A DNA stretch of 64,000 bases from Crossaster papposus (lineage: Eukaryota; Echinodermata; Asteroidea; Velatida; Solasteridae). The notes under the pieces were generated by a model. That model had not been told where the DNA came from. It worked only from the letters and a program-made list of their open reading frames with translations, and searched no databases. This document shows, one piece after another, positions 1 to 64,000 of this stretch. The first letter of the stretch is position 1. Every line of letters begins with the position of its first letter. The position numbers and the translations under genes are program-made. Where the stretch lies: the NCBI GenBank assembly GCA_037893245.1, contig JBAIAA010000531.1, forward strand, positions 2,356,001 to 2,420,000, read 5' to 3'.

Positions 1-134
1 TCACTGCAGGCATTGATGTCCTTCATGGGATCATTTGGCACACTGTAGGCTTTGAGGAAATTCCTAGCAGCATACAGGGTGCAGACATCTCTGGAGCCTA
101 CTTGGTCAGTAGAGTACAACAATTTCCACATCAC
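1..134 (-). CDS. DUF6589-type gene, 3'-most exon in window (gene continues left)
   Basis: On the minus strand an acceptor (...TTTAACAG) opens a frame reading VMWKLLYSTDQVGSRDVCTL and ending ...VPNDPMKDINACS at the window edge. The WK.LY...S..D.GTLY...N and VP.DP.KD.NAC patterns are those I associate with metazoan DUF6589 proteins, which are multicopy and probably transposon-derived. Function is unknown. The preceding exon ends at 786 with a matching donor. The frame is open to the edge, so the C-terminus lies outside the window. Confidence 0.6.
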   Translation of the reverse strand, partial: MMWKLLYSTDQVGSRDVCTLYAARNFLKAYSVPNDPMKDINACS

Positions 135-785
135 CTGTTAAACAAAAGTTGTAAAAATCTTCATAATCAACGTCGTACCACAGCAAAGGTAAAGTACTTA
201 CTACATTTATATAATAAAATATCACTATTCAGTATTGATACATACTTGAGCTACAGGTTATAATGAGTCGTATTTGTAGTTTGGTTTTAAGGTTTCATAA
301 TGATACAAAAATGTATACAACTTTTGAAAAGACTTCACATTTAGTACTTGGGCCAATAACCAATTTCAATATTTGCTCGCCACATTTTTCTTGTGCTGTT
401 TCTCCTGGTGCCTGTCCCAATTTTCTACATGTATTCATCTTTTTTGGTTGACTCATTAATCGTTACCCTAAAATGGAAAGCAATATGCCCCCCCCCCCCC
501 CCCCCCCCCCCCCACAAAAGGTGACGTTACAGTAAAAACATAGCGTGGCTATATACACACTATCGTGGACACATAGAGCCACGCTATGTTCTTACCGTTT
601 TGTCATTTTTTGTGGGCGGGGGCACGGCGCATATATTGCTTTTCATTTTAGGGTCACGATTAATAAGCAAACAAAAACAGATATGAATTTTTTTTTAGCA
701 GTTGTTAAGTTTTTAGCATTATTAAAGCGTATATTTTGCCATATTAAAGTTTTGAATTTCAGGTACCCTTTAATGCAGTGCATAC

Positions 786-1020
786 CTGGTAGAAATTACC
801 CAGACCATGGAAATCTTCAAACGCCGGTATGAGGCCTCCCCATCGAGCCCCTTTTGGTGAATCCCGTCTGTCTTCCTGGATGTTCTCCTGGCGTTCTGTA
901 GTTAGTTGATCTCCTCCACTGATGACTTGCATAGGGTGGTTTGTGTCGGAGTCTGGAACGTACACGTTAATGTAATCCATAATCTTGGCAATTCCCACCT
1001 GTAATGACACCAAGGCCGAT
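786..1020 (-). CDS. DUF6589-type gene, GDQLTxER exon
   Basis: A minus-strand exon between acceptor CTGCCAG and donor CAG|GTATGC. It contains VYVPDSDTNHP, GGDQLTTER and PAFEDFH. GDQLT.ER followed by a short linker and E.FH is the signature block of the DUF6589 family. An internal acceptor near 1001 (CATTACAG|GTGGG) is an alternative start. A poly-C tract (487-513) lies in the next intron. The role is not established; the family behaves like a transposase-derived nuclease fold, which is inference. Confidence 0.6.
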
Positions 1021-1898
1021 CTGGCAGGAAAAAGAAAGAAAAAAATACACATAATGTCAGTTGAATGTGAAATGCTTCTAAGGAATTTACTAATTGAAAA
1101 AGCTGAAATTTTCTTGTGATTCAGAATTATTAACAATAAAGCATGGTTGAAAAATCAATTGCACTTTATGTCAATTTGTTTTCTTTATTTGATCCAATCA
1201 AGCTTGAAAATTGGGTTATTGGAAAATGTATCTTATATGGCTTGAATGACAACAAAGACACACTAGGTTTTTGGAAGAAACACTTCAGTAACATTTGCTT
1301 ACCACTTCAGACTTCTGATGGGTTATATTACTATACATGTGAGCTCGATGAACAGGAACAAACTGCCTGAAGTCTGAAAAGGCTGGCAGGTAATTCACAA
1401 TAACTTTGCCAACGAGGTAGATCCAACCCTTCCTCAATTCAAGGTTGTCCTGAACATCTGGCAGGAAAAAGAAAGAAACAAATACACATAATGTCAGTTG
1501 AATGTGAAATGCTTCTAAGGAATTTACTAATTGAAAAAGCTGAAATTTTCTTGTGATTCAGAATTATTAACAATAAAGCATGGTTGAAAAATCAATTGCA
1601 CTTTATGTCAATTTGTTTTCTTTATTTGATCCAATCAAGCTTGAAAATTGGGTTATTGGAAAATGTATCTTATATGGCTTGAATGACAACAAAGACACAC
1701 TAGGTTTTGGAAGAAACACTTCAGTAACATTTGCTTACCACTTCAGACTTCTGATGGGTTAATATTACTATACATGTGAGCTCGATGAACAGGAACAAAC
1801 TGCCTGAAGTCTGAAAAGGCTGGCAGGTAATTCACAATAACTTTGCCAACGAGGTAGATCCAACCCTTCCTCAATTCAAGGTTGTCCTGAACATCTGG
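1019..1898. repeat. 437-bp tandem duplication covering an exon 3' half and its intron
   Basis: The segment starting with ATCTGG at 1019 recurs at 1456, and ATCTGG appears again at 1893, giving two direct copies with a 437-bp period joined at a 6-bp microhomology. Each copy carries intron sequence plus the 3' part of the DUF6589 exon with its own donor (ending at 1303 and 1739). The copies differ by a one-T deletion and a one-T insertion. The insertion in the copy joined to the intact exon puts the frame into a stop, while the truncated copy keeps the original frame. Confidence 0.9.
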
Positions 1899-1970
1899 GA
1901 CAAACTCTGCTAAGTCGACTGTATTGAAGTCTCTGGTAGGACAGTCATCAGGCAGATAATTACCGGATAT
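1739..1970 (-). pseudogene. DUF6589-type gene, exon with frame-breaking T insertion
   Basis: Acceptor ...TTCAACAG at 1971-1973 and donor GAAGTG|GTAAGC. It reads ISGNYLPDDCPTRDFNTVDL and on to HRAHMYSNI, then an extra T (in TAATATTAACC) shifts the frame to a stop just before the donor. The duplicate at 1303-1455 lacks this T and reads HMYSNITHQKSEVV, the form expected for the family (H...YS..M...SEVV). The assembled transcript would therefore be out of frame, consistent with decay. Confidence 0.6.
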
Positions 1971-2035
1971 CTGTTGAATATTCATGACAATTTGAATTAC
2001 TTATTAGGTATAAATTTAGAATTAAAACAAGTGTA

Positions 2036-2070
2036 AATTTTATTAAAATTTTATTAAAATTTTATTAAAA
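2036..2070. repeat. Short tandem repeat ATTTTATTAAA
   Basis: About three head-to-tail copies of an 11-bp AT-rich unit in an intron of the DUF6589-type gene. There is no sign of function. Confidence 0.7.
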
Positions 2071-2206
2071 ACTGCTGCAAACTGCTCGCTAAAAATACAG
2101 ACCTGAATTACATAAATCAAAAAATTAATGTGGCCTGATGTTTCGAAGTTAGCAAGTTCTTCAGAGGCTAGAAGACAATTTGTGTTTGTTTATAGATAAT
2201 TCCTAC

Positions 2207-2828
2207 CCTGTTCTTAATTGCCATGGCATTACAGTAGTGAAGATCCTTTGCTCCATGATGCATTGTTGCTTGCCTTGGTGTGATTCTGAAGTCAACATTG
2301 TCGGTTATTATTCTGAATCCAGGGTGTTTGGTTAACTTCTGTTGTTTCAGTTGCTCCACTAGTTTCTCAACAAGGTCCTGATCCTCTGGCTGAGCCAACC
2401 CCATTTCTACTTCCGTCTTAAGGAAATCAATTTGAGGAGAGAGTTTCTTCAGCATGATCCTTTTCATATTTCATCTGCTCTGCCCACTTTCTCACACTTG
2501 CATCAAAATCTGTGCTAAGACTTGTCTGTCTAGATATGATAGTGTCATACGCTATCGTCAGCCCTCTGGAGTGGAGTCTTTGCACTGCTTGTTTGGTAAT
2601 GCCTCCCCGTTTCAGTTGTAGCCCTGTCATGGTTTGGTGACTGTTCATTTGTCTGTTCCTGCAGTGTAGAAGGGAACCAACTGCTGTCATCCTTGCAGGG
2701 AGGGTGTCTTCTTTACCTCTCATCTTGCTCCTCTCTCTCCGGGGTCCCACTGCCACAGTCTCTATAATCTCCAACAAAACAGGGGCTTGTCTTTGAAGTT
2801 CTTCTTCTTGCTGTTTGTATGACCAATT
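2207..2828 (-). pseudogene. DUF6589-type gene, large exon with frameshift near 2455
   Basis: Acceptor ...AAACTCCAG at 2829 and donor AACAGG|GTAGGA. The first frame (from NWSYKQQEEELQ to VRKWAEQMKYEKDHAEE) runs into a stop. The next frame, overlapping by about 40 nt, continues with KKLSPQIDFLKTEVEMG, an acidic/coiled linker and FRIITDNVDFRITPRQATMH. RW/KWAE...DH..EI followed by a coiled stretch and the LDN.D block is one continuous sequence in DUF6589 proteins, so a 1-nt frameshift at about 2445-2460 is inferred. An unannotated mini-intron is the alternative. Confidence 0.6.
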
Positions 2829-3119
2829 CTGGAGTTTAAGAAAACAAATGAGATATTATCAATTTAGGAAGTAATGTATATTATGCTCCTGTCTCTAAGA
2901 GATTTGCAACTTTCCTAATGATCATGATATAGGATCTTTAACTTGTTCAAACAGTAAACATCAAAAGACAAACCACCTCTAGTCAACTTGCAATGTCCAA
3001 AAAAGGTTACTTACATAAACTTTTGCGAATATCACAACTATCACATGATGGAGTACATTTATTAAACAGAATTGTTTTGTTGCAAGGGCCTGTATAAGAT
3101 GTTTTGTGTGGAAACCTAC

Positions 3120-3212
3120 CTCCAGAGCATCTTTGTCAGTCCTTCTGAATAGGGAATGATTGCTTGTGCTGCACAAATTCTGTGCTTCTTCCGCGATAAT
3201 GTGCAAGATGTC
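3120..3212 (-). CDS. DUF6589-type gene, short upstream exon
   Basis: A short minus-strand exon between acceptor TTTTTGATATAG and donor CTGGAG|GTAGGT. It reads DILHIIAEEAQNLCSTSNHS and then LFRRTDKDALE. It sits between the large exon (2207-2828) and the candidate Cys-rich exon (4328-4629), in line with the gene order. No domain is recognised in the peptide itself; it is assigned by position, strand and clean splice sites. Confidence 0.45.
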
Positions 3213-3914
3213 CTATATCAAAAACAATCAAAGAAAAACAGTTCTATTGTTCAGTGACTAATAAAATTGAATACTAATTTTATATATTTCTTTATTTATC
3301 TTTAATTGCAAACTTACTAGGGATGTATACAAGTAAACATTATGCAAATCGCAAACAGTTTATGCTCATTTGCTCATACTTGTCAAAAATAAAAACACTG
3401 GGACCCAATAAGTTGGGCTTTCTTTCATTGTGGACAAGTTTATAACCATGGTCTTGCATCAACCCCTTACTTGGAGCCCGATTGGTGACTATATTGAAGG
3501 TAAAATTTATCAGCCCAGATGAAAATAAACTGCATAATATGCCCTTATCATGAATATTTTTTTTTTATATTAAAACAGTTGGGGCAAATTTAAGAAAGAA
3601 AGACAAACCAACAACAAAGCTTCTATTAAACCATCCTTGTTTGTCTTTTTACAAAACAAATCCATATAAAGTGCAAAGGGAACTGAGAGGAAAAGCCTCC
3701 TACCGGTAGTTGATTTCTAACACATTATTTTATTTAATTGGACATGGACTTAAAAGTTGACCAAAAATAATGGGGCAAAAAGCAATTTTGGAAAATACTG
3801 ACTGGTCGGATCGGAAAAGACTAAGGGAACCACCTCCTCAAATTTGAAAAGACTTAATGCAAAGCTTTTTTTGGAGGGGGCATATACACATGAACATTTA
3901 AAAAAACTAATTAC
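3213..3914. other. Non-coding stretch, nothing recognised
   Basis: An AT-rich intronic or intergenic stretch with a T-run near 3560. I see no exon, RNA gene or repeat I can support. Confidence 0.4.
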
Positions 3915-4232
3915 ATGCCCATACGCAGATTGTTTTCTAGGTGGGGGGGGGGGGGGGGGGGGGGGGTGCTAATTTGTACTTATAGGACCAAAAATGGAAC
4001 CCAAAATTGTTGTGTGCCAGTACAGTTATTTCTACATCAAAATGCCAATATTTACCCTGGAAAATGTGGACTTATTGGTTATTTTGGGGGTTATTTTTTG
4101 TGTTGTTTTTTGTGTGTTTTTGTGTGTGTTTTTTGGGTTTTTTTTTTTTTTTTTTTTTTGGGGGGGGGGGGGTTGCGTAGGCACCCGTCCCCCCCCCCCC
4201 GTCCCCCCCCCCCCCCCCCCTGCGTACGGGTC
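3915..4232. mobile_element. Short inverted-repeat element with G and C tracts
   Basis: The left end has CCCATACGCA followed by a 20+ nt G-tract (3943-3966). The right end has C-tracts (4190-4220) followed by TGCGTACGGG. The two ends are near-perfect inverted complements, so this looks like a MITE-like hairpin of roughly 300 bp with a T/G-rich centre. No ORF inside is believable; apparent reading frames are homopolymer translations. Tract lengths in such regions are often unreliable in assemblies. Confidence 0.5.
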
Positions 4233-4327
4233 GGAATTAATCGGACTAGGGCCTACTGTAAGATGAGATAAACAGAATTAACCATGTTCACAGTGACCAT
4301 GCCATGGTGAACGTGGTAGGTAAATAC

Positions 4328-4629
4328 CTGCAAGTACGGGTGTGGCAGGGTCGGGATCGTGTTGGTATTCGGAATTCAAAGCCAATTTATTCCGCGGCCT
4401 CCTCCCTGATTTAGCGACCGGCGACGGACTTGAAACGCACATTCTTTTCTGACGCCGCACCGGTGATGTTATTACCGTATCGCCGCTTGTCAGTTGTCGT
4501 TTTAATTGAGTGTCGTTGTACTTAGCAACAAAACAACTGGAGACGTTCTGGCTCTTCTCGATATTAGCAATCAATGCAGCACATGGACCACATATCCGAG
4601 AAGTTTTCTCTCTTAAATCACTATCAATA
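4328..4629 (-). CDS. DUF6589-type gene, candidate Cys-containing 5' exon
   Basis: A minus-strand open frame between acceptor AGGTCGCAG and donor CTTGCAG|GTATTT. It reads DSDLREKTSRICGPCAALI and then a Lys/Arg/Ser-rich basic stretch (SPVRRQKRMCVSSPSPVAKS). The CxxC after a short acidic start resembles the start of a zinc-binding N-terminal module, but the partner cysteines are not visible. No ATG lies in frame before the acceptor, so a further 5' exon is expected to the right, where a LINE 3' end now sits. Confidence 0.4.
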
Positions 4630-4699
4630 CTGCGACCTATTTATTATTTTATTATCAAATTTCTGACAAAGTCAAGGGTTGTGGACAAAACTGTAACAG

Positions 4700-6787
4700 T
4701 TCAACTCAAACCACTCCCCGTATAACAATTTTAAGGCTATATAACTAAATAACTATAATTAATATAACTAAATTATAAACCTAAAATGTAAAAGTAAAAT
4801 GGGATAGTCTGAAAATATAAAATAACTAAATAACGATATACCAATATAACTAAATAACAAACAGATAATAAAACAAACAAACAAACACCCCACCAGGCAA
4901 ACAATGAACAACAACCGACAAATACATGTATTAAACTAATGTAGATTAACATTTAAATTGAATTTCTCAGTGAAACATATTCAAAGAACGAACATAAAAT
5001 GGTAAGATAAACTTGAAAAATTAAACCCCACTAATCCACAAAAATGTGTTAAAATAGAATAAAAATAAAAGTAAAATTGCATATTAAAAAACCTTAAAAA
5101 TTAGAAAGTTAAAACATTAAAAATGGAACTTTTGAACACATTCAAAGATGCATTTTGGATGACGTGTTCAGGCAGACTATTCCACTCATTTGCTGTACGG
5201 AGGAAGTACGAGTACTTAAAACAATCAGTTCTGGCAAAAGGAATGTTTAGTTTTAGGCTATTATCCTTTCTCCTAATTCTAGATGCTGGGTGAAACTTTT
5301 TAAGGGAATTAATGTTGATACAACCCTTAACAATTTTATAACACATAACCAAACGAAAGAATTTTCTTCTAGTTGGGAGATCAGTCCAGCCTAACTGATT
5401 TAATAGAGTGTCATAGTGTGAATGCCAGTCTCTGCAGATAAATCTAACACTCTGGTTTTGTACACGTTCTACAACAGAGGAGTGGTTTAGCCTGTATGGG
5501 TCCCAGGCTATGCAACAGTAATCTAGTCGTGATCGGATAAGAGAAATGTAGAGCCTCTTTAAAATATTGGCTGAACAACTACCAAAATTTCGTTTGATAA
5601 GTCCTAACGTTTTATTGGACTTGGTATAAATGTCATTGCAGTGATCGTTCCAGTTTAATTTGTCATTTATCATGACTCCCAGATATCTTTCACATTTAGT
5701 GGCGGATAATATATTATTTCCAATACAATACAAATGTTGGCTAGTATGGTGCTTTCTAGACATTCTCATGACCTTACACTTGTCAATATTAAAATTCAAT
5801 TTCCATTGATCTGACCATTTACATAGTGAATTCAAGTCAGATTGTAAAATCTCAATGTCTCTATTGGCGGCAATGGGCCTATATAAAACACAATCATCTG
5901 CATATAAACGGATAGTGGAGTGAATATTCTCAGAGATATCATTAATAAAACACAAAAATAATATTGGTCCGAGAATAGTACCTTGCGGTACACCTGATTT
6001 TACCTTAGTCCATAACGAGAAATTTCCGTTTATGGACACTCTCTGTTCTCTGTCTCTGAGAAAATTCATAATCCATTTAATATTTGGGACACCAACACCG
6101 TAAGTAATAAGTTTGTTATGCAGAAGGTCGTGACAAACTCTGTCGAAAGCTTTAGCAAAATCTAAGAATATAATATCAACACTATGCCCAGCATCTAAGT
6201 AGCTGCTCCAGTCGTGTATAGCATCAATTAGTTGCGTATCACAAGAACGTTGGGCTCTAAAACCGTGTTGATTATCATCAAGAATATTGTTGTTATGAAG
6301 GTGCTTAATAAGCTTGTTACAAACAATCCTTTCAAGTGTTTTACTAACGACAGATGTAAGTGAAATAGGCCTATAATTACTAGGATCATCTCGTTTACCT
6401 TTCTTAAATACGGGAACCACATGAGCCCTTCGCCATTCATCAGGCACAATGCCTACTTCTAGAGAGGCATTAAACAGTTTAGTGAGCGAAGGTGCAAGGT
6501 ACTCAGCTCCTTCCTTTAGAATTCTAGGAGATATGTTGTCAGGGCCTTGACTTTTACTTACATCAATGTCTTTAAGTAATTTACAGACTTCGTATGAAGT
6601 ACACCTAACATCCCTCATCATGTCTACACTGGGCTCCAGATTAGAAATATGATCATCAGGGTCAACGTGAATATTGAACACCGAGTTAAATTGGGTATTC
6701 AGAGCTTCAGCCATTACTTCTGGAATAGTAATTTTATCACCGTTGACAGTTAAACATTCAATAGAGGGGTTATCCGACTTAGATATC
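4700..6787 (-). mobile_element. Non-LTR retrotransposon 1, 3' part (reverse transcriptase plus 3' UTR)
   Basis: The open minus-strand frame 6787-5101 encodes the RT half of a Jockey/CR1/L2-group element. Visible motifs in order are DNISPRILKEG, FKKGKRDDPSNYRPISL, IIFLDFAKAFDRVCH, GVPQGTILGPILF and the catalytic RLYADD, then the thumb-like C-terminus with RSRLDYCCIAWDP and FFLRTANEWNSLP-type blocks. No stops interrupt the ORF. The AT-rich 3' UTR runs to about 4700 without an obvious long poly-A. The start at 6787 is artificial: the upstream endonuclease half lies at 17642-18806, separated by the 10.85-kb DNA transposon. Confidence 0.9.
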
Positions 6788-7198
6788 TTAAAGAGGAACT
6801 CAAAAGGTGATTCGTTTTCCCATAATAAGCCTTTAAACAACAGCAAATATATCTATTTCCTCAATCCAATATGTAAAATTACCACATCTGTCCTATTTGT
6901 GTGAATAAAAAAGTCCCAAACATGGGCCGCCGAGAAACCCAAATGCCCGATTTCCGAAACACTCATTATGTATTCATGATATGCATGTGACCTCTAATAC
7001 GTCACCGGGAGAAACAAAAGTAAACAGAGACTGTTACTAGAGACGCGTGTATGCACATTATGTACAGTGGTGTACATGTATTGTACATGACCGTGTGCAG
7101 CATGCATTTCGCGATAATTTTACAGTAAGTTTTCCTCTTCCTAAAATTACATTTTTGGGTGGGAGTGGATAGGAGACATCTTTATAAAATATAGCAAC

Positions 7199-7590
7199 AT
7201 GCCCCGAGCTTGTGCTGTTGGAGGCTGCAACCGAAACGGCTACAAAAACAAGGAATTGTCGTTCTTTCGGTTCCCAGCCGACAAGCCGCTTTTTCGTTGT
7301 TGGGCAAGGTTCGTGAACACCACCCGAGTAGGTTTCAAACCTTCCCGGTGGTCGTTAATTTGCCAGGAACATTTCGAGAAGGAGTCAATAGATGAGTCTA
7401 GTGTGACTCAAAAGAGGTTGGGGTTACGAAAAAGTTTAAAACTGAAACATCGGTCAGTCCCATCTAAGAAAGCCCCTTCTAGTACTTCAAGTTCTAGCCC
7501 GCTACCGTCAGCTTTTCGGCCGTCATCTCAGGGGAGACGCAAGGTGCGTCGGAAACTCTTCACAGCGTTTGAGAAGCGAGAGCGTGCCAG
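7199..7590 (+). CDS. Transposase exon 1: THAP zinc finger
   Basis: It starts MPRACAVGGCNRNGYK at the first ATG. C5 and C10 (CxxxxC) and then C-x2-H in LICQEHF give the C2CH zinc site of a THAP domain, with the expected central Trp (RCWARF) and aromatic residues between. THAP domains bind DNA and are found in P-element and Kolobok transposases. The exon ends GCCAGG|GTAAGT after a Ser-rich linker and a basic stretch (RRKVRRKLF). It lies about 400 bp inside the transposon's left terminus, where the 5' end of the transposase gene would be expected. Confidence 0.85.
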
Positions 7591-8029
7591 GGTAAGTAAA
7601 TGAATGCAAATGTTTTTTACTTGGTTTAGTATAAAAACCTCCATTTTTCACTAGTAAAATTATTAAAGAAACCACTTCAAAACAAGACGGGAAATTGACA
7701 GTTAGACCGCGAAATCATTGAATCTATTTCGTGAATAAAATCTTCCCAAAGTTTGTAACTAATATAGTAATATACATTTACATCATTATGAACTTATACG
7801 TTTAACGTTATTTAGCATTTTGTCAACGCGTCTGGGTGAAAAATTAATCGTTTTTACCAAGGCTTGTAATTATTAGGCCTGTGTGAGTAGACTTTTATAA
7901 AATAGTTACACTTAGGATAGTCCAAATACCTGTGCTAACGTTATAGTTATCGCTTTTTGAACATGATCTGGCGAGTCCGAGAAACTACAATCTCTAGAAA
8001 AAAAGAAACACAACCCCATCATTAACCAT

Positions 8030-8612
8030 CAACACCATCATGATTAAAATCATAGTACTTATATAGGTGTGCAAGTTTACGATCTTCTAGAAAAGTGACA
8101 TTTCCAGTTGAATTTCGAGAGCTCCCTGCCATGTTCAACCGTATTGTTTTCGTTTGCATTTAAAATGAAGTCGTTAACCTCGATCACGGGTACGGTAGCA
8201 AGCGCGCAGCGAGCAAACGCGAAAACGTGATTGGATTGTATATCAATGATCAAACTGTATTTGAGATCGAGTGTGAATTGACGTGTGTAAATCCTACACT
8301 GGTTACCGTCAGAATTGGTGCGGTCCTAAATGGTAATGTGAACCAATGTAGGTCTAGGATGTGCACGCGTCATTTATTACTCTTCACGACAATTTTTTCT
8401 ACACTCGATCTCAAAAACAATTTTGTTGTATATTCAAATCACGTTTTCGTAACGTTTATTTGCTGTGCGTACGCACTTAACTGTGATCGAGGTTAACGAC
8501 TCCATGAATGCAAACGAAAAAAATACGGTTGAAAATGAGAATGATTGTAAATCATGAAGATCATACTTTTAACAGCACACCCGAGTATCATGATTTTAAT
8601 CATCGATGACTA
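8030..8612. mobile_element. MITE-like inverted repeat in transposase intron 1
   Basis: The left arm has GATTAAAATCATAGTACT then ...GATCTTC... then CGTTAACCTCGATCAC. The right arm repeats these as inverted complements (GTGATCGAGGTTAACG at about 8482 and AGTATCATGATTTTAATC at about 8585). The arms are about 150 bp and imperfect, and the unit is roughly 580 bp. There is no coding potential. It is nested in the Kolobok-like element. Confidence 0.75.
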
Positions 8613-9154
8613 TTTTGTGACCTGCTCCCGCAAAATTAGAGTAAAGTTGACGTTTTGATATTTTGAAATACTGGTATTTCCAGATTCCTTGAATTCTTAG
8701 CTTTAAAATGAAATATAATTTATTGGGTAGGGTATTAATGCCGCTGTCGCTACATTTTACTTCTTGGGTACGCTCAGTAAAATCAAATTTAGATTTTTTT
8801 TCTGCTAATATTTTGCAACAAAATACTTGGTACAGTAGTTCGAAGGGAAACATATGTGAAAGTTGCGCTGTGCTAGCTATTATATTGAGTATATGATTGA
8901 AAATAGCCGATTTGACAGGGGGAATCGTTTTGGGGATTTTGGCATGATACAATTACGCCGTTTTCACATTTGTATCTCGAGTGGTGTGTCTAGTAATTTT
9001 GTGGCCGTTTTGAGGGTGAAATTTGATGGTGTTGTGTTACTTTTTTTTTTAGAGATTGTAGTTGTTATTGTAGGCCTAAGGTAAAATAAAAGTTTCTCGT
9101 CTAATCTTTTTGGGGAAAAAAAGAGGATGCGGGCACTTTTGGGGGCTTAAATAT

Positions 9155-9959
9155 TTCGTCACCGTTTTCACGAAGAGGCAAATTGAGCCTTTCACGGTCT
9201 GAACAAACTTTCGAGATAATCGCTTGTAAAGTTTGTCCTTTTTTCGTTTGGCAGTTTGAAACATAAATATTCATAGAATATACAAGATTAAGGTATCATG
9301 GGAAAGAAGAGATTTCAATCTTCTTAAATATAGCAAACGTTAAGAAAAATAGGTGATTAGTTTTGCAGAATTAATCAATTAATAGAATTGCCTCTTCGTG
9401 AAAACGAAAAAAACGATACATTAGCAAATTCGCCCGTGGCTGTGAGAGTCAGAATGTATACATTTTCCCATTGCGCCCCCAATTTGTCTCTTCGTGAAAA
9501 CGATAAAAGCCACTTCGCGACCAATTCGCCCAATTCGCCTCTTCGTGAAAACGCTAAAGTGACTAAGCGCACCAAAGTGCCCTTCATAAACACGTTGAAG
9601 TCAACGCTATTTCGAATTTGCCTCTTCGTGAAAACGCTAAAAGCCACTTCGCGACCAATTCGCCCAATTCGCCTCTTCGTGAAAACGCTAAAGTGACTAC
9701 GCGCACCAAAGTGCCCTTCATAAACACGTTGAAGTCAACGCTATTTCGAATTTGCCTCTTCGTGAAAACGCAAAAGGGCACTTGAGGACCAATTCGCCCA
9801 TTAGTTAATTAGGTTAATTGTGATTTTAATGATTTTGTGGATGTATAACTTCACCAGGTTGTAGAAATTGCAATATTTAATCGTTTTCATCAAAAAAAAT
9901 AATTTCGATAAATAGACGATTTTTCATGAAATTCGCCTCTTCGTGAAAACGGTGACGAT
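9155..9959. mobile_element. Inverted-repeat element with internal copies of its own terminal motif
   Basis: The left terminus TCGTCACCGTTTTCACGAAG (9156) is matched by its reverse complement ending at 9958. The subterminal core CCTCTTCGTGAAAACG recurs in direct orientation near 9390, 9487, 9539, 9621, 9673, 9755 and 9935, partly within a tandem duplication of about 133 bp (9484-9750). There is no transposase ORF. Repeated transposase-binding-like motifs inside a MITE are the likely explanation. Confidence 0.75.
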
Positions 9960-10272
9960 TTGTACATGTATAAATTAGACTTCATCGCAGAATTATTGTT
10001 GCATCAACATAATAACTAGACTCCACTCCTGCACACTATGTTTAGAAGACTGCAAAAGAGAACAAGCTTATTTAGGAGAAAACGGCCGATGTTTTAAAAA
10101 AAAAGGGGGGGAAGGGGGTGTTTTGATGCAGCAGCAAAAAGGATGCGCACTGGGACGAGGTAATAATTTATTTGGCTTAATAAACAGTTTCCATATTTAA
10201 TGATTGACTTTGTAAATAATGTACATGTGTACGTCTGTGGTTATCAGGACTGTTATTTGTCTTTTTTGATAG

Positions 10273-10395
10273 GTCTTGGATGAAGCACTTTTGGACTATC
10301 GGCAGCACCATGGCCACATTCACAGTACAACTACAAGTTCTGAATCCGACTCCGAGGCAACAGTTAGTGCACCTGGCACTCCCATGTTCCTGCCA
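10273..10395 (+). CDS. Transposase exon 2
   Basis: Acceptor TTTGATAG and donor CTGCCA|GTAAGT, phase 0 at both ends. It reads VLDEALLDYRQHHGHIHSTT and then a Ser/Glu-rich stretch ending GTPMFLP. It is a linker between the THAP finger and the catalytic region; no domain is recognised. Confidence 0.6.
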
Positions 10396-10631
10396 GTAAG
10401 TACCGATTTCATGTGCTTAAAAGGATTAAAAATTTGGCCAATATAGTGCATGTTGATGGTACATGTACGATTAAGCACACATCTGTGTTTAACTGAAATA
10501 TTTATAGTCGGGCAGCTGAGGCCTTTCGAAAATTCCCTTTTACATGTAGTGTTTGTTGAAATATTTTTTTAATATAATTATGCTTAGTACTTACACGGCC
10601 ATTAATTAGTATTCTGGCTGTTAAATTGCAG

Positions 10632-10791
10632 ACCCCTCTGAAGACGTTACCACACCTCCAAGCCTCTCGTGAATTGGTGCAACAAACAGATGTGTTTAAA
10701 ATCGACATAAACCCCTGTGCACCACCAAAAACGTACCATGTGCGGTCCAGACAAAATCAGACAAATCCCCGATATTTTACACACTCTCAAG
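10632..10791 (+). CDS. Transposase exon 3
   Basis: Acceptor TAAATTGCAG and donor CTCAAG|GTAATT. It reads TPLKTLPHLQASRELVQQTD then INPCAPPKTYHVRSRQNQTN. A polar linker, phase 0 in and phase 1 out, which matches exon 4. Confidence 0.55.
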
Positions 10792-11223
10792 GTAATTATG
10801 TGACTTCGTTTTTTTCACGCCCGTTTATGTTTTCACGCCTGTTTATGTTTTCATGGCAAGTAAATTGGGGGTAGTATTTCCCAAAAGCAATTTTTCTCTA
10901 ACGCTGGTCGGCCGACGAGCATTGGAGATTGATATAAAAATACCACTTGTCTTGAAAATTACAACACATCAGGTGCCATAATTTTACAGAATGCTTTAAA
11001 CCATCGTTCACCAACAGTCCAGTAATGTAATGCATTATAATTTGGTAGTAATTTGTTTTAAGTTTGCAAATGTTTCCTTTAAAAAACATATTTCCTTTAA
11101 AAAAAAAGTCAATGCCACTTGACATTCCCAAGCTTCCAAGACATATGTGATTGTTATGTTTATTTTGAATTTGACTGCTTATTATGAATTATTTCACCTT
11201 TGACTGCATTTCTAATTGTATAG

Positions 11224-11470
11224 CCTCACAAACCCTGAAGGTGCCGCCATTGCAGTACAAGTGTACTGCAACACAATGCGAGATTGTCGAACTACCGTCA
11301 TTGAAGAAGTTTTCACGTGAAGCAGCACCGACCAAATGGAAGGCAAAACAATTAAAAGACACGGAGGATGAAGCTGAAAGTATGGGGTCTGTGGAGTTTG
11401 AGCCACTGTCGAGTGGTGATGACTACACCCCGTCCAGCAGGCCTGACTCAGATTCAGATGTTGATTTCAG
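11224..11470 (+). CDS. Transposase exon 4
   Basis: Acceptor AATTGTATAG and donor TTCAG|GTATAC. It continues in phase with ASQTLKVPPLQYKCTATQCE and ends in an acidic Ser/Asp-rich segment (SGDDYTPSSRPDSDSDVDF). Acidic linkers before the catalytic part are common in this transposase group. Read on in isolation past the donor it would hit a stop; the splice is preferred because exon 5 continues in the right phase. Confidence 0.55.
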
Positions 11471-11721
11471 GTATACTCGCATATTAAAATGGTCATATAT
11501 TATTCCTATATTTTGTTGCTGTATGCAGCATGCAGAGAAGGCATCATCACAAATTGCACAACTCTTTATGCAGGCTTGTACCCTGGATTCCCTTTTTAAG
11601 TCCCCTTAATATGTAAACACCCTGCCCATACCTGTTTTTCATTTTACCTTTTAGTCTTTGGCAGTATGATCGAATACAATTTGTTAGTGGTATTTTTCCT
11701 GTTTACTTTGTGCATTCTTAG

Positions 11722-12759
11722 TTCCGATCTTGAAGCTGAGCCATCTTTTGGGGACAAGAAGTACATAGTCTTCGAAGGCAATCTCCTGGCACTATTTAAG
11801 AGATGTCCCAAGTGTGCCGGTGTGGACGGTAATTCTGTCCCCCGGTAACATTGTCCGGGGGGACAGAATTACCTAGGTAAAAGTGTCCCCCTAGAGCCGT
11901 TAATTCCGTCCCCCTCCAGTTTATTATGTCCCCTCTCTAGGTAATTTTGTCCCCCAATGTTCCACACATAAGTGGTTATTTTGATGTTATTTCAATGAAA
12001 AGCCCATATGGTATTTATTATTTGGACTTCTGTTCCCTTCATCGATTTATCAAAATAGAAATAAAAATATAAATAACTGTATTAATTAAATCAACCGATC
12101 TACGTTTCTGCGCGAAAGGGAAATTAGCGGTAATCAGTATTTTCAGACTTCTTGCACGCGTACAAATTCTGTATACCCAGCACGAAAGTGGCAGCACTTT
12201 TGACCACCTGTAATTTGTAGTACGTTACACATCCTACAGTCTGCCACAAATGATGCACCATGAAGAGGTGAACCTGTACTACACTGGTTGTTGCGTCTGG
12301 TGGGTGCTAGACTTGTGACGTTGCACGGGACAATTTTACCAGGGGGACACGTTTAACGTTGGGCAGGGAGACAGAATTACCTGGAGGGGGACAGAAATAC
12401 CTAGGTAAATGTGTCCCCCCGGACAGATTTACCGGGTCACGGCCTGGTAAGTCTGTCCGGGGGGACACATTTACCAGGGGGGACAGAATTACCTTTCACA
12501 CCGGCCCATCCAAAAGAAAAGCCTGTCGACCACTTGGTGGCACGCTTGTAGAGGTGCATCAGACCTGCCAAGTCAGAGCTTGCAGCTACTGGCGGAAGTG
12601 GAGGAGTCAGCCAATGGTTGGCAATTCTTCAGCTGGAAATTTGATGCTTGCTGCTGCCTTAGAATTATCTGGAGCATGCACCAAGAGAGTGTTACAAGCG
12701 CTAGCTTGTGTCAACATGGCTGTCTTCTGCTACCAAACCTTCTTTAATTATCAAAGAAG
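11722..12759 (+). pseudogene. Transposase exon 5, interrupted by a 684-bp element
   Basis: Acceptor TTCTTAG and donor AAAGAAG|GTATGT. The left part reads SSDLEAEPSFGDKKYIVFEG then NLLALFKRCPKCAG. The right part resumes from 12503 with PSKRKACRPLGGTLVEVHQT, ACSYWRKWRSQP, GNSSAGNLMLAAALELSGA and FFNYQRR. CPKC, GTL..V...C..C..WRSQP and the hydrophobic helix before the catalytic block match THAP/Kolobok-type transposases. The two parts are contiguous in frame if the 684-bp insert (11821-12504) is removed; left in place it adds in-frame stops. Confidence 0.7.
11817..12504. mobile_element. MITE-like element inserted in a coding exon, 4-bp CCGG duplication
   Basis: The left end CCGGTGTGGACGGTAATTCT and the right end (reverse complement CCGGTGTGAAAGGTAATTCT) are inverted repeats that continue into GTCCCCC-rich blocks. 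The centre repeats GTAAT..TGTCCCCC and its complement several times. CCGG occurs at 11817-11820 and 12501-12504 and is read here as the target duplication. The insert length, 684 bp, is a multiple of 3. An intron reading is less likely because no AG precedes the resumed coding sequence. Confidence 0.8.
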
Positions 12760-12950
12760 GTATGTAATGTGCACAGTATGCTTGATAATACATTGTCGTT
12801 TTGACAAGCAGAAACTAATAAATACTAGTGGCCCAATATGCCCTTCAGGATTGAGACACACATTGATAATGACTGTCTGAGATTAAAAAACTAGTTTGAT
12901 TTCAGACACAATTTAAAAAAAAATTAACTTAAATACAATTTGTGCTACAG

Positions 12951-13146
12951 ATTTCTACAGCCAGCTATTGTCGATGTCTGGAATGAAGACCAGAAAGACT
13001 TGATCGTGGATATGAAATCCCATCGCAGAAAAGCTCATCTTGGAATGGACATGAGAGCTGATAGTGTAGGGCATACTGCCAAGTATGGTTGCTACAGTGT
13101 GCTCGAACTTAATTACGGCAAAGTACTGCATATTGAGCTAGTGCAA
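12951..13146 (+). CDS. Transposase exon 6: first catalytic block
   Basis: Acceptor TGTGCTACAG and donor GTGCAA|GTAGGT. It reads FLQPAIVDVWNEDQKDLIVD, then HLGMDMRADSVGHTAKYG, then YGKVLHIELVQ. The D-S-x-G-H-x-A-K-Y-G segment followed by a beta-rich stretch is the conserved core of Kolobok-like DDE transposases, and its Asp (RADS) is the likely first metal ligand. That assignment is from remembered family patterns. Confidence 0.7.
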
Positions 13147-13499
13147 GTAGGTTTGTTTTTTAGTTTTAGTTTGAATAACAATTTTGTTTCTAATCCATTT
13201 AGCAATCCCAATGTGCATATCAGTTCCATTTTTACCAGCATTCTAATATCAGCTGGTTGTGGGAAAGGGTTGCAGACATACATCACGCAAAGAATAAAAC
13301 AGGTGCACAAAACATTTAATTTCTTTCGACTTGGCTACGTCTGCCTCCAAGTAGGTCTCCATTAAAATTAAATTAAATGTGCGGTAAATGTAACAACTGT
13401 GCTACCGATTCTCTATCAGTCGGTGCTTTTTGACGGCAATGATCAACTGATTTTTTTTTTGGTCAGTCTATTTTCTGGAGGCTTTGTTTTTCTACACAG

Positions 13500-13674
13500 A
13501 AAAGCGAGACCGCGTATAAATCTCCACTGATGGAGAAGGAGGGCCTGGTCCGTACAGTCAAATGGCTTGATGATAACAAGGTGGACATCGAGACAATTGT
13601 AACAGATCGCCATAAACAGATCACGAAATACAATTCCAGCCGGTTTACCTACTTGACCTCAAATGACCTTTGAA
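13500..13674 (+). pseudogene. Transposase exon 7, truncated after the TDRH motif
   Basis: Acceptor TCTACACAG, phase 0. It reads KSETAYKSPLMEKEGLVRTV then DIETIVTDRHKQITKY. MEKEGL and TDRH.QI are conserved, and the Asp of TDRH is the likely second catalytic acid. The frame then departs into non-family sequence (NSSRFTYLTSNDL) and stops. The downstream part with the third acidic residue is missing; the transposon sequence to 14230 lacks it. This copy therefore cannot encode a full transposase. Confidence 0.65.
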
Positions 13675-14240
13675 CTCAGTCCCAACTATAATATGAATAT
13701 GACCAAGTTGTAATTAGACCTCAATTTTTTTAACCAGTTCGTGCCGAAGGACGTGTATATACATGCACATTTTTACCGAGATTCAAAACGGCCGGAAATG
13801 CATGGGTGTGCTTCCCAATACCATTGGCCTGAACACGCCTCGGATCGAGTTTCAATAAAAATAATCCCGCACCTCGGCTCGGTGAATGTTACAATAATCC
13901 CGGTGCATACTGGTTAATGAGACGCATTTTACAATTTCAGCTTTTTTAGAACTTGACCTCAAATGACCTTTGAAGATTAAGGCCGTGTCCGTATTGCTGG
14001 CTTTGCCTGTGACTTTGGCTGATGCTGTGCTGTTGCTATGCTGTTGCTATGGGCGGTCATTGTCATGCATAGCAACGGCCGAAGTAACAGCCAAAGCCAG
14101 CAATTTGAACATGGCCTTACACGAGTGATCCCATTGTTTCTTCCTGAACAAGACAACAATCGACAAACAAAAAATGAGCCCCAGATTTACATGTAGTTCA
14201 TGGAACTGCCTTCCAAATTTATTGTCTTTTCCTTCCTTAC
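13655..14240. repeat. Direct repeat and filler replacing the transposase 3' end
   Basis: CTTGACCTCAAATGACCTTT occurs at about 13662 and again at about 13952. The interval holds AT-rich sequence, a C/G-rich stretch with no ORF and a short palindromic AGCAACAGCACAGC-type patch near 14020-14060. Nothing coding is seen. It looks like later insertion or deletion that removed the transposase C-terminus. Confidence 0.5.
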
Positions 14241-14263
14241 TGGAAATTGCAGGTTTAGGGATC

Positions 14264-14435
14264 TTACAGTTCTTCCAGCGGAGGATATTGAAAGCCCTTG
14301 TATGTTCCTCCTGGACTGGGATATGCCTCGTGTACCACTCTCATGATGCATGATGGTAACGGCACTCTGTTGTGCCTCCCTAGGTATCCCCAGCACCACC
14401 GAACTACTTGTCGATAGGCTATATGCCGGAATTTC
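14264..14435 (-). CDS. P2X7-domain protein, last exon
   Basis: Acceptor TTTTTTCTTTCAG, stop at 14264. It reads KFRHIAYRQVVRWCWGYLGR then RVPLPSCIMRVVHEAYPSPG and ends YKGFQYPPLEEL. AYRQ..RW.WG.LG...R...PSC....I...FP...G.Y.GF is the C-terminal half of the P2X7 cytoplasmic ('ballast') domain family. That fold binds zinc and guanine nucleotide in the vertebrate receptor. In invertebrates it is common as a stand-alone protein. No channel segment is present here. Confidence 0.85.
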
Positions 14436-15385
14436 CTGAAAGAAAAAAGTCTCACCGCATGATTTTCACATAGTTATACCAGTATTAATACAAACCGTGC
14501 ACATACCATTGTCAGCGTTAGCTAAACACCGTTTTTTTCTTTCTCTTAAACATCTTTTTGTAACCCAAAATTTTGATTCTGAGCTTCGGGTGTTCCCCTT
14601 AATTTTTCTATATGTAACCCTATCCCCATTTTCCAGAAACTTCTTTCCGCATCATGTGGACTTCAATTGTTCACAGGTCCACAGTACATATGAAGTGTTA
14701 GTACAGTGTACACACAATTCATGGTTGTACACAAATCCCCAAAACAAAAAATTATAATTTGCAATGAAACAAGCACAGGTTTAAGTACAATATAGTCCCC
14801 AAATTTGGGACTCTCAAACCACTGAAAACATGTAACACAAGAAAATAGACTGGCACATGAAACAACCAGTCCAATCATCGCACAGTTTAAATGTTTTGTT
14901 TTTACACGGTTGACCGAATCAGCAAAAAAGCCTTGTAAAGGTGTATTGGCAACACACTTTTAATGCTGACTTAGTCAACTGTGTCAAATGAACCATGTAC
15001 ATGTACTATTATTAGAACACTAAAGAGAAAGTCTGGTCAAACAGATGGACAAATGACGGACATGTAAGTCTAGTCTTGGTTTTCAAAATGAAACCATGTG
15101 TTATGATGTGGCTTTACTCTTGGTGCAAAATGTTGAAAAAAACGCTCCTTTAAAAATTGATTTGAGATCTCAAACTTGGCTGGTGAAATACCGAGGGCCT
15201 CTTCCTTAGCCACGTGAAACTTTGGAAAATTTTATCAGATAAAAAGTGAGTATAAAGTAAATGCCAAAATTCTTCTGTATATTATTATATTACTTTTAAG
15301 TGGGTGTAGGAGGGATGGAAATGGGTGTAGGAGGGATGGGAGTGGGACAGGGTCCGCATAAAATCTTGATTAAAAAGACACTCAC

Positions 15386-15512
15386 TTGTCCCTTTCTCCT
15401 TCAATGGCTGTAGCCCCATACTGTTGTCTATAGCCATAGTAAGCTGTCTGAAGTGTGCCTGGGTTCAAACACGTTGCATCAAACCACGGGTGTTCTGTCA
15501 AGCATCTGGGCC
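15386..15512 (-). CDS. P2X7-domain protein, middle exon
   Basis: Acceptor GCAATTAG and donor GACAA|GTGAGT. It reads CLTEHPWFDATCLNPGTLQT then AYYGYRQQYGATAIEGERDK. C(I/L)T.HP.F...CL....L..A...Y...YG is diagnostic for the P2X7 cytoplasmic domain. It splices in phase to the last exon (AA|G). The phase to exon 1 does not match directly, so a Cys-rich exon is missing or has been lost between 15520 and 16510. Confidence 0.85.
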
Positions 15513-16516
15513 CTAATTGCTAGGTACCATTCTCAATCCTTAAAAAATCCTCCAATTGCCCTACCCCCAAAATGTATTCATCTGCAATACTCTAAAATTC
15601 TCCAAAGTTTTGCACAATTTTAAAAATGAGTGATACCCACCTTCTCCAAAATCTTTATTTGCTTCAATCGCCATTCATGCTCAATCCTCCAAAATCATCT
15701 AAAACTGCAACGAGGGTTTTGGAGGATTGAGGTGGGTTAGGGTCAAAAGGCTTTAAAAGAAAATATAGATCCACTGAAAGCTTTTGTGATAAAGAGAACA
15801 AAAAAAAAACACTATTTTAATTTGGACTGCCATGTCGAAACACTGTGTGAAAATCTGCAGGGTTAACTTTGGAAAGAATTCCACACATAGACATCACTGC
15901 ACAAACCCTGAGACTGGTCTGTAAACAAATAGATTCTCAGTTAATTCTAAGATATTTTCTGAGCAAAATTTGACTTTTTAGGACGTTATTGCTTTCTGGT
16001 GGTTGGAGTTTGATTGGGAGAACATTTGTGATGTCCGTATATAAAATTTATGTTTAATACGGACACAGTTTTGATTTTTTGAGGGCAATTGCAGGGTAAA
16101 ACGACGATAGCGTATGCATGCAATAACAAACACACACGACTATAACAAACTAGTCTGTAGAGAAAAAAATTGCAGAAAAAAAAGTCCTATAACTATTTAA
16201 AAGCATATATATAGGCCTACTTCACAATCCCTGTTTTTGTTGTTTATTATTATTACCATACCAAGTTAAGTACCAACAATAGGCAATACCATTGGCTTTC
16301 TATTGCCATTATATTGGCCTAAAAAAAGTAGTCATGGGTTTAATGTTGTTTTAGTCTACACTTAATAAGCCAACATAAAAGGGAAAAATAAAAATAAATA
16401 AAAAATACTAGTGCTACTAGTAGCTACTGCTAAACTGTACTGCTACTTTAGTGCTACTGGCTGCTAGTGCTACTTGCTAGTGTTAAATCTGTTCTTTTCT
16501 CTATGGTTAAACGTAC

Positions 16517-16791
16517 CACTGGGTATTTCCTACACGATTGCGCCGGCGTGCTGTTTGTTCTTGTTCCCTGGTCTGGATTTGTGCATCGAACGTTGTTGCT
16601 GTGCCTGTGGTCGGTTGGGCTACAGGTTCAAATCGGTACGGCTCAGCACCACGAACATCATTTACCGGCCCCATTCCATCATCCTCGACGTCAATGAGTT
16701 CATCTTCGCTGAGATATGGTTCATTAACTTCATTCCCATCGTCACTTTCACTCGATGAAATCGACATTATTTTTGATGGACGAGTTGCCAA
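16517..16791 (-). CDS. P2X7-domain protein, first exon
   Basis: It starts MATRPSKIMSISSSESDDGN, is acidic to about residue 45, then reads EPYRFEPVAQP and ends RRRNRVGNTQW at donor CAGTG|GTACGT. The PYRFEP and RVGN..WC pattern immediately precedes the zinc-binding Cys cluster (WC.C..C) in P2X7-domain proteins. The following Cys exon is not visible on the minus strand between 15520 and 16510. The gene lies about 850 bp inside the right terminus of the transposon and converges on the transposase gene. Confidence 0.8.
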
Positions 16792-16892
16792 ATTGGTCTG
16801 GTTTCTACTACTTTATCAATGGTTTATTCGCAGAGAAAGGGTAGTCTGGTGGCAGTCACAAAGTACGACATATACGAAGTAACATGATGTCA

Positions 16893-17120
16893 TGTACACG
16901 CACGTTTGTTTATGGTGTAAATCGAGGAGTTTCCTTTGTTCCTCTCGAAAATTTCCTTTGTGTGTACTCTAACGTTTTTCGACGGCTCCCATTGGTTTTG
17001 TACACGAATCTCAATCGAGGTCGTCCTCGATTCTAACCCTAACCCCAATTCACCTTCGTGTCGCCAGGTATGTGTCCTCGATTTACACCATAAACAGACG
17101 CATGTATACACGTGCGCGCA
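16893..17120. mobile_element. Short hairpin MITE near the transposon's right end
   Basis: TTTATGGTGTAAATCGAGGA at about 16911 is the reverse complement of TCCTCGATTTACACCATAAA at about 17075, with further complementary CACGTG/TGTACA-type ends. Total length is about 230 bp with a loop of about 145 bp that includes a CTAACCCTAACCCC patch. No ORF. Confidence 0.7.
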
Positions 17121-17622
17121 CGTACATGTACGTATATGAACCAGCCTTCATGCGCGAAGTCTGAAACTTTGGCGTGTTTGGGGATTGTATTATGGGCCAT
17201 GGTTTTGGCCAAATGACAGCCAAGGTTGTTTTTATCACTTCAAAATAAACTTTTCGACTTAAAGCAGTTTTGTCTTAACTCTATTTAACCCATTTTTTTG
17301 TCATTTTAAACAGTTTCTTAGTGTAGAAAATACGGTTTTTTTTAACGCTGTTTACGGTGAAGTGTCGCGGGAGTCCGTGAATTTTTTCACTGCATCGCGC
17401 GCGTCGCGGTGATCGCCTTTTTTATCTCGGTGACGTCACATGCTAAACGTAAACACAACGATTTGACCTCGCGTGTTTCGCATTTTTGCCAGAGTGGGCG
17501 CAGCGAAAAAAACGCCCTCTTTCCCCCCCCCCCTCCTTGGTTTTTACCAGCAAATCCACTTTATTTGTATTTTTTAATGGTCAGTCTATCTCCAAAACAC
17601 CGTATCTCAAAATGTATGATAT
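17121..17622. other. Right subterminal region of the transposon
   Basis: No exon found. It contains T-runs and a C-tract (17522-17534). It is the likely promoter side for the minus-strand P2X7-domain gene, but I cannot point to a clear TATA box. Confidence 0.35.
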
Positions 17623-17641
17623 CTTTTGAGTTCCTCTTTAA

Positions 17642-18806
17642 TATAATTCCAAAATTTCTTAGGATTACTGTCGATACCTGACACAATGTGATCAATATGA
17701 TTTGCACGATTACGTTTTATTTTACATTTAACCTCATGCCTGACGTCTTTGTATCGTGACCAGTGCTCAGTACGGTTATATTTTTTGGCATTCTTAAAAA
17801 GTCTATTACGTTTCCTGATTAATTGTTTAATCTCGCCCGTAATCCATGGAGTGGACTTACGTTTATCGCAAACAACCTTGTGAGGTACAGTGGAGTCAAC
17901 AATATCAAAAAGTAAATGTTTCCAAGACAGCCAAGAGGACTGGATATCCCCATCTTTTATAGTATCAAGCAGTTTAGATTGCGCAATCCTTAAACTGTTA
18001 CGAAATTTGCCAAAATCAGCTTGCGAGTAGAAGTATACCTTCCTTTTTGCACCGGGAATCTGTTTCAACCCGCATGCACACTCAAAAATAACAACATCGT
18101 GATCGCTTATACCTGGGACAATATGCACATTTAAAATAATGTTCGGTTCACTACTAAATAACAAATCTAAAATATTACTACAAGACTCAGAGATTCTGGT
18201 CGGCTCGGTAACGTGCTGGAATAAAAAATTACATTCGATTAGAGCGATCATATGCTGAGAGAGCTCAGAATTGTCAGATGGTACAGGGTACCCGTCAACC
18301 CATTTTAGCTTAGGCAGATTAAAGTCACCCGTGAGGATAGTATTTCTGTGTTTAATACCGCTCTTATTAAGTAGCAATAGAGACCTACTTAACTCATTGA
18401 TAATATCAATTCCACTATTAGGAGGTCTATAAAAGACTCCTATAAAAATCGACTCTTTGTTTTTACGAACAACTTCACACCAAATAATCTCACAATGAGT
18501 GTTCAAGTCAGGCCGATGAATAACAGGGAGGCCCTTTTTAAATGCAATAAGAACACCTCCCCCATGTCTATTTCTATCTTTCCTGAAAGCAGAATATGTC
18601 GGAGGCAAACATTCAGCGGAGTTGATATCATCACATAAATGGGATTCGGTGATGCATATTACATCTGCATTCTCGAATTCAATAAGCGTATGGAAATCAC
18701 CTCTTTTATTTAATATGCTACGGGCATTTAAGGAAATGCACTTTAGGTTTTTAAGTGTATTAACACGTTTATAATTTACAGGGGATTTGTTACTTGGTTG
18801 ACAAAG
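17642..18806 (-). mobile_element. Non-LTR retrotransposon 1, 5' part (endonuclease)
   Basis: A minus-strand open frame that encodes an APE-type endonuclease. LKCISLNARSILNKRGDFHT, ICITESHL, RKDRNRHGGGVLIAF, FIGVFYRPP, LTGDFNLPKLKW and GISDHDVVIFE are the expected catalytic blocks. The frame ends ...PKKFWNYI at the TTAA target site. Codon continuity with the RT half at 6787 is exact. Together the two parts give an ORF of about 2.85 kb, typical of CR1/L2/Jockey-group elements. Confidence 0.9.
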
Positions 18807-18992
18807 TTATTATTCGACATATTCGTGACTTGAAATCATCTCGCTGAATAGAGAAATACTTCTTATACATAATTAATTCTCTATCACAAACTAGACAAAC
18901 GCGTCGCCGCACTGCTTTCAATGGAGTCGCCATGATGCATTACGTACCCGTATTATACTGTACGTAAAATCAACAGAAAGTTGTACGTACAA
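18807..18992 (-). mobile_element. Non-LTR element 1, 5' leader with short CxxC ORF
   Basis: A minus-strand ATG at about 18932 opens MATPLKAVRRRVCLVCDREL and continues to a stop after about 47 codons, just before the endonuclease frame. The CLVCD...C spacing could be the start of a zinc finger. It may be a remnant of ORF1 or the true N-terminus, reached by a frameshift. The 5' boundary of the element is not certain. Confidence 0.4.
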
Positions 18993-19045
18993 CAATTGAC
19001 TTCGACCTTTCCATAAACGGGTCCCATTTAAAAATAAAAATCGGT

Positions 19046-19876
19046 TTGTTTTGGATTATTCATCTTACAATAGTAAGTAGTCTTAACTCCATGGTAAGTC
19101 CGACTTGGGTCAAGTCTACAGCAAACGCCATTGCAGCAGCCGCAAAATGGTCCCATTCCCGATCCCTGGCCGGGCTTCTGTCACCCACGGACGATAACTT
19201 ATTCAAGACGGCGCTACAGGGATACAACCGGCAATCAGCCGCCCCGACAAAAAGAAAGGAGCCCATTACTCCGGATACTCTGGAGAAGATCTTGGCGAAC
19301 CATGGACAACCTGGGGCAACTTTGTCCGATCTTAGAACTGTATTCATTTGTTTTTTAAGTTACGCTGGTTTTCTCCGATTCAATGACATCTCCAATATTA
19401 GGCGTAAAGATTGTACCTTTTACCCAGATCGACTTGTTATATATTTAGTTAAATCTAAAACCGATCAATTTCGGCAGGGAAACAACGTTACAATTGCCAG
19501 AACATTTAAATCGACTTGCCCTGTTGCCATTGCCGAAAGATATCTGTTAGCCATGGGCGACAGTCCCGATTCTGAATTACCAGTTGTACGCCGTTTAACT
19601 ACTTCTAAGAAAGGGCTTGTTGCCACTTCTAACCCTTTAAGTTACAGTAGAACACGTGAGATGGTACTTGAAGCCATTAAGCCTTTTGTACCTGACATTG
19701 CCAAGTTTGGTCTTCACAGCCTTAGGTCAGGCGGTGCATCCGCAGCGAGTAATGCGCTTGTACCTTCTTGGCTAGTAGCGCGCCATGGCAGATGGAAGAC
19801 CGACAAGGCTAGACACGCTTACCTAAAACCAAATATCGAAGCTGAGCTGCTGCCGTCAAAGTCCCTTGGAATTTGA
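19046..19876 (+). CDS. Tyrosine recombinase (DIRS/Crypton-type integrase)
   Basis: 276 codons from the ATG, although the frame is open further upstream. The catalytic set is visible: Arg111 (AGFLRFNDIS), Lys136/138 (VKSKTD), His224-x-x-Arg227 (GLHSLRSGG), His247 or Trp250 (RHGRW) and Tyr259 (HAYLK). The SAM-like N-terminus precedes KKKEPIT-type sequence (KRKEPITPD). Tyrosine recombinases of this kind belong to DIRS/Ngaro retroelements or to Cryptons. No RT/RNase H lies next to it, so it is either a Crypton-like element, a DIRS remnant or a domesticated copy. The ORF is intact. Confidence 0.8.
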   Translation: MFWIIHLTIVSSLNSMVSPTWVKSTANAIAAAAKWSHSRSLAGLLSPTDDNLFKTALQGYNRQSAAPTKRKEPITPDTLEKILANHGQPGATLSDLRTVFICFLSYAGFLRFNDISNIRRKDCTFYPDRLVIYLVKSKTDQFRQGNNVTIARTFKSTCPVAIAERYLLAMGDSPDSELPVVRRLTTSKKGLVATSNPLSYSRTREMVLEAIKPFVPDIAKFGLHSLRSGGASAASNALVPSWLVARHGRWKTDKARHAYLKPNIEAELLPSKSLGI

Positions 19877-20139
19877 GGCACAATTTTGTCAATATTTGTA
19901 ACTGTATTACTGGTCCAGTTATTGGACAAGGCAGATATATCTACAATGTGAAATTCAGTTGTATAAATATGAGTCAGATGAATAAAGCGAGTTGACTTGG
20001 TGCTCACTACTGAATCCAACTTGTTCAAACAAATTACTTGTTTTTCAATCTTGTTTAATTTCAAGGTTTATTTATTTATTTATTTTCCCTGTATCTTCTG
20101 AAGTAGATATAGAGAAGAAATGTATTTTCTTACGAAGTA

Positions 20140-20475
20140 AGAAAAGCCGGTGTATGATCAGTGACCGGCTATTCCAATAGACTCTCATATTAGCCGGTGT
20201 ATGATCAGTGACCGGCTATTCCAATAGACTCTCGTAATGGCCGGTGTATGATCAGTGACCGGCTATTCCGATGGACTCTCATAATAGCCGGTGTATGATC
20301 AGTGACCGGCTATTCCAATAGACTCTCATAAAAGCCGGTGTATGATCAGTGACCGGCTATTCCAGTGGACTCTCATAGCCGGTGTATGATCAGTGACCGG
20401 CTATTCCAGTGGACTCTCATAATGGCCGGTGTATGATCAGTGACCGGCTATTCCAATAGACTCCATGTATGATCA
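20140..20475. repeat. Hairpin satellite array 1 (~50-bp unit)
   Basis: About seven copies of a unit with the perfect inverted repeat AATAGCCGGT / ACCGGCTATT around GTATGATCAGTG, followed by CCAATAGACTCTCAT. Variation is confined mostly to a few spacer bases. Every unit can form a 10-bp-stem hairpin. Confidence 0.95.
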
Positions 20476-20716
20476 GTGACCGGCTTAGATCTTCGCGATG
20501 CGGGGCGCCCTCTAACGTACGCCGTAGACCACGCGCGAATAACCTTCGCTAAGACCGTCTTGTTTATCTGCTCTAATCGCTCGGAAAATTCCGAGCAGAT
20601 GATTGTTTTGCATTTGCATGCGCCTGTGACGTTGCGTGAAAAATCGCGTGACGTAACTTGCATAATCGCTGACTCACTGGTATAGTTTCTGTACGTCGCA
20701 GCGACATGTGGACATA

Positions 20717-20723
20717 GTATAAA
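20717..20723 (+). promoter_or_regulatory. TATA-box candidate, copy 1
   Basis: TATAAAA about 60 bp upstream of the ATG at 20780, preserved in the second copy at about 21898. Spacing suits a short 5' UTR, but no transcription evidence exists. Confidence 0.45.
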
Positions 20724-20779
20724 ATAGACCATGTGAGCGCGTCGCGTGCGTTGTTGTTGTAGCGTTGTTTAGTGAAAAA

Positions 20780-20914
20780 ATGTCAGACCGAGTGGACGAA
20801 GCAATCGATGTTACAGCAAAGATGCCCCTGGGCCCGGCTTCGCCGAAGCCATTGTACCGTCTGTTCGCGATCCGGCGCGACATCAATAACTGTCCACGTA
20901 TCCCTTACGTTTGA
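20780..20914 (+). CDS. Conserved 44-codon ORF, copy 1
   Basis: MSDRVDEAIDVTAKMPLGPA followed by SPKPLYRLFAIRRDINNCPR and IPYV, then TGA. The second copy (21960) keeps start, stop and length with a single Phe-to-Leu change, although the surrounding sequence also differs little. Not recognised as any known family. It could be a first exon, a micro-peptide or chance. Confidence 0.35.
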   Translation: MSDRVDEAIDVTAKMPLGPASPKPLYRLFAIRRDINNCPRIPYV

Positions 20915-21239
20915 TTGCCGCGATTTACATGTTAGTGTACATGACCCATGTACATGTACATGTACTATCGATATCGCGCACATATCCATAGAGCAAGGTA
21001 CCTAACTAACAACCTCATTTCTAAAACACAAACTTCCTTCAGTGCGCAAGCGTCATTATGCTTTTGACCTCCCTGTTGAATTATGTATAGAGGTCACGCG
21101 CTGAGATTAGAGCAGTTAAACAAGACGATGTTATCGAAGGTCATTGCGTGTATGGTACGGCGCACGTTAAAGGACGCCCGCATCGGCGGCCTACGCGCGC
21201 TGCATATACCGCGATTAAGATCGTCTTGCAAACAAGACT

Positions 21240-21660
21240 ATGACCGGCTATTCCAATGAACTCTCATAATAGCCGGTGTATGATCAGTGACCGGCTATTC
21301 CGATGGACTCTCATAATAGCCGGTGTATGATCAGTGACCGGCTATTCCGATAGACTCTCACAATATAGCCGGTGTATGATCAGTGACCGGCTATTCCGAT
21401 GGACTCTTATAATAGCCGGTGTATGATCACTAGTGACCGGCTATTCCGATGGACTCTCATAATAGCCGGTGTATGATCAGTGACCGGCTATTCCAATAGA
21501 CTCTCATAATAGCCGGTGTATGATCAGTGACCGGCTATTCCAGTGGACTCTCATAATAGCCGGTGTATGATCAGTGACCGGCTATTCCAGTGGACTCTCA
21601 TAATGGCCGGTGTATGATCAGTGACCGGCTATTCCAATAGACTCTCATGTATGATCAGTG
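21240..21660. repeat. Hairpin satellite array 2
   Basis: Nine units of the same ~50-bp repeat as array 1, one with a 3-bp insertion (GATCACTAGTGACC at about 21425). Confidence 0.95.
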
Positions 21661-21959
21661 ACCGGCTTAGATCTTCGCGATGCGGGGCGCCCTCTAACGT
21701 ACGCCGTAGACCACGCGCGAATAACCTTCGCTAAGACCGTCTTGTTTATCTGCTCTAATCGCTCGGAAAATTCCAAGCAGAATTGTTTTGCATTTGCATG
21801 CGCCTGTGACGTTGCGTGAAAAATCGCGTGACGTAACTTGCATAATCGCTGACTCACTGGTATAGTTTCTGTACGTCGCAGCGACGTGTGGACATAGTAT
21901 AAAATAGACCATGTGAGCGCGTCGCGTGCGTTGTTGTTATAGCGTTGTTTAGTGAAAAA

Positions 21960-22094
21960 ATGTCAGACCGAGTGGACGAAGCAATCGATGTTACAGCAAA
22001 GATGCCCCTGGGCCCGGCTTCGCCGAAGCCATTGTACCGTCTGTTGGCGATCCGGCGCGACATCAATAACTGTCCACGTATCCCGTACGTTTGA
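21960..22094 (+). CDS. Conserved 44-codon ORF, copy 2
   Basis: Same start, length and stop as the ORF at 20780, with one amino-acid difference (RLLAIRR versus RLFAIRR). Upstream TATAAAA is preserved. No homology recognised. Confidence 0.35.
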   Translation: MSDRVDEAIDVTAKMPLGPASPKPLYRLLAIRRDINNCPRIPYV

Positions 22095-22128
22095 TTGCCG
22101 CGATGTACATGTTAGTGTACATGACCCA

Positions 22129-22150
22129 TTAGGGTTAGGGTTAGGGTTAG
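22129..22150 (+). repeat. Interstitial telomere repeat (TTAGGG)3.7
   Basis: 22 bp of perfect TTAGGG repeat replaces a few bases of TGTACATG sequence present at the same point in copy 1 (about 20949). Confidence 0.95.
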
Positions 22151-22435
22151 TACATGTACTATCGATATCGCACACATAGTACCCATAGAGCAAGGTACCT
22201 AACTAACAACCTCATTTCTAAAACACAAACTTCCTTCAGTGCGCAAGCGTCATTATGCTTTTGACCTCCCTGTTGAATTATGTATAGAGGTCACGCGCTG
22301 AGATTAGAGCAATTAAACAAGACGATGTTATCGAAGGTCATTGCGTGTATGGTACGGCGCACGTTAAAGGACGCCCGCATCGGCGGCCTACGCGCGCTGC
22401 ATATACCGCGATTAAGATCGTCTTGCAAACAAGAC

Positions 22436-22835
22436 TATGACCGGCTATTCCGATGGACTCTTATAATAGCCGCGGTGTATGATCAGTGACCGGCTATTCC
22501 AATAGACTCTCATAATAGCCGGTGTATGATCAGTGACCGGCTATTCCAGTGGACTCTCATAATAGCCGGTGTATGATCAGTGACCGGCTATTCCAGTGGA
22601 CTCTCATAATGGCCGGTGTATGATCAGTGACCGGCTATTCCAATGAACTCTCATAATAGCCGGTGTATGATCAGTGACCGGCTATTCCAGTGCTCTCATA
22701 ATAGCCGGTGTATGATCAGTGACCGGCTATTCCAATGAACTCTCATATTAGCCGGTGTGTGATCAGTGACCGGCTATTCCGATGGACTCTCATAATAGCC
22801 GGTGTATGATCAGTGACCGGCTATTCCGATAGTGG
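22436..22835. repeat. Hairpin satellite array 3
   Basis: About nine units of the same repeat, including one with a CG insertion (GCCGCGGTG at about 22471) and one shortened unit near 22690. The array ends abruptly at GTGGCCGGGGTG. Confidence 0.95.
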
Positions 22836-22849
22836 CCGGGGTGTTAAGA

Positions 22850-23020
22850 AAATTATCCCTACTGATTAGGTGACCATAGGACAAATTCTGACCCCTACTG
22901 ACAATAAGGTGACCATTGGATCCAGAAACGTTTGAACAAAACTTATTCCTACTGACCATTAGGCGACCATAGGCCAAATACCAACCCCAACTAACCATTA
23001 GGTGATCATTGGCTATACCA
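22850..23020. repeat. Degenerate ~40-bp tandem repeat
   Basis: Four loose repeats of a unit built on CTACTGACCATTAGGTGACCAT. No coding content. Confidence 0.55.
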
Positions 23021-23314
23021 TAGAGAAAAGAACAGACAGTTTATAACTGTTTTTACTGTTTTTCCCCCTGTTTTTAAAATCTTAAATTCTTAAATTAGAG
23101 AAAAACACTTCTGGGAGTGTTAAAGCTACAAGCAGCAATTTGCCCATTCCGAACAGGCACATTCAACGGGAACTGCATAGAGACAGTGAAATTATTATCC
23201 TGCATCAAGTTTTGTATACTTTTCTTTGAGCAATTCCTGAGTTTGTTTTTTTAAGCAGCTTTTGCTGGCAGTCAAAGCAAAATCCCACAGTATTGCCATT
23301 CGTAGGTCTAGTAA

Positions 23315-23569
23315 TTATGTCATAGGTTTCCTATTTGGACCTACTCCATAAAAAAAAGGTTTGCAAGGCCCTGTCCATGTCGAACTGTACCAGTGGACTA
23401 ACATGGTCAAGTTGTCCTTGTCCGTCATCGTGACCTTTCCAATTTGAGGTCGCTGGCTTACATACTTAACATATAATGCAACAATCACACCTTCCTTTAA
23501 GGTGTCGAAATTGTCTACCATGGTGACTGTATTCACAGGAGGTTGCTTTCCCTGATCACCAATGATGAT
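23315..23569 (-). CDS. DUF7869-type gene, last exon
   Basis: Acceptor TTTTAATTCAG, stop at 23315. It reads IIIGDQGKQPPVNTVTMVDN, then GVIVALYVKYVSQRPQIGKV and LVHWYSSTWTGP. V..Y......PQIG.V......V...WY is the small beta-rich C-terminal module seen after the DUF7869 core. Function unknown. Confidence 0.6.
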   Translation of the reverse strand: MIIGDQGKQPPVNTVTMVDNFDTLKEGVIVALYVKYVSQRPQIGKVTMTDKDNLTMLVHWYSSTWTGPCKPFFYGVGPNRKPMT

Positions 23570-23836
23570 CTGAATTAAAAAGTAGAATAAAAAAGAGGCT
23601 GGAATGAGTCAAGTTTTACAGTTTGGATACGTAAACATTTTAGTTTATGTTTGCACAACGTCTATAGCTATACATCCAGTTTCAGTCAAGTTTAAAGTGC
23701 ATTAGTTGATAAGTATAGGGCCTAGTATAATAATCAGTTGGTATTATTGTTATCATTTTAAAATGGTTCTGTTAAAGGACAGCATATTTAGTAAGTAGTC
23801 TTTCTCAAACCAACAAAGAAAAGCTGAGTTACTTAC

Positions 23837-23974
23837 AGTTGGGCACACTGCTTGAATCTTGTCCTCAATCCTTCTTAACTCGTCAGGCACTAAGCAGTCT
23901 AGGGCAGGGACAGGTTGCTGCTGCTTGTGCTGCACGAGATCCATAAGTGGCCATGATTGTCTTCGGGGTGGTAA
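23837..23974 (-). CDS. DUF7869-type gene, penultimate exon
   Basis: Acceptor AAATTGTCAG and donor CCCAACT|GTAAGT. It reads LPPRRQSWPLMDLVQHKQQQ then PALDCLVPDELRRIEDKIQA. A linker exon in the right order and strand. Confidence 0.5.
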
Positions 23975-24269
23975 CTGACAATTTGTAAAATATAGATAAT
24001 ACGTACGTTCTATTAATATGTGTGTACAGAATTCGCAATGAAAAGAGAAAATCAATTTTTGCATAACTGGCGGCTATCATCATAATATGCCAGAACCTCA
24101 AGTTATAGGGGCCATTCAAAATTTTCAATGTTTTACTATTTCGACCAAGTGGGTGGGTGGGTCAAGGTAAATAATTGAAAATCGAAAAACAGCAAAAGGA
24201 AAACCAAACCACGTAACAATCTTCCTCCATGTCTGAAACAACTTCCCCCGTGAGACACTATCTACGAGC

Positions 24270-25375
24270 TTATGGCCCTGTCACACCAGAACGTTTTAGG
24301 CCAACGCGCGAGTAGCGCGTTAAAAATAGTTGATACGCTGGCAAACGCTGAACTTCCACACAAAAAGTCAAGTGGAACCGTGATTTCAGCGTGACCATAA
24401 CGCGTTGATTACGGGTTCATAGCGTTCGCCAGCGCGTAAATAACGCGTTAGTAACGCGCTTGACGACTGATGAACGACTGCCCAGCGCGTGAGTAGCGCG
24501 GTCCAACGCGCGCCAGCGTACGGCAACGACCGCATGATTAGTTGTATAAAAAGCCGACGCGCTACTAAAGTAATGACCCTGTCACACCAGAACGTTTTAG
24601 GCCAACGCGTGAGTAAAGTGTTGGAATTTCGGCAACACGCGAGTAAACGTTGACTAACGCTAGGCCAGTGTTCGCAACACGCTGAGCTCGTTACCCACAC
24701 GCTGTAAAACGCTGTCACACGCTGAGGCAAAAATACATTTTTCAACATACCTAAAATTTTCAGCGTTTGCCAGCGTGTGACTGCACACGCTGGCGGCGCG
24801 CAGGAAGGTCGTTACTCACGCGTCGAACGCGCTAGACGATCGTTACCAACCCACTACTCACATGTATTTTTACTATAAAGCAGTGATGCGTTCCTCACAC
24901 GCCGAGCGCGTTCCTCACACGCTACTCACGCGCTTGCATACGCTATGAACCCGTTATCAACCTGTATGGACACGCTGAAATCACGGTTCCACTTTACTTT
25001 TTCTGTGAAAGTTCAGCGATTGCCAGCGTATCAACTATTTTTAACGCGCTACTCATGCATTGGCCTAAAACGTTATGTTGTGGCAGGGCCATAACCAGCG
25101 TGTTGCCAGCGTACGCGAGCGTACACCAGCGTGTGAGTAGCGGGTTGATAACGATCGTCTAGCGTGTTCGACGCGTGAGTAACGAACCTCAAACGCGCCG
25201 CCAGCGTGTGTAGTCACACGCTGGCAAACGCTGGAAAAAATATGTTTTCCTCAGCTTGTGACAGCGTGTTGCTAACGCTGGCCTAGCATTGGTCAGCGTT
25301 TGCCAGTGTGTTGCCAAAATTACAACACGTTACTCACGCGTTGGCCTAAAATGTTCTGGTGTGACAGGGCCATTA
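24270..25375. mobile_element. Foldback element with GGCCCTGTCACACC termini
   Basis: The left end TATGGCCCTGTCACACCAGA is the inverted match of the right end TCTGGTGTGACAGGGCCAT, next to TA. The interior is made of permuted short motifs (ACGCGTTACTCACGCG, AACGCTGGC, CAGCGTGTGAC) in both orientations, with inner terminal copies near 24572 and 25065, so elements are nested. Same family as 40807-41967. It sits in an intron of the DUF7869-type gene. No ORF. Confidence 0.85.
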
Positions 25376-25460
25376 CATGTACACGCAAGAGCACAATGTA
25401 CATGTACATGTACAGCTGTATGTATATGTACATGTAGTAGTACAGTATGTATTATGTACC
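25375..25460. repeat. Low-complexity TGTACATGTA repeats
   Basis: Short palindromic TACATGTA-type repeats next to the foldback element's right end. Confidence 0.6.
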
Positions 25461-25907
25461 GGTTGCGGTATGTACTGTGTGTGTGATCCCACTGTGCAGA
25501 AACACCACGCGTTTGGAACGCAATGTGCGCCAATTATTATGTTGGCGAACGTTAGCAAAAACGGCGAACGTCATTCCGAGCTGTTCGCTGTTGGGCAGTG
25601 ACGTATTTTAAAGAAGGCAAAGAGGTTAGCAGTAGCAGGGTAGATTTGGGGGTTGTATTTCATAGTAAATATTGTTTAACTGGCCTGTCCGAAGTTTTAC
25701 GATCATGGATGCCGAGAAAAGCACGAAAAAACAGCGTTTGTTTTCAACCGGCGTTGGGCAGTTATTCTTATGTTATCTTTGTTTTTTCGCAATCGCCGTT
25801 CGCCGACCAAAAGTCGAAATTTTAAAACATTGAATATGTTGAATGGCCCCTTAATTATATGGATGTGTACAGTAGTTATTTGTACTGCTCAGTCACACGG
25901 CCCTTGG

Positions 25908-25945
25908 TTAAACCATAGAGAAAGGAATTCTCTATGGTTAAACGA
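25908..25945. repeat. Small palindrome around GAATTC
   Basis: TTAACCATAGAGAAAGGAAT is followed by its inverted complement (ATTCTCTATGGTTAA), with a related CCATAGAGAAAAG at 23024. Probably a short hairpin relic. Function not apparent. Confidence 0.6.
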
Positions 25946-26012
25946 AAACAGATGCTACAAAATATTCACATTAATATCAATCCTAGTACATGTACTATGG
26001 GTGCACAATTAC

Positions 26013-26180
26013 CACAATCAGCTTGTTCAAGTTAGACATGAATATCTTCCACCAATCCATTATGTATGGCTGAAATCGTCCAATGTAGGCAGAGGGCATG
26101 TCCTTCCTCAGAGCTTCTGGGTCCATCTTGTCCAAAGAAGGTTTGACCAACTGGGGCACCTCTTTAACGTCTGGAACTGT
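26013..26180 (-). CDS. DUF7869-type gene exon
   Basis: Acceptor TTGACACAG and donor ATTGTG|GTAATT. It reads TVPDVKEVPQLVKPSLDKMD then FQPYIMDWWKIFMSNL. VP.LV.P followed by a W-W-F helix is typical after the DUF7869 core. Confidence 0.6.
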
Positions 26181-26317
26181 CTGTGTCAAGACAAATGAAA
26201 CACCCAAAGAAATAGTAGCCGTCCGCTTATTTTTTTAACTGAGTAAATGTAACGGCGTAAATATAGTATTTGTCTGCTTTATTTAAGGGAGACAAGATAT
26301 ATTAAAAGAGATATAAC

Positions 26318-26592
26318 CTTCAGACAGAGAAGACCAAGAACATCTTCAACGCCTGGATCTTCGTTTTCCTCCGTTTGTGCCGGCTTTGGGCACCACTCGT
26401 CCGAAGACCATAGTCTGTAGTGCATTCTTACTCTGCCTTTTACAGACTTGAACCGGAAACAGTGAGGCTTGCTGTGATTGGCGAATGTACCATGCATGTG
26501 GGGGGCCAACCACTCCTTTATGTTGTACACCTCACGAACTTCGAAAGTAGAAATCTCTGGAGAGTAGCTCCCTCTTATAGTGGTGTATAGAT
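26318..26592 (-). CDS. DUF7869-type gene exon (HxKPHCFRFK block)
   Basis: Acceptor CTTGTATCAG and donor CTGAAG|GTTATA. It reads DLYTTIRGSYSPEISTFEVR, then VYNIKEWLAPHMHGTFANHS, KPHCFRFKS and MHYRLWSSDEW. Conserved V.D.K.WL.P......N.SKPH.FRF and YR.W...W are the second half of the DUF7869 domain. Confidence 0.75.
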
Positions 26593-26797
26593 CTGATACA
26601 AGAAAATAACATGTTAATACAAGAAATATAAGTGCCAGCGATTTAAACCTGCTATTTATAATTCTGAATTCATACACATTTGCTTTTAAATGAAACATCT
26701 AGAATACAGTAATTGTTGCGGTCAGTCCCTCTTCCTAATCACTCTAAATTAGAAACTTTATCACGCCACCCGGAAAGAATTATGACTTTTGCTTTAC

Positions 26798-26903
26798 CTT
26801 CCAAGGTGTATACATTGCTCTTTCTGATTTTAGTTGCAACTCTGGAAAACATTTGATCCACATCTTCATGCGTGTGGCCAACAGGCCAAAAATTGATGCA
26901 AAC
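26798..26903 (-). CDS. DUF7869-type gene exon (PVGHTHEDVDQMFS motif)
   Basis: Acceptor GTTTGGACAG and donor TTGGAAG|GTAAAG. It reads VCINFWPVGHTHEDVDQMFS then RVATKIRKSNVYTLE. (L/P)VGHTH.D(I/V)DQ.FS is the signature of DUF7869, a domain common in multicopy, probably transposon-derived animal genes. The two His and two Asp look like a metal or catalytic cluster. Confidence 0.85.
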
Positions 26904-27197
26904 CTGTCCAAACATACATTAAATTGTGCATGCAATAAGTTCAATTTAACAGCTGTGCAATAAAATGCATAGGCCTACAGAAGGAAAAAAATATATTAAA
27001 TATTTTTAGTCGATGTTTTAATTGCATCAGACTCCGGAGAGAGACTTTAATCGGTGTTTTCATGTTTTCACATAAAACACATTTTCTGTTTTTGTATATC
27101 TGATTGTTAGACTACATCTATCAACTTCATTTATTTTACAATAAAACAAAAAAACCACTTAAAATGTAACGTTTTATCTCGAGACCGGTGTACCTAC

Positions 27198-27239
27198 CTC
27201 TCTGAAAATGTTATACTCAACCAGCAAAGATGGTTGGTC
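27198..27239 (-). CDS. DUF7869-type gene, 5'-most exon found
   Basis: A 42-nt exon between CCTTCAG and AGAGAG|GTAGGT, reading DQPSLLVEYNIFRE, joins in frame to VCINFWPVGHTHE. L(V/A)..N.F.EV directly precedes the VGHTH motif in the family. The expected upstream D...ENKN exon is not seen. A poly-C tract (27480-27505) and a LINE begin soon after, so the 5' part is missing or displaced. Confidence 0.55.
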
Positions 27240-27610
27240 CTGAAGGAAAATGCTGTTTATGTCATGGTAACATCTACAACGCCTCCATATGAAAGGCTGG
27301 AACATCATCCTCAAGGACGTGGTTCCCCAGAAAACAAGAGACCATTTGGTCCAGTTGCTGACGTCGAAGTCTGGGGCAAGAAACTTCACCATATCAAGGT
27401 AGGTATAACGTTAGGCCTTGAGAATAATTAGGTAACTGTGGGTAGTCATATGGGCCTTAACACATATATGGTCTCCCCTCCCCCCCCCCCCCCCCCCCCC
27501 CCCCCGTTTTGGGGGACCAAAGAAGCGAACAAACGGCACATAGGTCCTAGCCTATAACTTATTTGTATAAATATAAGGCCACGAAATTATTAAATCTGGC
27601 AACTTTCAAA

Positions 27611-29500
27611 TTAAGTTGCCATTTTAATCACATACTGATTACGATCACTTAGGTACGACTTAAACCAATTAATTACAGAATATGACATGTTCATCCTTTC
27701 TAGTTTCTTTAGTAAGATTTCATGATCAACACAATCAAATGCTTTACTGAGGTCTATAAACACACTGCCTGTAACTTGTCTATTCTCCATGGCCGCAAAA
27801 CACTTGTTTGTTAAGTCATGTAGGGTGCTTTCAGTTGAGTGCAGGGGTATAAATCCTGACTGGCAACTAGGAATCAGATTGTTTTCATCAAGGTATCTAT
27901 ATACCGATGAGTGCACCCATCTTTCTAAAATCTTAGAGATAATTGGCAGTATAGAAATAGGACGATAGTTACCTGTACTACATTTATCTCCTCTCTTGTG
28001 AATAGGTGTTACTAAAGCATGTTTCCAATCTTTAGGGTATCGCTCACATCTTATAGACAGGTTAAAAATATGAGTTAAAGATTTAATGATATAAGGTGAA
28101 GCAATTTTAATCATTCTAACACTAATTCCATCCGGACCTGTTGCTTTCCCAACCGACATGGATGATATTTGCTTTCAAACAAACTCTTCTGTAATGTTAG
28201 GTACTACGCAATCTTCATCAACATAATTAAATATAGAGGCGTCAGTATTGTCATCTATTTCAAGTTCACGCAAAGGGTAATTTCCAGCAGTACGCTTGCC
28301 GATTGTGGAAAAGTGTTCATTTAATGTATCAGCAATGTCGGCGATATTGTCAATATTTTCCCTATTTTGGGAAGTAATCGAATTCGGTACAGTTTTTTGT
28401 TTCTTAGGGAGTACCTCCTTCAGAGTTTTCCACAGCATAGAAGAGTTGCTTTTATTTTCTTCTATGGTGGATGTGTAGTATTTACTTTTTTTACTGCGGA
28501 TTTTATTAGTTACATTGTTCCGCATGTTTTTGTATGAATCCCAATGAATTTGTAAGCCTGTGTGCTTAGCAATTTTGTGTACACGAACGCGCTGCCGCAT
28601 AAGTTTAAGAATTTCGCTATCGAGCCACGGTACTGAGGCACCCCGAATGCGTTTGGTTTTGACTGGCGCATGGAGGTTAATAATACTCATAAATATGAAG
28701 TACCATTTACCATGCATTATCCACATCATAACAACCAAAAACATCTTGCCATGGTGCATTACGGAGATCGTCCGTAAATGCATCACTGTCTATATTTTTT
28801 AGACATCGAAAATTTATTGAACGACCTTTCATTTTTGGTGTTTTCCAACTGTGTAGCTCATAAACAAGATAATGATCACTAATTGGGACTGGTAAAACAC
28901 CACAGTCCTTTATGAGCTCTGGGTTGGAACTAAAAATGAGATCGATGGTAGTTTTAGTAGATTCAGTGACACGTGTTGGGTCATGTATGAGTTTCGCCAT
29001 TTGGAACAAACTAAAGCAAGAAATAATTGGATTTGATTGCATACTATCGTATTCCTCTGAAACATCACAATTAAAGTCCCCAGTTGTAATAATTATTTCT
29101 TTACATTCACCTGAGGCCTTATTAAGGATATCACTCAGTTTTCCCATAAATTCGACAGAGCTTGAAGGAGGCCTATAAATAGAACTGATAAGCACAGGCT
29201 CTTTTTGTTTGCACTTAATTTCAACCCATATACACTCGACATCATATATTTCGAGATCTTCACGACGAGAGAACATTAGGGTATCTCGAATGTAAATTGC
29301 AACCCCGCCACCATGTCGGTTCCTGTCTTTTCTGACAATAGAATAATTTGGTAGAGTTATTTCGTCATCAGAGAGTGAGGCGTCGCAAAAAGTTTCGTTT
29401 AGACAGATGATGTCGAATGGATTTTTAGACATTACAATCTTAAAATGGTCAAATTTGTTTATGAGGCTTCTTACATTAAGATGGGCGAATGAGAAACCCC
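27611..29500 (-). mobile_element. Non-LTR retrotransposon 2 (endonuclease + partial RT), decayed
   Basis: Minus strand from right to left: FSFAHLNVRSLINKFDHFKI, DIICLNETF, RKDRNRHGGGVAIYI, ISSIYRPP, TTGDFNCDV and ISDHYLVYEL form the endonuclease. A frameshift near 28715 leads to VPWLDSEILKLMRQRVRVHK. A TGA near 28174 precedes GKATGPDGISVRMIKIASPY, FKKG-like THKRGDK, NYRPISILPIISKILERWVH and VFIDLSKAFDCVDH. The RT stops before its YADD motif at 27611, so the 3' end is missing. Same broad clade as element 1 but clearly diverged. Confidence 0.85.
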
Positions 29501-29509
29501 CGGAACTTT

Positions 29510-29548
29510 GATTGCAGATAATACCATCTGATTGCAGATAATACCATC
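29510..29548. repeat. Tandem 19-bp duplication GATTGCAGATAATACCATC
   Basis: Two direct copies abut the boundary between minus-strand element 2 and plus-strand element 3. Possibly a target-site duplication or slippage at an insertion point; no partner copy was found at the right end of element 3. Confidence 0.6.
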
Positions 29549-29549
29549 A

Positions 29550-32500
29550 AGTATCAACGTCTCATCATCTACCCTCTGATCACGCGGCTGTGACCTGCCA
29601 CGTAAATATTGGTCGTCCTGGTGCAGTGAAAGTTAATGTCGCGATGCGTAACTTCCGTGACATCGATATCAACAATTTTCGAAATGATATTATAATCCCT
29701 CCGATTTACAACCATCCGTCTTCCGATCTGGACTCCTTCGTCGCTCAGTATGATCTCACCCTCAGAAATCTGCTTGACTTGCATGTGCCTCTGATAAAGC
29801 GTACTGTAAGAGCTCGCCCAAATGCACCTTGGTTCGGCCCTGCTATCCAGTCTGCCAAACGAGAGTTACGTCGTCACGAGCGGCGTTGGAAATCATCCAA
29901 ACTGGAATTCCACAAGCAAATTCTTAGAGATCAGTCAAATCGCTACAATCAGCTGGTTGTAACAACCAAAACAGCCTTCCACAAAGAATAACTTGAACAT
30001 TGTAATTCAAAGCGTCTTTTTCAAGTAGTGGGTAGGATGAGCATGCCTGCATCACCCAAATCACTCCCATCGAGTTCGTCGTCTGATGAGCCGTTAGCCT
30101 ATCGTTTCGCTAACTTTTTCACCTCAAAAGTCACCACCTTGAGAAATGACCTCGACAACTCAGCTCCATCTCCCTCTAGCCTGGTGCAGGATGAGCAATG
30201 CAATACTGCAACTCTTGGTTGTTTTGAAGTTCTTTCGCTCGACGAAGTCAAGAAATTGATAATGGGCTCCAAGTCTAAGTCTTGCAGGCTTGATCTAATC
30301 CCAACCTGGTTGTTGAAAAGTTGCTTGGATGAACTTGCACCAACCATCACTAACATCATCAACATGGCATTCCAGGCAGGTCATTTTCCGGATTCATTAA
30401 AACTGGCGCACATTTCCCCATTAATCAAGAAACCAGGCCTCGACCGAGATGAACTTAAAAACTACAGGCCAATCGCAAATCTAAAATTCCTGGCAAAAAC
30501 AATTGAACGTGCAGCTGCTGCACAGACTCAATGTTACGTCGCTGCTAATTGCCTCTTCAGTAAAATGCAGTCTGCCTACAGAAAAAATCGCAGCGTGGAA
30601 ACCGCTCTCCTCTGTTTCACCGACGATCTGCTACTTGCACTGGACAAAGGTCAGGAAGCGATCCTTGTACTCCTTGATTACTCGGCAGCTTTCGACACTG
30701 TCGATCACCAGATAATGTTGCAACGCTTACATCACAGATATGGCATCTCCAATACAGCTCTCGACTGGTTTACTTCATACTTCACAAGTCGACAACAGTC
30801 AGTGGTCATCAACGATTCATTATCTCCAAAACATCAGATCAACATTGGGGTGCCACAAGTGTCTGTTCTAGGACCACGGTGTTACTCTCTGTATACCGCC
30901 CCATTGGAGGACATCGTCGCTCGTTATGGCATCCGTTGCATGGTCTATGCTGATGACGTCCAGCTTTATGCCACGATGAACGAACACCAACGTACACCTG
31001 TTATACTTAACATTGAATCATGTGCAGCCGACATAAAATCTTGGTCAACTGCCAACAAGCTGAAACTTAACGATGACAAAACAGAGGTCATTCACATTAC
31101 GTCCAAATTCAGGCGTCACTCTCCCACCCACAGTCTTCATATCGGCGACTTACAAGTTCCAACAGTCAGTTCTGCACGAAATCTTGGAACAATACTTACC
31201 TCAAACCTACAGATGCACAACCAAATCAATAACACTTGCCGTTCCTCCTCATTTGCCCTCTACAAAATTGGCCAAATTCGTAAATACCTCGACCAGGATA
31301 CAGCTGAAAGACTGGTTCATGCATTCGTCTCATGTCGTCTAGATTCCTGCAACAGCTTGTTTCTCAATATCCCCCAATCGCAGATCGCAAAACTCCAACG
31401 AATTCAGAACTCTGCTGCAAGGCTCGTCACTCGCTCTTCGCCCCGGCAACATATCACCCCAATTCTTCGCTCACTTCACTGGTTACCCGTTTCCAGTACA
31501 GTATCCAGTGTGTTCCATCTACACAATGCTCAGAGCTCACGAGAACTGGACATCTTCCTCAATGGAGCTCGTCTCAAACATGATGCCCAGCCTATATACC
31601 TCGGGGTTACGCTGGACAGGTCCCTGACTTTCAAGCCACACCTCCTTAAGACAGCTGGGAAAGTCAGGACAAGGAACAACTTCCTCAACATGCTAGCTGG
31701 AACAACGTGGGGAGCCTCAGCCAAGACCCTGCGCACCACGGCTCTCGCCCTCAACTACTCTGCTGCTGAGTACTGTGCTCCAGTCTGGAAAAACTCCGTT
31801 CACACTAAACTAGTCGATGTCCAGCTGAACAACGCCATGAGGACTGTATCTGGTGCGGTCCAATGCACTAAACTAGACTGGCTCCCGGTCCTAAGTAACA
31901 TCCCCCCGCCAGATGTCAGGAGAGAGATGGCCACAAAAAACCTATTAAGTAGAATAGAGTCAATGCCAGATCTCCCCATCAACACCGATATTAATGATCA
32001 CCCCAGATTCAGACTGAGATCAAGAAATCCCATATGGACTTCCACCCCAGACAATAACACCAACATGGAGCAGCTTTGGAGAGCCAAATGGGAGGCCGCT
32101 GATGTTCCCAACAAGCAGCTTGTGTTTGACCCCACTCAACAACTGCCAGGCACAACTCTTCCCCGAGGCCAGTGGTCACTCCTCAACCGCCATCGAGGGA
32201 ACGCTGGGCCCTGTCGTGCCAGCCTGTTCCAGTGGGGATACGCCGCCTCCCCAAGCTGTGATTGTGGAGAGATCCAAACAATGAACCACATAGTGAACGA
32301 CTGTCCCACTACCAGATTAGATGGAGGAATCGAAGCCCTACACAACTGTGAGGAAGCTGCCTTGAAATGGCTGGCGGAGAGAGCGTGCTGAACGCATACG
32401 ACAACAACACCCGTTTCCAAACGCATTCAGTTCAAGGTTCTCTTTCTCACATACAAATGCCTCAAAAGATCAGCGCCCCCATACCTCCAGGAACTCATCA

Positions 32501-32815
32501 ATGTGTATAAACCCCGTCGCACCCTCCGCTCAAGCTCATCATCTCAACTCACACTACCAGTCACACGCACCAAGTCCTACGGTCATCGGTCTTTCACATT
32601 CTCTGCCCCTACACTCTGGAACTCGCTGCCGCAACACATCAGGACCGCATCCACTGAACAGAACTTTAAATTTATGTTGAAGACTTTCTTATTTTAAATC
32701 TTTGTGTGTTACCTCAATCGTTATTGATAATTGTATTAATCTGTGTAAAGCGCTTCCGGACGTCAGTGTGAAGCGCTATATAAAAACGGTTATATTATTA
32801 TTATTATTATTATTA
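29550..32815 (+). mobile_element. Non-LTR retrotransposon 3, 5'-truncated, host of a nested insertion
   Basis: It begins inside the endonuclease (LSDHAAVTCHVN at about 29570). An in-frame TAA near 29990 breaks the linker. RT motifs follow: LKSCLDELAPTITNIINMAF, LKNYRPIANLKFLAKTIER, LVLLDYSAAFDTVDHQIMLQ, GVPQVSVLGPRCYSLYTAPL (Gln-Val for the usual Gln-Gly) and CMVYADDVQLYA. The thumb region is interrupted at 31495 and resumes at 32419 with KRIQFKVLFLTYKCLKRSAP, ending at a stop near 32696. The 3' tail is (ATT)n after GCGCTATATAAAAACGG. Confidence 0.9.
31485..32418 (+). mobile_element. Non-LTR retrotransposon 4, 5'-truncated, inserted in frame inside element 3
   Basis: ACCCGTTTCC flanks the insert on both sides (31485-31494 and 32409-32418), a 10-bp target duplication. 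The insert reads TVSSVFHLHNAQSSRELDIF, QPIYLGVTLDRSLTFKPH, TLALNYSAAEYCAPVW and C-terminal CDCGEIQTMNHIVNDCP, i.e. the C-terminal part of an unrelated RT with its zinc-knuckle-like CxCG...H...C end. It ends in an ACAAC-rich tail. Because the insertion kept the frame, the window shows one 787-codon chimeric ORF (30028-32391). Confidence 0.9.
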
Positions 32816-32817
32816 TA

Positions 32818-33976
32818 TGTAGTTCTTCCGATCTCATGTCTTTTTGTCTATTTGCAGATGATACTAATTTAATTTATAATCACCATGATGTGGATACAGC
32901 CATCAAAAATGTTAATATTGAACTTGTCAAATAAGTGGATGGCTTATTTCGAACAAATTATCAATTAATCTACTTAAGACTAATTATATTATTTTTTTGT
33001 CCACGGCAACATAAATACCATGCTACAGTTCCCCTTAGTTTTGATGGTACTGTACTCCATCAAGTCAAAATCACTAAATTTCTTGGACTTTATATAGATG
33101 AAAATCCCCCTTGCAATAATCATATTGATGTTTTGTGTAGTAAAATTTCAAAAAATGTTGGTATAATGAACCGTTTGAAAATGTTCGTACCTAAAAGTAT
33201 TCTTTTAATATTGTATAATTCCTTTATCCTTTCATACTTAAATTATGGTCTACTTGCCTTTGGGGGTTCTTCAAGTGTACATGGTTTCAACAAACTGTTT
33301 ACGTTGCAGAAGAAGGCTGTTCGTATTGTGAATAATGCAGGTTACCTCGATCATACCAGTCCTTTGTATGCTAAACTTAATATTTTGAAACTTAATGATC
33401 TTTATCATTACAGATTGGGTACACTCATGTTTAAATACACTCACAAAATGCTTCCCCAATGTTGTCATCACATATTTGTATTTACTACTTCTGTTCATAC
33501 ATACGGAACACATAGTTCATCGAAAGGTAATCTGTTTGTGAGACAATGTAAGACTTCATTTTTTTAGAAACAGCCCATTTTAACGTGGTGTCGTATACTG
33601 GAATGAACTCAATATTGATTTGAAAAAGTGTAATTCTGTGGTTTCATTTGCCAAAAAATTGAAGAAATCAATGATTAATACTTATGCTTAATATATTTGT
33701 TATTTACTGATTTGCTTAGCTATTATGTAACATACTGTACCGGGTCTCACTCTTTATTGTCCTGATTTTGTCCGTGTGTAGTTTTTGTCCTGTCCCAGGG
33801 AATGGTACAAAAGCTTAGCTTCACCGTTTTCCTGCATGTTGACATCTTTTTATGCTTTCGATTATGTAATGTCTGATGAATACTCTGTAAATACATACAT
33901 GTTTTCTCCTTTATGTGCATAATAATTGTAACTGAGGATGTCAATGTGAAAATAAATGTTGAGTTGATTGATTGAT
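32818..33976 (+). mobile_element. Non-LTR retrotransposon 5, 5'-truncated RT fragment
   Basis: It opens at the catalytic palm (CLFADDTNLIY) and continues with KITKFLGLYIDENPPCNNHI, LILYNSFILSYLNYGLLAFG and LQKKAVRIVNNAGYLDHTSP. There is a TAA soon after the start (about 32932) and another at 33566 before the expected C-terminus. It ends after AATAAATG with a TTGATTGATTGATTA tail. CR1/Jockey-like with FADDTN. Confidence 0.8.
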
Positions 33977-33989
33977 TAACGTAAATCAT

Positions 33990-34835
33990 TAGGTTGCTTG
34001 CTTCCAGCACTAAATGCTCACAATTATCATCATCAATATTATCCAATAGTTACTTAGATGACACGCAGGTTAATTCTGTCAGGAAGTGTAGAAATTTGGG
34101 TGCAATATTTGATGACCATTTCACTATGGACAATTTTGTTTCACAGAAATGCAGATCTGCATCTTTTGCACTTTACAAAATTGGAAAAATTCGCAATCTG
34201 ATAGATAAACATACTACTGAACGCTTAATTCACGCATTTGTGATGTGTCACCTCGATTTCTGTAATAGCCTCCTTTCTGGGATTCCGGCTCGTCAAGTGC
34301 AAAGGATGCAGGTTGTGCAGAACTCTGCAGCTCGTCTTATTTTTCGCATTAGGAAACACGAATCTGTGTCTCTTCTCCTAAGAGAATTACATTGGCTACC
34401 CATTCACTCTCGCATTTCATTCAAAATGTTGTTGTTGGCATACGAATGTTTTTATAATTTTGCGCCACCTTATTTGATAGAGCTGTTAACAGTGTACACA
34501 CCATCAAGAAATCTTCGTTCTAATAAGAAAAAATTGTTTGTTATTCCACCAGTTTCGACCAGGTCATATGGTGAACGCAGCTTCGCTCACACTGCTTCAA
34601 CCATATGGAACAATCTTCCGGAACATTTGAAAAATATTGATTCCATTGATAAGTTCAAGATTGCTTTAAAGACGCACTTATTTAACATTTAATTCATGCA
34701 TTTTTGTTTGAAACCTAGTACATCTTGTATTTGTATTTTGTTGTCTTTTGTTCTTTCTCTACAGCGCATAGGGACATGTTTAATCACTATGTGTTATGCG
34801 CTATATAAAAATGGTTAATTATTATTATTACTTTG
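33990..34835 (+). mobile_element. Non-LTR retrotransposon 6, C-terminal fragment
   Basis: An open frame to 34692 reading CRNLGAIFDDHFTMDNFVSQ, CHLDFCNSLLSGIP, QNSAARLIFRIRKHESVSLL, LRELHWLPIHSRISFKMLLL and ASTIWNNLPEHLKNIDSIDK. It ends with GCGCTATATAAAAATGG and (ATT)n, the same tail as element 3, so the two belong to one clade although their sequences are diverged. It begins after the YADD motif. Confidence 0.85.
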
Positions 34836-35690
34836 TGTGAAGATCACAATCCAATCTGAAGATGCATTAATCCCAAGAGATTATTACTTTGGCCAAAACA
34901 AAACCAGGATTCATTCGACCAAAAGTTATGCCGAAAACTGCATGTAATCACATTTTAATTATTTAAACTTGGCATTAGAATGGTATTTTCAAGATGCCTA
35001 AAAATGTGTGGCATATTGTGCATTTTAAATATAGACAGCATGCACATCCAAGCTTGAACGTGCCTTGGTTAAGTGATGGCCAACATAGCAGAAAATTAAT
35101 GGTCTGCGTTTGAATAAAGAGCTTATTTGCATTTATTTCCAATTCATATTTTGTAGTTGTAGTTGAGAATACACATTCATAAATGTCTCGGTGAGTTTCA
35201 CTATCCCTAGACCTTTATCATGATACAGCCATCTTGTTTTCTCCTATTAAAACAATGCAACCAAACCAAGGCTGTGACCTTCATTACATAATTGGAATCA
35301 CTATTCATAATTTCCAATGCATATACATGTGTATGGTGCAAGGTAATTGGGTGACATATTGTTATTGGCATATAAAAAGCGGACACTCCACCATGATACC
35401 CTTTTACCTTACCCAATCTGACGCCAAATATTTCAGATTTGTTATGTTGTTATTATTACAATGGGTAGAATGAGATTCGGGTGGAGACGGGATGTGATTA
35501 GTATTGGTTGTAGTGAGGGTGAAGGTGGTGTGGGGCCTCCCCTCCTGCCTTTAGCAGCGAGCCATGGCCGCTTTGCCGTTCTAGTTATACGGTAAAATCT
35601 CTAGAAATATTGGAAGTCGCAAGATCATAAAAGTAAAATTCTACTTTTTTATCACAATTATGTTGTCGTCATACAATGTCGTCATACAAT
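34836..35690. other. Non-coding stretch
   Basis: AT-rich with no supported exon. Apparent short frames do not look coding. Confidence 0.4.
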
Positions 35691-35730
35691 CCACAAGGGA
35701 AACTGACTAGGTACATTTTTAAAACTTGTT

Positions 35731-36031
35731 CAAAGTGAACAAAGAAAATGGCAGGCGCGGGATTCGAACCTGCAAACCTTAGGATTACCGTACCTGCGCT
35801 CTACCAACTAAGCTATCTTGCCTTATGATGTTGGGCGGGCTCCCAAATTCTCAGTATCTTTGTTGAGGTGGGTGCTAGTCAGAAATCATAAACCCAGAAT
35901 GGCGTGTAGCCAGGGATCACACTCAATTTTACGATACAACCTGGGAAGCGACACTCTGGGGATCACTCAATGAGGATACGACCACGGGGGAAACTGACTA
36001 GGTAAATTTGAAATACATTTTCTTTGTTCAC
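35731..36031. mobile_element. Inverted-repeat unit holding a tRNA-like sequence
   Basis: CAAAGTGAACAAAGAAAATG at 35734-35753 is the exact inverted complement of CATTTTCTTTGTTCACTTTG at about 36016-36035. Outside or overlapping these is a direct repeat GAAACTGACTAGGTA (about 35701 and 35992). The unit is about 300 bp with a tRNA-like sequence abutting its left arm. Confidence 0.7.
35752..35823 (-). tRNA. tRNA-like sequence, probably a pseudogene or SINE head
   Basis: On the minus strand it starts GGCAAGATAGCTTAGTTGGT (box-A-like), has GGTTCGAATCCC (box B, perfect) and ends GCCTGCCA. Acceptor-stem pairing has two mismatches. The anticodon arm pairs only over 3 bp with a 9-nt loop and lacks U33, so no isotype can be read. 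Most likely tRNA-derived. Confidence 0.45.
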
Positions 36032-36170
36032 TTTGGCCACAATAGATTATCATGATGAAGCTTCATCAAAATATGAGAGCACCTTGGAACCTATTCCCAT
36101 TTTTTTTTATTTAACAGTGAATGACCCTTAAGTGATATTTTTCCTTTCTACTACATCAACACAGATGTAG

Positions 36171-36395
36171 GATATATTGGAGTTCTGGAAAGCAGCCAGG
36201 AAAGTTCCCCCGTGTGGTTTTGAGAACAAGCCGAGCATTGCATTTTATTCCAAAGTGTCTGGGATTCGTCGGTTTCCCTCAAGCTGTACATGTGTGCCGA
36301 TCATGTGGTTACCACGAGGCATTGAAGATCCTGATGAGTTCAAAGATCTAATGACATGTGCGATCAAAGGAAGTCATGGTTTTGGAAAAGTTTAG
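36171..36395 (+). CDS. HECT E3 ligase C-lobe, terminal exon
   Basis: Acceptor CAGATGTAG|GATATA, stop at 36393. It reads DILEFWKAARKVPPCGFENK, SIAFYSKVSGIRRFPSSCTC and WLPRGIEDPDEFKDLMTCAI, ending GSHGFGKV. FW...R..PP.GF....I.F......P...TC...L.LP.........F...M..A.....GFG.V is the C-lobe of G2E3-like HECT domains, and the Cys in SSCTC is the catalytic thioester residue position. Upstream exons are not in view; 33-35 kb is LINE sequence. It converges on the integrase gene with a gap of 265 bp. Confidence 0.85.
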   Translation, partial: DILEFWKAARKVPPCGFENKPSIAFYSKVSGIRRFPSSCTCVPIMWLPRGIEDPDEFKDLMTCAIKGSHGFGKV

Positions 36396-36660
36396 ATCAG
36401 TAGAATTAACAGTTCATGTTTCAAGGGGTGGAAACAATTTAGTAAGTTTTATTACAACTCTTTAAAAAAGGTAATGAAAGCATATGTTGGGCTCACTATC
36501 AAACCATTTAAAAATCATACACGACTTGTACAGATTTTTGGGATCGTGGCCAAGTGATAATTAAGGTCAACACAACTGCATGGTTTCAATTCCCAAGGTT
36601 TTTGGACATTAATTAGTTTCTGCCTGTTTATTCTAATTCAGAACAAAACCATCGGAATAG

Positions 36661-36830
36661 TTATATACCATCCTCCACAGATGAAGGCATTTCTTTATTA
36701 TGTCCAGCCATTAGGTTACGACACACCTCCATTTCAGCTGAACACCCTGTCGCCCTTGGACGAGTAGTAAACTTTTGCTTGACGTCATCAATGTCTGTCA
36801 GTGGTACTTGAGTACAATAATTGTGGGTAA
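36661..36830 (-). CDS. Integrase-domain gene, last exon
   Basis: Acceptor CGCTTGCAG, stop TAA at 36661. It continues in phase (G|TT) from the previous exon and reads VTHNYCTQVPLTDIDDVKQK then CSAEMEVCRNLMAGHNKEMP. A C-terminal tail with no recognised domain. Confidence 0.6.
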
Positions 36831-37322
36831 CTGCAAGCGAAACAAGTTTTTGGTTAGAAAAAGACTATTAGTAAGTGCTCGTTACATGGCTGCTTGTTCT
36901 CTAAGAAAGGTCAAAACAGTTATATTTATAGAGAGCGGCAATTCATTTTAACCATGTATGTCACAACCCCATTAAATTCAGGTTCTTGATCTGTTCTGCA
37001 AACATGTATCTTATTTATGTTAAAACTAACTGTTAATTCCTGCACAATTTCTTTAAGAAAAAGATTAGCTACAGTCATCAATTTCACAGACTTTGCAAAA
37101 TGAAGGGAAATAAATTCCCCAATTGTATTATTTTACTCAAACTACACTATAAGCTGGCTGTGTCACTCAGTTGCAAGTCATTGAATGAAGACGACTTATT
37201 TATTAACAACAAATTCTGAAAATTGATCCCGAATATGCAACACAAACATACAATGACCTTATCAAAACCCCAGTAGTCTATTTGAAAAGGGAAACGAGGA
37301 AAAGACTCCCAAAAATACATAC

Positions 37323-37476
37323 CGTACAGCTGTGGAAGAAAATACATGAAATCTGGTTTGCCAGGCAATGCCGAGACATGACGAGATGTTCTTGTTCTGT
37401 GTTGGTTCCATTCAATTTTGACATCGTCAAGTTCAGCCTGAATCATTGACGTGAAGCAAAACTGTATAGGCATTCT
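37323..37476 (-). CDS. Integrase-domain gene exon (HRTRxSR block)
   Basis: Acceptor CTGACTTGCAG and donor CTGTACG|GTATGT. It reads RMPIQFCFTSMIQAELDDVK, EWNQHRTRTSRHVSALPGKP and DFMYFLPQLYG. WN.HR.R.SR.....G.P..M..LP.LYG is conserved in the animal integrase-core family often found as multicopy genes. Confidence 0.8.
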
Positions 37477-37684
37477 CTGCAAGTCAGATATTTCAATTAG
37501 CCTTTTAGAAGTATGGTGGACACAATAGGAGGGCGCTATTTGATTTGGGTAAACTCTATGTAGTATTCTGTGTACTCAATTTCATACTTAATTGGGAGCT
37601 TGTTAATGTTTCTAATAAGAAATAAATAAAACGTTTATGAGGTTCATGATTTTTAAATGTTTGGAGTCTCTCTTGACCACTTAC

Positions 37685-37797
37685 ATTTGCAAAGGCGATG
37701 TACAATCCAGCACACCCTCACTCACCAACTGATGTAATCTGTCGACCCAAAAGTTAGACATCATGTTGAAGAGAGTTCTCCAGAAGCGTTCTATTCG
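37685..37797 (-). CDS. Integrase-domain gene exon (RIERFWR block)
   Basis: Acceptor AATTTACAG and donor CAAAT|GTAAGT. It reads RIERFWRTLFNMMSNFWVDR then LHQLVSEGVLDCTSPLQ. Q.IER.WR......S.F is where the third acidic residue (Glu) of the DDE integrase core lies; here it is the E of RIERFW. Confidence 0.8.
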
Positions 37798-38302
37798 CTG
37801 TAAATTATTTTTCAAAAGAGGTCAAATGAGCAAGAAAAATATCTTATCAGTTACATTGGCTTTTGCATCACTTTGATTTGTCCCTTTGACATAAATCACT
37901 GCATGTTATTATGCAGAGAAGTGGATGGAATTGGTAATACTACAATGCAAATTGACTAAAAGTTGACAATTTACCTTCACATTAAAGGGTTTGCTCAATT
38001 TCAATTAAACATTGCATTTGTATGTGTTTGCACCCATAAATGCATTACCATTTATAAATGCATTACCATTTATACTGGTGGAAGTCTTCTAAACCACATA
38101 GACTCCAATTTCTTTTTGTATTACTTTCTTTTAACAATAAAATCAATCAACGAAATAATCGAAGGGATTGCATATAAACAAATTTAGGTGCAACTAAAGT
38201 TCAGCTACAATAAAGTGCATCACTTTTGTTGGCTTGCTTACTTGCTTGCTTTTTTTCTCACAATGGGCCAAATACATTATTAAACGAAAACAAAAAACAA
38301 AC

Positions 38303-38427
38303 CTGATTATGAGGGGAAGTGCTCTTAATCACCCAAGGCTTTTCGTTCTGCTGGGCATACTCCGAATGAATATACGCAATCATTACGTTTTCTGTACCCC
38401 TATCCATTTGGATACAGAGTGGAACTC
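38303..38427 (-). CDS. Integrase-domain gene exon (second catalytic Asp)
   Basis: Acceptor TCTCAACTAG and donor AATCAG|GTTTGT. It reads GVPLCIQMDRGTENVMIAYI then EYAQQNEKPWVIKSTSPHNQ. P......D.GTEN is the second Asp motif of this integrase group. It joins in phase to the preceding exon (G|GA). Confidence 0.85.
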
Positions 38428-38565
38428 CTAGTTGAGAAATGAGATCATAATATGAAATGTATTTTAACCGTAACACTGCTGATTCCATCAATATCATAAC
38501 GAATTTCCATAGGGGGTAGGGGTAGGTGGCTGTTCGGACACATTTATAATCGACAAAAATCATAC

Positions 38566-38655
38566 CTTCTATCTTCGTTACATAATCCATGAAGTATGAA
38601 GCCACAACTTATGGGTCCCTGTTTGTAGATGCTACTGTCGCGTGTCGGCCCCTTC
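38566..38655 (-). pseudogene. Integrase-domain gene exon with nonsense codon
   Basis: The minus-strand frame reads ATVASTNRDP, then TAA (38609-38611), then VVASYFMDYVTKIEG at donor GAAG|GTATGA. The family has V.STN.DP.V.A.Y(F/Y)...V...G, so the stop replaces one internal residue. Further upstream the frame degrades and the expected first-Asp region is not contiguous; it reappears at 42.5 kb. Confidence 0.65.
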
Positions 38656-39010
38656 GGGTGGCTAGGGTTTAGCTGCTTAATTATTGTCCAAATAATTGAA
38701 GTTGAACCGCTAGGTTCGTTGGGTTGAGATATACAACCAGGCAGTAATTGCGCTTTTAATGGGGAGGGGCATTGTAAAACCGACAAACAAAGGCACGGGG
38801 GAAACCATTTATTTCTTAACTCTTTAATAATACCAAAACTTCTTCGCGAACGGCATGTACAATTATATTACCTCCAAGGTGCTTGCTTAATTGACTCAAT
38901 GCTAAATATATTACATGAAGCCTCGGTTTATTCTTCCCTATGTATTAATAGATTTGAAACCCCTAAATTCTACTGCAAACGCTAGGTTCACGTCAGTTGC
39001 AGTACTATTT

Positions 39011-39770
39011 TAACTCTGCTGGATTTAGCCCTTCGCGCTGCTGGATGGACTCCTCAGCTAATTAATTTCGTCAGCCCGTGGCTGCTTAATAACTCGTCAG
39101 CTCTGCTATCTGCTAGCCTCGCTGATCATCTGGTCATCTACTGGATAACCTTGCTGGATTTAGCCCTCCGCGCTGCTGGATGGACTCCTCAGCTAATTAA
39201 TCTCGTCAGCCCCTGGCTGCTTAATAACTCGCCAGCTCTGCTATCTGCTAGCCTCGCTAAATCAACTCGTCGTCTACTGGATAACCTTGCTGGATTTAGC
39301 CCTCCGCACTGCTGGATGGACTCCTCAGCTAATTAATCTCGTCAGCCCCTGGCTGCTTAATAACTCGTCAGCTCTGCTATGCTAGCCTCGCTGAATCAAC
39401 TGGTCATCTACTGGATAACCTTGCTGGATTTAGCCCTCCGCACTGCTGGATGGACTCCTCAGCTAATTAATCTCGTCAGCCCCTGGCTGCTTAATAACTC
39501 GTCAGCTCTGCTATCTGCTAGCCTGGCTGAATCAACTGGTCATCTACTGGATAACCTTGCTGGAATTAGCCCTCCGCGCTGCTCGATGGACTCCTCAGCT
39601 AATTGATCTCGTCAGCCCCTGGCTCCTTAATAACTCGTCAGCTCTGCTATCTGCTAGCCTGGCTGAATCAACTGGTCATCTACTGGATAACCTTGCTGGA
39701 ATTAGCCCTCCGCGCTGCTCGATGGACTCCTCAGCTAATTGATCTCGTCAGCCCCTGGCTTCCCGATGTG
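39011..39770. repeat. 136-bp tandem repeat, about 5.6 copies
   Basis: GGATTTAGCCCT marks starts at 39021, 39156, 39292, 39426, 39562 and 39698, period 134-136 bp. The unit carries GATGGACTCCTCAGCTAATT and GCTTAATAACTCGTCAGCTC. Apparent ORFs in it are repeat translations. Confidence 0.95.
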
Positions 39771-40310
39771 GCCGGTGTAAACTGAGTAGATGCGGCCGGA
39801 GTAAACGGAGTACTGTGGCCGGAGTAAACTGTGGGCGGAGTAACTTGAGTCGATATGACCGGAGTAACCGGAGTAACGGAGGCCGGAGTAAACTGAGTAA
39901 ACTTAATCCGGAGTATAAACGGAGTAAACTTGAGTCGCCATCGGCCGGCACTATGGACCTGCGTGTCAACAACAGTTTGCATAAACGGCGACTCGCCAGC
40001 CTAGTCTAGCATTACGAACTATAATTTAAGCATGGCCTACAAAAAGCAATATGACTAAACTTCCGTGCCGGAGTCAAATAACAGAAGTAATCACCGGAGT
40101 AAATTGAGTAAAGAATTTATAAATTGAACAACACTGAAAGTGAAAACAAATCTTGTTTAATAATGCACACTAGATCTTTTAAAGCACTGTCAATTATTAT
40201 CTAAACTCCATAACAAGAAAGATCAAGCGCCAATCCTTACAAAAATTTTGAATAGATTTTGTTTACCCGAGTAAATTGAGTAACCGGAGGCGGAGTAACA
40301 TTAACACCAT
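39770..40310. repeat. Degenerate GGCCGGAGTAAACTGAGTAA repeat field
   Basis: Many short variants of CGGAGTAAACTGAGTAA, dense at 39770-39940 and sparse at 40060-40310. A 36-nt block (ACCTGCGTGTCAACAACAGT...) at about 39957 recurs at about 40480. Confidence 0.8.
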
Positions 40311-40806
40311 TTCCTGACACAAATAATTCAAAAGAACTACTAAAATCCGTCCAATCATAAAATAAGCAAGGAGGAGTGGATTTATAATTGAGGTTTTTTA
40401 AATATGCATCTTTGTAACAATAATAAGATTTCTATAACAATTGAGAGCCCGAGTTTTGAATAAATAAACAGACGCACTAACCTGCGTGTCAACAACAGTT
40501 TGCATAAACGGCGACTGGCCAGCCTAGCAACAAACTGTACTTGTATATGGCCCGCGCTACGCACGGTTAGTCTCGTACAAAAGACTTGTAACTCTTTACA
40601 TATGTCTACAACATTACAAATTATACCATTTCTTTCAAGAAGAAAGCAATAATTGTATGAAGATATTGAATAAATTCAGTTTATTTTACAGGCAAAAACA
40701 CAATATATTGAAGGACGTTTGCATAACTAATTTGGCAAGAGTTTGGACGAGGTTATACGATGTACATAAACAAATAATATTTACCCACACACGGGCGCAC
40801 GGCTCG

Positions 40807-41967
40807 TAATGGCCCTGTCACACCAGAACATTTTAGGCCAACGCGTGAGTAGCGTGTTGTAATTTTGGCAACACGCTGGCAAACGCTGACCAACGCTAGG
40901 CCAGCGTTAGCAACACGCTGAGCGCGTTACTCACACGCTGGGACACGCTGTCACACGCCGAGGAATTTTTTTTTGTTCAACATAACTACAATTTCCAGCG
41001 TTTTCCAGCGTGTGACTGCACACGCTGGCGGCGCGTTTGAGGTTCGTTACTCACGCGTCGAACACGCTAGACAATCGTTATCAACCCGCTACTCACACGA
41101 TGGCGTACGCTGGAGTACGCTTGCGACACGCTGGCTATGGCCCTGCCACACCAGAACGTTTTAGGCCAATGCATGAGTAGCGCGTTAAAAATAGTTGATA
41201 CGCTGGCAATTGCTGAACTTTCACAGAAAAAAGTCAAGTGGAACCGTGATTTCAGCGTGTCCATGTAGGTTGATAAGGGGTTCATAGCGTATGCCAGCGC
41301 GTGAGTAGCGTGTGAGGAACGCGCTCAGCGTGTAAGGAACGCATCACTGATTTATAGTGAAAAAACGACAGCGAGTCGCCAGCGTGAGAGTAGTGGGTTG
41401 GTAACGATCGTCTAGCGCGTTCGACGCGTGAGTAACGGCCTTCCTGCGCGCCGCCAGCGTGTGCAGTCACACGCTGGCAAACGCTGAAATTGTTTAGGTA
41501 TGTTAAAAAATGTATTTTTGCCTCAGCGTGTGACAGCGTGTTCCAGCGTGTGGGTAACGCTCTCAGCGCGTTGCGAACGCTGGCCTAGCGTTGGTCAACG
41601 TTTACCCGCGTGTTGCCGAAATTCCAACACGTTGGCCTAAAACGTTCTGGTGTGACAGGGCCATTACTGTAGTAGGGCGTCATCTTTTTGTACAACTAAT
41701 CATGTGGTCGTTGCCGTACGCTGGCGCGCGTTGGACCGCGCTACTCACGCGCTGGGCAGTCGTTCATCAGTCGTCGAGCGCGTTACTAACGCGTTATTCA
41801 CGCGCTGGCGAACGCTATGAACCCGTTATCAACGCGTTATGGACACGCTGAAATCACGGTTCCACTTGACTTTTTCTGTGGAAGTTCAGCGTTTGTCAGC
41901 GTATCAACTATTTTTAACGCGCTACTCACGCGTTGGCCTAAAACGTTCTGGTGTGACAGGGCCATTA
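40807..41967. mobile_element. Nested foldback elements with TAATGGCCCTG termini
   Basis: Left-type ends at 40807 (TAATGGCCCTGTCACACC) and 41134 (TATGGCCCTGCCACACC). Right-type ends at about 41666 and 41967 (GGTGTGACAGGGCCATTA). Interiors are inverted arrays of GCGTGTGAGTAACG-like motifs. Same family as 24270-25375. Flanking TA suggests a TA target duplication. They lie inside the integrase-domain gene. Confidence 0.85.
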
Positions 41968-42474
41968 CGCAAGTATTAAGTTATCTTTCTGGCAAAACAT
42001 TCATATTATCTTTTTCCAGCGAACTAGCAATTTCTGAAGAAGAATTTAAGTGAATCATATAAAATCCTGAATAACTAAAACTAAAGGGGGTCAACCGCTA
42101 CACCACTCTAAGCCACATAATTCTACGGGAGAAGCTGAAGAGCAAGATAAAATGGATGAAACAAAATGAAACTGTATTTTTCTCTTGACAATAATTGTAA
42201 TGCAATTCATCAAAACACACAAAAAAGAATTTCACTTGTAGCACAACTACCGGTATTTTTGACTGCATGAAGGCACTGTCTGAAAACATTACAATCACTT
42301 CATAGGATATAACAGTAGGCACGCTCAACTGTTAATGTTGAAAACAAGTTTTTAATCTAAAAATCACAACATTCACGCTTTAGTTTTTAGTTTACTGTTT
42401 TTAGTTAAAAGTTTACTGGGCCCAAAAAGTTGTGGAGCTCTGATTGTCATAACTTGCATTTATCAACCCATTTC

Positions 42475-42667
42475 ATTGTAATTTGGGAATTCTTGCCATA
42501 TTCCTTCATGGACACAAAATCCATAGGCTCGCAGCTTGTCGTACTGGTCAACATGTATTGAAAAATTAGGACCTTAGCTCAAGTAAAATCGTCTCCTCAG
42601 TTGATGCCTCCTCTTCATTTCTACTCCATCTGGATCTAACATTCGTTGTCCCTCGAGAACAAAGGCG
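42475..42667 (-). pseudogene. Integrase-domain gene exon (first catalytic Asp), with stop
   Basis: Acceptor TACTTGGCTAG. It reads AFVLEGQRMLDPDGVEMKRR, HQLRRRFYLS, then TAA (42574-42576), then GPNFSIHVDQYDKLRAYGFC and VHEGIWQEF. (R/H).LRRR.Y...GPN..WH.D(G)YDKL..(Y/F)GF.IH is the start of the integrase core; the D of HVDQYDKL is the first catalytic Asp. The in-frame stop and the missing continuation (IDG.SR...) mean this gene is dead here. Confidence 0.75.
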
Positions 42668-43262
42668 CTAGCCAAGTAAACAAATATTTATTATATAAAA
42701 ATAACCATTTTGTAAAGACATTTTCTTTTTTTTAATAACACAAATAATAACTAAGCTTACTGTGTTTGGGTTTACAATTCTCTCAATTTGTAATTTTTGT
42801 AATCGCTTTCAAAAAGCAATGGGAAAATAGTGCCTTCACACCGTACCAGGGTTGATAAAAAGCATGATTTGTTTTAAAAAATTCAAAAATATCAATCGGA
42901 TTTTTGGGATTTCAATCAATTTTGTTAATTCCTTTTATACCATCGTACCATTGGCATACAACATTTGTTCCAAATAAGTCAATTTAAATGACCATCTTTG
43001 AAAATCAAGTATACCTACACACAATTGTTCATGAAATCATTACTAAAATCCCTTTCATTGATCATATTTTTTTTTAGAATACAAAATATCGGTTACAGCA
43101 TCACCATCATACTGCACATTTATCATCCAAGTTGATAAAAGGAACCCCCTCCTCTCTACACACAACCATGGGGGAATAAAACTAAAATGCGTTTTTTTTC
43201 TTCGAATTTTTGCGGTGGAAATATTGGTATCTCATGTACTTCTAATTCATAATTGCAATCTT

Positions 43263-43350
43263 ACCGTGGAATGTGTACTCCATATCTTGAGGACAGTCTT
43301 TTACCCATAGCTCTACATCCAAGGTTTGTACCACTGCCTTGTAATTCAGA
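43263..43350 (-). CDS. Candidate exon, possibly the 5' part of the integrase-domain gene
   Basis: Acceptor TTTGTTTTAG and donor CCACG|GTAAGA. It reads LNYKAVVQTLDVELWVKDCP then QDMEYTFHG. Clean splice sites and a reasonable peptide, but no family recognised; placement in this gene rests on strand and order only. Confidence 0.35.
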
Positions 43351-43925
43351 CTAAAACAAATATCTATCATTATCAAAGTATTATCTCATTGATAACAATC
43401 TGCATATTTGAGACCATGTTTAAGAAGAGTAATGGAGCACAAGTCAAATTTGGGAGTTTCCAGTTGTGGCCATTGGTAACTCCCTCGCGGTGACCAAGAT
43501 CGTCTGTAGACACTGTCAACGTAGGTTTTCATGTTACGTGCATGATTGTAGCGTATATTACCCATAATACCCCCCAATCTCGAGAGAAAACGCGTTTTCA
43601 TGACGACATCCGACGTCTGAAAAAAAGTCAAAATGGCCGCCAACGAACATTTCTTCCCCAGAAATTACTCGGATGTAAATGTAAAATACACCACTAAAAT
43701 ATAATTGTACATGAAAAATAAAAACATAAAGGTAAAACCTATTTATTTTTCCTTTGTTATCGATAGCAAAAGGAATATTCTATTTATTTATTTGTCAGAT
43801 GTTGATCGATATTTGTACACAGTAACAATAGGAAGCCAAGATGGCGGCACCCATTTGACATCGCTATTGATATCACTACATTTCATTTGTGAAAATGTAC
43901 ATTTTATTTGTGAAAATTTGTTTTC

Positions 43926-44071
43926 ACGCGAACAATTATTTCTATCCAGCACGGCCGTTGGCTGCCATCTTGCCTTCGCACGAAGTTACACATGTGGGTG
44001 TCAGGTCAATACGTGCGAAGGCAAGATGGCGGCCAACGGCTTTGCTGGACAGAGATAATTGTTCGCGTAAC
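43926..44071. mobile_element. Hairpin with 55-bp arms and ATGGCGGC motifs
   Basis: GCGAACAATTATTTCTATCC (about 43929) is inverted at GGACAGAGATAATTGTTCGC (about 44047). The arms continue through GCCATCTTGCCTTCGCAC and its complement, with a 26-bp loop. The right arm contains AAGATGGCGGC, a YY1-type motif that also occurs at 43849 just outside. MITE relic or palindrome. Confidence 0.75.
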
Positions 44072-44864
44072 ATTGTTTTTTAGCCTATGTACTACAGTTC
44101 TATATCTCTTTTGTCAATATAAAATATGTTTTGGATGTGTTGTCGGTACTGTGCGTGTTGTCGGTGTGTTGTCAGTAATTAGTATGACTATGTACAAAAT
44201 TGTTAGATAGCTAGATGTCTGAACATACGGAATCCTCAAGTTTCGGAAAATTAACAAGTAACTGCTTGAGTGCTTATCAAGTACAACAAATAGCCCAATT
44301 GTTTCCCCTTTGTTTGTCACGAAATTAAAAAAAAACACCCTTGAGTCGAATTGAACCAAAATTAAAGAGGGGCCTGAAATTATACACATTCGGCCAAGTT
44401 TCAGGTTAAGTTTTTGAGAAGAATGTATAACTTCTACATGCTTTCAGTTTGGGTGGGAAGACACAATTCTTCATCGGATTGCTGAGGTCAAAGGTCAAGT
44501 TTTTGAAAAAGCAAACCAATTTCCATACCAAAAGTCTACATTCGCCAGCATTTTGTTGGGACGGTCTATTTTTCTGCAGAGGGAAGTTTTGTGAAGATTT
44601 GTTAACAAAATAATTTGACAATCTTCAATACATGATATTGGTTAACAAATTAAAATACGCATTCTATGCCCGTTCTTCAATTCTTTATTTCAGCACCAAC
44701 TGCCAACAGTTGTTTTAACATGTTTTATTAATACTTTTCCCTTTTTCATTATTAGCTCAAGCAATAACAAGAACTGACGGCCTGTAACTTCTCAAAGGTG
44801 AGAACCACAAGCACGACGCCTATACACATAAAAAACCACCATCAACAAGCCGGAGGATACAACC

Positions 44865-45215
44865 TGTATCAAAAAGCCTAAGGATACAGGTGAAAACCTG
44901 TATCAAAAAGCATAAGGATACAGGTGAACCCCTGTATCAAAAGCCTAAGGATACAGTCGAAAACCTGTATCAACAAACTTAAGGATACAGGTGAAAACCT
45001 GTATCAAAAAGCCTAAAGATACAGGTGAAAACCTGTAAAAAAAAGCCTAAGGATACAGGTGAAAACTTGTAAAAAGAAAAGCCTAAGATACAGGTGAAAA
45101 CCTGTAAAACAAAAAAAATCCTATACAGATACAAACCTGGGATATAACAAAAACAAGAATACAGGTGAAAACCTGTGATAACAAGCATAAGAATAAAGGT
45201 AAACCTGTAAGAGGT
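44865..45215. repeat. ~33-bp tandem repeat with ACAGGT / ACCTGT palindromes
   Basis: About ten copies of GATACAGGTGAAAACCTGTA plus AAAAGCCTAAG, decaying to the right. It sits just upstream of the Helentron ORFs and may be its 5' subterminal repeat. Confidence 0.85.
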
Positions 45216-45367
45216 AAAATTCTTGACACATACAACAAAGACTTGAATAATTTTGAACAGCTAAAATTGCAAAGCCTAAACACTGTAAAATAACAGCTTA
45301 AAACCTGCATCAGCAGCCTTTACACAGAACAAAGACAAAATTACAATCTAACAGGGAAAACAATAAA

Positions 45368-45808
45368 ATGCCTCGACGAAATGCAAGATCTCATGCAAAA
45401 TCTGCTTCAATTTCTGCTAATTTCGGTAATTATACAACGAAAAACACCTCTTTCAACTATCCAATACTACCACAGTTCACTCGTGTAGTATGTGGAAACT
45501 TTCACCAAGGAGATGCATCTCGGTTTCAGGCTGAATCAGTGGGCCGTCAGTGTTCTTGTAATGCTCTCGTTATGCTTGCTTGTGTGCAAAATCAAGACAT
45601 CAATGCAAATGATATTGATGAAGTATTGCAACATGGTGATAGCTTGTATCGCTCTGCAGCTGCACAATTAGATCTGCCTACTTCTGGGTATCTTTCAACA
45701 GACGACCTACCATCTAACTTTTCTGTCAACACGTGCAACTACACTGTTCAATTAATGGATAGCATCTACGAAAAATTTGAAAGTACTAGTACTTTAATAG
45801 ATTCATAA
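45368..45808 (+). CDS. Helentron cysteine-protease-like ORF
   Basis: 146 codons from MPRRNARSHAKSASISANFG. GNFHQGDASRFQAESVGRQC then SCNALVMLACVQNQDINAND and the GD.LY...........L...DLP pattern resemble the papain-fold protease module (OTU or herpes-tegument-like peptidase fold) carried by many animal Helentrons. The Cys in GRQCSCNAL is the probable nucleophile. No clear His is assigned. It ends at a stop shortly before the Lys-rich repeats. Confidence 0.6.
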   Translation: MPRRNARSHAKSASISANFGNYTTKNTSFNYPILPQFTRVVCGNFHQGDASRFQAESVGRQCSCNALVMLACVQNQDINANDIDEVLQHGDSLYRSAAAQLDLPTSGYLSTDDLPSNFSVNTCNYTVQLMDSIYEKFESTSTLIDS

Positions 45809-45822
45809 AAAAAACACCTCAA

Positions 45823-46095
45823 GTGGACTATGCAATTCCAGAAACAAGAGCTAGGAAAAAACAACAAGCAAAAGGAAAAGCTCAAGTAGACTATGCAACT
45901 CCAGAAAAGAGAGCTAAGAAAAAACAACAAACAAAAGAAAAAGCTCAAGTGGACTATGCAACTCCAGAAAAGAGAGCTAAGAAAAAACAACAAGCAAAAG
46001 AAAAAGCTCAAGTAGACTATGCAACTCCAGAAAAGAGAGCTAGAACAATACAAAAAGTTAAGAAGAATTGCTTCAAAAACAAGACTTGCATATAA
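45823..46095 (+). pseudogene. Helentron Rep, N-terminal Lys-rich repeat segment
   Basis: Four 66-bp repeats encode VDYATPEKRAKKKQQAKEKA. Such charged repeats precede the DUF6570-like zinc region in Helitron Rep proteins. Frameshifts or stops separate it from the protease-like ORF and from the next segment, so the reading frame is not continuous. Confidence 0.55.
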
Positions 46096-46149
46096 AAAGT
46101 TGTAAAATCATTCCAAAAGTCTTGTCAACAAGATCAACTTGTGTACATA

Positions 46150-47334
46150 TGTGTAGTATGCAATCGTATCTGGTTCAAAAAACAAGTAAAACTATTTTAA
46201 AAAAACAAGTATGATACAGACATACTTTTAAAAGCACTCCCTACAGATACAACTTGTGAAAGCTTACCTTCCAGTAATGCATGGATATGCTATACTTGTG
46301 ATAACAACATATACAAACGTCATGTTCCAGTATTAGCAACTACAAACAAACTCGACCTACATGACCAACCTTCCGAACTAGCTCAATTAAACATGCTAGA
46401 AAGACATCTAATTTCACCTGCTATTGCATTATCACAAAAGGGAATTCATGGTCAAGTTGTTTGTGTCAAAGCTGATGTGGATAGTACTGCACGGCATTTG
46501 CCAAGGCTTCCTAAAGATCAAAGCCTGTTCAGAGTCAAACTGAAAAGGAAACTACAATACAAAGGCCACCATATGTGCCAAGATGTCAATCCGGCAAAAA
46601 TACGACAAGCACTAAAATGGTTGAAAATCAATAACCCATTCTATAATGACATTTATATTGATTTCCAAGAATTTGACAGTCTGTTAAATGATGAACTCAT
46701 TAATAGCAACCATTCCCAAGAAAATGGCACCGAAGAACATGCTACAGATACAAGTACAATTGCAAATGATGCCAATTATCATGATCAGCCATGTAATATT
46801 CCAGATGTGTCTGAAGTTGAAATTAGCTCATCAAATAAACAAACGGACAACAAATCACGATTTTCAGACAAAAATGATCATGACAATCCTAAGGACGAAG
46901 GCAACACAGACCGAGTTCAAGATGATGATGTTACAAATACATCAGCTCCTCTCTATTCATTCTTGCATCCAGTTGACTTTGCCAATTATGTCGCAGACAA
47001 ACATGATTCTACGATTCTCGCATTAGCTCCAGGGGAAGGCAATTATCCCAAGAAAGTGTTGGAGATGGAAGCAAAATGTTTTCTTGTAGAGTTTCCTGAT
47101 GGGACAAACTCTTATGACAATAAAAGACAGCTAAAACTTTCACCTTCAAGGTATTTCAATGCCCGATTATTCTCGGCTGACAACAGATTTGCAAGTAATC
47201 CAGAATACATATTTTTTGCTCAATATGCAAAAGAAGTCGACATGATCAATTCAAATATATATTGCACTAAGGATAGGAACAAGAAAGACAGCAGACGGTC
47301 GACCAATAACTGCATCTATGCTAACCAATCATAA
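46150..47334 (+). pseudogene. Helentron Rep, DUF6570-like region and start of Rep domain
   Basis: It reads CVVCNRIWFKKQV, a stop near 46198, then WICYTCDNNIYKRHVPVLAT, QPSELAQLNMLERHLISPAI, HGQVVCVKADVDSTARHLPR, FRVKLKRKLQYKGHHMCQDV and ALKWLKINNPFYNDIYIDFQ. This is the classic zinc/DUF6570 block before the Rep domain. After an acidic linker, FAQYAKEVDMINSNIY starts Rep; a frameshift near 47262 moves the continuation (GTRKTADGRPITASMLTNHN) to another frame. Confidence 0.8.
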
Positions 47335-48133
47335 TGAAGTCAGAGAACTGATAAAGCGAGATGAAGGTTACCGATTCCTTACCCAAGTTAGAGGTACACC
47401 CGTTTTCTGGGAGAAATCCAAGAAAGACCTCTTTGCAATGATTCGCCAACTAGGGATTCCCACATTCTTTTCTGACATTCAGTGCTGCTGATAGACGATG
47501 GATTGAAATATACAATGCAATACGTATTCAGCAAGGCCAACAACCAATGACAGTTGAAGAACACAAACACATGACTTGGGAACATCATTGTCGAATTATC
47601 ATGTCAAATCCTGTAACAGCAGCCAGAATTTTTTAACATAGAGTAAACACTTTTGTCAAGGATGTCATACTGTCACCAGCAAAACCAATAGGGGAAGTCG
47701 AAGTCTACTACTACAGAACATAATTCCAACAAAGAGGATGGCCTCATATTCACATGGTTGTATGGGTAAAAAGTGCACCAAAACTTAACAAAAACAGTGA
47801 CAAAGAAATCACAAACTTTGTAGACAAACACATATCTTGCCAAATGCCATCAGAAGAGGACGCTGAATTGCAGGAAATAGTAACTAGTGTTCAAGTTCAC
47901 TCCAAAAACCACACCAAGTCATGCAGAAAAACTGGCAAAGTATGCAGATGTAACTTTCCACATCCTCCATCTAACCGTACATTCATCTGTAGATCCAACA
48001 ACTCGGTATCACAAGACAACATTTCTGACAACGATCTCGAAGCTAAGATAACCAGAGAAGTACAAGCAAAACACACACTACAGAAAATCAAAGACCTCCT
48101 TTTAGATAAAGACAAAAACATCGAAGGAGTAGA
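47262..48133 (+). pseudogene. Helentron Rep, HUH region
   Basis: Frame-shifted continuation: ELIKRDEGYRFLTQVRGTPV, FWEKSKKDLFAMIRQLGIPT, then a break, ADRRWIEIYNAIRIQQGQQP, MTWEHHCRIIMSNPVTAARI, a stop near 47635, VEVYYYRT with a stop, and [23 protein letters not shown] is the HUH motif of rolling-circle Rep. Then [20 protein letters not shown]. At least three frame breaks are visible. Confidence 0.8.
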
Positions 48134-48431
48134 GTGAGTGAGTGAGTTTTTAGGGTTTAACGCCGTACCAGCATCAATAGCCATATTCACGGCGGGAACA
48201 AATTTCATTCAACAATTTTGTATTTTATTCAACAATTAATGTGAAGAAGTTACAGTTTTAGAGGTGGGAGGAAAACCCCAGAAGAATATCCTGGGGAAAA
48301 ACCCACGGAGTCAGGCAGGGACTGAAAACCCAATCCACATATTGGCCCAGGCCGGATTCGAACCCGGGTCATAGTGGTGGAAGGCGAGGAAAGAACCGCT
48401 ACACCAACCCGACTCCCCTCGAAGGAGTAGA
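48121..48431 (-). mobile_element. tRNA-derived SINE, 13-bp target duplication
   Basis: TCGAAGGAGTAGA at 48121-48133 and 48419-48431 flanks a 285-bp insert. On the minus strand it begins GGGGAGTCGGGTTGGTGTAG (box-A-like), has GGGTTCGAATCC (box B), then a body with GTGGGTTTTTCCCC and GGTTTTCCTCCCACC, and ends in CTCACTCACTCAC. Typical Pol III tRNA SINE with a conserved central domain. It interrupts Rep in frame-relevant sequence. Confidence 0.9.
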
Positions 48432-49272
48432 ACAACTTCTTAGTGCTGCACAAACCACACAAACTGAATTTGAAGAAAGCCTGAGTATTATCTCGAAAAG
48501 GCCACAAATCTACCTAAAACGACGCATATGTGATCAGTGGGTAAATAATTACAATCCGCATTTGATACGCTGCTGGAATGGCATTATGGACATACAAATG
48601 GTACTCGATGCCTACGCATGTATCATGTACATACCTTCCTACATCACTAAAGCAGAAAGGGAGATGGACGATCTTCTAAAACATGCCCAAAGAGAAGCAC
48701 AAGAGGGAAACATTGAGGGTATAAGTCAACTAAAAAAACTGGGAAGTGTGTATTTGCAAAACAGAGAAATCAGTGTCATGAACGCAATGTATCTAACATG
48801 TAGCATGCCTTTGCAAAAGAACACACGAACAGTTCTCTTCATACAGACACACACAGATGAAGACAGGATTTCATTGTCCCTGAAATCATTACAGAAGATT
48901 GCAGGAGACATTGATTCTGTATGGCAACCCACAAAAATAGAAAGGTATCTTGCTAGACCAACAACTGCTAAATTCAACAGCATGTGCATGGCCACCTTTT
49001 TCGCAAGACATCGCATAATATCTTCCAGTACAAATAGTGCAGATAAAATGGATCAAGAAGAACGTAATGATTGTTTTGAGCAACATCACAGTCAGTATGC
49101 ACAACTCTCAAAAAATCTTGGACAAATAAAAGAACGAAGAGGAAAATCTGCAGTCATACGTTATCATAAAATATCAGCAACAAAAGACAGTGAACGGTAC
49201 CACATGAACATGCTCCGTTTATACTTGCCTCATCGAACTGAAGAACTAAAACCAGAAAATTACATCACTTAG
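48432..49272 (+). pseudogene. Helentron Rep, catalytic tyrosine region
   Basis: It reads [20 protein letters not shown] then [60 protein letters not shown]. The [12 protein letters not shown] segment carries the paired tyrosines of Helitron Rep. Then [20 protein letters not shown]. It ends [15 protein letters not shown] at a stop; a few further family residues (YINGTCEG) follow in frame, then homology is lost near 49360. Confidence 0.8.
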
Positions 49273-49360
49273 AAGTATATAAATGGTACCTGTGAAGGTA
49301 GACACCAAATTGCGCTGATCTCGATCTGCTACATAAATGGTCTTGTTGCTGATGAACATG

Positions 49361-50425
49361 GATAATTGTATAATAATTGTAAGCAAAATTCAATTGATGT
49401 CTGGCTGTACTCCGTGGTCAGATATAGGGTTGTATTGTGGCTGTCTACATGTCATTGACTCGACCATGTTGTACCCCTTCCCTTCGCAATGTATTAGCTT
49501 CTCAGCCAATGATGATTATTATTGTTATTATGAACCATTTTGATTTTGTGTGATATGAAATGGATCGACTCTATACGACAACTGTGCAAATGTTGTTGTT
49601 TTTTTCGGTTTTTTTAATAAAAAAGGAAAACAATAACTGTCTCAAAACCAGAAATAAAGACATATATCATATTACAAAGGTTTATAATTTTGTTTAGGTA
49701 AAGCAGTTATGCACACAAAGAAATGGAGTTCAACTGGTGAGGCATGGTCTCCATGTGTAGTAGCTAAGGGGGCACCTTCTAATCTGTTGATATCACATCC
49801 AGTTGAAGGTCCACGTGCTGTTCAGAAAGACTTTGCCAAGCTGGACCTTAAGAAACTTAAGCATAGCATTCGCAATGCACGAGAAATCCTATAGACACCG
49901 GAGGTTGAGGAATGGAACAACTTTCTCTTACAACTTGATGGAGAATGCAATGCAGGTAATACAAATAAAGCTGCGAACCAAATAAATGTATTTGTAAAGG
50001 TCTCAATGGGCGTCAATCAATGGGGGTTGAGGTGGGCAAGCATCCCCCATTTACATTTTTTTATAGAGGGAAGGGAAAGTATATCAAAAGGCCCCATTTT
50101 TGGCTGGCCCATAGACAAATGTTTGACTCTTGAGATCATTACTGTGGCACCCTATTACCCCGCCTTGATATCAAATAAAATGTCAAAGGTATTTTACAGT
50201 GAACTTAATTCTTTCCCTTGAAAAGTTAGCAGAACACGTCATCATAAAGCATCCTAATTTTACAAGTACTCTAGTGTACTCGTATGCATCCAATTATCAT
50301 TTAATAATTCAAATTCATAACAATATTAAATGACTTACGTATTGCACAATTGTATTGGAAGGATTAAAAATTATTCATAGTTGTCTTTCTTATCTGGAAT
50401 ACTGGATACTCATGAACAACACTCA
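49361..50425. other. Unrelated sequence inserted between Rep and helicase; one exon-like ORF
   Basis: The open frame 49709-49894 reads MHTKKWSSTGEAWSPCVVAK then QKDFAKLDLKKLKHSIRNAR and, after a stop, TPEVEEWNNFLLQLDGECNA. It looks coding-like but I do not recognise it. The rest is AT-rich with no supported gene. Confidence 0.35.
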
Positions 50426-50430
50426 TTATG

Positions 50431-51330
50431 GATGACGCCACTGGAGATGACGCCACTGGAGATGACGCCACTGGAGATGACGCCACTGGAGATGACGCCA
50501 CTGGAGATGACGCCACTGCGGATGACGCCACTGCGGATGACGCCACTGCGGATGACGCCACTGCGGATGACGCCACTGCCGATGACGCCACTGCCGATGA
50601 CGCCACTGCCGATGACGCCACTGCCGATGACGCCACTGCCGATGACGCCACTGCCGATGACGCCACTGCCGATGACGCCACTGCCGATGACGCCACTGCC
50701 GATGACGCCACTGCCGATGACGCCACTGCCGATGACGCCACTGCCGATGACGCCACTGCCGATGACGCCACTGCCGATGACGCCACTGCCGATGACGCCA
50801 CTGCCGATGACGCCACTGCCGATGACGCCACTGCCGATGACGCCACTGCCGATGACGCCACTGCCGATGACGCCACTGCCGATGACGCCACTGCCGATGA
50901 CGCCACTGCCGATGACGCCACTGCCGATGACGCCACTGCCGATGACGCCACTGCCGATGACGCCACTGCCGATGACGCCACTGCCGATGACGCCACTGCC
51001 GATGACGCCACTGCCGATGACGCCACTGCCGATGACGCCACTGCCGATGACGCCACTGCCGATGACGCCACTGCCGATGACGCCACTGCCGATGACGCCA
51101 CTGCCGATGACGCCACTGCCGATGACGCCACTGCCGATGACGCCACTGCCGATGACGCCACTGCCGATGACGCCACTGCCGATGACGCCACTGCCGATGA
51201 CGCCACTGCCGATGACGCCACTGCCGATGACGCCACTGCCGATGACGCCACTGCCGATGACGCCACTGCCGATGACGCCACTGCCGATGACGCCACTGCC
51301 GATGACGCCACTGCCGATGACGCCACTGTA
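50431..51330. repeat. 15-bp minisatellite, 60 copies
   Basis: Unit GATGACGCCACTGNN. Copies 1-5 end GGA, 6-9 end GCG, 10-59 end GCC and copy 60 ends GTA. The 50 GCC copies are identical. The period is a multiple of 3, so several frames on both strands stay open (DDATA, MTPLP, and reverse SGVIG and ASSAV). The MTPLP frame has the longest non-repeat flank, ending YDILANCREQEGTCSTSNDQ and FAEDELSDDDLRPAKLN. Confidence 0.97.
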
Positions 51331-52830
51331 CGATATATTGGCTAACTGCAGAGAGCAGGAAGGTACATGTAGTACAAGCAATGACCAACAAACAACTAGC
51401 ATCTTTGCTGAAGATGAGCTATCTGATGATGACCTTCGTCCAGCTAAATTAAACAATATATGTGGTTTGTTCTTACTGACATTGTTTATTGTTTTAATTA
51501 ATCTAAATTTGTTGTTTTGAATTGTTTAAACAATTTAATTTTAAAATCCCAGCATGGTACTCTTCAGGAATTAGGGTTTGTGTTGGAACCAGTGGATTGC
51601 CGGGGGAAGGGTGTGTTGACAGTGACACTGGATTTCATTATACCCGCACAGCAACATGTTCCAATTAACAGGAAGCCCTGTCTGTCTATAAGCTTGACTT
51701 ATAAAGCAAAATTGCAGTGTATTTATTCTTGTTGAATATCTCATATGAAAGTTTATTACTGCTCCAACAGTGACCTTTTCAAAACTTGTGGAAAGTTGAA
51801 ACTTAATGTTCTGATTGGTTCTTTCCATAAAGGTGCTACCAGCAAAGATAGTGGCAGCAGACGAAAGCAACCAAGACGCTAACCCATCAGAAACAACTTA
51901 GTAATATGCAGGCCTACCAGTAGTTTTTGCCAAAGTTTACGGTATTCAAGATTGGATTGTGCGCGTCGCGTAATGTTTTCACACAGTGCGCCTGCTATCG
52001 ACACAATTGGGCCAAACAAAATAAATTGTGTGTTTACGGTAACGGCTTTAAACAAATCCAGGTAGGTAGATAGTAGGGCTAGTAGATAGGAAAATAATTA
52101 TTATGTTGTTATTTCAGTCGAGTTTTAATACGTTTGGTAATTACTCCAAAAATTAATGGCAATAAAAACTTACTTGGTAAGAAGTACAGCAGCTTTGGAT
52201 AGTATAATGCATTTTTAGAAACTTTTCACTTCGAAGTACTGCGGTTATGAAACAATATATCACTTTTTATCCACAAAAATTTGAATCTGAGAAGCGTTAC
52301 TGCAGTGACGTTTCTCAGACTGTGTATTCCAATGCAGATTATTCTTCCTGCGTGAACATAACCGCTCCAGATTTTCGACAATATCTCAAAATCGCTACCA
52401 CCTTTTGAAATGAAATTTGTAAAGTTTAGTTTTATGGTATATATCTATAACTATATAGGATTGAAACAAACAATGGGTTCCAATTACCAAACGTGTACGA
52501 TCCCTTTAATGTTACCGGTACTTTAAACGATATTTATGAAGTTTAGTTATGAACTGAAACAATTTGGCCTGTGAAAACTTAGTATGGCCTTCATGGAAGT
52601 TTCTCTTGTATTAAGGTGGTAACAATTGATAATATGTACATGTAATCACAGTATGGGTTACATCAACTGTTAACTTTAAAAAGAATATGTTCACCTTTAA
52701 AAGCTTGACACTCGTCCTGTGAAATGTTTATTATCCTGTTATATAGTATGACTATGCTATGAAATTTGTTGTAATTAATCAAGGAGGCCCCCCCACAGAA
52801 AAGGCTAAGGTCAGGGGGAAAATCTAAAAT
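51331..52830. other. Exon-like pieces then non-coding sequence
   Basis: 51331-51450 continues the MTPLP frame with an acidic peptide. 51550-51735 reads GTLQELGFVLEPVDCRGKGV and a beta-rich stretch; about 51833-51900 reads VLPAKIVAADESNQDANPSE. These may be exons of one unrecognised plus-strand gene. From 51900 on I see nothing. Confidence 0.3.
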
Positions 52831-52834
52831 ACCT

Positions 52835-53740
52835 GACTCTGACACCGATGGTGGCTTGCTGGGGATGGGAGATAATATTATCCCAAATACCAGGCTTTGA
52901 GACTGATGGTGGCTTGCTCGGGATGGCAGATAATATTATCCCAAATACCAGGCTCTGACACTGACGGTGGCTTGCTCGGCATGGGAGATAATATTATCCC
53001 AAATACCAGGCTCTGACACTGATGGTGGCTTGCTTGAGATGGGAGATAATATTATCCCAAATACCAGGCTTTGAGACTGATGGTGGCTTGCTCGGGATGG
53101 CAGACAATATTATCCCAAATACCAGGCTCTGACACTGATGGTGGCTTGCTCGGGATGGCAGATAATATTATCCCAAATACCAGGCTCTGACACTGATGGT
53201 GGCTTGCTCGGGATGGGAGATAATATTATCTCAAATACCAGGCTCTTACACTGATGGTGGCTTGCTCGGGATGGGAGATAATATTATCCCAAATATCAGG
53301 CTCTTACACTGATGGTGGCTTGCTCGGCATGGGAGGTAATATTATCCCAAATACCAGGCTCTTACACTGATGGTGGCTTGCTCGGGATGGGAGATAATAT
53401 TATCCAAAATACCAGGCTCTGACACTGATGGTGGGCTTGTTCGACATGTGAGAAAATATTATCCCAAATACCAGGCTCTTACACTGATGGTGGCTTGCTC
53501 GACATGGAAGATAATATTATCCCAAATACCAGGCTCTGACACTGATGGTGGCTTGCTCGGCATGTGAGAAAATATTATTTCAAATACCAGGCTCTGAACC
53601 TAATGGTGACTTGCTCGACATGGGAGATAATATCCCAAATACCAGGCTCTGACAAAAATGGTGGCTTGCTTGGCACAGGAGATAACATCCCAAATATTAA
53701 CCTCCAAAACTGATGGTGGCTTGCTCGGCATGGGTTGGTT
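52835..53740. repeat. ~58-bp minisatellite with palindromic core
   Basis: About 15 copies of TGGTGGCTTGCTCGGGATGG plus GAGATAATATTATCCCAAAT and ACCAGGCTCTGACACTGA. GATAATATTATC is a perfect palindrome in most units. Decay increases towards the right end. Confidence 0.95.
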
Positions 53741-53922
53741 GGAGGTGGAAAGTGAAGTCAACCCTGAGCAAATAATTATTTTGTTTTTATATTGTACCTA
53801 AAAGTGTTTAATATTTAAATAAATACAAAGACTTCTGTGGATAACATTTATTTTTGGTATAGTATAACAATTTAACAAAAAACACCATTTGGGAAAAAAA
53901 ATGTGAACTAATTTAGTTCACT

Positions 53923-55954
53923 TTGAAAGTATTTGCTGTTACTCTGCCCCCATTTCAGATCTTTCTCACAGGAGGAGCAGGAACAGCAAAGTCCCATTTT
54001 ATCAAATGTATCAAGCACTTTGCTCAAAAGACATTTGCACAGTTAGCTGATTCAACTGATGATATAACAGTATTGGTAGTAGCTCACACAGGAACAGCAG
54101 CATTAAACATTTCTGGACAAACAATTTGTTCAGCATTCAAAATCAGTCCCAAAGCATCAGCAAACTATACACCTCTTGCAGAAGCTTCTCTGAACACGCT
54201 ACGTACCAGATTTCAACATCTACAGCTTGTAATTATTGATGAAATATCAATGGTAAATGCAAAGCAATTACAGTACATACATGGCCGACTCCAACAAATC
54301 AAAGGAACCTCAGGTACCTCATATTTTGGCAACGTTTCTATTTTGGCAGTTGGAGACTTCTACCAGTTGCCACCCATTAATCCACCCAGACCAATATGCC
54401 TTCCATACAAATACATCCTGATTGATCTGTGGAACCCCCTTTTCCTTATCTGGGAGCTAATACAAATAATGCGGCAACAAGATGATGTAGTATTTGCACA
54501 AATGCTCAACCGACTTCGAGTTCGACAAAAAGATAACCAACTGCAAAATGCAGATGAACAGCTGTTAATGTCTCGTATAGTGGGAAATAATGGACTGTTG
54601 GCTCCAACAAAAGCATTACATATCTATGCTCAAAATGCAGATGTTGACCATCACAATGCAACCATGCTGGAATCACTAAATACACAGACTTATACCCTCA
54701 AGGCCATTGACACGGACCAAATTGGTGGACAAACTCGAACACGTGGAACACCTCATAAGACCAGTAGAAGCGACACATCTCTACCGTCTGAACTTCTCAA
54801 AGCAGTCGGGGCAAGAGCCATGCTTAATACAAATGTTGATGTAGATGATGGTCTCTCCAATGGCGTATCAGGCATAATCAAAGGCATAACTTTTAGTAAC
54901 TCTTCCAACATGCCAAATGCTGTGTTTTTTTCAGTTTGATAGCCCACGCATTGGTATAAAATCTCGAACTTCACAAGCAATGCCTCCTGAATATTCAACA
55001 TGTGTTGCCATAAAGCCCTACAAAGTCACCTTTCAAATGAAGAAGAATACTTGCATTACTACAAGAGAACAAATGCCGTTAAAACTAGCATGGGCTGTGA
55101 CAGTTCATAAAGTTCAAGGTCAGACAACTGATCAAGCTGTCATTTCAATGAAACATCACACAAAAGCAATGGCTTATGTAGCCCTCAGTCGCGTCACTTA
55201 TCTCAGTGGAATGTATCTAATAGACTATGATTCCAACAAAATATTCTGTGATAAAGGCATTGCAAAAGAAATTTTTAAAATGCCAATTTGTGACGTATCG
55301 TCATCAAATCCTCTTAGCAATGTTGACTCCTCTAACAACTTTGTCATTGCTCACCACAATGTTCAGAGTCTTTGTAAACACATTGATGACATTCGCACTG
55401 ATTACGAACTTAGCAAAGCACATGTCATCTGCATTTCTGAAACATGGCTTACATCAAACAGTGACCTGCATGCATTATCAATCAATGGATACAGTCTTCT
55501 GCAACCATCACAATGTGTAGGTAGAGGAAGAGGGGTAGCTATGTATATAAAGGATTCAATTCAGTACAGTACAAAACCCTTTCGAGCAGATAACTGTGAC
55601 ATACTTGCAATAACAACTGATAACAGTCCAAAGTTACTCATACTTGTTGTATATAAACCAATTGCAACAAACACCAGCACATTTTGCCAGGAAATGACTG
55701 AAATATGCGCCAATATTGATATTTTGCACCATGATTACACGGTTATACTTGGTGACTTTAACCACAACCTCGTGAACAAACAAGTTTTACCACCTTTTAC
55801 GCAATATCATCAAGTCATTTCAAAGCAAACAACAGACCAAAATACCCTCCTTGATCATATCTATATAAGCCCCCTTCCAGATCAGTTTACAGCTTCTGTA
55901 TTGACCACACACTACAGCTACCATGATCCTGTAGCTATTGCAATCAAATACTAA
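53923..55954 (+). pseudogene. Helentron PIF1-type helicase fused to AP-type endonuclease
   Basis: Walker A FLTGGAGTAKSHFIKC (Gly-to-Ala before Lys), Walker B LVIIDEISMV, motif III AVGDFYQLPP, IV IQIMRQQDD, V AMLNTNVDVDDGLSNGVSG, VI AWAVTVHKVQGQT and AYVALSRVT. It is followed by an APE-like domain: NFVIAHHNVQSL, CISETWL, GRGRGVAMYIKD, LGDFNHNL, LLDHIYIS and HDPVAIAI. A helicase-plus-endonuclease order defines the Helentron branch. One extra T in the T7 run at about 54923-54929 shifts the frame (first frame stops at 54939, second open from 54917). Otherwise the ORF is intact. Confidence 0.9.
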
Positions 55955-55986
55955 CAAATTTAAACAATTCTTTTATCTGGCAGATC

Positions 55987-56400
55987 ATGGAGACGGTTAA
56001 CAAAATCTTACAAGACAAGCTTGGAAGCAAACCATCGCCATACCCCAAACCCATAAAACGTCATGTCGTCAAGACCAAAGAGAAGGAGGACCGACTTGAA
56101 GTCAGCTTTGCTGATGCAACAGGAGCTATTAAAGGGTACATCTACAGCAAAGACCTGTATTCCAAGTTCCAACCAGGGAAAGGTGTTCTTTTAAGGAACT
56201 ATACAAAAGGTCGGAAAGCAGATTTAATTTTGATAAACGCAAAAACAAAAGTAACTCAATCTACACCACTCACTATCGCAACGGAGATCATACAAGCAGC
56301 TGACATGCTTGTAGATCCACCACCACCACCACCAACAGCTTTGGACGAGATCAAGAAGGAAAGTAGCCAGACAGTGACGGTGCAAGGTGTCGTCATCCAG
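55987..56400 (+). CDS. RPA-like OB-fold protein, exon 1 (Helentron accessory)
   Basis: METVNKILQDKLGSKPSPYP, then VVKTKEKEDRLEVSFADATG, IKGYIYSKDLYSKFQPGKGV and a Pro-rich linker (PPPPPPTALDEIKK) followed by TVTVQGVVIQ at donor CAG|GTAAGC. The five-strand OB pattern and the placement 33 bp after the helicase ORF fit the RPA-like single-strand-DNA-binding protein known from animal Helitrons. Confidence 0.7.
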
Positions 56401-59317
56401 GTAAGCTTATTAACAGTGTGCTAGGCCACGTCCCCACTTTATGATCCCCCAATTGCCGAATCTGATCCTGCAAATGCCCAGTTGCAGCATCAGATCTGGC
56501 AATCCAATGAAGTAGGGGTTCGAATCACAAAAGTGCCATCTCAATCTCATCCGGCAATCTTGATCCTGCACCAGCCTACTGGGCGATCAGATCTGGCAAT
56601 GGCCAATCAAAAGTTGATCAACTAGTGCATGGCCAGTGCAAATTTCACATGCCAATATCTGCTAATGAAACCAAACTTACGGTAAAACAAATGTATGTGA
56701 CAGCCATACACCTCTCTGCATACCTTTCCAACCTAATTACATTTTCAAATGTAAACATTGTGGACTTTTGCACAAATTATAATATTTCATATCAGCCATG
56801 GTTCTTCAAAAAATAGTGTACTGTTTCAAAATGGCAGCCATGCAACTGGTCGAACCATTTTATGTGCATGTGGCACAATTATATAGACCCACATCTGCAC
56901 AAAATACTCTTTGAAATACCAGTTTTGCACAAAACATGGTCATATGGTTTTAGAAGCGTTAAAAAAAGCCAAGTAAATATAATAGTTACTGCATATTTTA
57001 AAATTAGCTTCATGGAAAATCCTATTTGTTGAAAGAGCACAATTGCTTTTAACATCAAACTCATTCTTATTGAACCCAAGTATGCTATCAATCTTCCATT
57101 CTTAATTTTTTACAGAATGAAGTCCTTAAAACCTATTATAAAACTTGAATGCAGTTTTGTTGAAAGATGCTGTACCTGACTTTCATTTCAAATGGTCGCA
57201 ACAGAATCGTGGATGACTTCAGACCCTTGAAGAAATGTCAACCTATGAGTTGATTGTGCAAGGGCACTGGATTGTACGTGCCATCGCACGGACTGACAGC
57301 AGTACGTTATGAATTGTTGTCACCTACATGTATGTGAAGTTTTGAAGGCACATGCCAGTCCTAAATTAAGTATGACCGTGTGTGTCATAAGTCTGTTTGA
57401 AAGTTGCATGTTTAAGTTTCATTTTTTGTTTAAACTTCTACATGTACAGTTGTACGGGGGTTCAATTCCATTCAGTGGACAGACAGAATAAGACACAATG
57501 ACACCAAATACTCCGGTTTCTATACTTTTAATTCCTTCCTCCAAACATCCAAACAATAAGCACACGATATCGGTATTACTTGTGATTTAACTTGCTGAAT
57601 CGCAACGTGGAGCCTGGGGTGCGTACACGCGGAGCTAGCTTTTCAGGACAACCTTCACAACTCAGATCTGTGCAGCAACTAACTGCGCGTGCGCGCCCAC
57701 GCACTTTTCACGCCAATTTCACGCTGACTTGCGCTGCTCCAACCTCCACTAAAAGTAAACAGCGCCACCTATACTAGATTCTGCAAACTCTACATCATCC
57801 CCTCCCCGGGGAAAGAATGCGTCCCGCATTCGCGAACAACAAATTTAACTAGAAAAACGCCATTAACAAGTTAACTTAAGGTTCTAAGAAAACAAGAACA
57901 GTTAAAACTATAAGTGGACCACCATGTCCTACTCCTGAAAGAATTCCTCCGAAGTAATCCTCGCGATCAAGGAATCCTCATCGTAGAGGTCGAAAATGCG
58001 CCTCCGCTTGACGAGCTTTCCTGTTGCCTCATCTGATTGGCCTGAAACCGTTGCAGAACTTGGGGGTATGATAACTCTTCTGAAGGATGTTGCACCTTGT
58101 GACGAAGCCAAACGCCTCTCATCTGGAGACGGGTGTAATTCCAGGCACGGTCCGGACTTCTTCTCGGGTGTCTTGGAGATCTCGGGCGTCTTGGGAGCTT
58201 TGGGGGAATTGCTGACTGATACCGGCGACTGGTTGCCTACATCAAGATTGCCTGCGTGAGCCCGTCGGATGTGCCTCGCCAAGTCGTATTTCCGGCCGTA
58301 GATTATGTCGCAAAACGGACAAATTTCTACATGTACAGTTGTACATGCTTTAATGCATTTTCATGAAACTTACATGCAGTGGCCCATTGGGTTACTGAGG
58401 TCAAAGGTCATCTCACGGTCATAAAAGATCATTGTTTGTATGTACATGCATGTTAAAGTTTCACGTGAAGTTTTTGGGGGAAAATGTGTTCTACATGCCT
58501 TCATAGATTTTCATAACAATTTGATGGAGTGACCCTTGGATAAGAAAACAATTCTTTATCAGATTACTGAGATCAAAGGTCATGTAGGGGTCATTAAAGG
58601 TCATTTTTCGTATGTACAGGTTTCAGGTCAAGTTTTGAAAAAAACACCAGCTTTTTATAAAACTTGCATGCAGTTTTGTTGAAAGATGCTGTACCTGACT
58701 TTCATTTCAAATGGTCGCAACAGAATCGTGGATGACTTCAGACCCTTGAAGAAATGTCAACCTATGAGATGATTGTACATGCCATCGCACAAACTGACAG
58801 CAGTACGTTAGGAATTGTTACTTGTATATGAAGTTTTGAAGGCACTTGCCAGTCCTAAATTCAGTATGACCGTGTGTGTCATAATTCTATGTTAAAGTTT
58901 CATGTTAAGTCTTTGAATTTTTGTATAACTTTTACATGTACAGTTGTACATGTACATGCTTTCATGTATTTCCATTAAACTTAGATGCACTGATCCTTGG
59001 GTGAGAAGAAACAATTCTTCATGTGATAACTGAGGTCAAAGGTCATCTAGGATTATTAAAGATCATTTTTCATATGTATGTTATAACAAGGTAATTTGTA
59101 AAGACCCAAGGACCTTGTTACAATTTTGTTTGACTGTCTGTAGTGACCCTCGAGTGGGAACACCATTCTTTATCAGATTACTGAGGTGGAATTAGGTCAT
59201 TGTTCAAATAGGCTTGAAATGTTACACTGGAAGAGCACAATTGCTTTTAACATCAAACTCATTCTTATTGTTCAAACCCAAGTATGCTATCAATCTTCCA
59301 TTCTTAATTGTTTACAG
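56401..59317. repeat. RPA-like gene intron with segmental duplication and decoy exon
   Basis: 57000-57380 is repeated with small changes at 58660-58880 (GATGCTGTACCTGACTTTCA, CAACAGAATCGTGGATGACT) and at 59227-59340 (AGAGCACAATTGCTTTTAAC). The duplicated acceptor at 57111-57114 is followed by AATGAAGTCCTTAAAACCTA, the start of exon 2 in decayed form. AGGTCAAAGGTCA-type motifs recur (58395, 58570, 59032). Confidence 0.8.
57436..58344 (-). mobile_element. Retroposed fragment with C2H2 ORF, 20-bp target duplication
   Basis: TTCTACATGTACAGTTGTAC occurs at 57436-57455 and 58325-58344 around an 869-bp insert. The minus-strand ORF 58324-57929 reads ICPFCDIIYGRKYDLARHIR, RAHAG (C-x2-C-x12-H-x4-H finger), then a Ser/Pro-rich stretch and RRRIFDLYDEDSLIARITSE EFFQE. 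Downstream (minus) a GGGGAGGGGA purine tract is followed by TGATGTAG, as at the 3' LTR junction of Ty3-type elements. The 5' end is truncated inside the ORF. Confidence 0.75.
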
Positions 59318-59524
59318 GATGAAATCCCTAAATCCTATTCGAAAGGTACAGTCCGCAATATTACCATGAAAGACCCAACTGGAACAATGCAGGTTGCGTT
59401 GTGGAACCAAAATGCACACAGCCCCATCAAAATGGGAGACAATGTCCGCCTCACGCATCTCAGCCCCCAAAAGAACATCAAAACGCTGGCTTTAAATACA
59501 ACCAACCACACTGACATTTCGTAA
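59318..59524 (+). CDS. RPA-like OB-fold protein, exon 2
   Basis: Acceptor TTGTTTACAG, phase 0, stop TAA. It reads DEIPKSYSKGTVRNITMKDP then TGTMQVALWNQNAHSPIKMG and DNVRLTHLSP. K....D.TG...V.LW......I..G..V.L is a second OB-fold half. It completes the small two-exon accessory gene. Confidence 0.7.
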   Translation, partial: DEIPKSYSKGTVRNITMKDPTGTMQVALWNQNAHSPIKMGDNVRLTHLSPQKNIKTLALNTTNHTDIS

Positions 59525-59668
59525 TAAAATATAGAGGCCTATACACTAGTTACACACCAGCACTTTGTTCATTCCACATATCAACGTCTATTGCATAACA
59601 AAAGTTTCAGCTTTGGTCCACCAAATGCAGTGGCATATTACACGTACCTTGTCCAACAAACCTTGATT

Positions 59669-60923
59669 ACAGTTTTTCTCAATCGCTTTAATGCACTTTC
59701 CCAAACTCTTACCTCGTTTTTTTTAACAGCGTCTCAAAACTCCACATCATGAATGCAATTGGCCAATCCACTATTTCCAGTTTCCATTGTGTGCACACAA
59801 AATGCAAAACTCTAAACGCACTTGCCATAGCACAGATGCAATTTTCATTCTATTTTGACATTCTAGGCAAAACAGGTTGTTTTCTTCTCAACTGACTGTG
59901 TACCTTTTCTATTCGAAATACCGCAGTTGTGCATTGGGTAAATCATTGCATGCAAAATACTACGTACAATGAGCATTGTGTTTGTACAAAAGATAACGCC
60001 AGCACGATGGGAGTGAGTAACTGCTCTTCACTGGCACAATTGAATAGGCCTACTACCAGAGCATAATGCTCTCCATTCCATCACACAAGGTGGAGATGCT
60101 GAATGTTCAGTACTCATGACGTATATAAGGGTTCCACTGAGCGCACTAGTTCTACGTAAAATGGAGCGAGAAGCAGGTATCAACGAGCGTCGTGCAAGAG
60201 ACGGTGTCCGTGTGCGTGGTGGTAGGGCAGGAGGAAGAGTGCACAGGGGACGGGGAGGCAGGGAAGGGGAGAGGGAAAGAGGCAGGGAAAGAGGCAGGGG
60301 AAGAGACAGGGGAAGAGGCACGGGAAGAGGCACGGGAAGAGGCAGGGGAAGAGGCAGGGGAAGAGGCATGGGAAGAGGCAGGGGAAGAGGCAGGGGAAGA
60401 GGCAGGGGAAGAGGCAGGGAAAGAGGCAGGGGAAGGAATATGAATGTTCCAAATGAGATACGAGCCACCATTGTTGACCATGTAGTGAATCATGGCCTAA
60501 GTATGGCTGAAGCAATACCACATGTACATGTATTACACAATATGTAATAAACGTAATACATTCAAGATACACACTGTCACAAATGTGTCTTTTCTTATAT
60601 AGTGTGTCAATTTGTTGTTTACATTGTCAGCATCACTATCACTCTGTCCAGTTTTGATGCAACTACTTTGCCATTTGGGTGTCGGTGTTCACGCAGTGAT
60701 CAGAAGGAGCTGTGCATTTGGTTACATTGATGTAGCAATCGACTGACTTAGTGTATTTTGACGCCTGTTGTTAGCATTTTGATTGTTATATTTGCTTTTG
60801 CACGGGTGGTACAGTGTTGTGAGAAATGCTTTCAGTGTTTTGGGGATTGCATTTTGAGTTTTGAGAAAGAGGTTACTGTCTCGGGAAGTGCATCAAAGCA
60901 ACTGAGAAAAACTGTAATAGAAA
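59669..60923. mobile_element. Internally deleted IS630/Tc1-like transposon
   Basis: The left end TTACAGTTTTTCTCAATCGC is matched on the right by the reverse complement of GCAACTGAGAAAAACTGTAA, with further TIR similarity (TGCACTT.CCC) and flanking TA. The interior carries only the N-terminal ORF below. The catalytic DDE part is absent, so it is non-autonomous. Confidence 0.85.
60161..60547 (+). pseudogene. Truncated transposase N-terminus with RG repeats and HTH
   Basis: From MEREAGINERRARDG, an Arg/Gly repeat (12-bp unit GGCAGGGGAAGA) covers about residues 30-95. Then NEIRATIVDHVVNHGLSMAE AIPHVHV, the start of the helix-turn-helix seen in IS630/Tc1-like transposases (...IRATIVDHV..HG..M.EAG). 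It stops where the rest of the HTH should be. The start at 60116 (MTYIRVPLSALVLRKM) is less likely because it includes non-family residues. Confidence 0.75.
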
Positions 60924-61400
60924 GTTGACAACTATAACTAGCCTACACAAAAGTGAATTATACTATGTGAAGTCTTAAGAGCACTTGCCAGTTCAAATTA
61001 AATTCAGTAGTCAAGTGTCATCAGAGGGAATTAGGTCATTGTTCAAATAGGCTTGAAATTTTACACTGGCGATCCGAGGATCACTTGTTAGTTTCAAGGA
61101 CACAATGTAAACCAAAACAAAAAAAGGCACTTTTGATTTTTTGGTCCACATTTTCAATTTAATATTAGCCAACTTCATCTTTTATTTGTTGGGTTTATTT
61201 TGTAATTTTATTAGGATATATCATATAGCTGTCATACAGATCTTTGTCATCTGATTGGATTGGAACTTGGGTCACATGACATTCATTATTTTTCCCATTC
61301 ACGCCGCGGCTCAAAAGGTTCCATTCACCCACAGGGGAATGGGATTTACTTTTTAACCGTTATGATCATCCTTGTCCCCACGGCCTTTGAACAGTGGATT
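60924..61400. other. Non-coding, with a repeat shared with 59190
   Basis: GGAATTAGGTCATTGTTCAA at 61027 also occurs at 59188, so the Helentron-flank repeat family continues. No exon supported. Confidence 0.4.
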
Positions 61401-61401
61401 C

Positions 61402-61764
61402 TCAATCCAAAATCTGGGAGAGAAGGTTGTGATCCAATCTGTGCGCTCCTGCACACACAAAAATGGCTGCAACATGTACGTCAACAGACACATAAGCCAA
61501 CGATCCTAAATTCGCTAGACGTTCGCGGATCTGTATGTCAGTTATATAAAACAAATAGTGAGTGGCTCTAAATTGTGAAATGTCGCTCGGTAAAATCTGC
61601 ACTTTGCGATAATATTCCTCCAATTCCACTCTGAGCCACTCAATATTTGTGTACTTCAAACTTGGAAAACTTCTCTGCTGTCCTGAATATGACTGAATTC
61701 TTTGAAGTTGTAAAACAATACAAAATATAATTATTGAATTTGAAAGCATATTTATGACAACCAA
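61402..61764 (-). CDS. Hypothetical ORF with possible signal peptide
   Basis: MVVINMLSNSIIIFCIVLQL has a hydrophobic core and precedes QRIQSYSGQQRSFPSLKYTN, WLRVELEEYYRKVQILPSDI. It may be a first exon of a secreted or membrane protein ending at an internal donor. No family recognised and no second exon found. Confidence 0.25.
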   Translation of the reverse strand: MVVINMLSNSIIIFCIVLQLQRIQSYSGQQRSFPSLKYTNIEWLRVELEEYYRKVQILPSDISQFRATHYLFYITDIQIRERLANLGSLAYVSVDVHVAAIFVCAGAHRLDHNLLSQILD

Positions 61765-63190
61765 CTACTTTTATTCAAAATGGAGACAAAACCATGAAAT
61801 TCATATTTTTCATTCATTTAACACATACTTTGGCTCAGTGTTGGCCAACTCGGTATTTGCAAATGTTTTTCATTGTTTACATTGTATTCAAGTGCAATAC
61901 AACTATATTTTAATGAATTTGGTTTCTCTGTTTTTATATTTTTGTTTCAAAGCTATTTTAAACATGCCCAGGCAACTCTTTCATAGTCAAGACTAGACTT
62001 TTTGCATCAACTTCGAGATATCATTATTGCTTATACATTCTTTAAACAACTCCAATAACAATTAATGTATTGTGCTTTTCCAAATCACATTTATTTAGTG
62101 CCTGTTTTCAGATGAGTGTTTTCCATAAAGTGTTGCCATGTTTATGCATGTGTATACAGTTGTTGTATTCACAAAATTGTTCTTCGTATACGTGCATCTT
62201 TGTAAACAATTGACATTAAAAAAACATGTTTACTTGCAGTACCTAAACAAATGTTTTGTGTTCTTCTACTCGGAAATCATCTAATAATTTCAAATGCATG
62301 TAATCTTCAAATAAGAGTTATCGCGCAATAATAGTTATTGCGCGAGTGGAACACGGACCAATGTACAGTAGTGCGTCTATGTGCCATGTACGACGTAGCC
62401 GAAGACCAAGTGGTATACGGGACACAGATGCACTACATGTTCCGTGTTGCGCGAGTGAGATAACGAATTTATCTTCAAGCAAACTTAACTCGCGGTAAAA
62501 ACCATAGACAGCGCTGTGCGCGAAACCTAATTATATGCCACGCGCGCATCGATAACAGTACGCAACAAGTGACGATCCACATGGGACGCAAACGCTCAGC
62601 TTTTGAATTTCCAATGGATTGTGCAGCACTAGTTCTTTCTTTCTTCGGGCAAACGCTCACAACAAATATCTGCCCAATTCCTTGACCGATTTCAGCCAAA
62701 TTTGGACAGGATCTGTCTTGACCCAAGTTATATTTGTAGTGACCAGCATGTGTGGTCAAAGGTCACCTAGTGGTCACTAGTGGTTATTTTCTTCAAAATT
62801 ACAAAATGCTTCTTCCACAATCTTGGTCCAATATTGTCAAACTCGGTCAGTTACATCTCTGGACCAAGCCTCATAAAAGTTCACATAATTTGGCCAGTGG
62901 TCGCCCGATGATCAGTAAGAGTAATTTTTATTCAAAATAACGAAGTCCTCCCACAGCCTTGATCTAATTAATTTGGCCAATGGTCAACTAATGGTCATAT
63001 GGGTCATTGTGTTGAAGCATATAAAATGTATTTTCTTCTATATTCTTTAGCCGATTTCAGTCAAATTTCTCTTCATAGCTGCATGGTTAGATGCTTTGGC
63101 AATTTGGGAGTGGTGGTCACCAAGTGGTCAGTGCAAGTCGGTTCACACAAACCTTTCAAAAGACTATTTAGGCTGATATCCGTGATTCGT
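61765..63190. other. AT-rich non-coding stretch with diverged repeats
   Basis: GCCGATTTCAGTCAAATTT-type blocks recur at 62683 and 63046. A small hairpin (ATCGCGCAATAA / TTATTGCGCGA) lies at 62320-62347. No gene supported. Confidence 0.4.
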
Positions 63191-63900
63191 GAAGCACTTT
63201 AGCTCTAGTTCGAGCTGTGCCCGTCAATGCAGCGGGGCGGGGTCTCGTCGGGACATTCCCCAGTTTTTCTGTACAAAACATACTGAGTCCGGGGGGGGGG
63301 GGGGGTGTGCTGCAGACGGCGGCACATCAGACGGCTCGTTTAACACGAGCACGTCAAACGAGCTCGAGCAGTGGCCGTCGATGCGGCGGGGGCGGGCCCC
63401 GTCAGGACACTCCCCTGATTTACTACGCTACCCCGATGCGTTCCCAGTTCCCCACCGGAGCTGCTCCGCACGGGAGCTAACGGGGCGAAGTTGCTCCAAA
63501 CACAGGCCAATGGAAATGGAGAGCTGGAGTTGCTCCTCATGGGAAGCAACGGGACGAGGCTGCTCCACACGCAAGGCAATGGGGCGGAGCCATCACAGCT
63601 GCTCCTCGTGGGAGTCAACGGGGCAGAGCTGGTCCGCACACAAGCTAATGGAGTGAAGCCGTCAGCGCTGCTCCGCACACAAGTCAACGGAGCGGAGCTG
63701 CTCCGCACACAAGCCAATGGATCGGAGCCGTCAGCGCTGCTCCGCACACAAGTCAACGGAACGGAGCTGGTCCGCACACAAGCCACTGGAGCGGAGCCGT
63801 CAGCACTGCTTCGCACACATAACAAGTCAACGGGGCGGAGCTGCTCTGCACACAAGCCAATGGAGCGGGGATGTTCTGCACGCAAGCCGACATAGTGGGG
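63191..63900. repeat. GC-rich ~45-bp minisatellite
   Basis: Loose repeats of GCTGCTCCGCACACAAGTCA plus ACGGAGCGGAGC from about 63480 to 63890, preceded by CCGTC/GGGGCGGG blocks and a G-tract (63291-63305). Long frames on both strands are repeat translations without a convincing start. Confidence 0.75.
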
Positions 63901-64000
63901 CCACCCCATTTAGTCTAAGAGCTAGCTCCATAAGATTTCACCCCATTTCACCCAGAAGGTTTGACCCCTTAAAGTTACTTAGGTTGTTCAAGTCATTCAC

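Follow-up and report, generated by a model that had tools for sequence, protein, structure and literature searches.

The window analysed here, a 64,000-nucleotide stretch of the Crossaster papposus genome, contains a transposon inserted at a TTAA site within a LINE, and sister copies with the same two convergent genes lie elsewhere in the genome. The element opens with a 15-bp terminal inverted repeat (TIR), AGAGGAACTCAAAAG (6792..6806, plus strand), and closes with its reverse complement at 17623..17637 (minus strand, 15/15 positions), flanked by TTAA target-site copies at 6788..6791 and 17638..17641. The interrupted LINE frame lies on the minus strand, its 3′ half encoding the reverse transcriptase (5101..6787) and its 5′ half the endonuclease (17642..18608), with the joined frame continuing further upstream. 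When the flanks are joined without the element they form a single 951-aa frame, two parts of which match RVT_1 and Exo_endo_phos_2.

A 200-base query made from the joined flanks gave 18 matches in the genome. Fourteen span bases 1 to 200, twelve of them at 98-100 % identity and the others at 84 and 90 %; a further match runs from 6 to 200 and another is limited to 1-97. The remaining two come from the window itself, one for each half (1-100 and 97-200), and overlap by exactly TTAA. The uninterrupted insertion site is thus retained in LINE copies elsewhere, the best matching at 200/200 bases. The perfect inverted termini, the TTAA at both borders and the repair of the LINE frame upon removal of the element, all claimed in the original prediction, were borne out. 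A genome scan for TTAA plus TIR with at most one mismatch found 21 sites against a single site in the backwards control, which is not attributable to chance. TTAA flanks and AG...CT termini are each present in 4/4 long copies.

Transposase and KolX genes of the window copy

The plus-strand transposase gene starts with a THAP exon at 7199..7600 (ATG at 7199, 3′ limit approximate; PF05485, E 1.6e-13) that has tblastn matches in 13/14 diverged loci. Three approximately placed segments follow, a probable exon at 10273..10443 and open stretches with a probable exon at 10578..10871 (both conserved in 4/14 diverged loci) and at 11175..11606 (3/14). The next exon is split into a first part ahead of a nested insertion (11726..11815) and a second part (12539..12757). 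The putative first catalytic D lies within GMDMRADSVGH (12952..13146) and the putative second within VTDRH at the start of an exon (13530..13631) whose DVWH end is missing. Here a deletion of approximately 1.7 kb (junction 13629..13636) has taken out the exons for DVWH, H2CH, the catalytic E and the C terminus. By comparison, sister copies B, C and D encode TDRH, DVWH, SSVEAFH and an H2CH stretch; the E-exon search lists B, C and D among its matches but not the window copy, and the H2CH stretch, seen by eye in B, C and D and 14 further rows, is absent from the window copy.

The second gene encodes a homolog of KolX, reported as the second protein of Kol0-lineage Kolobok transposons with the ballast fold of the P2X7 C-terminus (Kojima & Bao 2022, PMC9587614). 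It lies on the minus strand and comprises exon 1 (16510..16767, ATG at 16767), an exon 2 remnant (15385..15507) lacking its CSCGNC...CICC part, and exon 3 (14267..14443), which by its Pfam match (PF20478, E 2.2e-10) is the C-terminal half of the P2X7 ballast domain carried by this protein. A 217-bp deletion in exon 2 (junction 15502-15508) removed most of the zinc cysteines. The transposase and P2X7-domain genes converge as described originally, the THAP and P2X7 exons lying on opposite strands and both domains being recognised by Pfam, but the pair is not intact.

Comparison with the sister copies identified three nested insertions. Those at 9156..9958 and 16898..17101 have inverted ends and are absent in B, C and D, while the one at approximately 11820..12501 is absent in B and C, and D has a longer insert near the same place. 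The element had been called complete-ended, which is accurate for its ends; its interior is not complete, with deletions and nested insertions in both genes. These later events would have disabled both genes, so that this copy would be mobile only with proteins supplied by another copy.

Related copies and the pairing of the two genes

Three further copies, inserted at unrelated sites, share these ends (≤ 1 mismatch) and carry the two genes in convergent orientation. The four TIR-bounded copies are 10.9-16.8 kb long, have unrelated flanks and each contain THAP, KolX exon 1 and the P2X7 exon, although in the C444 copy the THAP match is limited to residues 28-134. All four elements > 10 kb bounded by AGAGG-type TIR pairs (exact or with one mismatch) therefore carry both genes, upholding the original description of a Kolobok-like transposon whose second gene encodes a P2X7 domain.

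The convergent order extends to diverged loci. Among the matches listed, THAP and P2X7 exons that lie near each other converge in 35 of 37 cases, and E and P2X7 exons that do so converge in 39 of 40; these pairing counts are lower bounds since only the best 150 of 1315 THAP candidates were scored. Scanned for TIRs, 11 of 18 long loci showed ends (A, B, C, D, L019, L022, L023, L024, L026, L032, L039) and seven showed none, several of these seven stretches stopping short of the locus ends. THAP was present in 18/18 of these loci and the E exon in 10/18, proportions that are not unbiased as the loci were mostly picked for having THAP near a P2X7 exon. The recurrence that the original prediction named as support, of one two-gene order together with the TIRs, is thus found in four bounded copies, with the convergent order also seen in diverged loci.

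KolX and transposase distances are strongly correlated across 14 loci picked because both genes were found near each other (Mantel r 0.918, 0/9999 permutations as high). Of 18 KolX pairs 13 were computable, and 11 of these had a dN/dS of 0.085-0.111; of 14 transposase pairs 6 were computable, and 5 of these had a dN/dS of 0.066-0.089. The closest pair, L027-L031, gave 0.58; all of these ratios are rough and non-independent because dS is mostly > 1 and several pairs have loci in common. The two-gene pairing looks to be preserved by selection. Long co-inheritance of KolX and the transposase is equally compatible with a role of KolX in transposition and with a role directed at the host.

Some KolX-bearing elements lack the transposase core. 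Members of a compact family of 3.3-3.4 kb have lost it, and in all three copies read THAP is frame-shifted and KolX open. The likely parent is C838, whose direct alignment blocks with the family are 84-98 % identical, the longest three at 92-95 %. KP, a shortened form of the Drosophila P element, includes THAP among its domains. Shortened non-autonomous P elements likewise remain protein-coding (PMC7776569). They encode THAP-containing repressors, whereas in the compact family THAP is frame-shifted and KolX is the open frame.

Class of the element and alternative readings

The features of these copies are those of Kolobok. They have a 4-bp TTAA target-site duplication, and AG...CT in four copies agrees with the 5′-RR/YY-3′ termini that distinguish Kolobok from piggyBac (PMC9587614). 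A DDD/E transposase with C/DxxH between the second D and E is predicted in B, C and D but not in the window copy; this motif is common to P, Kolobok, hAT, MuDR and Dada (PMC9587614). Kolobok elements are also said usually to have a THAP domain and an H2CH motif (PMC6004289); here the former is found by Pfam and the latter by eye in sister copies, with H2CH missing from the window copy. The second protein with a predicted P2X7 ballast fold points to Kol0, a label based on KolX presence and general features. As described, Kol0 (Kolobok-1_XT) shares the TTAA target, RR...YY ends, DDD/E transposase with DxxH and ballast-fold second protein (PMC9587614); the window copy, likened to it by description, differs in being broken and enlarged by nested insertions. 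Named Kol0 hosts are vertebrates, annelids, cnidarians and sponges (PMC9587614). KolobokP, which has long terminal direct repeats, was rejected as no direct repeat joins the two element ends. Its His-Me finger nuclease had no match among the ten open pieces of the element scanned. The Drosophila P element is similar in its THAP DNA-binding domain, but there GTP is bound by a domain within the transposase (PMC7776569).

Our preferred reading, at a probability of about 0.9, is that the element is a Kol0-type Kolobok DNA transposon with both genes broken and that KolX is a selected partner protein in its movement. The transposase would cut and paste the element, KolX would make movement efficient or regulated with its zinc-stabilised ballast fold possibly serving as a binding module, and selection on the element would maintain KolX. 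A piggyBac element would also target TTAA, and there is a published remark on piggyBac (PMC9587614), but the RR/YY ends (PMC9587614), the THAP domain and the DVWH that sister copies have between TDRH and the E exon rule it out for practical purposes, and a weak Mutator-like transposase match below the Pfam cut-off (E 7.4e-6, 25.6 bits vs 26.5) also points away from it. It is nearly as improbable that a single Kolobok copy captured a host P2X7-domain gene, or merely neighbours one by chance. Such a one-off event could accommodate the 55 of 112 P2X7-exon matches listed that have no transposase mark within 15 kb, which goes part of the way towards the domain genes at fixed, syntenic host loci that the original prediction named as contrary evidence; however, THAP was scored for the best 150 candidates only, TTAA/TIR-bounded elements account for seven or more of the 55, and 48 of the 112 have neither a transposase mark nor the ends of the compact family. 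It could also accommodate two elements with no KolX among the matches listed, one on C259 (2.0 kb, both ends one mismatch off, also without THAP or E exon) and one on C53 (9 kb, a second family, with THAP and E exon), exceptions of the kind the original prediction had asked after, although all four > 10-kb AGAGG copies carry both genes. Counting against the preferred reading, 42 of 82 E-exon matches listed lack a neighbouring P2X7 exon within 15 kb (one tandem array on C721 contributes 15), so some related transposases may manage without KolX; the C53 element weighs the same way. The four bounded copies, convergent pairing across many diverged loci and families, and the distance correlation of 0.918 speak against a one-off capture.

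Two further alternatives concern what KolX does. It may act on the host, for example by countering silencing or by regulating host genes, and not in the transposition reaction; a separate gene under constraint is equally expected of such a factor and related ballast proteins operate in the host receptor P2X7, but we regard this as distinctly less likely than a part in transposition. As for the compact elements, they are probably just recent internal deletions in which KolX confers no advantage. This fits their close kinship with C838, the position of THAP and KolX near opposite ends, where a central deletion spares both, and the few KolX changes within the family (of 226 codons, two differ synonymously and two non-synonymously, not enough for a selection test). 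Pointing the other way are the open KolX beside a frame-shifted THAP in every copy read, and a noncoding divergence from C838 that exceeds the coding divergence, part of which may predate the deletion.

KolX and the P2X7 tail

The P2X7 receptor acts in inflammation and is a drug target, and to our knowledge its large cytoplasmic tail has no settled function. KolX matches P2X7 chains (E 1.3e-5; domain PF20478) and has the homologous ballast domain but no P2X channel part. Residues RH occupy the positions of rat R546/H547 in 23/25 ballast rows; at the R578 position the four copies of the window family have H and the other 21 of 25 rows R, and R574 is not conserved. A few ballast genes with no transposase match nearby resemble P2X7 more than the window KolX does, although the branches of the P2X7 tree are very long and that tree is suggestive at most. 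We rejected a genomic fusion of a P2X receptor with a ballast domain here, as 12/12 P2X-receptor exon matches lie on C373, where no ballast exon is listed. Rump et al. (2020, PMC7016195) report related Nanor/ZCD proteins from fixed host loci that have two linked marker genes in common from sponge to sea urchin, whereas KolX here is borne by an element.

The original prediction knew of no described transposon encoding a P2X7-domain protein; this is contradicted by Kojima & Bao (2022, PMC9587614), who also proposed KolX as the origin of the P2X7 tail. A more elaborate and improbable possibility is that KolX binds guanine nucleotide and zinc as a transposition factor and gives its carrier an advantage of its own, so that KolX elements stripped of the transposase core would spread, and that the vertebrate P2X7 tail descends directly from a non-Kolobok ballast lineage (L001/L053 type) and not from a window-like KolX. 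KolX would then be the separate-protein counterpart of the GTP-binding domain inside the P element transposase.

The pairing of a transposase with a P2X7-tail protein has been in the literature since 2022; in the present genome it is repeated across many related elements. New here are the co-variation of KolX with the transposase, the constraint on KolX, the transposase-less KolX family and ballast genes that match P2X7 better. Kolobok families with a transposase-tied, strongly constrained KolX provide material on the first function of the ballast domain, and the transposase-less family together with the better-matching ballast genes makes the published idea of a KolX origin of the P2X7 tail testable in finer detail.

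Boundaries, copies and decay of the window element

The element lies between TTAA at 6788 and TTAA at 17641, with 10,846 bp between both, and it ends in perfect 15-bp inverted repeats (AGAGGAACTCAAAAG). It interrupts a LINE in which removal of the element and one TTAA leaves a single 951-aa open frame, parts of which match reverse transcriptase and endonuclease domains. A genome search with 200 bases of joined flank gave 18 matches, 14 of which span bases 1-200 (12 at 98-100 %, two at 84 and 90 %), the best being an uninterrupted LINE copy (200/200, C352:3502484). Of the remainder one spans bases 6-200, one spans 1-97 only and two are the halves in the window, which overlap by exactly TTAA. 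The unusually firm boundaries claimed in the original prediction are thus borne out by the inverted repeat, the joined frame and the empty sites, and boundaries and target duplication are firmly established. The LINE copy matching bases 1-97, up to the TTAA (C370:380155-380251), may carry a separate insertion at this position. A 276-aa open frame at 19046-19876 (+) looks tyrosine recombinase-like by eye, with no Pfam match at E 0.001.

TTAA plus terminus, with at most one mismatch, occurs at 21 sites in the 1.02-Gb genome (backwards control, 1), eight of which, by our pairing, bound four elements: the window copy and sister copies B (C531:2127912-2139727), C (C444:858438-873274) and D (C117:2290922-2307721). 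All four match the THAP exon, exon 1 of KolX (the second protein of Kol0-lineage Kolobok elements) and the P2X7 exon encoding its ballast domain, copy C matching THAP over residues 28-134 only. Internal direct blocks are 96-100 % identical among the copies and likeness breaks off no more than a few bases from the element ends, indicating separate insertions. Two further sites bound an element of 2.0 kb on C259, for which the matches listed include none to THAP, the E exon (a transposase exon) or KolX, and the other 11 have no partner within 20 kb. Termini of this kind around both genes, as the prediction called for, are seen in the four bounded elements but, among the matches listed, not in the C259 element.

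Relative to B, C and D the window copy is without ~1.7 kb at 13629/13636, which in those copies codes HYFDVWHVAKG, an H2CH stretch, the SSVEAFH exon (E exon), which we take to hold the catalytic E, and the C-terminus; a genome-wide E-exon search matched B, C and D and not the window copy. A ~680-bp nested element divides a transposase exon of the window copy and is absent from B and C, D carrying a longer insert near that position, and further nested elements lie at 9156-9958 and 16898-17101. In the window KolX a 217-bp deletion at 15502-15508 took the CSCGNC...CICC stretch, open in B and C; copy D is without KolX exon 2. The observation of a Kolobok-like transposon with a P2X7-domain gene was therefore correct and well bounded, its ends and domains being right and all four bounded copies sharing both genes, but the element is not complete, as deletions and insertions have broken both.

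Convergent gene pairs and their constraint

The PF20478 profile gave 112 P2X7-exon matches in the genome, a few loci contributing two. Of the 1315 THAP candidates 150 were scored, and 37 of these have a P2X7 exon no more than 20 kb away, in 35 cases convergently; 40 of 82 E-exon matches lie within 15 kb of one, 39 convergently (one a tandem-array member 11.8 kb away), and the other 42 have none in that range. The convergent THAP-transposase/P2X7 pairing thus recurs elsewhere in the genome. Counted from the P2X7 exon, among the matches listed, at least 54 have a convergent transposase mark, 3 one on the same strand and 55 none, the last an overstatement of unpaired exons because 150 of the 1315 THAP candidates were scored and at least 7 of the 55 sit in TTAA-bounded compact elements.

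A tandem array of 16 E-exon matches, mostly ~5.24 kb apart, occupies C721:234745-318432 without P2X7-exon matches; in the stretch read (C721:234500-240500, L040) the period recurs exactly across an overlap of 760 bp and has no TTAA-bounded inverted ends. E-exon clusters mostly ~1.9 kb apart, also without P2X7-exon matches, at C191:837396-843145 (four) and C513:416927-421603 (three) may be host genes that derive from Kolobok and have been duplicated. Same-orientation pairs of KolX exon 2 at C856:132245/137447 (5.2 kb apart) and C1008:296370/302164 (5.8 kb apart) are possibly tandem elements.

Over 14 loci with both genes, transposase and KolX distances (up to 251 and 145 aa) correlate at 0.918, with 0 of 9999 permutations as high, and the main groups are common to both trees, several nodes being weak; the proposed comparison of the two phylogenies thus came out in favour of co-inheritance. 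KolX dN/dS was 0.085-0.111 in 11 of 13 computable pairs (18 in total), with 0.137 and 0.583 in two very close pairs, and transposase dN/dS was 0.066-0.089 in five of six computable pairs (14 in total), the sixth giving 0.223; these values are rough since dS mostly exceeds 1 and loci are common to several pairs. KolX and transposase look constrained to a similar degree. Placing rat P2X7 residue numbers through the KolX/P2X7 alignment and PMC7016195, R546/H547 is RH in 23 of 25 KolX rows, some being near-identical copies, and R578 is R in 21 and H in the four of the window family.

A compact KolX family without the transposase core

A TTAA-flanked element at locus L039 (3,373 bp, both TTAA counted; 16/16 inverted ends) holds THAP and KolX, with no DDE (catalytic core) exon found. 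Its end pattern occurs at 25 sites (control 0), 18 of which, by our pairing, bound nine elements, leaving seven unpaired. Seven of the nine are TTAA-flanked, 3.3-3.4 kb long, and have both KolX exon matches and no E-exon match (C116 and C603, two each; C220, C246, C432; loci L039, L006, L007, L008). The others are a 9.6-kb element on C838, which has THAP, the E exon and KolX, and a 9.1-kb element on C53, in which THAP and the E exon are matched but KolX is not. In the three compact copies read (L039, L007, L008) THAP is frame-shifted alike and KolX is open.

Of 226 KolX codons, 10 differ synonymously and 7 non-synonymously between the compact elements and C838, against 135 of 1475 ungapped noncoding sites; within the compact family the differences are 2 and 2 codons and 25 of 2418 noncoding sites. 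The simplest interpretation is that an internal part was lost recently while KolX, close to one end, was spared; a bolder one is that KolX benefits its carrier element. No KolX-coding element without a transposase core was met in the text consulted of PMC9587614, PMC7016195, PMC6004289, PMC7776569, PMC11700175 and PMC13093298.

Possible KolX function, the P2X7 tail and earlier accounts

The original prediction knew of no described transposon that encodes a P2X7-domain protein as a second protein, but PMC9587614 already reports that KolX of the Kol0 lineage resembles human P2X7 476-595 and folds like the ballast domain, and regards it as the probable source of the P2X7 tail and of Nanor. Our literature search gave this paper only for KolX in Kolobok elements, and this paper and a review for the ballast domain as a transposon or domesticated protein. 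The consulted portion of PMC7016195 makes no mention of transposons and reports that ZCD (ballast-domain) genes share an ancestral synteny with two marker genes, which speaks for fixed host loci. It also notes a protein of Ixodes in which a 'TAHP' domain precedes the ZCD. In the parts of PMC11700175 and PMC13093298 covered, P2X7 is named in reference lists only.

For an element with the ends, target, convergent genes, constraint and decay observed here, the transposase would effect cut-and-paste movement, with KolX acting as its putative partner. According to the portions consulted, two zinc ions and a guanine nucleotide are bound by the ballast domain of P2X7 (PMC7016195, PMC9859053), and P-element transposase is called unique for its GTP use, the GTP being held by an insertion domain (PMC7776569). 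By analogy KolX might, speculatively, be a nucleotide-binding partner in a comparable role, as a separate protein, whereas the P-element GTP-binding domain is inserted in the transposase itself.

For copy B, the best match between KolX exons 2-3 and P2X7 chains has E 1.3e-5 (28 bits). For a few ballast genes (C284, C711, C754, C686, C429:838137, C633; loci L001, L002, L003, L053) the matches listed include no transposase mark closer than 15 kb, and the C284 type among them matches P2X7 better (E 2.6e-12, 50 bits), although the queries differ in extent, somewhat to the advantage of C284. The C711 copy parallels C284 for 2.3 kb before likeness ends, and the C429 copy contains stops. In the ballast tree, whose branches are very long, P2X7 falls together with C284 and C754 (support 78), and this group next joins C1404 (support 97), all other non-P2X7 rows having 26-33 % identity to P2X7 chain 9e3m. 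This sequence comparison hints that a C284/C754-type lineage was the direct donor of the P2X7 tail, and is compatible with an older origin in Kolobok elements. In whole-genome exon searches P2X-receptor exons fell on C373 only, with no ballast exon among the C373 matches.

The window element adds a further member, with broken genes, to the Kol0-type Kolobok transposons. Its gene pairing has already been explained in print, and some of the supporting facts assembled around it are new.
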